Origin: Typhlomys cinereus
Lineage: Eukaryota; Chordata; Mammalia; Rodentia; Platacanthomyidae
Length of the DNA: 64,000 bases
Assembly (NCBI GenBank): GCA_023101885.1
Contig: JALPQD010000044.1
Span: 7,779,565-7,843,564, forward strand
Direction of reading: 5' to 3'
In this document: in pieces, positions 1 through 64,000 of the stretch
Layout: every line of letters starts with the position of its first letter
Position numbering within the stretch: position 1 is the first letter of the stretch
Notes under the pieces: model-generated
The model's input: the letters and a program-made list of their open reading frames with translations, nothing else
The model's database searches: none
Told to the model about the DNA's origin: nothing
Translations under genes and position numbers: made by a program

Positions 1-12
1 GTCTAACACCAC

Positions 13-2150
13 ATGATACTCTCGATAGATGCAGAAAAACCTTTTGACAAGATCCAACAGCCTTTTATGATCAAAACGCTAGAGACAGTAGGAATGGAAG
101 GAACCTTTATCAATATAATAAAAGCTATATACAACAAGCCCACAGCAAGGATTATGCTCAATGGGGAACAATTGGAAGCATTCCCACTTCGATCAGGAAC
201 TAGACAAGGCTGTCCACTCTCACCACTTCTATTCAATATTGTACTTGAAGTCTTAGCTGAAGCCATAAGACAAGAAAGGGACATAAGAGGGATTCAAATC
301 GGCAAGGAAGAAGTCAAGCTATCCCTATTTGCAGATGACATGATCTTATACCTGAGTGTCCCAAAAACTCCACCAGGAAGCTCCTGGAACTAATTGAGAA
401 GTTCAGCAGGGTGGCAGGATACAAAATAAATGTGCAAAAATCAGAGGCCTTCCTATATGCCCAGAATGAAAGAAGTGAAAAAGCCTTGAGAGAAACAATC
501 CCATTTACTATAGCCCCTAAAAAAATGAAATACCTTGGTATAAACCTAACCAAGGAGGTAAAAGACCTTTACAATGAAAACTTTAAAACCCTAAAGAAAG
601 AAATAACAGAAGACACCAGAAGGTGGAAAGACCTCCCTTGTTCCTGGATTGGCAGAATCAACATCATAAAAATGACCATCCTACCAAAGGCAATATACAG
701 ATTCAATGCTATACCAATCAAAATCCCAAAGCAATTCTTCAAAGAAGTTGACCAAACAATCTCAAAGTTCATATGGAGGCACAAAAGAGCAAAAACAATC
801 CTGAGTAACAAAAACATTGCTGGAGGTATTGCCATACCAAACCTTAGTCTATACTACAAATCCATAGTTATAAAGACAGCCTGGTACTGGCTCCAAAATA
901 GACACACAGATTAATGGATAAGGATTGAAGACCCAGATATAAGCCCACAAAGTTACAGCCATTTGGTCTTTGACAAAGGGGCCCAAAGAATCCAATGGAA
1001 AAAGAACAGAATCTTCAACAAATGGTGCTGGTAAAACTGGATCTCCACATGCAGAAGATTAAAGCTGGACCCGTACTTGTCACCATATACAAGACTTAAT
1101 TCCAAATGGATCGAGGACCTTGATATCAGGCCAGAGACTATAAAAACCATAGTTGAAAGGATAGGGAACTACCTCGAGCTGATTGGGCTGGCCAACATCC
1201 TAAACAGACATCCAATGGCACAGTCACTGCTACCAACTCTCAACAGTTGGGATCTTGTGAAATTAAAGAGCTTCTGTTCAGATAAAGAGAATGTAATGCG
1301 AGCTCAAAGGCAACCCACAGAATGGGAGAAAATCTTCACTAACCACATATCTGATAGAACTCTACTGTCCAGAGTGCACAAAGAACTTAGAAAACTAAAC
1401 ACCAAGGAAACCAATGGCCCAATTAAAAAATGGGCCCTGGAACTTAAAAGAAACTTTACCAGGGATGAAATTAAAATGTCTAACAAATATCTGAAAAAAT
1501 GCTCCACTTCCTTAGCCATCAGGGAAATGCAAATCAAAACTTCCCTGAGATATCGTCTCACCCCGGTCAGGATGGCAAAAATCCACAATACAAACAACAA
1601 CAAATGTTGGAGAGGATGTGGAGAGAGGGGAACTCTCCTACATTGCTGGTGGGAATGCAGGCTCATACAGCCACTCTGGCGAGCCGTCTGGAGATTCTTA
1701 AAGAAATTAAAGATTGAAATGCCATATGACCCTGCTATTCCACTTTTGGGAATAACCCCCCATACAGCAGAGGTTCACCTCGATAGCACAAGCACGACCA
1801 TGTTCATAGCAGCACTGTTCACAATAGCAAAGTCATGGAATCAACCTAAATGTCCAACAGTTGACGAGTGGATAAGGAAACAGTGGTACATCTATACAAT
1901 GGAGTACTACTCAGCCATCAAAAATGATGAATTACTGGAATTTGCCAGGAAATGGATGTCATTAGAAACAATTATATTAAGTGAAGTATCCCAGACCCAG
2001 AAAATTAAGCGCCGTATGTACTCCCTAATAGGTGGCTCCAAGTACCAAACCCTCCCAGCCCACCTAGAGACAGTAATTCCAAGGATTCTGAACAGGAGGG
2101 ATGGGGTAGGAGGGCCACACCAGAAACAAGGAGAGAAGGTACCATGTTAG
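13..2150 (+). pseudogene. L1 ORF2 fragment (RT to C-terminus), broken
   Basis: ORF2 encodes the L1 endonuclease/reverse transcriptase that primes cDNA synthesis at nicked target DNA. Visible here are the RT palm with its FADD catalytic motif (near 329-340), the thumb, and a C-terminal Cys/His-rich knuckle (near 1604-1662, [18 protein letters not shown]). The frame is broken by a one-base deletion near 358 (GAGTGTCCC where sister copies have GAGTGATCCC) and by stops near 912 (CAA to TAA) and 1033. The usual terminal stop near 2040 is lost (TAG to AAG), so the last frame reads on to 2150. It cannot make a working protein. Confidence 0.9.
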
Positions 2151-2686
2151 AGCAGGGAAAATAGGCCTCCACCAAGGACCCAAATAAGTAATGAGACATC
2201 TGATTAAGTTCACAGACTTTTGTTCCTGATCATTTACTACTGAGGGGGTATGATCTCACCAGAAGAGGAGGGCATATAGTCTGGCAGATAAAAAGTAACC
2301 ATTTTGCAAATGGGTGATAGACCCCTCCCTTACTGTGGTTTCCCACTTTTATTACATCTACCTTTGAATGTGCTTTTATCACAAGACTCTAACAGCTTTT
2401 TGTCTCTGGCCAGGGGGTAACATACAATGCCCACCAGAATGGAGTGAAGGGCATTGCAGGAGCAGCAAAACTGCAAAAGAATATCAACAAACCACAATCC
2501 AGAACTTCAGAGACTCTATATCAACCACCTAGAACTAGGCCAGCTTAGTCACTCCCCATCTTTAAGCTCAGGGAAATTTGCGGAAGAGGGGGCGGTAAGA
2601 GTGTAAGAGCAAAAGGATGGGAGAAGGAATGATATGTAAGATACTCCATACTAGTTAGGGCTGAAGCAGTCATAATTGGACTTTGC

Positions 2687-3016
2687 ATGCCCTGCACATT
2701 ATCCAACACACTATTGACCTTACAAAGTCTAGCATTTGCTAAAGGCACCATGATCCTTGGAGGCAAAGGATTGGCAGCCACAGCAGTGTTCCTATACCTA
2801 AGGGGAACACGGGAAAGGGTTCAGGGAAAGGCCACTGGGTCCTTGTACGTCATCGGAGAGGAGGGCCCAGAGGAAAATCAGACATGCACAAGAAAGGACT
2901 CTCTGGGAATTGTGGTGGGAGGCATTTGGGGATGGGGAGGGAGAGGGGTGGGGAGGGGGAGCAGGGGGTACGGGTACGGGGGGAGGAGGAGGGAGGGAGG
3001 GAACTGGTGTACCTAA
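2687..3016 (+). other. Recurrent open frame in the L1 3'UTR
   Basis: A 109-codon sense frame begins MPCTLSNTLLT inside the L1 3'UTR. Frames starting at the same point are open in the other young copies (16794-17201, 48938-49282 on plus; 39993-39667, 60690-60346 and 59547-59353 on minus). A 78-codon antisense frame overlaps it (2781-2545) and is also open in most copies. I know of no function. The copies are closely related and the sequence is poor in stops on both strands, so this may be incidental. It is listed so that the frame can be tested for selection. Confidence 0.3.
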
Positions 3017-3062
3017 TAAGTTTGTATGAGCTGAAATAAAAAAAAAAGAACATACAGTGAAA

Positions 3063-4378
3063 AAAAAAAAAAGAACTAACCCCATAATGATGGATTCCAA
3101 CCAGAACAAATTCACAGAAAACAGCTAAGAAAACCAGACCCAAGATAACGACTTTCAAAGGATGATCATTACCATGATCAATATGAAAGAGGAAATCTGG
3201 AGGAGTTAAACAACTGCATCAACCACTTTGAAGAGGAACACAACAGACGCTTGGAGGAGTTGAGAAAAACAGTGCAAGAAACAAAAACTGGCATAGAGCA
3301 GTTAAAACAGACTCAAGCAGAGTTTAAAACTGAGCTAAAAGACAAGTTATCTTCAACCCAGAACGCCACAGAGAGTCTTATCAGCAGAACTAACGAAGCA
3401 GAAAACAGAATTTCAGACCTTGAAGATAAAGTGGGAGTATTAATCAGCTCAATGGAAGAGATTGTTAAAGCCAAAAAGATATTTGAGAGGAATATTCAAG
3501 AGTTATGGGACACCCTGAAGAAGCCTAACATGCGCATTCATGGAATACCAGAATCCCAAAATACCACACCTGAAGAAATTTTTTAAATTATAATAAATGA
3601 ATACTTCCCTCAACTAAAAAATGAGAGGCCGATCCAAATACAGGAGGCATTCCGCACCTCAAAAAGATATGAGCAAAATAGAAAATCGCCATGGCAAATA
3701 ATAGTCAAAACACTTCACATTCAGGACAAAGAAAAGGTGCTGAGAGCTTCAAGGGAAAAACAAAGTCACGTTTAAAGATAAACCTATTAAAATAACAAAT
3801 GACTTCTCAATGGAAACAGTAAAAGCAAGAAGAGCTTCGAAAGACGTACTACAAGTATTAAATGAGCAAAAATGTCAACCCAGGCTAATATACCTGGCAA
3901 AATTATCTGTCATGATAGAAGGAGAAAGAAAAGTTTTCTAGCACAAACACAACTTGAAGGCATATATGTCTACCAAACCCGGCCTTCAAAAAATGCAAGA
4001 AATGGGGGCTGGAGAGGTGGCTCAGGGGTAAGCTTCTGCCTTGCAGGCAGAAGGTCCCGAGTTTGGATCCTAGACCCCACGCATAGACGCTAGGAGGACA
4101 CAGGGGCAGCCTGTGTTTCTGATCCTGGTAGGGCGGAGCCTGTGAATCCCAGGGCAGAGTAAACAAGGAGGAGGTGGAAGCGTCCATGGTGGTTCCCGAA
4201 TTCACCCATGGTTCTCCACACACATGCATGCACGCACGCACGCATGCATGCACGCATGCATACATGCACAATAGAATAAATAAAAAAATTTTAAAAAATT
4301 AAAAAATGCAAAAAATGATACTCGAGACTGAAGATAAAAACAAGCATATCCAGGAGGACAGAAGGGAAGTATAATACC
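3063..4378 (+). pseudogene. L1 ORF1 (RNA-binding chaperone), 5'-truncated and broken
   Basis: ORF1 makes the trimeric nucleic-acid chaperone that coats L1 RNA. The longest clean piece, 3251-3586, is the coiled coil: heptad-like runs of Leu/Ile with Glu and Lys, including ENRISDLEDKVG. After it come the RRM-like part (RIHGIPESQNTTPEEIF) and the C-terminal domain, broken by a stop at 3584-3586 and by frameshifts. The C-terminal part is split by a SINE at 4005-4300. The N-terminus and start codon are missing. Confidence 0.85.
4005..4300 (+). mobile_element. tRNA-derived B2-headed SINE
   Basis: The head GGGGCTGGAGAGGTGGCTCA resembles the rodent B2 tRNA-related region, with A-box and B-box-like stretches giving an internal pol III promoter. 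A GC-rich body follows, then a CATG/CACG-repeat stretch and an A-rich tail. It is flanked by an imperfect duplication, AAAAAATGCAAGAAATG at 3988-4004 and AAAAAATGCAAAAAATG at 4301-4317, the mark of L1-driven insertion. It sits in L1 B ORF1. The same family occurs at 8133, 26145, 31410 and 58580. Confidence 0.9.
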
Positions 4379-7300
4379 ACCAAAACCTAAAAGCCAAATA
4401 ATACACTTACAAAAGCCACTAAACACAAAAAATGTCCAGAATTAAAAATAATTTCTCCATTATAACATAAATGTCAATGGAATTAACTCACCAATCAAGA
4501 GACACAGATTACACACTTGGATTAAAAACCATAATCCAACAATCTGCTGCCTTCAGGAAACTCATCTCACTACAAAAGATAGGCACATCCTAAAAATAAA
4601 AGGCTGGTCCAAAATTCTGCAAAATAATCAAACCAGGAAACAGGCACGAGTAGCCACTATGCTGTCGGACAAAGTGGACTTCAAACCAAAAAAAATCATA
4701 AGAGACACAGATGAATACTACATTTTAGTCACAGGTACAACTCACCAGGAAGACTTCACAATACTGAACATATATGCACCCAATACGGGCCCCTCCACAT
4801 TCATTAAGCAAACCCTACAACGTCTAAAGTGAGAAATCAACCCCAAATGATAATTCTTGGAGATTTCAACACTGCCCTGTCAACATGGGATAGATCAACA
4901 GGTCAAAAGCTTAACAGAGTCATATTGGAACTTAATCAAACCCTTACTGAAATGGACCTTACAGATCCTATCGAACCTTTCATCCATGCACCAAAGAATA
5001 CACATTTTTCTCAGCAGCACACAGAACTTTCTCCAAAATAGATCACATATTGGGCCACAAAATGAATCTCCACATATACAAAAACATTGAAATTCTAGCC
5101 TGTACCCTATCAGATCTCCATGGTCTGAAGCTTGACATCCACAACACAACAAAAAACAGAAAATACACTAACTCCTGGAAACTAAACACTATGATGCTGA
5201 ATGAGAACTGGATTCAGGAAGAAATTAAAAAGGAAATTCAAGATTTCTGAAAAGTGAATGATAGTGAGAATACAACTTATCAAAATCTTTGGGACACAAT
5301 GAAAACTGTCCTAAGAGGTAAGTTCATAGCTCTTAATGCCTACATCAAAAAAATGGAAACATCACAAATAAATAACTTAACAATGCAGCTTAAACCTTTA
5401 GAGACACTAGAGCAATTTGATTCCAAAAGCACTAGAAGAGAGGAAGGAGATTAGCAGAATAAGGGGTGAAATATCTGAAATTGAGATTAGGAAAACAATA
5501 CAGAGAATCAACCAGAGGAAAAGCTGGTTCTTTGAAAAAAATCAATAAGATTGATACACCCCTAGCTGAATTAACCAAGAGCAAGAGAGACAAAACACTA
5601 ATTAACAAAATTAGAAATGAAAATGGAGTTATCACTACAGGATACCCAAGAAATTCAGAGTATTATAACATCTTATTTCAAAAACTTATACGCTGTGAAA
5701 TTTGAGAACACAAAAGAAATTAATGAATTCCTAAGTTAGTACAACTTACCTAAATTGAATCAGGAAGTTGTGAATTATTTAAATAGTCCTATAACGTATG
5801 AGGAAATTGATGAAGTAATCTCGAATCTTCCCACCAAAAAATGTCCTGGACTAGATGGGTTCAGCACAGAGTTCTACCAGACATTTAAGGAGCTAATAAC
5901 ACCAATACTCATTAAACTGTTTCATCAAATAGCAAAGGAAGGAATACTAGCAAAGTCTTTCTATGAAGCTAATATCATCTTAATCCCAAAATCTAATAAG
6001 GATACACTTAAAAAAGAAAACTATAGGTCAATCTCTTAGATAAAAACAGGTGCAAAGATTCTCATCAAAATCTTAGCAAAGCAGATTCAAAAACATTTCA
6101 AAAAGATCGTTCACGGGGATCAAGTAGGCTTTACCCAGGCACACAAGGTTGATTCAACATATGCAAATCAATGAATGCAATTCACCATGTAAACCAGTCC
6201 AAAGGCCAAGACCATATGATAATCTCGATAGATGCAGAAAAAGCTTTTGACTAGATCCAACAGCCCTTTATGATCAAAACCCTAGAGACAATTGGAAGGA
6301 AAGGAACCTTTATCAATATGATAAAAGCTGTATACAACAAGCCAAGAGCAAGTATTTTACTCAATGGGGAAAAACTTGAAGCATTCCCACTTCCATCAGG
6401 AAGTAGACAAGGCTGTCCACTCTCACCACTTCTATTCAATATTATACTGGAAGTCTTAGCTGAAGCCATAAGACAAGAAAGGGAGATAAAAGAGATTCAA
6501 ATTGGCAAGGAAGAAGTCAAGTTATCTCTATTTGCAGATGACATGATACTATACCTGAGTGATCCCAAAAACTCCACCAGGAAGCTCCTGGAACTAATTG
6601 AGAAGTTCAGCAGGGTGGCAGGATACAAAATAAATGTACAAAAAAATCAGTGGCCTTCCTATATGCCCGGAATGAAAGAAGTGAAAATGCCCTGAGAGAA
6701 ACAATCCCATTTACTATAGCCTCTAAGAAAATGAAATTCCTTGGCATAAATCTAACCAAGGAAGTAAGAGACCTTACAATGAAAACTTTAAAACCCTAAA
6801 GAAAGAAATTGCAGAAGACACCAGAAGGTGGAAAGACCTCCCATGTTCCTGAATTGGCAGAATCAATATCATAAAAATGACCATCCTACCAAAGGCAATA
6901 TACAGATTCAATGCTATACCAATCAAAATCCCAAAGTAATTCTTTAAAGAGGTTGATCAAACAATCTCAAAATTCAGATGGAGGCACAAAAGACCCAGGA
7001 TAGCAAAAATAATCTGAGTAACAAAAACACTGCTGGAGGTATTGCCATACCAAACCTTAGTCTATACAACAAATCCATAGTTATAAAAACAGCCTGGTAC
7101 TGGCTCCAAAATAGACACACAGATCAATGGATAAGGGTTGAAGACCCAGATAATAAGCCTACACAATTACAGCCATTTGATCTTTGAAAAGGGGGCCCAT
7201 AAAATCCAATGGAAAAAGAACAGCATCTTCAACAAATGGTGCTGGCAAAATTGGATGTCCACATGCAGATTAAAACTCGACCTATATTTGTCACCATGTA

Positions 7301-7954
7301 CAAGACTTAATTCCAAATGGATCAAGGACCTCAATATAAGGCCAGAGACTATAGAAACCTTAGTTGAAAGGGTCGGGAACTCCCTTAAGATGATTGGACT
7401 AGGCCAACAGTTCCTAATCAGAAATCCAATAGCACAGTCACTACAACCAACACTCAACAGTTGGGATCTTCTGAAATTAAAGAGCTTCTGTTCAGATAAA
7501 GAGGTTGTAACACGAGCTCAAAGGCAACCCATAGAATGGGCGAAAATCTTCACTAACCACATATCTGATATCTATTATCCTGAGTGCACAAAGAACTTAG
7601 AAAACTAAACACCAAGGAAACAAATGGCCCAATTAAAAAATGGGTCTTGGAACTTAAAAGAAACTTTACCAGGGAAGAAATTGAAATGTCTAACAAATAT
7701 CTTAAAAAATGCTCCACATCCTTAGCCATCAAAACCTCCCTGAGATATCATCTCACCCCATCAGGATGGCAAAAATCCACTATACAAACAACACCAAATG
7801 CTGGAGAGGATGTGGCAAGAAGGGAACTCTCCTACATTGCTGGTGGGAATGCAGGCTTATACAAACACTATGGCGAGCTGTCTGGTGATTCCTAAAAAAG
7901 TTAAAGATTGAAATGCCATATGACCCTGCTATTCCACTTTAGGGAATAATCCCC

Positions 7955-8194
7955 TGCCGAGTCTCGGCAGCTAGTGTGAAAGGGAGTGCTGGTCCAGCCA
8001 GGCACAACCTGGGGCTGAGCAGGATGATGAGTGTCGTCAGCCCGGACCCCCCTCACCACCGGGGAAAGACACACCAGGCTGGGAGCTCTGTTGAAGCAAG
8101 AACCAACTTTATTGCAACAGTCAGGCACTTATCTTTTTTTTTAAATTTTTTTATTATTATTATTATTTATTCAACTGTGTATGTGCGCGCGCAT

Positions 8195-8247
<53 letters not shown>

Positions 8248-8777
8248 TGTGTATGTGTAGAACCCGGACGAATTCGCGAACCACCATGGGCGCCTCCACC
8301 TCCTTCTGCCCCGGGATTCACAGGCTCCGCCCTACCAGGACCAGAAGCGCAGGCCGCCCCCGCTTCCGTCTGGCGTCTATACGTGGGATCTGGGATCCGA
8401 ACTCGGGACCTTCCGCCTGCAAGGCAGAGGCTTAACCCCTGAGCCACCTCTCCAGCCCAACAGTCAGGCACTTATATACCCCACCCAACATCCATAAGTC
8501 CTAGCGTGAGTCTTTGCTGATTGGCCTTCTCAGCTAGGCGGTTTAATGGCACCAACTGTAGAAAGCGTAGTCTCACGAGATTTGTAGTCTCATGAGATTA
8601 TTATGGGCTAGTGGGGTGTTACTATGGGCCAGTTGCTGTTGCAACCTAAGGCTGTACTGCATCAGCCACAGGCTGTGCTGAATCATGCTGGTGAGGCAGC
8701 TTAAACAGGTCATGAAATTCTAGCCAGGCTCAGGAAGTTCTAACAGGCCTTGTCCAGGGTCTCAATGAGGTCCCGCA
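7955..8777 (-). repeat. ERV 3' LTR, interrupted by a SINE
   Basis: Matches the LTR at 12056-12509 along its length apart from a SINE at 8133-8458. On the minus strand the order is U3, TATATAAG (near 8470-8477), the SINE, then the AATAAA poly(A) signal (8108-8113), so the SINE splits the R region between promoter and poly(A) signal. The differences between the two LTRs are scattered substitutions plus an insertion in U3 near 8620-8670, indicating moderate age. A polypurine tract on the minus strand (AAAATAAAAGGGGGTTT, near 8778-8796) borders it. Confidence 0.9.
8133..8458 (-). mobile_element. B2-headed SINE inside the ERV LTR
   Basis: Read on the minus strand it begins with the GGCTGGAGAGGTGGCTCAGG head and continues through a GC-rich body still rich in CpG. 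A long (GT)n microsatellite follows (about 8198-8247) and then an A/T-rich tail (8133-8170). The target duplication is perfect over 17 bp, AACAGTCAGGCACTTAT (8116-8132 and 8459-8475). Retained CpGs and the perfect duplication suggest recent insertion, later than the ERV. Confidence 0.93.
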
Positions 8778-8939
8778 AAACCCCCTTTTATTTTTGAGAG
8801 TAAGCCTCGGGACCAAACGTGTAACCCCTTTCTTAGGTCGTCTCCCTTTGGAAACTGTACCCATTTCTGGGTATCGCACTTCAAGGTCCGGGTGAGCCTC
8901 TCCATGGCCTGTCTTAGGTTGCTCCTAGCTTTAGGGATC

Positions 8940-9167
8940 TTACCCGTCATTGGTCAGCATGGAGGGTAGGGGAGGTATATGAGTGGTGGCCATAGCCCCA
9001 GTTGGTATTCTGAGTGGCGAGTAATGAATCTTGACCTGATGAAATTTAATAGCCTCTATTCTTTGCTGGATGAATTGAGTGGCCTTATTAATGATGCAAG
9101 GCCCAATGAGCAAGAAAAAGGACAAGGAGAGGGCCCAAGAAGGGGAAGAAGTAAGGGAGAAGGCCAT
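8940..9167 (-). pseudogene. ERV env remnant: transmembrane subunit end
   Basis: A 75-codon minus-strand frame contains a hydrophobic stretch followed by LLIGPCIINKATQFIQQRI, the pattern seen where the membrane anchor of gamma/D-type retroviral envelope proteins passes into the cytoplasmic tail. The surface subunit, fusion region and ectodomain are absent between here and integrase, so no functional envelope is possible. The pairing with a betaretrovirus-like pol would fit a type-D-like recombinant. Identification is by motif only. Confidence 0.6.
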
Positions 9168-9429
9168 TCTTGAAGTTCACTCCTGCAAATCTCCAAATTC
9201 TCCATCACAGGGCCAGACGAGGGCTGTCAGCACCAGGATGGTCAGGCACAGCGATGTCATCCTCTGGTTCTGGGGAGAGAGCAAAGGGGCACTCCTCAGG
9301 GGTACAAGACTCCCTGGAGCTGTGTTTATCATCTTGTGAGAGGTACTTTAGGTCCCTGGCAGGGATCCAGATGGGGCATTTTTCACTCTGGGGAAAGACA
9401 CAGTCAAATCCTCACCCTGCTGATATAAG

Positions 9430-10985
9430 GAGATCAGGCCCTCTCCAGGCTCCTGTCAATGGGTCTTTCCAGTTCACCCAGATGGAACTGTATGTAATGG
9501 AGGAAGTCCAGTGCCTTTGGAAAGGGGAAGGCCCATCCGTTTTTGAAAAATTTAATATATTTAAAGTAAATAGCACTCTCTTTAGTTGATCATGAGGAGG
9601 TGATGACTCCCCCTGTTGGATCATAAGGAAGTAATGACTCCCCCTGTTGTTTTTGTGCATTGTGGGGGATCCCCATGGTGTGTGAGACACGCCACATATT
9701 AGGGAAATCTATAAAAGTCTTACTAGTAAAGCATGGGCCATTATCAGTTTTAATTTGATCTGGAAGACCAAGTGTGGCAAAGCATTGAAGCATATGGCTA
9801 ATGGCATGTTTGGATTTTTCTCCTGTGTGGGCTGATGCCCAGCAGGCATGGGAGAAAGTATCAACGGTAAGAAAGATATATTTGAGCTTGCCAAAAGGGG
9901 GATAGTGGGTGACATCTATTTGCCATAAATTGTTGGGTCTTAGCCCACGAGGGTTGACCCCCATAGTCTGAAGGGGAGGATTTGTAAAAAAGGTTGGCAG
10001 GATTTGCAAGTGCAAATGATCTTTTTAAGATCCTTAATAAGCACTAAAGAATATTTGTGATGGAGGCTTCTCCAATTAGTGTGGGTGAGGCGATGGAAGC
10101 TAGTGGCCTCCTCAAAAGTCATGACAGACACCATTTTGTCTGCCAGGACATTGCCCTCAGAGAGGAACCCTGGTAGATTTTGGTGACCTCGAAGGTGGTG
10201 GAGGAAAATGGGGTTGGTCCTTTGTTTAAGTAGAGACCAAACTTGGATCATTAAGGGAGATATAGGGTTAGAGTCTAACTTGATGTGGGACTCAGCAGGT
10301 TGACAACATAAAGGCTGTCAGAGAACAGGTTGAATTACTATTGTGTGGTATCCAATGCTAAGGCAACAGCAAATAGTTCTTTGAATTGTGCAGATCCCTC
10401 AACCTCATGGGTGACTGACCTGATAGGTGCTGGTATTTTACCCAGTTTATGGAGGGGGTAGACTACTAAAGATGCCCCCAAACGTCCCCATCAGTAAAAG
10501 CAGTAAGAATATCAGGGTTAGGCTGGGATAAGAAGAGTTTGGGGGGTACCCAGTTTAATCTAGTTAAATGGACTCATCCATCTGTGGAGGCCATGACAGT
10601 CAATTTTTCCCATAAACCCTTCTAGAGCTATGGCAATTCTATCATTGTTCCTCTGGAGCCAGGTAAAATCTGTTAGCTTAAAGGGAACAATCAGGAAATG
10701 GGGCTCTATTCCAAACAGCCTGATGGAGGTATCTCGGTCTTTGATGATGCAATCTGCAACTTAGTCGGTCATAGAATACATCTTAGGGGCTCCACCAATG
10801 GAAAGAAGTATCCAATGTATGGGGTGGCCCTCCTGGGCCAGAAGGGCAGTATATAAGGTGCTACCAGAGAATAAATAAAGGGTTACAGGAAGGGAAGAGT
10901 TGAATCTCTTTAGCACCAAAGTGTTTATGGCACTTTGAATCTTTTGTAGCAGGTGTTTATGTGATGGGTCAAAGATCACACGAGA
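9430..10985 (-). pseudogene. ERV pol: RT connection, RNase H and integrase
   Basis: Reading from 10985 downward there is an RT connection-like segment (to about 10560) and RNase H pieces with FTDG (near 10490) and an ELFAV segment (near 10380). The end of RNase H (HHLRGHQN... near 10190) leads into the integrase zinc-binding His pair and CxxC (about 10110-10000). The integrase core follows with catalytic Asp in WQIDVTH (near 9924) and in KTDNGP (near 9745). A C-terminal WKDPLTGAWRGPD segment lies near 9470-9432. Frameshifts and stops separate these pieces. The RT palm with its catalytic motif and the protease are absent, and the sequence joins host-like DNA near 10988. Confidence 0.82.
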
Positions 10986-10987
10986 GG

Positions 10988-11883
10988 AAAGGTCAAGCCC
11001 TTTTTCAGATCCTCCAATTCTTTCTCCACTTGACTTTTCTGGAATTGTTTTAGCTTTCTGAGAGAATTGTCCCTCCAACTCGTTTCTTTTCTTTCTCCAC
11101 TGTCAGAAGCAACATAGTCTAGCAGCGAAACCATTCATCTTTGCAAAGAGTAATCTTAAAACTTTCTCCTCCTGTTCCCAGGTCAAATCACCAATATCCA
11201 CATTTACTTTACTACTTGGCCATTTCTGATTTACACTATTTGTGCTGTGTTCTCTGCCATCAAATGTCCTGATTTTGGGATATTCTGTTTTTCCTGCACA
11301 TGCTGTCCTCATCTTTAAATTGAAGGCAGCTTGTGCTATCTGCTTGTAATGCCACCTGCTGGTTAGAATCTGTTTACTTAGTTTAGAGCATCTAGAAAGA
11401 ACCTCTTCACTTCTGTTCTCTCATCCAGGATGTTCTTAGCCAGCCTCTTCACTCTATTCATTTCTCTGTCCTTGTCAATTTCCAGGATGCTCTTAGCCAG
11501 CCTCTTCACTCTTCATTTCCCTGTCCTTGTCAATTACTACCGAACCTGCTTAGTTCTCTATTATTGCCTGTTGCTGAAGTTTTGAAACTTCAGTCTCAAA
11601 CTCTGTTGCGATTTCTGCTGGGGAAGTTGCAGGATCTTTTCTTTTCTTTAATGACTCTCTTGCAACTTCTGGAAGCTTTTTTGTAGAGTTTCAGTTTCCT
11701 TCAGATGGTATGTGAGAGCTTTGTGAAGATAAACATTCTCAATTGCACCACAGCTTCATGGTGAATTCTCTCTGCCAGCATTACTATCCTTTTCTCAGCC
11801 TCTTGTTCTAGACGATGCTTTTCTTCAAAAAATCTGCCTTCTAGTCTTCTAAGAGTCTCCTGATGCCTTTTCTCTGTGTTCCG
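10988..11883 (-). pseudogene. BBOF1: Captured host-like coiled-coil sequence, probably BBOF1
   Basis: Minus-strand frames here are cellular, not retroviral: RNTEKRHQETLRRLEGRFFE (from about 11883), a KALTYHLKETETLQK-type coiled coil (near 11720), EIDKDREMNRVKRLAKNILD (near 11480), KTEYPKIRTFDGREHSTNSV (near 11290-11230) and VDIGDLTWEQEEKVLRLLFA (near 11200-11140). From memory these match basal body orientation factor 1, a ciliary coiled-coil protein, from its middle to near its C-terminus. After the C-terminal-like SDSGE (near 11095) comes NELEGQFSQKAK (11083 down), then a QFQK...VEKELEDLKKG piece. In my recollection that last part lies upstream of the first and is contiguous with its start, so the order is permuted. 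No introns are visible, and there are small internal deletions, frameshifts and a 57/55-bp tandem duplication (11424-11535). Gene identity is recalled, not searched. Confidence 0.6.
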
Positions 11884-12055
11884 ACAAGGTCATCAGGATG
11901 TAGGGGAATAAAACTCTTGAGTGAGTCTAGCGCGGAACAGGTTTGGAGTAAGACTGCCCCATATCTTCTGGAGGTATACTCACCCATAGACTGATTAGCC
12001 AGTCAGCGATCATCCGAGGGGAATTCCTCACATGGCCTAACATGGGGCACCAGTC
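11884..12055 (-). other. ERV leader with primer site and gag start
   Basis: Directly after the 5' LTR (minus strand) lies TGGTGCCCCATGTTAGGC (about 12051-12034), a degenerate version of a Lys-type tRNA primer site with some five mismatches. A GTGAGTA splice-donor-like site follows near 11977. A short frame starting ATGGGGCAG (11964) has an N-myristoylation-type gag beginning but stops after 11 codons (11929). Host-like sequence begins about 45 bp further on, so gag is replaced almost at its start. Confidence 0.65.
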
Positions 12056-12509
12056 TGCCGGGTCTCGGCAGCTAGTGTAGAAGGGAGTGCTGTCCACCCA
12101 GGCACAACCTGGGGCTGAGCAGGATGATGAGCGTTGCCGGCCTGAACCCTCCTCACCACCGGGGAAAGATACACCAGGCCGGGAGCTCTGTTGAAGCAAA
12201 AACCAACTTTATTGCAACAGTCAGGCACTTATATACCCAACCCAACATCCCATAAGTCCTAGCGTGAGTCTTTGCTGATTGGCCCTCTCAGCTAGGTAGT
12301 TTAACAGCACCAACTGCAGAAGGCGTAGTCTCGCGAGATTTGTAGTCTCGCAAGATTTATCATGGGCTAGTGGGGCGTTACTATGGATTGCAACAGCCAC
12401 AAGGCTGTGCTGAATCATGCTGGTAAGGCAGCTTAAACAGGTCATGAAACTCTAGCCAGGCTCAGGAAGTTCCAACAGGCCTTGTCCAGGGTCTTGACAA
12501 GGCCCAACA
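12056..12509 (-). repeat. ERV 5' LTR
   Basis: A 454-bp LTR in minus orientation, beginning TGTTGGGCC (at 12509) and ending near 12056. It has a TATATAAG box (about 12228-12235) and an AATAAA poly(A) signal (about 12208-12213), spaced as expected for a short R region. U3 includes two CpG-containing TCTCGCGAGA/TCTCGCAAGA-like palindromic boxes (near 12330-12355), a motif known in CpG-type promoters. It pairs with the SINE-split LTR at 7955-8777. Confidence 0.9.
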
Positions 12510-13839
12510 ATCCCCCATACAGCAAAAATTCACCTTGATAGCACAAGCACGACCATATTCATAGCAGTACTGTTTACAATAGCAAAGTCTTGGAATCAAC
12601 CCAAATGCCCAACAGTTCACGAGTGGATAAGGAAAATGTGGTACAAATTTATACAATGGAATACTACTCAGCCATCAAAAATGATTAATTAATGAAATTT
12701 GCTGGGAAATAGATGGAATTAGAAACAATTATATTGAGTGAAGTATCCCAGACATAGAAAATTGAGCGCCCTATGTACTCCCTAATAGGTGGATCCTAGT
12801 ACCAAACCCACTTAGTGACACACTCAAAGATAAATCTCTGTAATACCTAGAGTAACTACAATGATTATAAGCAGAGGAGGGAAGGGGAAGAAGGGCCCCA
12901 CCAGAAACAAGGAGAGAAGGGATCATGCTACAGCAGAGAAATATAGCCAACATCATAGACTGTAACTAAGTAATGAGACATCTGGTTGGGATTACAGACT
13001 TTCCCTACTGGTCACTTGCATCTCATGGGTCACTTGCACCAAAAAGGGAGGGCATAGAGTCTGGTAGATAGAAGGTAACCATCCTGTAAATGGTCTCCTA
13101 CTCTTATTCCATCTGCCTTTGAATCTACTCTTAAAGACTTTATTTTAACAGCCTTTTATCTCTGGCCAGGGGGTGACATCCAATACCCATCAGGATGGAG
13201 CCAAGGGCATTGCAGGAGCAGCAAAACTGAAAAAAAAAAAAATCAATGAACCATAATTCAGAAAATCAAAGGCTTTACATCAACCACCTAAAACCAGATC
13301 AACCTAATCTCTCCCCATCCTAAAGCTCAGGGAAATTTGCGGAAGAGGGGGCGGTAAGATTGTTAAGAGCCTAAAGATAGGGAGGACCAACGATATGCAA
13401 GACACTCCACAGAAGTTAGGGCCAAAGTAATCATAATAAGACTTTTCATGACCTGTGCAATGAACAACATATCATTGAACCCCAAAGTCTAGCATGGATC
13501 ACAGGCACTAGGATCCTTAGAGGGAAGGGATTAACAGCCACAATAGTTTTCCTATACTTAAGGGGAACACAAGAAAGAGCTCTAGGCAATGCCACTGAGT
13601 CCTTACACCTCACCAGAGAGGAGGACCAGAGGGAAGTTTGACATGCACACTGAAGGATGCTCCAGGAATGGGGAAGGGGGAAGGAGCACTCGGAAAAAGG
13701 GAGGGAGGGGGAAAGGAAGGGGAAAAGGGAGGGAGGAAACAAGAGGGTCCAAGGAGGGGTGGAGGGAGGGAGGAAGAGGAATGGGGTCCTTATCAACTTT
13801 GTATGAGTGGGAAAAAAATTTTAAAAAATATGGAAAAAA

Positions 13840-14955
13840 AAGATCCAGTGTATGGAACACCTCTGCAAGAGGAAGGCCGAACAAGGCTGTGAACACCTGG
13901 TCTGCTCCTCGGGCAATGCTGGGATGGCAGCTGCTTACGCCAGGAGGCTGGGCGTCCCTGCCCTGTTGTGGTTCCCAACACCACATCCGCCCTCACCATC
14001 CAGAGGCTGAAAAGTGAGGCCACCGCGGTCAAGGTGGTGGGCGAGACGCTAGACCAAGCCTTCCAGCAGGCCAAGACCCCGGCAAGAGAGCAACCCAGGC
14101 TGGGTCTACAGCCCCCCTCTGATCCCTTCATCTGGGAAGGCCGCACATCCGTGAAGGGGCTGAAGGAGACGCTGAGCTCCAAGCCAGCACTACGGTGGTG
14201 TCAGTGGGCGGCCAGGGCCTGCGAGCGGTGGGCTGGAGGGATGCGCCCGTCATGCCATGGAGACCTTCGGGCCCACAGCTTCCACGCAGCCGTCGCCACT
14301 GGCAAACTGTCACCCTGCCCAAGATCTGCAGTGTGGCCAAGGCCTTGGAGTGAGCACTGTGGGGGACCCGGCCCCGTGAACACGCATCTGCTCCGAGGTC
14401 GTCTCAGGCCGGGAGGTGCGGATGCCAGCAGAGGAGATCCGGGCGGTGCCAGCCTGTGGGCGGCGCTGGCCGCCTTGTGCAGTCTCCCGGCGACTCAGCT
14501 CAGGAGGAGGGCAAGTTGCCGAGGCCCCCTGGCCGGCTGGTGGTCCTCGTGCGCGGGGGCAGCAACATCAGCCTGGCCCAGCTGCAGCGCCCAAGGCGCG
14601 GCTGGGCCTGAGGAATGGGCTGCCAGCGTGACCAGCCAGACCAAGCGCAGTCCACACCCTGCTGTGAGGCACGGAAGGTCCCACTGGAAGCTGAGCCCGA
14701 AGACTGGTCAGCCTAGACGCACAGAGACCCCGAAGCTGGCAGCCCGAGGGATCCCATGGGCAGCTGTGATTGTACTCAGCCACCCCAGTGAGGTGCCAAG
14801 CGAGTGACTCCACCGCCCCCCAGCAGGCGCGCCTGACCCCAGTGCAGGGAGGGGCCCTGGAAGCCGTCCTCCCCGTCTGCGCTCTGCTCAGCTGCCCTGA
14901 AGTGCAGTTCTTCACTATAAATATGTATTTATAAAGCAAGGATCCTTCAAAAAAA
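13840..14955 (+). pseudogene. SDS: Processed pseudogene of serine dehydratase
   Basis: A GC-rich, intronless segment with strong similarity, from memory, to L-serine dehydratase/L-threonine deaminase, a cytosolic PLP enzyme of liver. Readable pieces across several frames include KIQCMEHLCKRKAEQGCEHL (from 13840), a CSSGNAGMAAAYARRLGVPA segment (PLP phosphate-binding glycines), ALTIQRLKSEATAVKVVGET (13986 on), a PPSDPFIWEG segment (near 14115) and RGGSNISLAQL (near 14550). A stop near 14629 matches the normal C-terminus, and a 3'UTR-like stretch runs to an A-rich end (14948-14955). The copy is 5'-truncated near the PLP-lysine region and has many frameshifts and stops. It sits immediately behind the tail of L1 B, consistent with L1-mediated retrocopying. 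I could not define a target duplication. Confidence 0.82.
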
Positions 14956-15311
14956 CAAGACTGAGCTGGGGCAGCCAGGAACTAGCTGCAATGAGATTTG
15001 ACCTTACCTGACCTGCACAATGGCTGACATGTCAACAAGCCCCCATAGAGTAGTGAGGATCTCGGGAGATGGTTTCAGGCAGTAGGATCCTTAGAGGCAA
15101 GGGGTTAGTTAGACAGGTATAGGAGAGTTCTCATATTAGTGGGAAGCCCAAGAAGGGCCCCAAGGTATGCCACAGAGTCCTGAACCCTCACTAAATGATT
15201 TAGAAAGAACTTTGGGGCCCATATAATCTGATGGACAGGAGGGTGGGAGGGAGCAGGTGGAAAACACCAAGAGGGAGAAGAGAAGGAAGGTAAGGGGAAA
15301 CAGAGGAAAAG

Positions 15312-17130
15312 AAATTAAAAATTGAAATGCCATATGACCCTGCTATTCCACTTTTGGGAATAACCCCCCATATAGCAAAAATTCACCTGGATAGCACAAG
15401 CACGACCATGCAAAATCATGGAATCAACCCAAATGTCCAACAGATGACAAGTGGATAAGGAAAATGTGGTACATATATACAATGAAGTACTACTCAACCA
15501 TCGAAAATGATGAATTAATGGAATTTGCCGAGAAATGGATGGAATTAGAAACAATTATATTGAGTGAAGTATCTCAGACCCAGAAAATTAAGCACCATAT
15601 GTACTCTCTAATAGGTGGCTCCTAATACCAAACCCACTTAGAGACACTCAAGGATAAATCTCTGTAATACCTACAGTAATTGCAAGGATTATGAACAGGA
15701 GGGATGGGGTAGGAGGGCCACACCAGAAACAAGGAGAGAGGGGACCATGTCACAGCAGAGAAAATAGGCCACAATCAAGGACTGCAAGTAAGTAATGAGA
15801 CATCTGATTAAGTACACAGACTTTCCTTCCTGATCATTTACAACTGATGGGATATGATCTCACCAGAAGGGGAGGGCATATAGTCTGGCAGATAAAAAGT
15901 AACCATTTTAGCAAAACTGCAAAAGAAAATCAACGAACCATAATCCAGAACTTCAGAGACTCTATATCAACCACCTAGAACTAGGCCAGACTAATCTCTC
16001 CCCATCCTAAAGCCCAGGGAAATTTGCGGAAGAGGGGGCGGTAAGATTGTAAGAGCACAAGGATGGGAGGAGCAATGATATGCAAGATACTCCACACAAG
16101 TTAGGGCCGAAGCAATCATAATTGGACTTTGCATGCCCTGCGCAATGTCCCACACACTATTGACCCCATAAAGTCTAGTATTTGCTAAAGGCACCAAGAT
16201 CCTTAGAGGCAAGGGATTGACAGCCACAGTAGTGTTCCTATGCTTAAGGGGAACACAGGACAGGGTTCAGGGAAATGCCCCTGGGTCCTTGTACGTCATC
16301 AGAGAGGAGGACCCAGAGGAGAGTCAGGCATGCACATTAAAGGATTCTCCGGGGATTGGGGGGGGGGGCACTGGGAAATGGGGAGGGAGGGGTGAGGGGA
16401 GGGGGAGCAGGGGGGTAGAGGAAGGAGGAAGGTGGGAGGCAACCGGTGTACCTATTGAGTTTGTATGAGCGGAAATAATAAAAAAGTTAAAAAAAAGAAA
16501 AAGTAACCATTTTGCAAATGGGTGATTGACCCCTCCCTCACTGCAGTTTCCTACTTTTATTACATCTACCTTTGAATATACTCTTATAACAAGACTCTAG
16601 TTTAACAGCTTTTTATCTCTGGCCAGGGGATGACATCCAATACCCATCAGGATAGAGTGAAGGGCATTGCAGGAGCAGCAAAACTGGAAAAAAAAATCAA
16701 CAAACCATAATCCAGAACTTCAGAGATTCTATATCAACCACCTGGAACTAGGCCACCCTAATCTCTCCCCATCCAGAAGCTCAGGGACTTTGCATGCCCT
16801 GTGCAATGTCCAACACACTATTGACCCCACAAAGTCTAGCATTTGCTAAAGGCACTAGGATCCTTGGAGGCAAGGGATTGACAGCCACGGTAGTGTTCCT
16901 ATGCTTAAGGGGAACACAGGAAAGGGTTCTGGGAAATGCCACTGGGTCCTTGCACCTCATTGGAGAGGAGGACCCAGAGGAGAGTTTGGCATGCACATTA
17001 AAGGATGCTCCGGGGATGGGAGGGGGAGGCACTGGGGGGTGGGGAGGCAAGGGAGGGGAGGGGGACACAGGGCGGTGGGAGAAGGAGGGAAGGACGGGAC
17101 CGGTGTACCTGTTAAGTTTGTATGAGTGGA
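15312..17130 (+). mobile_element. 5'-truncated L1 (E) containing another L1 end
   Basis: Starts inside the ORF2 C-terminal region (ATTGAAATGCCATATGACCC) and runs through the terminal stop (about 15621) into a 3'UTR, with the tail near 17125-17143. The 3'UTR is interrupted at 15910-16497 by a second, shorter L1 end. A short deletion near 15410 removes part of the ORF2 C-terminus relative to sister copies, and the CATTATCCAA-side part of the 3'UTR is shortened near 16788. It is not coding. Confidence 0.85.
15910..16497 (+). mobile_element. 588-bp 5'-truncated L1 (F) with 16-bp duplication
   Basis: Contains only the last part of the L1 3'UTR, from AGCAAAACTGCAAAAGAAAA to the GTTTGTATGAGC block and an A-rich tail. 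The flanks are a perfect 16-bp duplication, AAAAAGTAACCATTTT, at 15894-15909 and 16498-16513. Removing the insert and one copy restores the continuous 3'UTR of L1 E. It is a clean example of severe 5' truncation during target-primed reverse transcription. Confidence 0.93.
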
Positions 17131-17270
17131 AATTTAAAAAAAAGAGGGAGAAAGGGCAAGATGGAGGAACAGAAAGAGGGAAGAGAGGGAGGAGGGGATA
17201 GGTGAAAGGAGAGGGCAAAGATACCTACTCATTGAGATTATATAATTAGATAAAAAATGAAATTTAAAAA

Positions 17271-18349
17271 ATTCACAAATGAATCAAAGTAATATTAAAG
17301 TTAAAATAATACAAATCAAAATCATAAAAACATCTAATTACTACTCATCTATAAAGAGACTAAACCGTGGGTAATGCACATGTTTCTAAAACATGTAATA
17401 GCAGCTAAGCTAGATCAGAATTGTACTAGACTCGTCATATAAAATGCCTAAGGCCTTCAATAACCTTGCAAAATAAATTATATTAAAGATGAGAAGAAAA
17501 TCAAGGTTAAAAGCTCCCCCAATGTAACATATCTTGAAAAAAAGTTTGAACAATGATTTGAGCACCTGTCTATCTGAGCCTGAAACCTACACTTTAATGC
17601 CTGGTAAGAATTAAGAAGGCACTTCTCCACAAAGTGGGTAGCATGCAAGAGAAGCTCAGTATAGATATATCACCCCTGCTTCTGGAGTTATAAAAGGAAA
17701 ATTGCTTGCAGAAGTTTTAAGAGTTTAGCGAATATGAAACAACCATTTCAGGGTAGTGAAGAACAAAAAAAAAAACATAAGAATTTAGACCTAATGACAT
17801 TGGCACTAATGATTTGAGGTAAGCTGAATGGGAGGGACGACTTCCAATGTTCTATGGCTGGTAACCAATTGTATATTTCAAAATAGCTAGAAAGGAGACA
17901 TATTATATTACTAACACAAAGAAGTGATAAATGTTTGTGGTGATTCTATACTATGGTAATTATATCATTCCACATTTGGTAAACTAGTATACAGTTCTCC
18001 ATAAACATGTATAATGATTAAATATGAATTCAAATAATTTAAAATTTAAAAAGTCCATGTGATCTTTTGAATTGAAAAATGAGTAATTGAAAAGGAGTTT
18101 ACATTGAGAATTGAGGTAAATCTAAACTGAATAAAGACCATAGAAACCAGAAACCCAGCTAGATTTTCCTGTGGTGAATGACTAGATAAACAACTGGGAA
18201 AATAGGAAGGAAAGGGGCAGCCCAGGGATAGACTGGCACTAACATCAATAAGGAATTTGGAAAGCAGGAAGATAGTGCAGATAAAGAAAAGAATGAATAA
18301 TTTAAGATTTCAAAAGTATCTACTCTGAGACAAGCCAAAGGGAACCCTG
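17271..18349. other. No recognisable feature
   Basis: AT-rich intergenic sequence with short A-rich runs. I see no long frame, splice-flanked exon or recognisable repeat family here. Confidence 0.5.
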
Positions 18350-18465
18350 GGGTCCATAGAAGTATACAGGCAGAAGGATGGGAGGAGGGCGAGGGATTAA
18401 TGGAGGAAAGGGAGGGGGTGAGGTAGAGGGATAGAGGAAAGTAGAAAAAAATTTTTTAATTTAAA
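18350..18465 (+). repeat. Purine-rich old L1 3' tail (tentative)
   Basis: A GAAGTATACAGGCAGAAGGA start, then a run of G/A-rich sequence and an AAAAAAATTTTTTAATTT tail. This resembles the purine tract and tail that end the old L1 3'UTRs in this window. It is too short to place firmly. Confidence 0.35.
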
Positions 18466-18563
18466 AATATCTACTCTGATGAATTGTGAGAATGTATGTG
18501 CCTGAATTAGTTATATGGGTGGGATGATGAGGAGATTAAATGACTATAAAGACTAAGAGAAAA

Positions 18564-18683
18564 GCTAGGTGTGGTGGTACATGCTTATAATTCTAGTACT
18601 TCAAAGATAGAAGAAAAAGGGTCAGGAGTCCAAGACCACTCTCAGCTACATCTTAAGTTTGAGACCATCCTGGGCTACATAAA
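18564..18683 (+). mobile_element. 7SL-derived B1-like SINE
   Basis: CTAGGTGTGGTGGTACATGC matches the conserved B1/Alu left end with its A box, and a GAGACCATCCTGGGCTAC stretch near 18660 matches the B1 3' half. The copy is diverged with internal rearrangement. B1-type elements point to a rodent genome. Its right edge is also where the 141-bp duplicated block begins. Confidence 0.75.
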
Positions 18684-18822
18684 GCAGAAATGAAGAAGAG
18701 GCTGAAGTGCCAGGAATCTTGGCAGGAAAAATACTGGTGTTGACTGACTTCTGAGTATTGTCAGGCACAGAAAACAGACATCATATATCCCACTTCCCTC
18801 CATGCGACTGGACAAAGGAAGG
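18682..18822 (+). repeat. 141-bp direct duplication, copy 1
   Basis: Runs from AAGCAGAAATGAAGAAGAGG to GACAAAGGAAGG and matches 19782-19922 at 140 of 141 positions (T at 18795, C at 19895). Copy 1 is followed by a GGAA-rich purine stretch (to about 18880) that copy 2 lacks. No coding role is evident. Confidence 0.95.
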
Positions 18823-19438
18823 AAGGAAGAGAAGGAGGAAGAGACAGAGAGGAGAAAGAGAGGGAGGGAGGGAGAGAGGGAAGGATAACATTCGAACTTA
18901 AGTGACTGTTTACAGATCACAATAAATGCCTTTGATGAAAATGAGATGACCACCTAGCTAGAAATAAAGAACAAAATTGCAAGATAGATGAATGCACTGA
19001 GCCCTTGCCAGGATGACAGAAACAACCACCTAGCATGTTTCCAAGCAGCCAAAACATTGGTATGTGATGAACAGAGTGGGTCACCTTTAATTCTCAGGAC
19101 TCCCAAAGTTGGCCTAGGAAGTTGGTTAAGTTCTTTCCATTCCTTTCTTAGTGTAGGCTAGGAACAATAATTATTTCCCTCTCTGTCCAGCTCTGCGTCT
19201 GACCATCAGTATGCACTCATTTAATTGAGTTCTTTACAGAGCTGTAACAAGAATATAGATAAGAAGTCATGTAAGACATTCAGGAGTACTACCATTATCA
19301 TTGTTAATATGCCTGTTTGCCATGGTAGTTCAATATTTATCACATGTTACAATCAGAACACAACTTGTTGACATATTCTAATTCCTGAACTTATTATTAA
19401 ATAACTTGTTATTAAATAACAAAGCTTCCATGAAGAAG

Positions 19439-19469
19439 AGAATGTGAATTCAAAAGAAATTCACATTCT
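19439..19469. repeat. Perfect 12-bp inverted repeat
   Basis: AGAATGTGAATT (19439-19450) and its exact reverse complement AATTCACATTCT (19458-19469) flank a 7-base loop. It could form a hairpin in single-stranded DNA or RNA. It is not linked to a recognised terminator or gene. Confidence 0.85.
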
Positions 19470-19781
19470 AAGTATCAGGATATGGGTTAGTATCATCAGA
19501 AAGCATCACCAAGTGTGTAATGAATACTGAAATTAAGAAGCAACATTATTAGCACCTCAAAAGACCCTTTGTGTCCTCCCATTCACCACCTATTCCCTCC
19601 CTCACAGAATTAACCACTATCCTAACTTTAGCCTGATGAATGTGCTGTCTTGCCACAGAAGTTTGGAAACAAAAGAACTGCATGTTTGCCTCTCACTTTG
19701 CAGAAGAGCATCCATGCACTCTGGAGCCTTCCATGATAGAATGCTGATAGAATTAAAGGAAGATGCAATCGTCCTTTAATT

Positions 19782-19922
19782 AAGCAGAAATGAAGAAGAG
19801 GCTGAAGTGCCAGGAATCTTGGCAGGAAAAATACTGGTGTTGACTGACTTCTGAGTATTGTCAGGCACAGAAAACAGACATCATATATCCCACTCCCCTC
19901 CATGCGACTGGACAAAGGAAGG
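19782..19922 (+). repeat. 141-bp direct duplication, copy 2
   Basis: Second copy of the block at 18682-18822, offset by exactly 1100 bases with one substitution. It is flanked by unrelated sequence on both sides (GTCCTTTAATT before, GTGTAGCAGAC after). No target duplication or A-tail suggests a simple retroposition. Confidence 0.95.
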
Positions 19923-20269
19923 GTGTAGCAGACTTCAGATGCTAACAATAGACAGATCTGACGAATGATGCTAACACTGTCAGGCCCTTAACTGCTAGAC
20001 TCTTTTCTGCCTCCCCTGTTTTCACTCTCCTCTCATTTGAAGGGAAAAAAAAACTATACTAGGATGTGACTCTGCATAATACATAGGAAGGAGTTAAGAA
20101 CACAGCAAGTGTCAAGCTTAGGAAAGAAACTGGAGACTTGGAAAGACCAGGCCCTTGCTTTGAGATCTATAGATGTTGCAACCTTCATGTGCTGGAAGTT
20201 TTGATTTCAAAATATACATCTAAAAGCAAGTCATTCTAGCTGTGCCCTCAGAGGCTTGACAGGTGCCTT

Positions 20270-20400
20270 TTCTGTGCTGTGTAACAAATAACCCCTAAAC
20301 TGAGATGATCAGTATCAAGAATTTGTTATCAATGTATTATCAATTTTAGCTGGGCAGTTCTGGATTAATGTATCTCACTCAGACATTAAGATATTAACTA
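20270..20400 (+). repeat. Fragment of an ancient mammalian repeat (tentative)
   Basis: CTGTGTAACAAATAACCCCT and, further on, AGCTGGGCAGTTCTGG recall a widespread ancient mammalian interspersed repeat also seen at 54840-55075 (GCTGCTGTAACAAATTA). I cannot assign the family reliably. Confidence 0.3.
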
Positions 20401-20464
20401 AGACTACCTGAAGTCTTAGAGCTACAGAAAGCACTTTCTTTTTTCACTAATTTTTGTCCTTTGA

Positions 20465-21150
20465 AGCTTTCTTTTTTTATTTATTTTTCTAGTTTTACAA
20501 GCATATTGAGTACTTGTCCCCACTTCCCTCCATCCTCTTCCCATCCATCCCCCTTTCCTCTCCTTTCTTCAGCCCATCCCACTCCCTCTGAAGCTTTCGT
20601 ATACATATACTGTTTTCATCCCCTAATAACTACACTCATCCCCCCCACTCATCACACCTACAGGTTTTCCTTTCCAGCCAGTCTCCCTCTCATTCCTATG
20701 CATGTGTGATGCATCAGGCAAGTGTCTGGGCACTCACTGGGGCATGGACAGCCCACCAGTGGGTCAGCTGTCAATAAGGAACCTTCCTTTTCTTGTTCAT
20801 CATCAATCCCAAATCATCTCTCATGATAAGGTCATATCTCCTGGGATTCTTTCTATTTTCACGGTGAGATATTGATGGGCCCGCTATTGAAAAGCACTGA
20901 TGGAAGCATAGACTTTGCTGCACTGTGCTCTGATATGGACAGAGGTTTTTGTCCTGCAATACTTCTTCCCACTTTTAGGCTGTTACATTCTTATGGTCCC
21001 CACTTCTGCAAGGTTCCCCGAGCCATAGAAAGAGTGATACCTTGTTTGGGGTCAAGTTATCCACAGTCTCTCTTAATTTTCACTTTGACCAGTTGTAGTT
21101 CTCAATATTGCTCATCTTCCATTGCAAAAGGCTACTTCTTGGTTGAGTAC
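20465..21150 (-). repeat. Old L1 3'UTR fragment
   Basis: A pyrimidine-rich stretch with many CCCTCC/TCCATCC units (20515-20700), then diverged sequence that also appears, in the same order, at 53217-53870 (a GTGTGAT...ATT/GCATC block, an ACCAGTGGG block, a CTCATGATAAGG-like block). This is the reverse complement of an older L1 3'UTR subfamily. There is no coding potential. Confidence 0.6.
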
Positions 21151-24100
21151 TGATCTAAACGCACAATAATAAGTGACTGGAAAGTAGGTTACCATTTATA
21201 GTTAATGTTGGCTGTAGAGTGAGGATTTCAGCTTCTCTCCTAGTGAACCTCTCCATAAAGCTCTCTGGTGACTGTCCCCTCCACTGAATGAAGAGAATGA
21301 ACAGAAGCTACAAAGTTTAATAACGTAGTCTTGGAAGGGATACATTTTTTTAATCCTCTGGCTATGAAGTGTATGTAGGCTCTGATTCAGTGTGAGACTT
21401 TCCCATGGAATGAATACCAAGTAGCATTGTATTCCCAGAAGTCTCAGGATAGTTCCACAAAGATAAACAGGTGTTTTATGTGTATAACACTTAACGAGGA
21501 AGTGGAGAGTGAATATTCTGCCTTCTCAAAGCAACAGTAGATTTTCAGGTACAAGCACTCTAATGTGACTGAAGAGAACTGACTGTAAGTAGAGGACAGA
21601 AAGCTGGAAAATACACATCTGCAATGCAGATTGCCTTACATACTGAAAGGGAAAATGCACATGCTCTCTCAGTAAAAGACAAAGAGATAAAGGTCATAAG
21701 ACGTTACAACTGGGCATGGAGACCAAGCTCCTCTCCATAGACTGCTGTATTCTTGGAAACTGATTCTTGATGGGGTAAAGACCAAAGAAGATCCCTCCAT
21801 TTTACAAAACAAAACTGTGTGTTAGGAAAGCAATTCTAGAAACAGCCTAGAAGCCAGATTTGAGGACTGTAAAACCAGGAATGCCAATGTGATATCTGAA
21901 TCCATTTAAAAAAAAAAATCCCATGGTCTGATGTTGGTAAGAAAAACATAAGAGAAATATGGTGTGGAAATTGTCAAATAATTCCATTGAATATGATGGA
22001 TTTTCATTCACACTTCATTTGAAAGATGGCTTGATTCATAGTCATTCCATTTTGTCATATCTGCCTTCCTACCTGCAGTGTCTACCTTTTCCTTTATACC
22101 AACTGATCATATTGCTTCCTTCTGTACCTTTTCCAAACTTCACCTACTGATAGGACCCCTGTCTGACTACTCCCAGATGATCAGCTCACTTCTCCCTTCC
22201 ACCTGTGGAAACAGTTGGTTCCATATCAGACTATTCTACTGAACTTTGTACTTCATCTTTTCGAATCACTTCTGGGGACTGTGCTGGCATTTTCTCAAGA
22301 CTCTGAATGCCCCCTCCCAAGCCAGGGAATCTAAGCATGGTCCTTACAAGAAGGTTTAAAAGAGAGACAGACAGACAGACAGAGCAACTGAAGAGTAGGA
22401 TAAGACCTGGCCAGCCACTCCAGACTCTCATGTAGGTAGCTTGTGAAGGCAAGAGTAGTTCTAGATCCTGCTTCTGCTGAGGTGAATGCAGGTCGACAAC
22501 AGTTAGAATCTGTAGCCCAGTAGAGCTACAAAAGTCTGCAACTAATATTATGCAGTACCTTTTACAAGACCTGATGAATCAATGAGATGCACAATATTTC
22601 CTGACCAATGACAGGATTGCAAGATTCTGATCTCAATTGAAATAATTTCTTGATATTCAGTTTACTGTTGGGTTCTATCTGGTTTTGACTAGTTTTTAAT
22701 ATCAGGAATAATCAAACTTAAAATAAGAAAGCAAAATATACTTAAGAGATTTTAATTAACTTTAAATGTAAAAATACATCTTGCTGAGTCTTGTTTTTGA
22801 CATTTGGTGTTTGTAACATCTTAATCTAGTCATCAAATCACAAATCTATAATAAGTTCATTTAGGATCAGTATTAATTTTAGCATAATATTAGATAACTG
22901 AAGAATGAACAAAATTTATAATTAAATGTTTAAAGTTAAATTTTCTACAGTGGAACTACATTTATATTTCTGCAGTGGAATGGGTTCTGTCCCATTCCTC
23001 TATTGTTTCCAAAATTCCTCATTCAAATTCTATGCCTTTTCTGGGGCCCCATTACTATGAGAATACTATTCTTGGCATATTGCTGCCATCTGGTGGCAAT
23101 GCTGTCTTGCAATTCATTCAGCTCTTACCCTCTCTCTCATTCTTATTATGCCATTTTTTTTCTTTTTCTTTTCCTTGCTTTTTTTCTTCCTTTTTTTGTA
23201 TCACCAGAACAATAACAGAAATTTTTTCAGTCATTTGAAATGTCTTTTAAACTTTGGACTTTGTTAAAAAATACTATATTTCTACTCATCCACAACTAAT
23301 TGTCAGAAACATATAAGAGAAAATCAGAATGAAAATATAAATGGAAAAAATGAAAATCAGAAAAATTAGTAAATATACTGAGGCATAATTGTCAAGTGTT
23401 GTAATTCTTTTCTTAGTTCTCTTGTCTTGTGGGAATAAATGGACTTTAATAGTCATAATGTCTATGACTTTCTCTTGAATAGTTCAGTATCATTTCAACC
23501 ATGCACATTTTACTAGGATTCAGAAACATAGGAGCAGTATGTATAACTCTTTGATGAAGTTCTTGCCCACCGTGTGGAAGATCTTGGATCTGATTTCAAT
23601 TTGACATGTTATTTGTACAACTTCACAGGTAATATCCAGTACTGTAGATATGGTAGACAAAACTAATGTGACGTTTAAATCAATGTAATTCTTCATGGAA
23701 GGTTAGAAATGCAGACACAATGAGGTATGCCAGGGTTAGGTCATGGCTGCATCTGCCTTCCATCCCTCTTATTATGTGGGTCATATCATAGTCATAATAA
23801 TTGTGGAGATGAGAAAGTAAGACAGAAAAGATCATAGTATCAACTAGCAGACTATAATCTGTTCTTACATAGCTGACTTGCTCTATATTTGAAACCTGGA
23901 ATAAACTTTTTTCTAGCAAAATGTTAAATAATATTATGATGAAACAAAAGACAAATTAAGGTGTACATATGTGCCCTAACCTTGAAATAACTATCATGGG
24001 GATACAAACCACTCAGTGGAAAAAAAAAAAACTTCAGATTATTCATTAACACTAATGAGCTCAGAGGGGAAGGGATTCTACTGAAACCCTACTTTATTAC

Positions 24101-24172
24101 AATGAAATTTTGTTATGAGCATTGAAGAAACAATTTAAAACAAGTGAATAAGAGCTAAGGAAATAAACGAAA
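21151..24172. other. Intergenic, mostly featureless
   Basis: No long frame or clear repeat family. There is a short (GACA)n stretch near 22363-22382 and a T-rich stretch near 23150-23200. Small frames such as 22975-23238 are T-rich and show no protein-like pattern. Confidence 0.5.
23088..23103 (-). promoter_or_regulatory. Possible CTCF-type motif
   Basis: TTGCCACCAGATGGCA on the minus strand resembles the CCASYAGRKGGCA core bound by CTCF. It is a single motif match in otherwise featureless DNA, with no supporting conservation or chromatin evidence. Confidence 0.3.
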
Positions 24173-27100
24173 GGATCAGGGTAGTTTTGATTTGCTAGGG
24201 ATGTGGAGTATTTTTTAAAATATTTGTTAGACATTTCAATTGCATCCTTGGAAAAGTTTTTTTTTTTCAGTTCTGAGGCCCATTTTTTAACTGGGCCATT
24301 TATCTCCTTGGTTTTTTAAGTTCTTTGTTCACCCTGGATAATAGAGCTCTATCAGATATGTGGTTAGTGAAGATTTTCTCCCATTCTGTGGGTTGCCTTT
24401 TTGCTCAGTTACAATCTCTTTATCTGAACAGAAGCTCTTTAATTTCATAAGACCCCATTTGCTGAGTGTTGGTTCTACTGTCTGTGCTATTAGATTTCTA
24501 AACTGTTGGTCTAGCCCAATCAACTCGAGGGAGTTCCCTACCCTTTCAACCAGGGTTTTTATAGTCTCTGGCCTTATATTAAGGTCCTTGATCCATTTGG
24601 AATTAAGTCTTGTACATGGTGACAAGTACGGGTCCAGCTATAATCTTCTCCATGTGGAGATCCAGTTTTGCCAGCACCATTTGTTGAAGATGCTGTTCTT
24701 TTTCCATAGAATTTTTGGGCCCCTTTGTCAAAGATCAAATGGCTATAATTGTGTGGACTTATATCTGGGTCTTTAACCCTTATCCATTGATCTTTGTGTA
24801 TTTTGGAGCCAGTACCCGACTGTTTTTATTACTATGGATTGGTAGTATAAATTGGTAGTATAGTATAGGTTTGGTGCGGTAATACCTCCAGCAGTGTTTT
24901 TATTACTTAGGATTGTTTTGTTCTCCTGGGCCTTTTATGCTTCCATATGAATTTTGAGATTGTTTGGCCAATTTCTTTAAAGAATCTTTGGAATTCTGAT
25001 TGGTATAACATTGAATCTGTATATTGCCTTTGGTAGGATGGTCATTTTTATGATGTTGATTCTGCTGATCCAGAAGCATGGGAGGTCTTTCCACCTTCTG
25101 GTGTCTTCTGTAATTTCTTTCTTTAGGTTTCAAAGTTTTCATTTTAAAGGCCTCTCACTTCTTTGGTTAGGTTTATACCAAGGTATTTCATTTTTTTTAG
25201 GGGCTACAGTAAATGGGATTGTTTCTCTTAGGACTTTTTCACTTCTTTCATTCTGGGCATATAGGAAGGCCACTGATTTTTGCACATTTATTTTATAACC
25301 TGCCACTCTGCTGAACTTTATGTATTAGTTTCAGGAGTTTCCTGGTGGACTTTTTAGGATCTCTCAGGTATACAATCATGTCATCTGCAAATAAAGATAT
25401 CTTAATTTCCTCCTTTCTGAGTTTATTTCTGTTTATCTCCCTCTCTTGTCTTATGGCTTTAGCTAAGATTTCAAGTACAATATTAAATAGAAGTGGTAAG
25501 AGTGAACGCCCTTGTCTAGTTCCTAATCGAAGCGAAAATGCTTCAAGTTTTTCCCCATTAAGTATAATCCTTGCTATTGGCTTGTTGTATATAGCTTATA
25601 TTATGTTGATATAAGTTCCTTCCATTCCAACTGTCTCTAGGGTTTTGATCATAATAGAATATTGGATCTTATTAAAAGCTTTTTCTGCATCTATCGAGAG
25701 TATCATATAGTCTTGGACTTTGGATTGGTTTAAGTGATTTATTGATTTTCCTATGTTGAACCAACCTTATGTGTCCTGGGATAAAGCCTACTTGATCACA
25801 GTGAATCTCTTTGATATGTTTTCGAATCCGATTTTCTAAGATTTTGTTAAGAACCTTTGCATTTGTGTTCATCAAAGAGATTAAGATGAAATTAGCTTCA
25901 TAGAAAGAATTTGGAAATGTTCCTTCCTTCACTATTTTGTGGAAGAGTTTAAGGAATATTGGCTGTTAGTTGTTCTTTAAATGTTTGGTAGAATTCTGTG
26001 CTGAATCCATCTGGTCCAGGACATTTTTTGTGGGAAGACTAGAGATTACTTCATCAATTTCCTTATTTGTTATAGGACTATTTAAATAATTCAAAACTTC
26101 CTGATTCAAATTAAGTAAGTTGTGCTTACTCAAGATTTCATCCAGGGGCTGGAGAGGTGGCTCAGGGGTTAAGCCTCTGCCTTGCAGGAGAAGGTCCTGA
26201 GTTCGGATCCTAAACCCCACGTATAGACGACAGGTGGAAGCGGGGGCAACCTGCATTTCTGGTCCTGTAGGGCGGAGCCTGAATCCCGGGGCAGATTAAA
26301 CAAGGAGGAGGTGGAGGCGGTCCATGGTGGTTCCGGAATTCGTCCGTGGTTCTACACACACACACATACATGCACACACGCGCACACACCATACATGGAC
26401 AATTGAATAAATAATAATAATAAAAAGATTTCATCCATTTCTTTTGTGTTATCAAATGTCATAGAGTATAAATTTTTGAAATATTACGTCATAATTCTCT
26501 GAATTTCTTGGGTATCAGTTGTGATTTTCATTTTAATTTTGTTAATATGTTTTTTTTCTCTCTTGATTTAAGCTAATTTAGCTGGGTGTATCAATCACAT
26601 TGATATTTTCAAAGAACCAGCTTTTCCTCTGGTTAATTCTTTGTATCATTTTCCTTATTTCAAAATTGGATATTTCTCCCCTGATTTTTGCTGATCTCCT
26701 CTCTTCTACTGCTTTTGGGGTGGATTGCTCTTGTGTCTCTAAAGCTTTAAGCTGCATTTACTTGTGATGTTTCTATTTTTTTTGATATTGTCATTAAGAG
26801 CTATAAACTTACCTCTTAGGACAGCTTTCATTGTTTCCCAGTGATCTTGATATATTGTATTTTCATTATTGTTCACTTCTAGGAAATCTTGAATTTCCTT
26901 TTTGATTTCTTTCTGAATCCATTTCTCATTCAGTATCATAGTATTTAGTTTCCAAGAGTTACTTAGTATATTTTGGCCCATGTTGAGAGTGCAATAGTGA
27001 AATCCCCAAGTATTATCGTTTTGGTACTGATTTCTTATTTTAGACATTGTAGTGTTTGCTTAATGACTGTGGAGGAGCCCATATTAGATGAGTAAATGTT

Positions 27101-27417
27101 CAGTATTGTGAAGTCTTTCTGGTGAATTGATCCAGTGACCAAAATGCAGTATCCTTCTGTATCTCTTACTTCTTTCTTTGGTTTGAAGTCCACTTTTTCA
27201 GCTTGTTTCCTGGTTCTATTAGCTTGAAGAATTTTTGACCAACCTTTTACTTTTAGAATTTGTCTGTCTTTTGTGTGGTGAGATGTGTTTCCTGAAGGTA
27301 GCAGATGGATGGGTTGTGATTTCTAATTCACCTTTGTAACCTGTGTCATTTGATTGGTGAGTTCAGTCCATTGACATTTAGTGTTATAATGGAAAAATTA
27401 CTCTTAATTCCTGACAT
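24173..27417 (-). pseudogene. L1 I ORF2, broken
   Basis: It starts with ATG at about 27417 (ATGTCAGGAATTAAG), equivalent to the start of the other ORF2 copies. Endonuclease, RT (FADD-type site near 25380) and thumb regions are recognisable in order. Numerous stops and indels break it: no piece exceeds about 100 codons. A SINE splits the RT region, and the C-terminal knuckle and stop are missing. Confidence 0.85.
26145..26424 (+). mobile_element. B2-headed SINE in L1 I
   Basis: Head GGGGCTGGAGAGGTGGCTCA, GC-rich body, a short CACACA/CATGCACAC stretch and an ATAATAATA tail. A 13-bp perfect duplication, AAGATTTCATCCA, flanks it (26132-26144 and 26425-26437). It is oriented opposite to the host L1. 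Confidence 0.93.
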
Positions 27418-27738
27418 TGTCTGTGTTCAGCGGCTTTCATAAGTATATTATTTGGCTTGGAGGTTTTGGTGGTATTTATACTTCCTTTCTGTCCTCCTGG
27501 ATATGCATGTTCTTTTCTTCAAGCTTGAGTATCTTTTCTAGCTTTTTTTGAAGGCCTGATCTGGTGGTTACATAAACTATCAAGTTGCCTTTGTGGTGGA
27601 AAATTTTTCTTCTACCCTCAATCATGACTCATAGTTTTGCTGGGTGTATCAGTCTGGGTTGACATTTGTGCTCATTCAATACTTGATGTTCATCTCTCCA
27701 GGCTTTTGCTTTTGCTGTTTCCATTGAAAAATCATTTG

Positions 27739-28350
27739 TTATTTTAATAGGTTTACCTTTAAAAGTGACTTGGTTTTTTTTTTTTTTCTCTTGAAGCCCT
27801 TAGCACATTCTCTTTGTCTAGTGTGTATAGTGTTTTGACTATTATTTGCTATAGGCAAGTTTCTATTTTGGTCGTATCTGTTTGGGGTGTGGAATGCCTT
27901 TTGTATTTGGATAGGCCTCTCTTTCTTTAGAAAGTTTTCCTTCATGATAATTTGAAAATTTTCCTCAGGTGTGGTATTTTGGGATTCTTGCTCTGGTATT
28001 GCATGAATGTGCGTGTTAGGCTTCTTCATGGTGTCCCATACTCTTGGAATATTCCTCTCAACTATCTTTTTGGCTTTAACAACCTCTTCCACTTTATCTT
28101 CGAGATGTGATATTCTATTTTCTGCTTTATTAGTTCTGCTGATAAGACTCTCTATTGAGTTCTGACATGAAGATAGCTTGTCTTTTAGTTCAAGGTTAAA
28201 CTCTGCTTGAGATTGTTTTAACTGCTCTATGCCTATTTTTGTTTCTTCAACTGCTTTTCTCATCTCCAAATGCCTGTTGTGTTCCTGTCCAAACTGGTTG
28301 ATGGGGTTATTTAACTCTTCCCAGATTTCCTCTCTCATTCTTTTGATCAT
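27739..28350 (-). pseudogene. L1 I ORF1 fragment
   Basis: A 203-codon open piece of the RNA chaperone. An N-terminal helical segment leads into a coiled coil (EQLKQSQAEF...LEDKVEEVVKAKK), then the RRM-like HAIPEQESQNTTPEENF and the following basic stretch, ending after a lysine-rich frameshift near 27785. Sequence upstream of 28350 continues the ORF1 N-terminus in another frame. Part of the coiled coil next to the LEDKVE heptads is shorter than in the copy at 43973. Confidence 0.85.
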
Positions 28351-28949
28351 AGTAAAGATAAGGCTTTGAAAATCATTATCTTGAGTATGGCTTTTCTGTG
28401 GATTTGTTCTAGTTGGATTCCATCATTACAGTGTTGATTCTTTTTGTAGAGAATTGTCTTCGTTTTTGTTCCTCATGTATTTGTGCTGTGACTTGGGCAT
28501 TTTTGTTTTCTCTCTTATATCCTTCTTTTTGTGTGGTTTTGGCTGACTGAATAAGACAGTATTACTACACTTGAGCAGTTATTGCTAGTGTTTGCCTTGG
28601 AGTTGGGTATGCCTGTCTGGTATTGGTGTTATTTCCTAGATGAGGCTGTTGGACTGTTAGTACATCAGTTAAGACAGATTTACTAGACAGGGATTGAAGA
28701 TTAGTATGATAGTGCAGTTTTTAGATTTACATCCTTGGTGACATGTGAGGTGAATAGTATAGCCCCTGCAGTTGTATGAGTTTTTGAGTGGCTATTTGGA
28801 AATGTTCAATTACAGTGACTGATAATTGAGAGTAACAATATGGTAAAAATGGTTTACTTATCTTAGGGCTGGATGTGAAGATTGTCTCCCGTATGATGGG
28901 ATGATTTTAGAAGACCTCAGATGAATGATGTTGGTCTCCTACCCCTTTG

Positions 28950-29145
28950 CTTGGATTTTCTCTAGACTTTGTTGAATTCTGAGGAACAAGGAGTCCGCCA
29001 GGGGTTCTGAGGTTCGGGGCAGAAAGGCAGAGTGGCTAGTGGGTGGGCAGATGACCTGGAGCATGAGGCGTGGTCTAGGGGCCTTACCTAAGGAGCAGGG
29101 AGTCCACCCGGGTCCAGGTGGGAGCAGAAAGTACGCTGTCTTCTT
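28950..29145 (-). promoter_or_regulatory. L1 I 5'UTR with sense splice donor
   Basis: GC-rich compared with its surroundings, and equivalent in position to the 5'UTRs at 43540 and 51440. On the minus strand it contains TTAGGTAAGG (near 29091-29082), a strong 5' splice-site match, at the place where the other two 5'UTRs also carry AGGTAAG. L1 5'UTRs normally hold an internal pol II promoter. Here it is decayed and CpG-poor. Confidence 0.6.
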
Positions 29146-30109
29146 AGTGGATTATTTCCTTAATCAGTATGAAAAAGCCTTCTTTATCTCTTCTAATTAG
29201 TTTTGGTATAAAGTCTATATTGTTAGTATTCTAATTTCAGTAAACATTGCTACAACAAAATAACTGACTCGATCAAATTAAGGGAATTTTTCCCCATAAT
29301 TTTAAGTTACAGTCCTTCATCGTGGGGAAGTTATAGCAGCAGAAGATTGAAACAATTGATCATCTCATATTCTTGGCAAAACAGAAGGCAAAGATCATGC
29401 TTCCTAGTGTTCAGTTCTTTCACTCTTGTGCAATCTGGATTGTCTGCCTAGGGAATGGTACTACCCACAGTGGGCTCGGTCTTCTCACAATTCATGCAAT
29501 CAAGGCAATTCCTCACTGGCGTGCCCAGAGACCTACTTAATCTAGAGAGTTTCTCACAGATGTACCTGGAGTCCTGCCTCATAAGTGTCAGGTTGACAAA
29601 TAACATTAATATTACAGTCAGATATTAGACTGGTTACACCTGCTTATTCCAGGGTTCCATTTTCTTAGAAAATCCTTACCATTCTTTTACTCTAAGGTAA
29701 TATCTATCTTAAATGATGAGGTATGTTTCTTGGAAGCAACAAATAAGCATATCTTGTTTTTTAATCAAATCTGCTACCTATGTCTTTTGGTTGGGAAATT
29801 AAAACTATTAATATTCAATTTTATTATTGAAGGTTGTGTATTAATTCCTGTCATTTTGTTGGCTTTGTAGCATTTTGTGTTTTACTAATGCTAATTTTCT
29901 GAACTCATGTTCTAGCATTTTTTTGTTTTTTTTCTATAAGTCTCTTGAATGTTTTTCATTCTCTTCAATTTGCAAAATTTTTTTCTTCTGCATCAGATCT
30001 CACAGTTTTGGATTCTTTCTACCTGATTCCTTTCTCTTTTTTGTAACTTTGAACAAAACTGCTAAAAAGTCACACACTTGGCACACTGTCTAGACCCTGT
30101 TGCCTTGAA
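29146..30109 (-). repeat. Older L1 ORF2 fragments around an LTR-like insert
   Basis: 29146-29230 and 29630-30090 read, on the minus strand, as diverged L1 ORF2 endonuclease-region sequence (the blocks around ATCAGTATGAAAAAGCC and CTATGTCTTTTGGTTGG). Between them, about 29232-29612, is sequence with a GTCAGGTTGACAAATAA end and a TTGCTACAACAAAATAA start, resembling rodent MaLR-like LTRs in reverse. Boundaries are approximate. Confidence 0.5.
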
Positions 30110-30891
30110 AGTTCTTCTGCAAGCACTCAAACTTAACTTCAGGCAAGCATTCAGGATGAGGGCAAGACTCCGCTAAACTCTGCCAACACATGGCTCCATT
30201 TGCCACTCTAATTCCAAACACAATCTTTGTTCCCTTCTGGGCCATCACAAGTTAGACTTCCACTGCCTGTATCTCTCACAGCATTGCTCTCTTCCAAGCT
30301 CTCATAAGAAAGGCCCATTTGGCTCCATCTCCAAGACACAAGGGCTTACCTAGCACAAAATCCGTATTTCTCCTGACAAAAACTAACCACTTCCAAGCAT
30401 TGGCCATACTGGTGGGTACCAACTTCTGTCAACTTCACAAACAACAGCTTCACTTTTTGGTACTGGATCCTCACAGTAACACTCCACTGCTGGTATCAAT
30501 TTTTGTACTAGTTAACCTTGTGTTGCTGTGAAAATTAGCAGCCAAAGTCAAGCAACTCGAGGAAGAAAGGGAGATTTATTTAGCTTATGGTTATAGAGGG
30601 GAGATACAGTCTTTCATGGCAGAAGTGACATGGCTGGTGGTAGAAGCTGGAGACAGGCAAAGTCATATCCATCTGGAAGGCTGAGAGCTATAAGACTGCC
30701 AGGTACAAGAGCAGGCCTCTTCCAGAAGTAAGTCCACCTAAAGGCCCACCACCTGTGACTGAGGCTCCACCTCTTAAAAGTGCCATGACCCCCTTGTGAC
30801 TAGTCTTCCTCCCACAAGGCCCCACCTACTAAAGGTGCCATGACCTTCCTAAATACATGAGTCCATGAGGAATACACTTCAAACCATGACA
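30110..30891 (-). mobile_element. Partial MaLR element: 5' LTR plus internal start
   Basis: On the minus strand an LTR runs from 30891 (TGTCATGGTTTGAAGTG) to 30504 (ending TACA), with AATAAA-containing sequence near its 3' end (30575). A GATACCAGCAGTGGAG segment follows just inside, a near match to a leucine-tRNA primer site, and then MaLR-like internal sequence to about 30110. The other LTR is not seen. It is non-coding. Confidence 0.6.
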
Positions 30892-31409
30892 AATGAAAAC
30901 CTAAAGACGTGGTTTTAATGTGAAATTTTTTAAATGCCAAATAATATGCAAAAACATTCTTGGATCAGCAAAATTAATATAGTAACAACAGTTATATCGT
31001 CAAAATCAATTTACAGATTCAGTACAATTCCCATCAAAATTTCAAAGAAATTATTCCAAAACAAGAGAAAGCAATGTAAAAATTAATATGGAAATGCAAA
31101 AGGCCATGAATAGTCAAAGTAATTTAGGAAGAAAGCACTGCTGGAGGTATCACTTTTCCAGACCTCAAATTACACTACAAAGCCACAGTGACAAAGACAA
31201 TATTGTATTGGAATAAAAAATAGTCATGTAGAGCAACAGAACAGAACAGAGGGTCAAAAAATAAACACAACTATGGTCACCTGATTTTTGAGAAAGGTAT
31301 TAAAACATATGCTGGGAAAAAAGACAACTTATTCAACAAATGATGCTAGAAAAACTGGATATGTACACATGTGTAGAATATCTCTCACCCTGTACAAAAG
31401 TCAATTTTA

Positions 31410-31640
31410 GGGGCTGGAGAGGTAGCTCGGGGGTTAAGCCTCTGCCTTAAAGGCAGAAGGTCCTGAGTTCAGATCCCGTATCCCACGTGTAGATGCCGAG
31501 CGGAAGCGGGGGCAGCCTGCGTTTCTGGTACTCATAGGGAGGAGCCTGTGAATCCCAGGGCAGAGTAAACAAGGAGGAGGTGGAGGTGGTCCATGGTGGT
31601 TCCCGAATTTCACCTGTGGTTCTGCACACACACACACAAA

Positions 31641-31697
<57 letters not shown>

Positions 31698-31732
31698 TAC
31701 ACACACATGCACAACTGATTGAAAAAAATTTT
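31410..31732 (+). mobile_element. B2-headed SINE with long (CA)n
   Basis: Head GGGGCTGGAGAGGTAGCTCG, GC-rich body, then a (CA)n microsatellite (about 31622-31700) and an A/T-rich tail. It is flanked by AAGTCAATTTTA (about 31398-31409 and 31734-31745). It sits in the very old L1. Confidence 0.92.
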
Positions 31733-32104
31733 AAAGTCAATTTTAAATAGATCAAAGACTTTAACTTGAAACTTGAAATACTGAAACTGTTAGAGGAAAA
31801 CACAGGAAATACATTTCCAGTATTAGGAGTAAGCACCAACTTTCTGAATAGGACTCCACTATCACAAGAAATAGCACCAATAAAAAAATGGTACTACATG
31901 AAGGTAAAAAGCTCCTCAACAGCAAGAAAAATAATAGCAGAGCAAACAGACACCCTATACAAGAACTTGGTATCTTGAATATATAAAAAAGTACAAAAAT
32001 CACAAAACCAAAAAGCCAAGTTGACAAATAACAGATGAGCTAATAAAATGAAAAGACAGTTCTCAAAAGAAGAAACACAACTGGCCAATAAATATTTTTG
32101 AAGT

Positions 32105-32523
32105 TGTCATGGTTAGGCACAGGTGTCAACTTGACTGTTGAGGATTTGAGCTCTGGACACATTTGTAGAGAATTAGTTAAGTTAAGCCCAAAGCGAACTG
32201 AAGGAAATTATCTGGCTGATGGGGAAGGCCCAACCTATGGTGGGTGGGATTATGCCCTGGAATAAATCACAGAGATTGGTTGAGAGAGTCGGGATCCTTC
32301 TGTACACTTGACCAGACATGCTGATCTGGCAAGTAAGTATTGTCCATCTCTCAGCCATTATATGGTTATAGTGTAGCCAGTTCCTTGGCCCTGGTGTTGG
32401 TGTATGCTCTCCCTTCAAGCTGGACTGAGAACTGTAACCACACTGTCATAAAGAAATAAACTTCTTGTTCCCTTAAGCTGTTTGATGGTCATTTATACGC
32501 AACCATGCAGGTGAACTGCAACA
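32105..32523 (+). repeat. MaLR 5' LTR
   Basis: 419 bp, starting TGTCATGGTTAGGCACAGG and ending GAACTGCAACA, with AATAAA near the 3' end (32454-32459). Related LTRs occur at 38844, 52462, 55359 and 56191, all sharing the GGTGTCAACTTGAC-type start and a TTGTTCCC...CAACCATG-type end. I cannot name the exact subfamily. Confidence 0.8.
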
Positions 32524-32545
32524 GAATTTGGTACCTGGAGTGGGG

Positions 32546-33565
32546 TGTTGCTGATAAATGTGACCATGTAGACTCTGTGGCTTTTGAGTGGTTTTGCTGG
32601 ATAAAGTTTGAAATGTTTGAAGATTTTGACTTTGTGGATTACCATTCTGCAGAGTTTGGTGGGCCATTTGGAAAATAGTGATGCTGAGAGAGTTGTGAAT
32701 TGTTTTGGCCCAGTTTTTGATGAGGAAAACAAGTAGTTTGGTAAAGTTGAATTTAGAGATGATGGACTGGTTTGCTTAATGGAGGAGAGCTGTGTTGATG
32801 GCCATGAAACTCTAGATGAGGAAAGGGTAAGCAACAGAGCAGCTGCTGCTGTTGGAGTTATGAGTATCATTGAAGGAATACCTAATGCTTTGCATTGGGA
32901 TGGTGGAAGACATGAACACCACCGTATGGCGATTCCATAGTTTGAAAACCAGGAATCCTTCAGGGGCCAAAAGCCCAAGTTGAAGTTATTTCTTGCCCTT
33001 TGGAAGTTTCAGCTCCCTGAAAAGAGGCTTTTCCAGAGTCAGCATGCTAAAGTTAGTACAGCTGTGGCTCCAGTGGACCAAGCTACATTTCAGCCTTGCT
33101 GTGTACTCTGCTGATGTCTCTCAGGTGGCACTGATTGGTGTACGATTACAGGGTTCATGAAGAGCAGCAAAAGTTTGGCACCAAGTGGCAGGCATAAAGT
33201 TCCTGCAAAGAAAAGTGAAGCTTATAGCTGCAGAGGTGAACCCAAAGTACTGTTGGAGATGCCAGAACCATGGGATGTCTGCTGAGGACAGTTGCAAGTG
33301 GAGATTCAGCCTGGTTCAAGGAACTGTGCTTTTACAACTTTGAGCTGCAAACAGGGACTGGGAATGCCTAGAATCTTTGAGCCACCTTGACTACATGATG
33401 AGTGGCAGAAGATAGACATTGAAGTACAGGATGCAGTGATTTGCTGGACTTTGATCTAATTTAATGTTCTCTTGTCACATCAAGATACTTCTACTTTAAT
33501 GTTTTATCTGTTTTAAAGTATTTAACTTATTTCGATTTGATTCTTAAGGTTTCAGAACTTGGAAC
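32546..33565 (+). other. MaLR internal region, 5' part
   Basis: Non-coding internal sequence following the primer site. Short frames such as the one near 32780-32940 show no recognisable retroviral domain and are interrupted by stops. It continues at 38686-38843 after the nested ERV. Confidence 0.6.
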
Positions 33566-33570
33566 TTTTA

Positions 33571-34021
33571 TGTTAGGCCAGCCCAAAAAAGATGGCACTG
33601 GGAGGAAGTGAGCAGGGAGTAACCGAGCACATGGGACCTAAGATGGCGCTGGGAGGAAGTGAGCAGGGAGTAACCGAGCACAAGGGACCTAAGATAGCGC
33701 TTGGAACTAGTGTGCTGGGCGTAACCCTGTTTGCATCACAGGGAACCCTATTGGTTCATAAGAGTTCCATAATGCTGACCCTAGCCCGTGAAGCCTGCAT
33801 GCTGCACTGACCTTTAATATGATTGGCTGCCTGTTTCGCGCCTTGCAGTCTCTTGTCTTTATAATCTGCCGCACCACCCACAATAAACTGAGTTCCTGCT
33901 TCGACTTGACACCCTGTCGCATCTAAATGTCCTCAGAGGGCTGGGAACAGGCGGACAGCGCACTCACCCCTCTCCATCCAGTCAGTCGAGAGCTGGCGAC
34001 ATGAGTCTGAACCCCACATCA
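33571..34021 (+). repeat. ERV 5' LTR with 51-bp duplication in U3
   Basis: 451 bp, TGTTAGGCC to CACATCA. Two 51-bp units (33589-33639 and 33640-33690) differ at two positions. The 3' LTR has only one unit, which accounts for the 50-bp length difference (451 versus 401). Each unit starts AAGATGGC, a YY1-like core. A TTTATAAT box lies near 33858-33865 and AATAAA at 33882-33887. Confidence 0.92.
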
Positions 34022-34023
34022 TC

Positions 34024-34041
34024 TGGCGCCCAAACGTGGGG
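34024..34041 (+). promoter_or_regulatory. Primer binding site, lysine-tRNA type
   Basis: TGGCGCCCAAACGTGGGG lies two bases after the 5' LTR. It corresponds to the 3' end of a tRNA-Lys of the type used by betaretrovirus-like (ERVK) elements, with one extra A. Confidence 0.85.
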
Positions 34042-34119
34042 CAGTGAAGGACTTCAGATAGTAGCTAATTGGTCATCTCACACTAAGGTCATCTCATACT
34101 AAGGGTGAGACCCCTTAGT

Positions 34120-34260
34120 ATGGGTATTGCAACCAGTTCAAGTAATGACCCAGTGTTGAAGATGCTGCGACTTATGTTGAAAAGTCAGGGATTGGAAATC
34201 TCTGACTCGGCAGCTGAGAAAACGTGGCAGATGATTTTGGACCTGGCGCCTTCGATGTAG
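34120..34260 (+). pseudogene. ERV gag N-terminal remnant
   Basis: A 46-codon frame starting ATGGGT (Met-Gly, as needed for N-myristoylation) after the leader. It contains an LKMLRLMLKSQG helix and ends in TAG after a TWQMILDLAPSM segment, consistent with the start of a matrix domain. The rest of gag is not recognisable downstream. Confidence 0.55.
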
Positions 34261-34383
34261 ACAAGACACCCACTGTGGTAAAGTTCAGTGAGCGGCCCCT
34301 TTGGTTTTGTGTTCCGTGTGCTTACAGCACCTGAAGGTGAGCAAGTGGCCCCTTCCTCTTCCCTTTTCCCTGTTTGTCCTTAG

Positions 34384-34520
34384 GAACACAATCACTCACT
34401 TGATTTGCTGATGATCAAGGAGCCCCACTTTAGGTTAGGAAAACAATCACTCACTTGATTTGCCAATAATCAAGGAGCCCCAATCACTCGTTTGATTTCC
34501 CCACAATCAAAGAGCCCCTC
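34384..34520 (+). repeat. Three-copy ~40-bp minisatellite in ERV leader
   Basis: Three imperfect units share CAATCACTCACTTGATTT followed by a variable 6-10 bases and ATCAAGGAGCCCC (about 34389-34426, 34443-34480 and 34481-34519). Each unit contains TTGAT and ATCAA as short inverted arms. It lies between the gag remnant and the second ATG-containing stretch (34747). Confidence 0.8.
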
Positions 34521-36810
34521 TAAAACAAGGCTTTTCTCCAGTGAGTTCACATGAGAAATTGTTCCCCTCAGAAGTCAGAGCCCAGGCTCATTACATTGAA
34601 TCAGGCTGACCCAGAGGCACCATATGTGCATATGGCCAGGGGAGTAAACAGCTCTGAAGGCCCCCCACCAGGCACGAGACATTTGGCTCCAATATATTCC
34701 TTGTCTGATCAGGCCTCTTTTGGTCTCATCTCTGTTCTTTAGAAAAATGGGCAACCTCTCCACACACTGCAAGGAGCCCCAGATATGTACCTTAAAATCT
34801 CTCCTAGAGACTAGAGGTTAAGTCTGCTGGCCTAGAGAAAGTCTGGAATGAGGCTGCGGTTTTAGCACCTTGGATCCCCCCAGAGAATATGTGGGAACCG
34901 GACTATGGATAAGGATGTTTTCCTTGCTAGATGTTTTTCATAATTAAATTAAGCTGCCAGACTAAACTAATGTGAGGTCTTGTTTTAAGGTTTTCCTAAA
35001 TGTTAATCCACCTTTGATAAAGCTTTCAAGGGTAATTTTAAGATAGTTGCTGGTAAATTGTACAGTTGCTGGTAAAATGTTTTTCATGTGTTCTGTGTTT
35101 ACATGTGTGTCTTGTGTCTGTGGCCACTTCAATTTTTTTTCATTTCTGTTGCACGCTGATATAAAAATTTTGGCATGCCATTTTAAAATACATGTAGGCA
35201 TATTTAAAAATAAGAACAAATAATTTTGGTAACATCTAAGGCCTTAACTAGTTATGTTTTATATCAATCACAATTGTTTTTCTGATAGATTGTAAGTTTT
35301 CTTTCGTGAAAAATTTTCTAGCTTGGTTTTGAGCTTTAATGGGACTACAAATGAAAATACCATTGTATTCTTAAAGATTTTTCCATGTGTTCCCAAAATA
35401 ACAAAGCCACTATGATATTGCTTGATCAAACTTGCTCATTCCTCTGACTTCTTTTATAGAATTTTATCCCATCAAATCTAGCAATCAGGAAAATATAATT
35501 GTCTTTTAAAAAGTCCATTGGAATTTCTTCCTTCTCCTGGTATGTGTGAGCTCCCTTTCTTGGGGACAAATCTGCTTTCTAATTACATGCTCCCATGTAT
35601 ATGCCTGCTAAGGTGGAACAGGAATTCAAGCCTGCACTTTAGTCAGACCCCATTCCCTTGCAACAAAACAGGATCAATAGGCTGTTTTCAGGAAATTCTA
35701 AGTGCATTTGGGTCAACTCAGGTTCACGTTTCCTTTTTCCCTTGCAAGTTTTTGGCCCAAGTTAACTTAAGGAGTTTCTCTGAGGATCCATCTGCCTAAG
35801 GGGATAGATAAAGTACTAGCAGGCACACCCAAGCTGACAAACCTGAAATTCCCTTCCCTTCGGGGAAAGAAAAATGAATGCTGGTTTTTCACTTAGATCT
35901 GAGGAGTGGTCCTAAAGATGAGATAATGCTTAAAAACCTATAGAACTTTTCTTGTGAGGAGATAATGTCCCCCATATGTGTCATCTTAAAAAGACTTGTG
36001 TCATTTTGCTTTCCAAAACCCAAAAAGGAGGACTAAGTCAGATTGTTCTGTTCAGATAGTTCACATTGTTTCGGACAGGTTTTAGGATGTGGTCTTGGAG
36101 ATTTACAATAGCCAGAGGAGAAAGGTCTCCGATATGTAAATTACTTACAGAGCTTGGCTTTTATACCTTACAAGCAGGTGTTCTTTACTAACTCTTGCTT
36201 GTACCCACAATTAGATTGCTAGGCTTATTTGGTTTATCCCTATGCCTCCTCAATTATAATGGTTTAACTCTTATGTAGGTCTTGGTGGCTCAATTTATCT
36301 GTGTTTTGTCTCTTTTAAACGAATCTTGAAGTAATAAAGCCATCTATGAAAGACCTCTAGACCATCCCAGCATTTCATAGATGAGGACATCAGACTGCCT
36401 TCACTTCTATCGCCCCTCATGCCTTGAGCAGTCTGGGTCCTCAGAAAGTTAAGGGGTACAATGGGCAGGTCTAGAATAGTCCCTTGCTGGGACAGTCTCT
36501 AAGATCTTTGAAGGTCTCTGACATTCCTGAAGGTCATTCCCCACTGCTGCAAACACCCTGAGGGAACACTCTTGCTGAGGAACTGACTTGAATCCTACCA
36601 GAGATAAGATAGCCAACTTCCCTATGTAGGGATTATGGAGATGAGCTCTCCACGTCCAACAAACAACTTGATCTCTGCTCCATCTGGGCCTAAGGACAAC
36701 TGGGTTGGGCCCAATGGGAGTTAATCGAAGAGGAAAAAGTCAGTTTCCCTGGGCTTACTTAGGTATACAGATATTCCTAACTCAGGAATTGCTTCACAAG
36801 AGATATGGGC
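34521..36810 (+). other. ERV internal sequence, unassigned
   Basis: Internal to the ERV but with no recognisable retroviral domain. A short frame at 34747 (MGNLSTHCKEPQ) follows a CTTTAG acceptor-like site and stops after about 24 codons. The remainder, AT-rich in 34900-35500, is non-coding as far as I can see. Confidence 0.4.
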
Positions 36811-36814
36811 TCTT

Positions 36815-37110
36815 AATGTTCAGAAAGCCTCTGACTTACATGGTCTAACTCACCTTAATTGGAGAGGCTTACTCCATAGGTTCCCTCAAGTTCCTACAAA
36901 GGACTTACAAAAACAAAAAGGGGAAATAAGCCCACATCAGCAGTTAGGGCTAGCATTATTTATTTTCAAAAGGAACAACCAAAATCAAGATTTCAAAGGC
37001 ATTGGGGTCACCTATCCACCAAACCTTCTATCAGAATGCACTGGAAGGACCCCCTCACTGATCACTGCAGGGGACCAGACCCCTTATGGGGGTTTGTATT
37101 TTCCCCATTG
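36815..37110 (+). pseudogene. ERV integrase ends, core deleted
   Basis: The 36815-36915 part reads ASDLHGLTHLNWRGLLHRFP, the His-x3-His arm of the integrase zinc-binding domain, matching in layout the ERV at 9430-10985. Then 37035-37090 reads HWKDPLTDHCRGPDPLWG, the integrase C-terminal end. The catalytic core with its D,D,E residues is missing between them, so the gene has a deletion of several hundred bases. Confidence 0.65.
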
Positions 37111-37353
37111 GGGAGTCCTCTCCAATTTGGGTACCAGCTAGGTACCTTAAATTTTGCCTCCAGGAGAACCTTCATGACATGACCAAGAAGGGCCTTCCTA
37201 AAAGGAATGGTGGATCGCCCGTGTGGTTAACCGAAACATCACAATAAATGACAAAAAAGCAAGCATAAGAATAAAAACCAAGGGCAGAATGCCTTTGAGA
37301 AAGTCTTTTCTATGCTTTCTGTTTCAGAACTCACCAAGGATCTCAGTACCTAC

Positions 37354-37900
37354 AATGGCCAAAGGGTTACTAACATTACTGCTCCTGCTGATCCTTATAG
37401 GCTCAATGAAAGCAATGCCGCACAGCACTCATTAGCCCCAGCAGGCCACCCAACCACCAACTGCCTGATTCCCTGACCTTATTTTTGACTTAGGCGATTT
37501 GGACAGGGGCTCATGGGACATACCGGACTGGACTGAAGGACATGCCAGCCGGCCTGAATGTAGAGGGAAGAAGGGCTGGATCCCGCCCCTCACCAGGTCA
37601 CCTAATGATCTGGGATGCTCGTATGTGTTAAATGTCTGCCCTGGACTTTTATTGTAAAAATTGGGGATGCAAAAAGGCAGGGACAGGGCACTGGCTTCAC
37701 CGCCAAGGGCAGCCCCATTGAGATGCCATTATGACAGGTTGTCCACTAGCCCCCAACAGTCCTGCCTACACCAAGGTGGATCACAGTGAACTGAATGCAT
37801 CAAAGCCGTCTGGCAACAGGGCCAAAGGCCTGACCTCCTGGCATGCCTTCCAGAGGAGGTGTCCTTCCAGAGTTGGCAGCTAATGACAGGTTAGATCCTG
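37354..37900 (+). pseudogene. ERV env surface-subunit remnant
   Basis: An ATG at 37354 opens a short frame with a strongly hydrophobic LLTLLLLLILIGS signal-peptide-like stretch, ending at 37433-37435. Downstream pieces include DFYCKNWGCKKAGTGHW (near 37642-37692), a Cys/Trp spacing typical of gamma-type envelope surface subunits. Frameshifts and stops separate the parts, and the transmembrane subunit is not recognisable. Gamma-type env with a Lys primer site and class II LTRs again suggests a type-D-like layout. Confidence 0.5.
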
Positions 37901-38279
37901 TGAGGCAGGACAACCCAAGCCAGGCACAGTCCACTATGCTGGACCCCCTCTGAGACGGGGTCAACAAGGTCAGAGCAAAGAATTATGGCTTCTGCTGGCT
38001 GTCAAAAAGGATGGATATGTAGGAGGCAGGCCTGTATTGTCTGTATGGGCCACATGCAACTTCCCCAAGCTACCTGCTGCCATGCCTGGTGCTGATGCCA
38101 ACCCACCTGACTGAGAAGACCAACCCAGACAGGACAACAGCGAAAGCTCGCACTGGGACTTATAGGATGTTGGACACACATATAGTTAATTGTAAAATAT
38201 GTTCCTCATTGAAATCAAAGGGAGCTTGATCCTCTATATATTTTAAAATACAGTCTTTGTTAAAACAAAAAGGGGGAGA

Positions 38280-38680
38280 TGTTGGGCCAGCCCAGAAAAG
38301 ATGGTGCTGGGAGGAAGTGAGCAGGGAGTAACCAAGCACATGGGACCTAAGATGGCTCTGGGAGCTAGTGTGCTGGGCGTAACCCCGTTTGCATCACAGG
38401 GAGCCCTGAATGGTTCATAAGAGTTCCATAATGCTGACCCTAGCCCATGAAGCCTGCATCCTGCACTGACCTTTAATATGATTGGCTGTCTGTTTTGCGT
38501 CTTGCAGTCTCTTGTCTTTATAATCCGCTGCACCGCCCACAACAAACTGAACTCCTGCTTCGACTTGACGCCCTGTCACGTCTGAATGTCCTCGGAGGGC
38601 TGGGAATGGGCAGACAGCGCACTCACCCCTCTCCATCCAGTCAGTCGAGAGCTGGCGACACGAGTCTGAACCCCACATCA
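38280..38680 (+). repeat. ERV 3' LTR
   Basis: 401 bp, TGTTGGGCC to CACATCA, equivalent to 33571-34021 without the second 51-bp unit. Its poly(A) signal is mutated (AACAAA near 38550, against AATAAA in the 5' LTR). Scattered C/T and G/A differences from the 5' LTR indicate that the insertion is not very recent. Confidence 0.92.
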
Positions 38681-38843
38681 TTTTAAAATGTTGGAACTGA
38701 AGTTTTAATGTGAGAACATTTTAAATTTGTCCATGAAATGTATTTATATTTTTAAGTGAACTTTTTAACATCTGTGGGGACAAGGATTGAAGGTTACAGT
38801 TTAAAAGTGCTATGTTTTTGTGTCAAGTTGACAAGGGGTGGAG

Positions 38844-39219
38844 TGTCATGGTTAGGCACAGGTGTCAACTTGACTGTTGAGTGTTTGAGCTCTGGGCACA
38901 TTTGCAGAGAATTAGTTGAGTTAAAGCCAGAGCAAACATGAAGGAGATTGTTTAGCTGATGGGAAAGGCCCAACCTATGGTGGGTGGAATTAGCCCCTGG
39001 AAAAAATCACACACTTGGCCAGACATGCTAGTTAGGCAAGTAAGGATTGTCCATCTCTCAGCCATTATATGGTGATAGTGTGGCCAGTTCCCTTAGTGCA
39101 TGCTCTCCCTTCAAGCTGGACTGAGAACTGTAACCAGACTATCATAAGGAAATAAACTTCTTGTTCCCTTAAGTTGTTTGATGGTCATTCATCAGCAACC
39201 ATGCAGGTGAACTGCAATA
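38844..39219 (+). repeat. MaLR 3' LTR
   Basis: 376 bp, starting TGTCATGGTTAGGCACAGG and ending ACTGCAATA. AATAAA lies near 39151-39156. It lacks about 40 bp present in the 5' LTR around 32270-32310. It is followed directly by the GAAGT duplication and the resumed old L1. Confidence 0.82.
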
Positions 39220-39315
39220 GAAGTTATTAACATCCTTAGTCATCAGGGAAATTAAAGTTAAAACTACTTTGAAATACCAGTCAGTCAGGATGTCTAACAC
39301 CAAGAAAAGAAACAA

Positions 39316-39475
39316 CAGGGATGGTAAGATGACTTAGCAAGTAAAATCTTGTCAAGCAAGACTAATAAATTGAGTTTAATACCTCATACCCACCTAAAAG
39401 TAGATGAAGAGAACTGACTCCACATACTCTGACTTAAACACACACACACACACACACACACACATTTTTTTAAAT
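39316..39475 (+). mobile_element. B3-like tRNA SINE (diverged)
   Basis: GATGGTAAGATGACTTAGCA, then TCAAGCAAGAC...TTGAGTTTAATACC and a (CA)n run (39438-39464), match the order of the rodent B3/B2-superfamily tRNA-related region and body. It is inserted in the old L1 and is diverged, so the insertion is old. Confidence 0.6.
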
Positions 39476-42400
39476 GAAGAACTAGCAAATGATGTGAGAG
39501 TATGGGGACAGAAACCATTACTCACTGCTGGTGGAAATGAGCATCTCATTATGGAAATCAGTGTGGAAGTTCCCCCAGAAAATTAAAAATAAAAATACCA
39601 TACATGTACCCTAAGTTATATATTCTTTTTTTCTTTTTTTTTATTATTATTTTGGCTCATACAAACTTAATAGGTACACCAGTTCCCTCCCTCCCTCCTC
39701 CTCCCTCCAAACCCTCTGCTCCCCTTCCCCTCACCCCTCTCTCCACATCCCCCAGTGCCTCTCGCCCCAATTCCCAGAGAGTAATTTCTTGTGCATGCCT
39801 GACTCTCCTCTGGGCCCTCCTCTCCGATGACGTACAAGGACCCAGTGGCATTTCCCTGAACCCTTTCCCGTGTTCCCCTTAAGCATAGGAACACTACTGT
39901 AGCTGCCAATCCCTTGCCTCCAAGGATCTTAGTGCCTTTAGTGGATGCTAGACTTTGTGAGGTCAATAGTGTGTTGGACATTGCGCAGGGCATGCAAAGT
40001 CCAATTATGATTGCTTTGGCCCTAACTTGTGTGGAGAATCTTGCAAATCATTGCTCCTCCCATACTTTTGCTCTTACACTCTTACCGTCCCCTCTTCTGC
40101 AAATGTCCCTGAGCTTCAGGATGGGGAGAGACTAAGCTGGCCTAGTTCTAGGTGGTTGATATAGGGTCTCTGAAGTTCTGGATTGTGGTTGTTGATTTTC
40201 TTTTGCAGTTTTGCTGCTCCTGCAATGCCCTTCACTCCATCCTGATGGGCACTGTATGTCACCCCCTAGCCAGAGACAAAAAGCTATTAAACTGGAGTCT
40301 TATTACAAGAGCACATTCAAGGGTAGATGTAGTAAAAGTAGGAAACCTCAGTGAGGGAGGGGTCAATCACCCATTTGCAAAATGGTTACTTTTTATCAGC
40401 TAGACTATATGCCCTCCCCTTCTAGTGAGATCATACCCCCTCAGTTGTACATGATCATGAACGAACGTCTGTGAACTTAACCAGGTGTCACATTACTTAC
40501 TTGCAGCCCTTGATGGAGGCCTATTTTCTCTACTGTAACATGGTCACTTCTCTCCTTGTTTCTGGTGTGGCTCTCCAAACCCATCCCTCCTGTTCATAAT
40601 CCTTGCAATTACTGTAGGTAATACATAGATTTACCTATGAGTGTCTCAAGGTGAGCTGAGTGGGTTTGATACTAGGAGCCACCTATTAGGGAGTATATAC
40701 GGCACTTAATTTTCTGGGCTTGGGATACTTCACTTAATATAATTGTTTCTAATGACATCCATTTCCTGGCAAATTCCAGTAATTCATCATTTTTGATGGC
40801 TGAGTAGTACTCCATTGTATAGATGTACCACTGTTTCCTTATCCACTCGACAACTGTTGAACATTCGGGTTGATTCTATGACTTTGCTATTGTAAACAAT
40901 GCTGCTATGAACATGGTCCCGCTTGTGCTATCGAGGTGAACCTCTGCTGCATGGGGGGTTATTCCCAAAAGTGGAATTGCAGGGTCATATGGCATTTCAA
41001 TCTTTAATTTCTTTAAGAATCTCCAGACGGCTCACCAGAGTGGCTGTATGAGACTGCATTCCCACCAGCAATGTAGGAGAGTTCCCCTCTCACATCCTCT
41101 CCAGCACTTGTTGTTGTTTGTATTGTGGATTTTTGCCATCCTGACCGGGGTGAGATGATATCTCAGGGAAGTTTTGATTTGCATTTCCCTGATGGATAAA
41201 CAAGTGGAGCGTTTTGGAGATATTTGTTAGACATTTTAATTTCATCCCTGGTAAAGTTTCTTTTAAGTTCCAGGGCCCATTTTTTAATTGGGCCATTGAT
41301 TTCCTTGGTGTTTAGTTTTCTAACGTCTTTGTGTACTCTGGACAGTAGAGCTCTATCAGATATGTGATTAGTGAAGATTTTCTCCCATTCTGTGGGCTGC
41401 CTTTGAGCTCATGTTACATCTCTTTATCTGAACAGAAGTTCTTTAATTTCATGAGATCCCCACTGTTGAGAGTTGGTAGCAGAATCTGACTGTGCCATTG
41501 GATGTCTGTTTAGGAAATGTTGGCCTAGCCCAATCAGCTCGAGGGAGTTCCCTATCCTTTCAACTATGGTTTTTATAGTCTCTGGCCTGATATCAAGGTC
41601 CTTGATCCATTTGGAATTAAGTCTTGTACATGGTGACAAGTACAGGTCCAGCTTTAATCTTCTGCATGTGGAGATCCAGTTGTGCCAGCACCATTTGTTG
41701 AAGATGCTGTTCTTTTTCCATTGGATTCTTTGGGCCCCTTTGTCAAAGACCAAATGGCTGTAACTTTGTGGGCTTATATCTGGGTCTTCAATCCTTATCC
41801 ATTAATCTGTGTGTCTATTTTGGAACCAGTACCAGGCTCTTTTTATAACTATGGATTTGTAGTATAGACTTAGGTTTGGTATGGTAATACCTCCAGCAGT
41901 GTTTTTGTTACTCAGGATTGTCTTTGCTATCCTGGGTCTTTTGTGCATCCATATGAATTTTGAGATTGTTTGGTCAACTTCTTTAAAGAATTGCTTTGGG
42001 ATTTTAATTGGTATAGCATCGAATTTGTATATTGCCTTTGGTAGGATGGTCATTTTTACGATGTTGATTCTGCCAATCCAGGAACATGGGAGGTCTTTCC
42101 ACCTTCTGGTGTCTTCTGCTATTTCTTTCTTTAGGGTTTTAAAGTTTTCGTTGTAAAGTCTTTTACCTCCTTGGTTAGGTTTATACCAAGGTATTTCATT
42201 TTTTTAGGGGCTACAGTAAATGGGATTGTTTCTCTCAGGGCTTTTTCACTTCTTTCATTCTGGGCATATAGGAAGGCCTCTGATTTTTGGACATTTATTT
42301 TGTATCCTGCCACCCTGCTGAACTTCTCAATTAGTTCCAGAAGCTTCCTGGTGGAGTTTTTGGGATCCCTCAGGTATAAGATCATGTCATCTGCAAATAG

Positions 42401-43539
42401 GGATAGCTTGACTTCTTCCTTGCTGATTTGAATCCCTCTTATGTCCCTTTCTTGTCTTATGGCTTCAGCTAAGACTTCAAGTACAATAGTGAATAGAAGT
42501 GGTGAGAGAGGACAGCCTTACCTAGTTCCTGATTGAAGTGGGAATGCTTCCAATTGTTCCCCATTGAGCATAATCCTTGCTGTGGGCTTGTTGTATACAG
42601 CTTTTATTATATTGATAAAGGTTCCTTCCATTCCTACTGTCTCTAGAGTTTTGATCATAAAAGGCTGTGGGATCTTGTCAAAGGCTTTTTCTGCATCTAT
42701 CGAGAGTATCATGTGGTCTTGGTCTTTGGACTGGTTTACATGATGAATTACATTTATTGATTTGCATATTTTGAACCAACCTTGTTTGCCAGGGATGAAG
42801 CCTACTTGGTCCCTGTGAATGATCTTTTTGATATGTTTTTGAATCCGATTTGCTAAGACTTTGTTGAGACTCTTTGCGTCTGTGTTCATCAGAGAGATTG
42901 GCCTATAGTTTTCTTTTTTAAGTGAATCTTTATTAGGTTTTGGGATTAAAACAATATTAGCTTCATAGAAGGAATTTGGTAGTGTTCCTTCCTCTGCTAT
43001 TTGATGGAACAGTTTAAGGGGTATTGGTGTTATTAACTCCTTAAATGTCTGGTAGAATTCTGTGCTGAATCCATCTGGTCCAGGACATTTTTTGGTAGGA
43101 AGATTCGAGATTACTTCTTCAATTTCCTTATATGTTATAGGACTATTTAAATAATTCACAACTTCCTGATTCAATTTAGGTAAGTTGTGTTTACTTAGAA
43201 ATTCATCCATCTCTTTTGTGTTGTCAAACTTCACAGAGTACAAGTTTTTGAAATATGATGTTATAATTCTCTGGATTTCTTGGGTATCAGTAATGATAAC
43301 TCCATGTTCATTTCTGATTTTATTAATTTGGATTTTCTCTCTCTTGCTTTTGGTTAATTTAGCTAGGGGTGTATCGTTCTTATTCATTTTTTTCAAAGAA
43401 CCAGCTTTTTGACTGGCTGATTTTTTCTATCATTTTCTTAATCTCGATTTCAGATATTTCTCTTCTTATTTTGCTAATCTCCTCTCTTCTACTACTTTTG
43501 GGATCAGATTGCTTTAGTGTCTCTAAAGGTTTAAGCTGC

Positions 43540-43930
43540 CCCCCTTTTGCACCCTAAACCCGCTCCGCCGGTCGGGACGCGCGCGGTCCAGCCGGGCGTC
43601 CACGCCGCGCCGTAGCTGGTGAGTACACCCCCCCCCCCCCCGCACACCGCCCACCTGGACCCCCAGGTCGGCCCACAGGGACCCGGCTCGGCCTCCCACC
43701 ATCCAGCCGGAGCCGCGCGCGGGACCCAGGGACCAGGAGGACCTCCCCCTGCGCCCGGGCCCCGCCCCAGCTGCCCTCGGGTTAAATAGCTCCAGGCAGT
43801 CGCCCCCATCCCCCCTTTTGCACCCTAACCCGCTCTGCCGGTCGGGACGCGCGCGCACGCGGTCCAGCCGGGCCTCACCCCACGACCTAGGTAAGAGTCC
43901 GCCCGCCCCGCCCACCAGGACCACAGGCCA
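43540..43930 (+). promoter_or_regulatory. CpG-rich L1 5'UTR, about 1.5 promoter monomers
   Basis: A very GC/CpG-rich block. The segment CCCTTTTGCACCCTAA...GTCGGGACGCGCGCG occurs twice (from about 43543 and 43816), so the 5'UTR is built of tandem monomers of roughly 270 bp, the first running to the element's 5' end. Each monomer ends its GC box in a splice-donor-like site: CTGGTGAGTAC (43616-43626) and CTAGGTAAGAG (43887-43897). L1 monomers of this kind act as internal pol II promoters in mouse. Confidence 0.8.
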
Positions 43931-43972
43931 AATAATTCAGTTTAGTGAAATTGAGAGATCTTAAGAGTTAAA

Positions 43973-45041
43973 ATGACAATGCCAAAGTCAAAGTGCAAAT
44001 CCATGAGAAGCAACACTCAAGTAAACAAATTTCCCACTGAAGAAATCAATCCCATAATGTTAGACTCCAACAAGAACAAACCCGCGGAAAAAGGCCAAGA
44101 CAGCCTGACCCAAAATAACGACTTTCAAAATATGATCATTACCATGTTCAATACTATGAAAGAGGAAATCCGGGAGGAATTACATAATCGAATCAATCGC
44201 TTTGAAGAGGAACACAACAGACATCTGGAGGAGTTGAGAAAAACAGTGCAAGAAACAAAAAGTGGCATAGAGCAGTTAAAACAAACTCAAGCAGAGTTTA
44301 AAACTGAGCTAAAAGACAAGTTATCTTCAACCCAGAACGCCACAGAGAGTCTTACCAACAGAACTAACGAAGCAGAAAACAGAATTTCAGACCTTGAAGA
44401 TAAAGTGGGAGTACTAACCAGCTCAATGGAAGAGGTTGTTAAAGCCAAAAAGATACTTGAGAGAAATATCCAAGAGATATGGGACACCCTGAAAAGCCTA
44501 ACATGCGTATTCATGGAATACCAGAGCAAGAATCTCAAAATACCACCCCTGAGGAAATTTTTCAAACGATCATCAAGGAAAACTTTCCTCATCTAAAAAA
44601 AGAGAGGCCCATCCATATACAAGAGGCATTCCGCACCCCAAACAGATACGACCAAAATAGAAGCACGCCGCGGCAAATAATAGTTAAAACACTCCACATT
44701 CAAGATAAAAACTGGTGCTGAGAGCTTCAAGGGAGAAAAAACAAGTCACTTTTAAAGGTAAACCTATTAAAATAACAAATGACTTTTCAGTCGAAACAGT
44801 AAAAGCAAGAAGAGCTTGGAGAGACATACTTCAAGTATTGAATGAGCAAAAATGTCAACCCAGGCTGATTTACCTTGCAAAACTATCAGTCATGATCGAG
44901 GGAGAAAGAAAAATTTTCCAGCACAAAGACAACTTTAAGGGATACATGGCCACCAAACCAGGCCTTCAAAAAATGCTAGAAATGATACTCAAGCGTGAAG
45001 AAAAAAACAGGCATATCCAGGAGAACAGAAGGCAAGTATAA
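43973..45041 (+). pseudogene. L1 ORF1, two frameshifts
   Basis: Starts ATGACAATGCCAAAG with a basic N-terminus. A long coiled coil follows (about residues 60-165: IEQLKQTQAEFKTELKDKLS and ENRISDLEDKVG), then the RRM-like part (RIHGIPEQESQNTTPEEIF, from 44509) and the C-terminal domain (44715-45041, including RRAWRDILQVLNEQKCQPRL). A deletion near 44495 and another change near 44705 shift the frame, so the 207-codon first piece ends in an aberrant tail. A 50-bp gap separates it from ORF2. Confidence 0.9.
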
Positions 45042-45091
45042 CATCATTAAAAAAGAAGCAATATATTTATAAAAGCTACTAAACATAATAA

Positions 45092-48000
45092 ATGTCTGGA
45101 ATTAACAATAGTTTCTCCATTATAACACTAAATGTTAATGGAATTAATTCACCGATCAAGAGACACAGATTACAAACATGGATTAAAAATCACAATCCAT
45201 CAATCTGCTGCCTGCAGGAAACCCATCTCACCACAAAAGATAGGCACGCTCTAAAAATAAAAGGCTGGTCAACAATTCTACAAGCTAATGGAAGCAGAAA
45301 ACAGGCAGGGGTAGCCATTATGCTATCAGACAAAGTGGATTTCAAACCAAAGAAAATTATAAGAGACACGGATGGATACTACATTTTAGTCGCAGGCACA
45401 ATTCACCAGGAAGACCTCACAATCCTGAACATATATGCACCCAATACGGGCCCCTCCACATTCATTAAAGAAAACCCTACAGCGTCTAAAGCAAGAAATC
45501 AACCCCCAAACGATAATTCTTGGGGACTTCAACACCGCCCTGTCAACATGGGATAGATCAACAGGTCAAAAGCTTAACAGAGACACTTTGGAACTTAATC
45601 AAACCCTGAAAGAAATGGACCTTACAGATCTCTATCGAACTTTTCACCCACACACCAAAGAATACACATTTTTCTCAGCAGCACACGGAACTTTCTCCAA
45701 AATAGATCACATATTGGGCCACAAAATGAATCTACACATATACAAGAAAGTTGAAATTCTAACCTGTGCCCTATCAGACCATCACGGCCTAAAGCTGGAC
45801 ATCCACAACACATCAAACAAGAGAAAATACACTAACTCCTGGAAACTTAACACTATGATGCTGAATGAGAACTGGATTCAGGAAGAAATTAAAAAGGAAA
45901 TTCAAGATTTCCTGAAAGTGAATGATAACGAAAATACAACTTACCAAAATCTCTGGGACACAATGAAAGCTGTTCTAAGAGGTAAGTTCATAGTTCTTAA
46001 TGCCTACGTCAAAAAAATGGAAACGTCAGAAATAAACAACTTAACAATGCAGCTTAAAGCTTTAGAGAAGCTAGAGCAATCTGATCCCAAAAGTAGTAGA
46101 AGAGAGGAGATTAGCAAAATAAGGGGAGAAATATCTGAAATCGAGATTAAGAAAACGATAGAAAAAATCAACCAGTCAAAAAGCTGGTTCTTTGAAAAAA
46201 TCAATAAGATTGATACACCCCTAGCGAAACTAACCAAAAGCAAGAGAGAGAAAACCCAAATTAACAAAATTAGAAATGAACATGGAGTTACCACTACTGA
46301 TACCCAAGAAATCCAGAGAATTATAACATCATATTTCAAAAACCTTTATCAATATAATAAAAACCATATACAACAAGCCCACAGCAAGGATTATGCTCAA
46401 TGGGGAACAATTGGAAGCATTCCCACTTCGATCAGGAACTATACAAGGCTGTCCACTCTCACCACTTCTATTCAATATTGTACTTGAAGTCTTAGCTCAA
46501 GCCATAAGACAAGAAAGGGACATAAGAGGGATTCAAATCGGCAAGGAAGAAGTCAAGCTATCCCTATTTGCAGATGACATGATCTTATACCTGAGTGATC
46601 CCAAAAACTCCACCAGGAAGCTCCTGGAACTAATTGAGAAGTTCAGCAGGGTGGCAGGATACAAAATAAATGTGCAAAAATCAGAGGCCTTCCTATATGC
46701 CCAGAATGAAAGAAGTGAAAAAGCCTTGAGAGAAACAATACCATTTATTATAGCCCCTAAAAAAATGAAATACCTTGGTATAAACCTAACTAAGGAGGTA
46801 AAAGACCTTTACAATGAAAACTTTAAAACCCTAAAGAAAGAAATAGCAGAAGACACCAGAAGGTGGAAAGACCTCCCTTGTTCCTGGATTGGCAGAATCA
46901 ACATCGTGAAAATGACCATCCTACCAAAGGCAATATACAGATTCAATGCTATACCAATCAAAATCCCAAAGCAATTCTTCAAAGAAGTTGACCAAACAAT
47001 CTCAAAGTTCATATGGAGGCACAAAAGACCCAGGATAGCAAAAACAATCCTGAGTAACAAAAACACAGCTGGAGGTATAACCATACCAAACCTTAGTCTA
47101 TAATACAAATCCATAGTTGTAAAGACAGCCTGGTATTGGCTCCAAAATAGACACACAGATCAAGGGATAAGGATTGAAGACCCAGATATAAGCCCACAAA
47201 GTTACAGCCATTTGGTTTTGACAAAGGGGCCCAAAGAATCCAATGGAAAAAGAACAGCATCTTCAACAAATGGTGCTGGCAAAACTGGATCTCCACATGC
47301 AGAAGATTAAAGCTGGACCCGTACTTGTCACCATGTACAAGACTTAATTCCAAATGGATCAAGGACTTTGATATCAGGCCAGAGACTATAAAAACCATAG
47401 TTGAAAGGATAGGGAACTCCCTCGAGCTGATTGGGCTAGGCCAACAGTTCCTAAACAGACATTCAATGGCATAGTCACTGCTACCAACTCTCAACAGTTG
47501 GGATCTTGTGAAATTAAAGAGCTTCTGTTCAGATAAAGAGATTGTAATGCGAGCTCAAAGGCAACCCACAGAATGGGAGAAAATCTTCACTAACCACATA
47601 TCTGATAGAGCTCTATTGTCCAGAGTGCACAAAGAACTTAGAAAACTAAACACCAAGGAAACCAATGGCCCAATTAAAAAATGGGCCCTGGAACTTAAAA
47701 GAAACTTTACCAGGGATGAAATTAAAATGTCTAACAAATATCTGAAAAAATGCTCCACTTCTTTAGCCATCAGGGAAATGCAAATCAAAACTTCCCTGAG
47801 ATATCATCTCACCCCGGTCAGGATGGCAAAAATCCACAATACTAACAACGACAAATGCTGGAGAGGATGTGGAGAGAGGGGAACTCTCCTACATTGCTGG
47901 TGGGAACGCCGGCTCATACAGCCAATCTGGCGAGCCGTCTGGAGATTCTTAAAGAAATTAAAGATTGAAATGCCATATGACCCTGCTATTCCACTTTTGG

Positions 48001-48293
48001 GAATAACCCCCCATACAGCAGAGGTTCGCCTCGATAGCACAAGCACGACCATGTTCATAGCAGCACTGTTTACAATAGCAAAGACATGGAATCAGCCCAA
48101 ATGTCCAACAGTTGACGAGTGGATAAGGAAACAGTGGTACATCTATACAATGGAGTACTACTCAGCCATCAAAAATGATGAATTACTGGAATTTGCTGGG
48201 AAATGGATGTCATTAGAAACAATTGTATTAAGTGAAGTATCCCAGACCCAGAAAATTAAGCGCCGTATGTACTCCCTAATAGGTGGCTCCTAG
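45092..48293 (+). pseudogene. L1 ORF2 with RT deletion
   Basis: The ATG at 45092 opens an endonuclease domain with a CLQETHL catalytic Glu (near 45212), GDFNT (45523) and SDHHG (near 45775). A one-base insertion near 45470 shifts frame, and the next 350-codon frame runs to 46487. At about 46345 roughly 620 bp are missing compared with the copy at 63903-63282, fusing FKNLY to the FINIIKA region, so RT motifs before FADD (46573) are lost. Stops occur near 47103 and 47475. The last clean piece (47508-48293) has the Cys/His knuckle and ends LIGGS-stop. Confidence 0.9.
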
Positions 48294-50309
48294 TACCAAA
48301 CCCACCCAGCCCACCTAGAGACAGGAATTCCAAGGATTATGAACAGGAGGGATGGGGTAGGAGGGCCACACCAGAAACAAGGAGAGAAGGGACCATGTTA
48401 CAGCAGGGAAAATAGGCCTCCACCAAGGACCCAAATAAGTAATGAGACATCTGATTAAGTTCACAGACTTTTGTTCCTGATCATTTACTACTGAGGGGGA
48501 GTGATCTCACCAGAAGAGGAGGGCATATAGTCTGGCAGATAAAAAGTAACAATTTTGCAAATGGGTGATAGACCCCTCCCTCACTGTGGTTTCCCACTTT
48601 TATTACATCTACCTTTGAATGTGCTTTTATCACAAGACTCTAACAGCTTTTTGTCTCTGGCCAGGGGGTAACATACAATGCCCACCAGGATGGAGTGAAG
48701 GGCATTGCAGGAGCAGCAAAACTGCAAAAGAAAATCAACAAACCACAATCCAGAACTTCAGAGACTCTATATCAACCACCTAGAACTAGGCCAGCTTAGT
48801 CTCTCCCCATCTTGAAGCTCAGGGAAATTTGCGGAAGAGGGGGCGGTAAGAGTGTAAGAGCATAAGGATGGGAGGAGCAATGATATGTAAGATACTCTAT
48901 ACTAGTTAGGGCTGAAGCAATCATAATTGGACTTTGCATGCCCTGCACATTGTCCAACACACTGTTGACCTCACAAAGTCTAGCATCTGCTAAAGGCACC
49001 AAGATCCTTGGAGGCAAAGAATTGGCAGCCACAGCAGTGTTCCTATACCTAAGGGGAACACGGGACAGGGTTCGGCAAAGGCCACTGGGTCCTTGTACGT
49101 CATCGGAGAGGAGGGCCCAGAGGAAAATCAGTCATGAACAAGAAAGGACTCTCTGGGAATTGGGGTGGGAGGCACTGGGGTATGGGGAGGGAGAGGGATG
49201 GGGAGGGGGAGCAGGGAGTACGGGGGAGGAGGAGGGAGGGAGGGAACTGGTGTACCTAATAAGTTTGTATGAGCTGAAATAAAAAAAAAATAAAGGTTTA
49301 AGCTGCATCATTAAGTTATTTATTTGTGATGTTTCCATTTTTTTGATGTAGGCATTAAGAGCTATGAACTTACCTCTTAGGACAGCTTTCATTGTGTCCC
49401 AGAGATTTTGGTAAGTTTCATTTTCATTATTGTTCACTTTCAGGAAATCTTGAATTTCCTTTTTAATTTCTTCCTGAATCCAGTTCTCATTCAGCATCAT
49501 ATTGTTAAGTTTCCAGGAGTTAGTGTATTTTCTCTTGTTTGTTGTGTTGTGGATGTCCACCTTTAGGCTGTGGTGGTCTGATGGGGCACAGGTTAGAATT
49601 TCAACTTTTTTCTATATGTGTAGATTCGTTTTGCGGCCCAATATGTGATATATTTTGGAGAAAGTTCCATGTGCTGCTGAGAAAAATGTGTATTCTTTGG
49701 TGCGTGGGTGAAAAGTTCGATAGAGATCTGTAAGGTCCATTTCTTTCAGGGTTTGATTAAGGTCCAAAGTGTCTCTATTAAGCTTTTGACCTGTTGATTT
49801 ATCCCATGTTGAGAGGATGGTGTTGAAGTCCCCAAGAATTATCGTTTGGGGGTTGATTTCTTGCTTTAGACGCTGTAGGGTTTTCTTAATGAATGTGGAG
49901 GGGCCCGTATTGGGTGCATAGATGTTCAGTATTTTGAAGTCTTCCTGGTGAACTGTACCTGTGACTAAAATGTAGTATCCATCCTTGTCTCTTATAATTT
50001 TCTTTGGTTTGAAGTCCACTTTGTCTGATAGCATAATGGCTACTCCTGCCTCTTTTCTGCTTCCATTAGCTTGTAGAATTGGTGACCAGCCTTTTATTTT
50101 TAGGGCATGCCTATCTTTTGTGGTGAGATGGGTTTCCTGCAGGCAGCAGATTGAAGAATTGTGATTTTTAATCCAATTTTGTAATCTGCGTTTCTTGATC
50201 AGTGAGTTAATTCAATTAACATTTAGTCTTATAATGGAGAAACTATTTTTAATTCCAGACATTTATTATGTTTAGTAGTTTTTATAAGTATATTGCTTCA
50301 CTTTTAATG

Positions 50310-51375
50310 GTGTTATACTTGCCTTCTGCTCTCCTGGATATGCCTGTCTTTTTCTTCAAGCTTGAGTATCATTTCTAGCATTTTTTGAAGGCCTGGTTTG
50401 GTGGACATGTATCCCTTCAAGTTGTCTTTGTGCTGGAAGATTTTTCTTCCTCCCTCGATCATGACTGATAGTTTTGCAGCGTAAATCAGCCTGGGTTGAC
50501 ATTTTTGCTCATTCAATAGTTGAAGTATGTCTCTCCAAGCTCTTCTTGCTTTTACTGTTTCGACTGAGAAGTCATTTGTTATTTTAATAGGTTTACCTTT
50601 AAAAGTGACTTGTTTTTTCTCCCTTGAAGCTCTCAGCACCAGTTTTTTATCTTGAATGTGGAGTGTTTTAACTATTATTTTTGGTGGTGTGCTTCTGTTT
50701 TGATCTTATGTGTTTGGGGTGTGGAATGCCTCTTGTATATGTATGGGCCTCTCTTTTTTTAGATGAGGAAAGTTTTCCTTGATGATCATTTGAAAAATTT
50801 CCTCATGGGTGGTATTTTGAGATTCTTGCTCTGGTATTCCATGAATGTGCATGTTGGGCTTCTTCAGGGTGTCCCATATCTCCTGGATATTTCTCTCAAG
50901 TATCTTTTTGGCTTTAACAACCTCTTCCATTGAGCTGGTTAATACTCCCACTTTATCTTCAAGGTCTGAAATTCTGTTTTCTGCTTCCTTAGTTCTGTTG
51001 ATAAGACTCTCTGTGGAGTTCTGGGTTGAAGATAACTTGTCTTTTAGCTCAGTTTTAAACTCTGCTTGAGTCTGTTTTAACTGTCTATGCCAGTTTTTGT
51101 TTCTTGCACTGTTTTTCTCAACTCCTCCAAGTGTCTGTTGTGTTCCTCTTCAAGCGATTGATTCGATTATCTAATTCCTCCTGGATTTCCTCTTTCATAG
51201 CACTGAACATGGTAATGATCATATTTTGAAGGTCGTTATCCTGGGTCAGGCTTTCATGGCCATTTTCCATCAGTTTGTTCTGGTTGGAGTCTAACATTAT
51301 GGGATTAATTCCTTCAGTGGGAGATTTGTTTACTTGAGTGTTGTTTCTTATGGATTTGCACTTAGACTTTAGCAT
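50310..51375 (-). pseudogene. L1 ORF1 (minus), broken
   Basis: ATG at 51375 (ATGCTAAAGTCTAAG) with N-terminus, coiled coil (LEDKVGV near 50950), RRM-like HGIPEQESQNTTHEEIFQ (50850-50800) and C-terminal domain (50639-50313). Frameshifts near 51155, 51085 and 50705 break it into four pieces. Otherwise it is collinear with the copy at 43973-45041. Confidence 0.88.
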
Positions 51376-51439
51376 TGTCGTTTTAACTCTTAAGGTCTTC
51401 TTTCAATTTCTGTGCGTTTTTCACTTAACTGAATTATTT

Positions 51440-51704
51440 GGCCTGGGGTCCTGTGGGTGAGCAGGGACAGAGCTTACCTAGGTCGAGGTGAGGCCCGACT
51501 GGACCGCGCGGGTCCAGGGCAGCGGAGTGGGGGAAGGGAGGATGGGGCATAGGCGGAGCGCTGTTTAACCTGGGGTAGCTGGGGTGGGGCCCAGGCGCAG
51601 AGGGGGCGTTCTCCTCGCACGCCCTGCACGGCTCCGGCTGGATGGTGGGAAGGAGCTGGGTCCCTTGAGCTGCCTGGGGTTCTGGGGGTGGGAGGGGGGA
51701 ACCA
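51440..51704 (-). promoter_or_regulatory. L1 5'UTR (minus), single monomer
   Basis: GC-rich block collinear with the second half of the 5'UTR at 43690-43930 (CCACCATCCAGCCGGAGCCG, a GGTTAAA-type box, GCGCGGTCCAG). It has the same CCTAGGTAAG splice-donor-like site (near 51484-51472 on minus). It ends at the 14-bp target duplication, so this copy has one monomer and retains fewer CpGs than the plus-strand copy. Confidence 0.7.
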
Positions 51705-52100
51705 AAGTTATATATTCTACACAAAGATTTCTGAATGTCCATATTCATTGCTCTGTTATTAACATTAAGTAGGAAAAGAAGTCATCAACAAATGAATATA
51801 TAATCAAATACAGTATAAATAAACAATGGAATGTTATTCAATCATAAAGAAAAACAAAATCATGAAATTTGTAAGAACATTCATAGATCTGGAAAGTATA
51901 ATATTAAGTAAGATAACTTAGGCTCAGGAAGACAAATGCATGCACAGCTGCAAGCACAAGAACATTTACACACAAATATGCACATACATAAACACTCATA
52001 AAAAAAGACACGTTAGGGAAAAATCTTCAAGAGCAAGGAATATGGCACTAAACAAAACTTAAATCTATACTCTACACAAATACTTCTAAGTCTAATTTTG

Positions 52101-52461
52101 CTGTACTAAACTGCAATGTGACTTATTAGTGCTGTAAAGAAATTAGCTATCCAAAACCACTGTATTCACAAACAACTCCATGGAGATCTTACAACTCATT
52201 TGTGTTGTCATGCCCCAGCTCTTTTACAGAGTGTATTAGTTTCATCTTCCCATTGCTGATTGAACACAGGACCCAAGCAACCTACACAACTTAAAGGCTT
52301 TATTCCAACTTTATTCTCTGGGTTATAGCATGGAAGAAGAGTTCATATCAACATCAGGAGCCAAAGGAGCTAACCGGTTACAACATATCCACAGGGAGAG
52401 CTTGTTGTTTCCAACAAGCTGTCTTTTTCTTAGCTCTCTCTGTCTAATCCATCTGTCCAGG
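52101..52461. other. Unassigned, possibly an LTR-like fragment
   Basis: Sequence between the old L1 end and a MaLR LTR. The part from about 52230 (GTATTAGTTTCATCTTCCCA) has the look of a reversed LTR end but I cannot assign it. No coding frame. Confidence 0.3.
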
Positions 52462-52891
52462 TGTTCTAGTTAGATATATATGTATCAACTTTACAATTGA
52501 AGACTGAGCTCTAGGCACATCTATGAAGAATAAGTAGTTAAGAAAAAGCCTTAAGCGTGCTTTCAAGAGATTGTCTAATTGATGTGGGAAGACCCAGCCT
52601 ATGGGTCTGGGCATGTGGATAAGATGGAGGGAACTGGTTCAATAGTTTGGCATGTTTTGGCATACTTCATCATACTTTGGCAGACTCGCAGTCTGACAAG
52701 AGCTTTGTCCCCTCTCAGCAATCTCAGTGGATGTGATATGGCCAATTCCCTTGGCTCCTGGTGTTAGTATGAACTCTCCTGTCAAGCGTAGCTATGAACT
52801 GTAACCGAGAATTGTAGGCAAGAATAACCTCCTTGTTCCCCTAAGCTGTTTGGTTATGAATTTATTGGCAACATACAGACAAACTGCAACA
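52462..52891 (+). repeat. MaLR-like LTR
   Basis: TGTTCTAGTTAGATATATAT start and an AGACAAACTGCAACA end, with the CTTGTTCCCCTAAGCTGTTT block near 52835. Collinear with 32105-32523 but diverged. No clear flanking duplication. Confidence 0.65.
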
Positions 52892-52899
52892 TCGGGGAG

Positions 52900-53037
52900 T
52901 GATCCCATTTCATGGGACTTTCCACACCAATTACTCTCCTACGGGCTTGCTTAGGGTTTATGTTAGCTAAATAATTTTCCATAGATGTGCCTAAAGACTC
53001 AATCCTGAATTGCTAACTTGACACCTACTACAGACGG
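52900..53037 (-). repeat. MaLR-like LTR fragment, inverted
   Basis: On the minus strand it reads TAGGTGTCAAGTTAGCAATT...GGCACATCTATGG, the first part of the same LTR family as 52462-52891 but in opposite orientation. Truncated after about 140 bp. Confidence 0.5.
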
Positions 53038-53216
53038 AGAATTGCCAAGCTTCTACTAAGGAATACCTCATTCTAAGAATCACACTTTGAATCAGGAGAC
53101 TAAACCCCAGGCATTCTTCCTGCCCCATTCCACTCCAGGAATACACAACAACCAAGCAGATCAGAATGGTGCCATTATCTGTAGGTTGGATAGAGGCTTT
53201 AAGTGTTTAATCTTTT

Positions 53217-53870
53217 AAATTTTACTATGTGAAGCTTTTCTACACAAATATAATGAATTTATTTGTTACCATCCCCTATTACTCCCCTACCAACCTCCCA
53301 TCTCACTCCATTCATTCTCCTTTCCAGCCATTCTTCCTCTCACCCCCACATCCCTTGTATGTGTGATCCATTGGTCCCCATTCACAATACTTGTACTGGC
53401 ATTTGCCCAGCACCCACTGGAGCATGACTAGGTCACCAGTGGGCAATCAATCCATCATGTGAAGAAATTCCTACTGTCCTGTTCTGCCCACGTGCCAAGC
53501 TATCTCTTAAGATTGTGCCATAACCTCCTTCTTCTATAGTTATGTATTAGTAGGTCAGCTATTGTGGAGATCTGGCGGAAGGAGCCTTCTCTGAATTGAA
53601 CTCTTGGGTACAGCAGCTACGTCATGAACAGAGGCTACTGTTGGCAGTACCTCTCCCTATCATCAGACTCCCACATTCTTAAGCCCTTGTGGCTCCCTTA
53701 ACCATGGGATAGGGGCTAATTTAGATGATCTGATTGTGACCAAGATGTCCACACTCACTTTTACTTTGCTCTTTGGCCTGCTGTGGTTCTCTGCCTTGCT
53801 CATCCTCCATTATAGAAAGATATTTCTATTTCTTTGGTCAAGTGCTGAGTGAGAATCCTTTAAGTAGTCT
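53217..53870 (-). repeat. Old L1 3'UTR fragment
   Basis: Pyrimidine-rich (CCTCCCATCTCACTCC) and collinear with 20465-21150 in the blocks around GTGTGATCCATTGG, CACCAGTGGGCAATC and TGCCAAGCTATCTCTTAAG. It is an older L1 3'UTR in reverse orientation. No coding. Confidence 0.55.
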
Positions 53871-53879
53871 ATACAATCA

Positions 53880-54002
53880 AGCCAGATGGAATGATGCACA
53901 CCTACAAGTAACCCTGATACTTGAAAGGCTGGGGCAGGAGGATGGCAAATTTGAGGCTAGCATGGACTGCAGAATGAAAACCTGTCTCCAAAAGCAAAGA
54001 CC
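53880..54002 (+). mobile_element. 7SL-derived B1-like SINE
   Basis: GCACACCTACAAGTAACCCT, GGCTGGGGCAGGAGGATGGC and CCTGTCTCCAAAAGCAAAGA follow the order of B1/Alu consensus blocks, ending in a short A-rich tail. Diverged copy. Confidence 0.7.
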
Positions 54003-54186
54003 TTTACATAGTCATCATGTACATAGGTTATTTGTTTGGTCTACTAGCTTTGTTATCTCAAGATGAACTAGAAAATCAGGAACTGAGTTGTGTATGTAAG
54101 GAACCAAAGCTTAAAGATGTATGGGAAGAAGGAAGAAACTGCAAAGCGAAAGAGTCAGTGATCAAGGAAGAAGGAAATGATTTATT

Positions 54187-54270
54187 AAGTGGGAGTGTCT
54201 GCCAAGAGCAGAAAGGCAGCAGTGCTCTAAGTGGGGGTGTCTACCAGAAACAGCAAGGTTGTAGTGTTTG
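54187..54270 (+). repeat. Imperfect 42-bp tandem duplication
   Basis: AAGTGGGAGTGTCTGCCAAG... and AAGTGGGGGTGTCTACCAGA... are two adjacent units of about 42 bp. They lie within an 84-codon frame (54017-54271) that shows no known domain and is probably chance. Confidence 0.6.
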
Positions 54271-54518
54271 ATGCCGAGCTCTTGAAAGAGTAAGAAATTA
54301 AGGAGTTTTAGGAAATGACTTGTGCTGCACAGGAAATTGAGTTCCCAGACTTCAGCAACTCTCTCCATAATGGCTTTCATTGCTTCAGTTTATCTTTAAA
54401 TAAACTCTTCTTTATCATTCCAATAAGGTATGTAGGGTTTACTTTAGATCTTTGTACTTCTTTCTCATTTGTCAATTCCTGGACTTGGGTCCATTCTGTT
54501 ATCCTAACCTTAATTTAG

Positions 54519-54702
54519 GAACAGCAAGGTGGCTCCATGAGTAAAGACACCAGGGCACAAGCCTGGTGACCTGAATTCAATTCCCCAAACATGCACAAAG
54601 ATGAAAGAAGAAAAACAGCTCCACAAAGTTGTTCTCCAACACTAATATACTGTGGTACATGCATGCACGTGTCCATATGAATGTACAATAATAAAACAAA
54701 AA
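54519..54702 (+). mobile_element. B3-like tRNA SINE
   Basis: CAGCAAGGTGGCTCCATGAG (A-box region), CAAGCCTGGTGACCTGAATTC (B-box region), CTCCACAAAGTTGTTCTCC and ATGCATGCACGTGTCC match the rodent B3 order, ending in AATAATAAAACAAA. This family is typical of mouse-related rodents. Confidence 0.75.
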
Positions 54703-54839
54703 TTGTAAATTTTAAATAAAAATTTTGATTTAAATATTTTATATGCTGTTATAGCATTTTTCAGAATAAATAAGAAAGTTTTAAAAATAAATAAAATTTT
54801 AGGAAAGGAATCCTAATTTATTTTGGAATACCATGTTTA

Positions 54840-55075
54840 GCATAGTAGCTTCTTTAAGCTGCTGTAACAAATTAACAAAAGTTTTGTGGCTTAAAGCAGC
54901 AAAAATTTATTTTCTCAAAATTCTGGAAGGCATAAATTCAAAAGTCAATCTGACAGCAGGGCTGGTTCCTCTAGTCTCTCCTGTTATCTCCCCTCATCTT
55001 GTCTTCTGTGCTTTTCTTCCTCTCCTTGTCCTTGAATTTCAGGCCCAGTATAACCTAGTATGATCTCATCTTAGA
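54840..55075 (+). repeat. Ancient mammalian interspersed repeat
   Basis: GCTGCTGTAACAAATTAACA, GTGGCTTAAAGCAGCAAAAA and TTCTCAAAATTCTGGAAGGC strongly recall a repeat common to all placental mammals. The family name is uncertain (LTR or DNA transposon). No coding. Confidence 0.5.
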
Positions 55076-55358
55076 ATCTATAACACACCTTTTTTGAATA
55101 TTTTATCTGGTGCTTGATAGTGCATATGTGAGTATCACAAGCATATTGAAAGATGAAGGAAAGTGTTATTGAAAAAAATCCCTGTGAATCACTCATATTA
55201 GTACCAGAAACCCTAGTGCTTTCCCTAGAGGTTTCCTTCACTGAGTTCAGCATCTAATCAAGGCATTCTGCTCTAACTAAAGAGAACACATTGTTCACAA
55301 ATATATGTTGTCAGTTGAGTTGTTAGATGCCAGTAAAAGGATCTCAGATCTATTATGC

Positions 55359-55778
55359 TGTCATAGTTAAGCACAGGTGTCAACTTGACAGTTGAGGGTT
55401 TGCACATTTGCAGATAATTAGTTGTTGATTTAAGCCCACAGCAAACCTGCAGGAGATTGTCTAGATGATGGAGAAGGCCCAGCCCATGGTGGATGAGACT
55501 AGGCCCTGAACAGGTGAATAAAATATTGAGAGCTGGTTGAGGAAGTTGGCATCTTTGTGTACATTTGGCCAGGCATGTTGGTCTGGCAAGTAAAGATCAT
55601 CCCTCTCTCAGTCATTACATATAGATGGTATGGCCAGTTCCGTCGGCCTGGTGTTGGTACATGTTCTCCCATCAAGCTGGACTACAGACTGTAACTGGAC
55701 TATCAGTAAGAAAATAAACCCCTTGTTCCCTTGAGCCGTTTGATGGTCATTTATCAGCAACCATGAAGAACTGCAATA
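55359..55778 (+). repeat. Solo MaLR-like LTR
   Basis: TGTCATAGTTAAGCACAGGT start and GAACTGCAATA end, with AATAAA near 55713. The flanks TATGC (55354-55358) and TATGT (55779-55783) differ at one of five bases, consistent with an aged 5-bp target duplication. No internal region is adjacent, so it is a solo LTR. Confidence 0.75.
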
Positions 55779-55814
55779 TATGTATATAATAAAAAGTGAA
55801 ATGTTCCCCATATT

Positions 55815-55905
55815 CTCTCTCTGAACCTGTCTGTCTCTCTCTCTCTCTTTTCCTTTCTCCTTCCCTCCCTTTTTCCCTCCTTTTTATTCCTCCCTCCATC
55901 TCTCT
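55815..55905. repeat. CT-rich low-complexity tract
   Basis: A (CT)n/(CCTT)n-like pyrimidine run, including TCTGTCTCTCTCTCTCTC, immediately after the solo LTR. No other meaning seen. Confidence 0.85.
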
Positions 55906-56190
55906 TCAAATCATTCTTAGCACATATTATCTCCACCTAACTCTTTATATCCCCTTTCTGAATACCTTCTGAATGTTCACACCCATATTCCACATGCTAG
56001 CCACCCCACGGATTGCAGGTGTTCACTCTTCAGAAATGTGATTGATTCATGGTAAACAGAGATAAAACTGCTACAAACCACTGTAGCAGCCAGCAAGTCA
56101 AAATTCCTGAAATTGTACTAAGTGATAACACAAGAACAGAAAGACTCATAATCCACAAATTCCATCTACAAGGTGTTGAACATTTGGTGC

Positions 56191-56599
56191 TGTCATAGTT
56201 AGATACAGGTGTCAACAGACAATGGACTGTTAGAGCTCTGGGCACAACTGTGAAGAATTAGTAGTTAAGTCCTGAGCAAACCTGCAGAAGATTGTCTAAT
56301 GAAGGCTCAGCCCATGGTAGATACAATTAGTCCCTAGCAGATGGAGGGATCTGGTTCAGGGAGTTGGCATTCTTTGTATACTTGGCCAGACATGAGTTTG
56401 GCAAGTAAGAATTGTCCCTCTGTCTTTCATCAGATCTGTGGATATTGTGTGACCAATTCACTTGGCTTCTGTATTGTAGATTCTCCTGCAAAACTGGACA
56501 AGGAACAGTAACCAAGAATCACAAGAGAGAACAAAAGTCTTTTCCCTCTTGATATACTTGGCCATGAATTTATCAGCAACATGCAGAGTAACTGCAGCA
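56191..56599 (+). repeat. Solo MaLR-like LTR
   Basis: TGTCATAGTTAGATACAGGT start and AGTAACTGCAGCA end, with the TATACTTGGCCATGAATTTATCAGC block near the 3' end. Diverged, with internal deletions and no clear target duplication. Confidence 0.7.
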
Positions 56600-57790
56600 A
56601 GTTCCAATGCTAACAAAACTAACACAAGTTGAGTGAGAGCTCAGATAACTTACAGAAGCATTTCCCAGTGCATGACAGATAAAGATTAAATACAGATTCT
56701 GACTTCAGATCCCATGGTTTTTTTTCTATCACTTCATTTCACGAAGTCCAGACAGTAAGGTATAATTAACAAGCATGAAACATTGAAAGTCATACTACAT
56801 GGGGGTTTTATAAATTCAGTAAAAGCCAACAGCAAATATTTGGAACAGCTTTTTGCATAAACACTGAACTCTACATGGAAATTCAATGTGTAAAGAAGAT
56901 GTAAGTGGAGCTGCTCTGATTAGCATGTGGGATATCCTCCCAGAATGCCTTTCTCCCTATTGGCAACACATTCTTCACAGTGTCTCCTTGGAAGTCCTGT
57001 GGCTCAGGTGAGCAGTATGGAAATCAAGAGGCCAAGTCAGCAATTCTTGATGAATTAGTCCCTGGACCAGTAGCACCAGTACTACTCAGTAACTCCTTAA
57101 AGATGTGAATTCATTGGCCCTATCCAGGACTTATCAAATCAGAAATTCCACAAGTAAGCTAGCAAACTGTGTTTTCATTCTCCAATGATTCTGATTCCTG
57201 AAAGCTTTGAGAAATTGTAGCTATTCTGCTTCTGTAAAGTTAGAGAAAGTTAGAAAAAATGATTTGAAACAGCATTTGAGACTCAAGTTGGGAGATTTAA
57301 AAGGAGAGGGGAAGAGATCTTCCTGCCATTGGTGGCCTTTGCTGAGACAACAGAGACAGCAGCAAAGGAGCAAAAGTCCTGACCACAGTGGCTACATGTT
57401 GCCACTATGCATGCAATAACATATCCATCAGAAACCTCTGCATAAGATAGATGAGGTCAGACACTGAAGGAATTCTATCACTCTGAGAAGGTAAAGGAAA
57501 AGGGAAGTCTAGGAAGCAGTACTGAAGTAGCAGGTCATGCTGGGGTTAGAATCTTGATGACAGATGTGAGTAGGCTTATAGACATGAGGATGGAAGAAGT
57601 GAGATGGGAAGGTTCACAAAGGAAGCCAAGTAGAGAATCTCCATGTGTGAGATCTGCAAGCCAAGGTTTGGTACCATGTCATATTTTACTATTAAATTTA
57701 TACTTCATAGTCAACAAAATTGTACAGAAGCAATTTTCCTATAAATTTCTGTACATATGGTAAGCCAAATAAATGTCGTGTGTATGTTTG
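56600..57790. other. No recognisable feature
   Basis: Intergenic sequence of ordinary composition. The frames at 57207-57419 and 57554-57763 are short and show no domain, splice context or start context that would support a gene. Confidence 0.5.
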
Positions 57791-57834
57791 GGGGAGGGGG
57801 TGCTAACTATAAAAATATCCTAATTTCTCTTTTC

Positions 57835-57925
57835 AGATGGGATTACACAAGTAGGACTTGAATTCTCAATCCCTTAGCCCCTGAGTATCTGGGATTACTG
57901 ATACATGCCACTGTACCTGGCTTCT
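57835..57925 (-). mobile_element. 7SL-derived SINE fragment
   Basis: CCCCTGAGTATCTGGGATTA and CATGCCACTGTACCTGGCTT are the reverse complement of the conserved left part of B1/Alu-type elements. Short, diverged copy. Confidence 0.55.
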
Positions 57926-58439
57926 CTCTTTTTATTTCACAAAAATATTTAGTATACATATTTTTAAAAAGACAAAAATTAACTGCAAAAATAGAGTTGA
58001 AAAATTGTCATTTTCCCATTTGAAATAATACAAAATATATAGTAGATCCTTATGCTAAAAAGGATGAAGAAGGGCATTGTCTTATAGGACCCATGTCTGG
58101 ATGTTTCCGCAAGCCACAGCTGTGTAATGAATGGGCCAACCATGGGCAGAAGAGGCTGTAGACAGAGGGTGCTACATTGGTACAGGAGAGTACAGAACTG
58201 TGCAGATTTCCTCAGCTCAAGGAGCAGGTGGCTGTATTCAGCTAAAGCTAGTTAGTTGCCTTGTGTTCTATTCCATCATTAACACATGAAACGTAGTGTT
58301 TGGTTGTGTTGCCTCAGGGTCAATAGGCAGAAAGGTGGTCATGGAAGTGTCGGGGTAATGATCTAGTATCATGTGAAAAGTGCTGTAAGGACGGGCTTGT
58401 TTCATTTATCTACTGTAGTATACAGCAGTTTTTCTTTAT

Positions 58440-59090
58440 CTCCAATTTAATTCTCCACAGTTTTAGCTACCTGTCATCAGTGGCAGTTCAAAAATACTAA
58501 AAAAAAAAAAAAAAAAAAAAAAAAATTGCAGAAAAAAATCCACTACATTTTTCCTCAGAGGATATCATCTCATCTTTTAACTTTTTTTATTTGCGTGTGT
58601 GTGTGTGTATCAGAGGAAACTGTGTCCCTGTGGAGGACCAGGGGTGACTCTGGGAATCATCCTGGATTGCTTCTACCTCCTTTTTGCTTACCTGTGAGAT
58701 TTTCCAAGCTCCACCCACCAGGGTCAGAAGTGCAGGCTGTCCTTTCTAGCTTGTGTTTTTACATGGGACCTGGGATCCAAACTCAAGACCTTTTATTTTC
58801 AAGGCAGAGTCTTAACCCTGAGCCACCTCACCAGACTCTCATCTCATTTTTTACTCTAAAATGTCATTTAGACATTATGCTTTGAATAACTTTTACTATG
58901 TTATATTTCAATAATTGCTCTTTTTAATCGTTACTAACTTTTACTATACTCAGTTATGAATGAAACTTTGTGACTGTTGTGTGTGTGTAGGAAAATGATA
59001 TATACATGGTAAATAGCAGCTTGGGATACCCACAGTTTCAGGCATCCACTGTGGGTTTTGGAATATGTCCCTGTGAGAAGGTGCACTACT
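58440..59090. mobile_element. Tigger-like DNA transposon relic, interrupted
   Basis: CCACAGTTTTAGCTACCTGTCATCAG (first block, 58456 on) and CAGGCATCCACTGTGGGTTTTGGA (59039 on) resemble the two ends of mammalian Tigger/mariner-type elements. Between them lie a poly(A) run (about 58498-58525) and a SINE (58580-58836). No transposase frame. Family assignment is from memory of the terminal sequences. Confidence 0.4.
58580..58836 (-). mobile_element. Old copy of the B2-headed SINE
   Basis: Minus-strand copy of the family at 8133 and 26145, with the head decayed to GTCTGGTGAGGTGGCTCAGG, the body recognisable (CTCCACCCACCAGGGTCAGA on plus) and a GTGTGTGT stretch. TCATCTCAT occurs at both edges (near 58566 and 58839), a likely aged target duplication. 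Its divergence shows that the SINE family has been active for a long time. Confidence 0.75.
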
Positions 59091-59204
59091 CAGCACTGTT
59101 CAACCATTTAACACTCATTCTCTTACTGTGTTTGACTATAATTTGAATTCCAGTGGACTTATTCACTTGAAAAATCAGAAATGATAATGTATATTACTTT
59201 TTTA

Positions 59205-60340
59205 ATGCATTTTTATTATTTCCGCTCATACAAACTTAATAGGTAGACCAGTTCCCTCCCTCCCTCCTCCTCCCCCCGAACCCCCTGCTCCCCCTTCCCT
59301 CCCTCCCCATCCCCCAGTGCCTCCCTCCCAATTCCCAGAGAGTCCTTTATGCCTAACTCTTCTCTGGGTCCTCCTCTCTGATGATGTACAAGGACCCAGT
59401 CGCATTTCCCTGAACCCTTTCTAGTGTTCCCCTTAAGCATAGGAACACTACTGTGGCTGTCAATACCTTGCCTCCAATGATCCTGGTGCCTTTAGCTGAT
59501 GCTAGACTTTGTGAGGTCAATAGTGTGTTGGACAGTGCGCAGGGCATGCAAAGTCCAATTATGATTGCTTCGGCCCTAACTAGTGTGGAGAATCTTGCAA
59601 ATCATTGCTCCTCCCATCCTTTTGCTCTTACAATCTTACCACCCCCTCTTCCGCAAATGTCCCTGAGCTTCAGGCTGGGGAGAGATTAGGCTGGCCTAGT
59701 TCTATGTGGTTGATATAGAGTCTCTGAAGTTCTGGATTGTGGTTTGTTGGTTTTCTTTTGCAGTTTTGCTGCTCCTGCAATGCCCTTCACTCCATCCTGA
59801 TGGGCACTGTATGTCACCCCCTAGCCAGAGACAAAAAGCTATTAAACTGGAGTCTTGTTATAATAGCACATTCAAGGGTAGATGTAATAAAAGTAGGAAA
59901 CCTCAGTGAGGGAGGGGTCAATCACCCATTTCCAAAATGGTTACTTTTTATCAGCCAGACTATATGCCCTCCCCTTCTAGTGAGATCATACACCCTCAGT
60001 TGTACATGATCAGGAACGAACATCTGTGAACTTAACCAGGTGTCACATTACTTACTTGCACTCCTTGAAGGAGGCCTATTTTCTCTGATGTAACATGGTC
60101 CCCTCTCTCCTTGTGTCTGGTGTGGCCCTCCAACCCCATCCCTCCTGTTCATGATCCTTGCAATTACTGTATTACATAGGTTTACCTTTGAGTGTCTCAA
60201 TGTGGGCTGGGTGAGTTTGGTACTCAGAGCCACCTATTAGGGAGTACATACGGCACTTAATTTTCTGGGTTTGGGATACTTCACTTAATATAATTGTTTC
60301 TAATGACATCCATTTCCCAGCAAATTCCAGTAATTCATCA
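59205..60340 (-). mobile_element. L1 (minus) 3' end, host of a nested L1
   Basis: Begins with the L1 3' end block (CGCTCATACAAACTTAATAG, reverse complement), passes through the 3'UTR and the end of ORF2 (ACTCAGAGCCACCTATTAGG), and is cut at 60340 in the ORF2 C-terminal region by another L1 3' end in the same orientation. The remainder should lie beyond 64000. The terminal ORF2 stop is mutated. Confidence 0.88.
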
Positions 60341-63300
60341 TTTTTTTATTTCAGCTCATACAAACTTATTAGGTACACCAGTTCCCTGCCTTCCTCCTCC
60401 TCCCCCCATACCCCCTCCTCCCCCTCCCCAACCCTCTCCCTCCCCATCCCCCAGTGCCTCCGCCCCAATTCCCAGAGAGTCCTTTCTTGTGCATGTCTGA
60501 TTTTCCTCTGGGCCTCATCTCCGATGACGTACAAGGACCCAGTGGCCTTTCCCTGAACCCTTTCCCGTGTTCCCCTTAGGTATAGGAACACTGCTGTGGC
60601 TGCCAATCCTTTACCTCCAAGGCTCTTGGTGCCTTTAGCAGATGCTAGACTTTGTGAGGTCAACAGTGTGTTGGACAATGCGCAGGGCATGCAAAATCCA
60701 ATTATGATTGCTTCAGCCCTAACTAGTATAGAGTATCTTATATATCATTGCTCCTCCCATCCTTTTGCTGTTACATTCTTACCGCCCCCTCTTCTGCAAA
60801 TTTCCCTGAGCTTCAAAATGGGGAGAGACTAAGCTGGCCTAGTTCTAGGTGGTTGATAGAGAGTCTCTGAAGTTCTGGATTGTGGTTTGTTGATTTTCTT
60901 TTGCAGTTTTGCTGCTCCTGCAATGCCCTTCACTCCATCCTGGTGGGCATTGTATGTTACCCCCTGGCCAGAGACAAAAAGCTGTTAGAGTCTTGTGATA
61001 AAAGCACATTCATTTAATAAAAGTGGGAAACCATACTAAGGGAGGGGTCTATCACCCATTTGCAAAATGGTTACTTTTTATCTGCCAGACTATATGCCCT
61101 CCTCTTCTGGTGAGATCACACCCCCTCAGTAGTAAATGATCAGGAACAAAAGTCTGTGAACTTAATCAGATGTCTCATTACTTATTTGGGTCCTTGGTGG
61201 AGGCCTATTTTCCCTGCTGTAACATGGTCCCTTCTCTCCTTGTTTCTGGTGTGGCCCTCCTACCCCATCCCTCCTGTTCATAATCCTTGCAATTACTGTC
61301 TCTAGGTGGGCTGGGTGGGTTTGGTACTAGGAGCCACCTATTAGGGAGTACATACGGTGCTTAATTTTCTGGGTCTGGGATACTTCGCTTAATATAATTG
61401 TTTCTAATGACATCCATTTCCCAGCAAATTCCAGTAATTCATCATTTTTGATGGCTGAGTAGTACTCCATTGTATAGATGTACCACTGTTTCCTTATCCA
61501 CTCGTCAACTGTTGGACATTTGGGTTGATTCCATGACTTCGCTATTGTAAACAGTGCTGCTATGAACATGGTCGTGCTTGTGCTATCGAGGTGAACCTCT
61601 GCTGCATGGGGGGTTATTCCCAAAAGTGGGATAGCAGGGTCATATGGCATTTCAATCTTTAATTTCTTTAAGAATCTCCAGACGGCTCGCCAGAGTGGCT
61701 GTATGAGCCTGCATTCCCACCAGCAATGTAGCAGAGTTCCCCTCTCTCCAGCATCCTCTCCAGCACTTGTTGTTGTTTGTTTTGTGGATTGTTGCCATCC
61801 TCACCAGGGTGAGATGATGTCTCAGGGAAGTTTTGATTTGCATTTCCCTGATAGCTAAGGAAGTGGAACATTTTTTCAGATATTTGTTAGACATTTTAAT
61901 GTCATCCTTGGTAAAGTTTCTTTTAAGTTCCTGGGCTCATTTTTTAATTGGGCCATTGTTTTCCTTGGTGTTTAGTTTTCTAAGTTCTTTGTGCAATCTG
62001 GACAGTAGAGCTCTATCAGATATGTGGTTAGTGAAGATTTTCTCCCATTCTGTGGGTTGCCTTTGAGCTCGTGTTACAATCTCTTTATCTGAACAGAAGC
62101 TCTTCAATTTCACAAGATCCCAACTGCTGAGAGTTGGTAGCAGTGACTGTGCCATTGGATGTCTGTTTAGGAAATGTTGGCCTAGCCCAATCAGCTCGAG
62201 GGAGTTCCCTATCTTTTCAACTATGGTTTTTATAGTCTCTGGCCTGATATCAAGGTCCTTGATCCATTTGGAATTAAGTCTTGTACATGGTGACAAGTAC
62301 GGGTCCAGCTTTAATCTTCTGCATGTGGAGATCCAGTTTTGCCAGCACCATTTGTTGAAGATGCTGTTCTTTTTCCATTGGATTCTTTGGGCCCCTTTGT
62401 CAAAGACCAAATGGCTGTAACTTTGTGGGCTTATATCTGGGTCTTCAACCCTTATCCATTGATCTGTGTGTCTATTTTGGAACCAGTACCAGGCTCTTTT
62501 TATAACTATGGATTTGTAGTATAGACTAAGGTTTGGTATGGTAATACCTCCAGCAGTGTTTTTGTTACTCAGGATTGTCTTTGCTATCCTGGGTCTTTTG
62601 TGCCACCATATGAATTTTGAGATTGTTTGGTCAACTTCTTTAAAGAATTGCTTTGGGATTTTAATTGGTATAGCAGTGAATTTGTATATTGCCTTTGGTA
62701 GGATGGTCATTTTTACAATGTTGTTTCTGCCAATCCAGGAACATGGGAGGTCTTTCCACCTTCTGGTGTCTTCTGCTATTTCTTTCTTTAGGGTTTTAAA
62801 GTTTTCATTGTAAAGGTCTTTTACCTCCTTGGTTAGGTTTATACCAAGGTATTTCATTTTTTTAGGGGCTATAGTAAATGGGATTGTTTCTCTCAAGGCT
62901 TTTTCACTTCTTTCATTCTGGACATATAGGAAGGCCTCTGATTTTTGCACATTTATTTTGTATCCTGCCACCCTGCTGAACTTCTCAATTAGTTCCAGGA
63001 GCTTCCTGGTGGAGTTTTTGGGATCCCTCAGGTATAAAATCATGTCATCTGCAAATAGGGATAGCTTGACTTCTTCCTTGCCGATTTGAATCCCTCTTAT
63101 GTCCCTTTCTTGTCTTATGGCTTCAGCTAAGATTTCAAGTACAATATTGAATAGAAATGGTGAGAGTGGACACCCTTGTCTAGTTCCTGATCGAAGTGGG
63201 AATGATTCCAATTGTTCCCCATTGAGCATAATCCTTGCTGTGGGCTTGTTGTATATAGCTTTTATTATATTGATTAAGGTTCCTTCCATACCCACTGTCT

Positions 63301-64000
63301 CTAGCGTTTTGATCATAAAAGGCCGTTGGATCTTGTCAAAAGCTTTTTCTGCATCTATCGAGAGTATCATGTGGTCTTGGTCTTTGGACTGGTTTACATT
63401 ATGAATTACATTTATTGATTTGCCTATGTTGAACCAACCTTGTGTGCTGGGGATGAAGCCTACTTGGTCCCCGTGAATGATCTTTTTAATATGTATTTGA
63501 ATCCGATTTGCTAAGACTTTGTTGAGAATCTTTGCGTCCGTGTTCATCAGGGAGATCGGCCTATAGTTTTCTTTTTTAAGTGAATCTTTATTAGGTTTTG
63601 GGATTAAAACGATATTAGCTTTATAGAAGGAATTTGGTAGTGTTCCTTCCTTTCCTATTTGATGGAACAGTTTAAGGAGTATTGGTGTTATTAACTCCTT
63701 AAATGTCTGGTAGAACTCTGTGCTGAATCCATCTGGTCCAGGACATTTTTTGGTGGGAAGATTCGAGATTACTTCCTCAATTTCCTTATATGTTATAGGA
63801 CTATTTAAATAATTCACAACTTCCTGTTTCAATTTAGGTAGGTTGTGTTTACTTAGAAATTCATCCATCTCTTTTGTGTTGTCAAACTTCACAGAGTACA
63901 AGTTTTTGACATATGATGTTATAATTCTCTGGATTTCTTGGGTATCAGTAGTGATAACTCCATGTTCATTTCTAATTTTGTTAATTTGGGTTTTCTCTCT
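60341..64000 (-). mobile_element. Young L1 (minus) running off the window
   Basis: A 3' end (TTATTTCAGCTCATACAAAC on plus) inserted into the L1 at 59205-60340, then 3'UTR (60346-61326), ORF2 from 61327 upward, still in ORF2 at the window edge. The insertion point follows AATTCATCATTTTT. The other junction and target duplication lie outside. Few inactivating changes are visible, so this is among the youngest copies. Confidence 0.93.
61327..64000 (-). pseudogene. L1 ORF2, long open RT part, partial
   Basis: The frame is open from the window edge down to a stop at 61937 (about 688 codons). It contains the RT fingers ([17 protein letters not shown]), an [20 protein letters not shown] segment, palm with FADDMILYL (near 63045), thumb and the [16 protein letters not shown] region. 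At 61937 a TGG to TGA change stops the frame. A one-base insertion near 61768 (ATGCTGGAG for ATGTGGAG) shifts it again, and the last piece (61650-61327) ends at the normal stop after LIGGS. The endonuclease half lies beyond the window. Confidence 0.93.

Follow-up and report, generated by a model that had tools for sequence, protein, structure and literature searches.

A spliced and permuted BBOF1-like cDNA amplified within the reverse transcriptase gene of a class II endogenous retrovirus of Typhlomys cinereus

A class II endogenous retrovirus (ERV) family of Typhlomys cinereus carries, within its reverse transcriptase (RT) gene, a spliced and permuted set of host exons that is present at no fewer than 39 ERV places in the genome. 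We regard it as probable, on the sequence evidence, that this cassette arose by retroviral copying of a circular RNA of the gene BBOF1 for one lap, in preference to switches on a linear mRNA. The analysis started from a stretch of 64,000 nt (GCA_023101885.1, contig JALPQD010000044.1, positions 7,779,565–7,843,564 of the forward strand), referred to below as the window, which is one of the 39 places.

The provirus and the source of its insert

The window contains a single provirus (12515–7949, minus strand), flanked on both sides by a 6-bp duplication of host sequence (GGGGAT; 12510–12515 at the 5′ end and 7949–7954 at the 3′ end). The 5′ LTR (12056–12509) is directly followed by a primer-site-like sequence (12020–12055, recognized from its sequence) and by a gag start (11909–11962, ATG at 11962), which is ended about 50 nt on by a deletion into RT. 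Downstream of the insert lie a remnant of the RT connection and RNase H (10040–11002, matching the insert-free locus L070 from base 556, with a weak RNase_H match) and the zinc-binding and core domains of integrase (9590–10107; Pfam Integrase_Zn, E = 3.6e-4, and rve, minus 9590–10024, E = 3.1e-21). These are followed by C-terminal pieces of integrase in two frames (9205–9480; IN_DBD_C, below the cut-off) and by a possible, weakly matching end of env (8940–9176; TLV_coat, E = 0.024, below the cut-off), env being at most a remnant in this provirus according to Pfam. The 3′ LTR (7955–8777) is interrupted by a SINE-like insertion at approximately 8133–8457, and the two LTRs of the window copy have diverged by a K2P distance of 0.092 over 448 sites. 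The preliminary description had read LTR, leader, gag start, a host-like stretch, RT connection, RNase H and integrase on the minus strand, and all of these are present.

The best PDB chains for the integrase are 5cz2, 3jca and 7usf, which we take to be chains of MMTV. Copies with a longer gag match Gag_p10 (PF02337) and Gag_p24 (PF00607), and a 6-bp target duplication fits class II. As integrase, gag and duplication agree, the provirus is a class II (betaretrovirus-like) ERV, and a very defective one. No relative was found when the integrase piece was compared with viral contigs, and the PDB search with the gag piece gave no matches. The SINE-like element in the 3′ LTR has a long CA run, and similar elements are located at 4006–4270, 26146–26389 and 31411–31691 of the window. 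A remnant on the plus strand (13840–14800) with a weak match to PALP (pyridoxal-phosphate enzyme; E = 0.005, below the cut-off) is perhaps a serine dehydratase-like retrocopy.

Homology to a host gene extends over minus 11882–11003 and is intronless. DUF4515 (PF14988) is matched by minus 11701–11889 (Pfam, E = 4.2e-8), and a search of the same genome (2.68 Gb) with this profile yielded ten matches, two of which represent exons of a single gene, located on contig C313. This parent gene retains its introns, and the insert aligns to its exons with the introns missing. We set the parent exon boundaries at AG/GT sites and named the exons E3 to E10, a numbering that is assumed, as the first exons are unmapped. 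Over E4–E8 the window insert aligns to the parent in six blocks; rounded identities are 95–97% in five of them and 86% in the sixth, a long gapped block in E7. Identity is 95% for the E9 block and 86–87% for the two E3 blocks. The E4/E5, E5/E6, E7/E8, E8/E9 and E3/E4 joins are precisely spliced in the copies that retain them; E8/E9 has been lost from the window copy, and E6/E7 falls within a deletion.

Downstream of the parent gene, the opposite strand carries an aldehyde dehydrogenase gene, which fits a position next to ALDH6A1, presumably the neighbor of BBOF1. A table for the pig places BBOF1 near LIN52 and ABCD4, and ALDH6A1 is not named there. Together, the Pfam match, the gene on C313 and the aldehyde dehydrogenase gene next to it support BBOF1 as the source, and with the spliced joins reproduced this upholds the earlier suggestion of a captured host mRNA, probably that of BBOF1. 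A PDB search with the host part of the insert gave no matches, and minus-strand frames upstream of the parent gene (L057) gave no Pfam match. Five strong DUF4515 matches elsewhere (L041–L045, on C160, C112, C53 and, twice, C62), with open frames of 317–461 aa, are apparently single-exon BBOF1 relatives.

Position of the insert in RT and its amplification

Directly 5′ of the host sequence lie about 24 nt of the viral RT palm (minus 11908–11885). They match five of the 12 insert-free loci (L070, L077, L079, L080 and L081), where they run on into uninterrupted RT; the other seven lack this region in the stretch read. The 3′ join falls in the RT connection, where RT is uninterrupted in L070, L079 and L081. 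No BBOF1 match was found in L074–L081 or in the first 780 bases of L070. By this comparison, the cassette has replaced between approximately 340 nt (relative to L070) and 460 nt of RT, L077 and L080 being about 118 nt longer there. A direct run from gag into BBOF1, our first impression, was dropped, as the insert-free relatives show RT palm between the two. Of the host sequence reported to follow soon after the gag start, minus 11882–11003 stands as such, and the 24 nt preceding it are viral.

What the insert took the place of is confined to RT, and only to part of it. The loss of gag, protease and the N-terminal part of RT is a separate deletion; gag beyond its start is retained in 9 of the 39 cassette copies. 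The earlier placement of the insert in the stead of gag, protease and RT is corrected accordingly. At least three forms of the loss from gag to RT occur, that of the window, that of L018–L021 and that of L002, L031, L036, L038 and L040, in which the capsid is kept. A query with gag gave 398 candidates, 40 of which were scored, 35 at places outside the 39 with a cassette. Eight insert-free loci were read beyond the point at which gag-bearing cassettes leave gag; gag continues in seven, and other sequence takes over at that point in the eighth (C60). The differing lengths of gag before one and the same RT/BBOF1 join (L018–L021, L002, L031, L036, L038 and L040) suggest recombination with gag-bearing relatives. 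In L023 (3321–3497) a gag-like piece is found downstream of the RT part, an unusual order.

A query with the insert gave 49 candidates; all 40 that were scored matched, one being the parent gene and the other 39 ERV copies, that of the window included, so that 39 is a lower bound. What had been described from one provirus is thus an amplified family and not a lone capture. The 5′ join can be displayed in 35 of the 39 copies and the 3′ join in 32, and apart from private changes they agree, with L036 deviating at the 3′ join. These common junctions reflect one capture followed by germline amplification. The copies differ from the parent by a mean K2P of 0.058 (0.034–0.111, n = 39) and from each other by a mean of 0.069; capture therefore came first and amplification afterwards, at a depth similar to that of the LTR divergence. 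The long cassettes are not grouped in a single clade of the tree, which covers the 37 copies of sufficient length; this may stem from recombination, and weak support would equally produce it. The cassettes of L008 (C279) and L009 (C179) differ by a K2P of only 0.001, where other copies differ by several percent; this reflects a recent duplication or a late movement.

Most mammalian retrocopies are made by L1 (also stated in part of PMC5408686), and a BBOF1 retrocopy of this kind, linear or circular, could have been inserted into an already deleted ERV that was amplified afterwards. The motif TGACCTT, present on both viral flanks, would seem to fit such an insertion, but the flanks lie approximately 340–460 nt apart in insert-free RT, and we rejected it as a target duplication. 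There is no A-tail at either viral join of the insert, RT is uninterrupted at the 5′ join in 5 of the 12 insert-free loci and at the 3′ join in 3 of these, and no insertion-type empty site was seen. Apart from the parent gene, every BBOF1 match that was scored is inside this ERV. We therefore consider an L1 origin very unlikely. Entry as RNA together with the retrovirus, as originally proposed, agrees with the lack of an A-tail, with RT being replaced rather than split, and with joins that are the same wherever they can be read.

Frame, exon order and template of the cassette

Several deletions are common to all copies that retain the respective region, namely those of 41 nt (39/39), 37 nt (32/32) and 28 nt (7/7), and others are frequent (24 nt in 38/39, 58 nt in 33/38 and 18 nt in 33/36 copies). 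Their ends have 0–3 nt of homology; skipping of hairpins as their cause gave no signal in any of the eight tested. Some copies keep pieces missing from others, such as 501–558 in five copies, 637–660 in L002 and 914–931 in L006, L031 and L038. As the deletions are not universal, copies must have recombined or lost such pieces separately. By eye, a partial tandem duplication is visible in the E7 sequence of the window copy (11560–11430, minus strand).

The common 28-, 41- and 37-nt deletions shift the BBOF1 frame. In addition, the gag frame meets E4 out of frame in L002, L036, L038 and L040 and reaches a stop after 12–25 codons; in L031, which has a private deletion at the join, the frame also stops. 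With these shared frame-breaking deletions and the out-of-frame entry from gag, the family carried no BBOF1 protein, and the cassette was a passenger. A captured frame that is expressed, usually fused to gag, as in viruses of the transforming type, is absent by the frames read. Retention of the cassette through amplification at 39 places might suggest that BBOF1 aided spread through a functional protein, on its own or fused to gag, but the same deletions and stops make this scarcely credible.

The cassette begins with the series E4-E5-E6-E7-E8-E9 and closes with E3 followed by 6 nt from the start of E4, where the gene has E3 before E4. In the window copy, two bases of unsure origin at the 5′ join (11884–11883) separate RT from E4–E8 (11882–11119; intronless, shortened by internal deletions and, in this copy alone, partly duplicated within E7). 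They are followed by a partial E9, the first part of which is deleted (11118–11084), by E3, out of order and with a deletion of 37–38 nt (11083–11009), and by the first 6 nt of E4 (11008–11003), which are spliced to E3 and precede the 3′ join to viral RT. With both junctions mapped, the insert is seen to end in sequence from an upstream exon and is not colinear with the gene. The proposal of a single mRNA capture thus holds as far as spliced BBOF1 is concerned; for the permuted order, one linear mRNA copied once is insufficient.

Within E4, the viral joins are only about 6–13 nt apart. One lies at BBOF1 position 150 and the other at approximately 163, or at approximately 144 should the additional bases that seven copies (window, L003–L007 and L032) have at the 5′ join belong to the start of E4, a reading based on 6 nt. 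The jump from E9 to E3 has about 2 nt of homology. It leaves E9 short of its final 7 nt and E3 short of its initial 23 nt, and the same 30-nt gap is present in the 31 copies with both flanks (L028 is ambiguous, and seven copies are without the region). The jump thus starts and ends at these small distances from the E9 donor and the E3 acceptor, which would be paired in back-splicing; the precise E9|E3 junction of such a splice is seen in no copy. Since the viral joins nearly coincide in E4 and the jump ends lie near the back-splice sites, the cassette can thus be read as a circle of E3–E9 opened once. It looks like a circRNA-derived pseudogene in its non-colinear order, but as the back-splice join is missing we do not call it one. 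Inverted repeats flank E3 and E9; such pairs are common, the downstream ones lie beyond exon E10, and they are not discriminating.

The order could also have arisen from a linear BBOF1 mRNA by at least three template switches, with no circle needed. RT would have entered at E4, continued into E3 and jumped at a short A-rich homology to E9, either within that mRNA or on another one, and from there it would have read back as far as E4 before rejoining the viral RNA. The position of the jump away from splice sites and its short homology agree with such switching, and several switches per capture have been described for LTR-made retrocopies (PMC5408686, in part). This route explains neither the exit beside the entry point in BBOF1 nor the closeness of both jump ends to back-splice sites. 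Simulated random linear switching produced these coincidences at 0.9–1.3% and 0.6–1.6%, and both together at 4e-5 to 2e-4, figures that serve as a guide only, as the simulation was post hoc and assumed lengths for the unmapped exons. We regard linear switching as the less probable origin, if a far from negligible one.

The simplest template to yield both the exon order and the return to the entry point is a circular one of E3–E9. Under this preferred model, circular BBOF1 RNA of E3–E9 (1,112 nt) would have been packaged in a retroviral particle. During minus-strand synthesis, RT on viral RNA would have switched at the RT connection to the BBOF1 RNA at the start of E4, copied 5′-ward through E3 and then E9, E8, E7, E6 and E5 back to E4, and returned from there to the viral RNA in the RT palm. 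RNase H, by degrading the part of the circle that RT had already copied, would account for the exit at the entry point. Small deletions would have followed, one of them removing the back-splice join. The resulting carrier, a putative non-autonomous class II ERV family with BBOF1 cDNA in its RT gene, would have spread by LTR- and integrase-dependent retrotransposition with proteins supplied in trans. Against this model speak the missing back-splice join, the deletions that only some copies share, and the literature searched, in which no name for a BBOF1 circular RNA was found.

Relation to known systems

With spliced host sequence between its LTRs, in place of viral sequence and in several proviruses, the family is an ERV with a captured host gene. 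Acutely transforming retroviruses and defective elements of the ETn/VL30 type likewise combine partial virus with captured or non-viral sequence and depend on helper proteins. Unlike these, the BBOF1 family is without an oncogene or fusion protein; it is fixed in the germline, and the host gene it drew on is known. The human ERV that transduced FAM8A1 (Jamain et al., 2001, as cited in PMC6987440) is a further case of a host gene inside a mammalian ERV. In crocodilians, ERVs captured KIT ligand and nectin3 (PMC4299795, in part); there, too, an ERV lineage took up host mRNA and carried it to further places in the germline, but those captured genes are described as open, colinear and under purifying selection, whereas the BBOF1 frame is broken and its order permuted.

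As far as these partial sources go, capture of host genes by ERVs with subsequent amplification is already known, as are poly(A)-less copies with scrambled exons. Each half of the present case has precedents; its anatomy is unusually complete. Among the matches listed, titles and abstract openings naming BBOF1 contained no link to a retrovirus, and those on circRNA pseudogenes with LTRs or ERVs described no mapped ERV capture of a circular RNA. The route of circular RNAs into genomes is called unknown in part of a review (PMC5345220). The BBOF1 ERV family is a fossil record of what looks like such an event, in which the parent gene, the virus without its insert, the joins on both sides and 39 copies are all available. 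One lap of copying inside a retroviral particle is thereby suggested as a testable route for circRNA into the genome, and the family is a case of a host passenger that an ERV amplified although it offered no protein frame.

The closest parallel is found in the mouse circRFWD2 pseudogenes (Dong et al., 2016), described in PMC5345220 and PMC5408686 as tens of copies that bear a scrambled exon join, poly(A) being absent from 39 of 42, and with LTR sequence in their flanks (PMC5408686). The BBOF1 cassettes share the copy number in the tens, the scrambled exons, the lack of poly(A) and the LTR flanks. It is quite possible, if short of probable, that the events outlined for BBOF1, one-lap copying of the whole E3–E9 circle, a return forced by RNase H and later amplification, represent the general origin of such high-copy poly(A)-less circRNA pseudogenes, circRFWD2 included. 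The circRFWD2 copies differ in being marked by their circularization join (exon 6 to exon 2), where that of BBOF1 is lost in the 30-nt gap. By comparison with what those sources give for circRFWD2, the BBOF1 cassette adds a mapped viral gene that was entered, both viral joins and insert-free relatives, with joins that meet on the circle.
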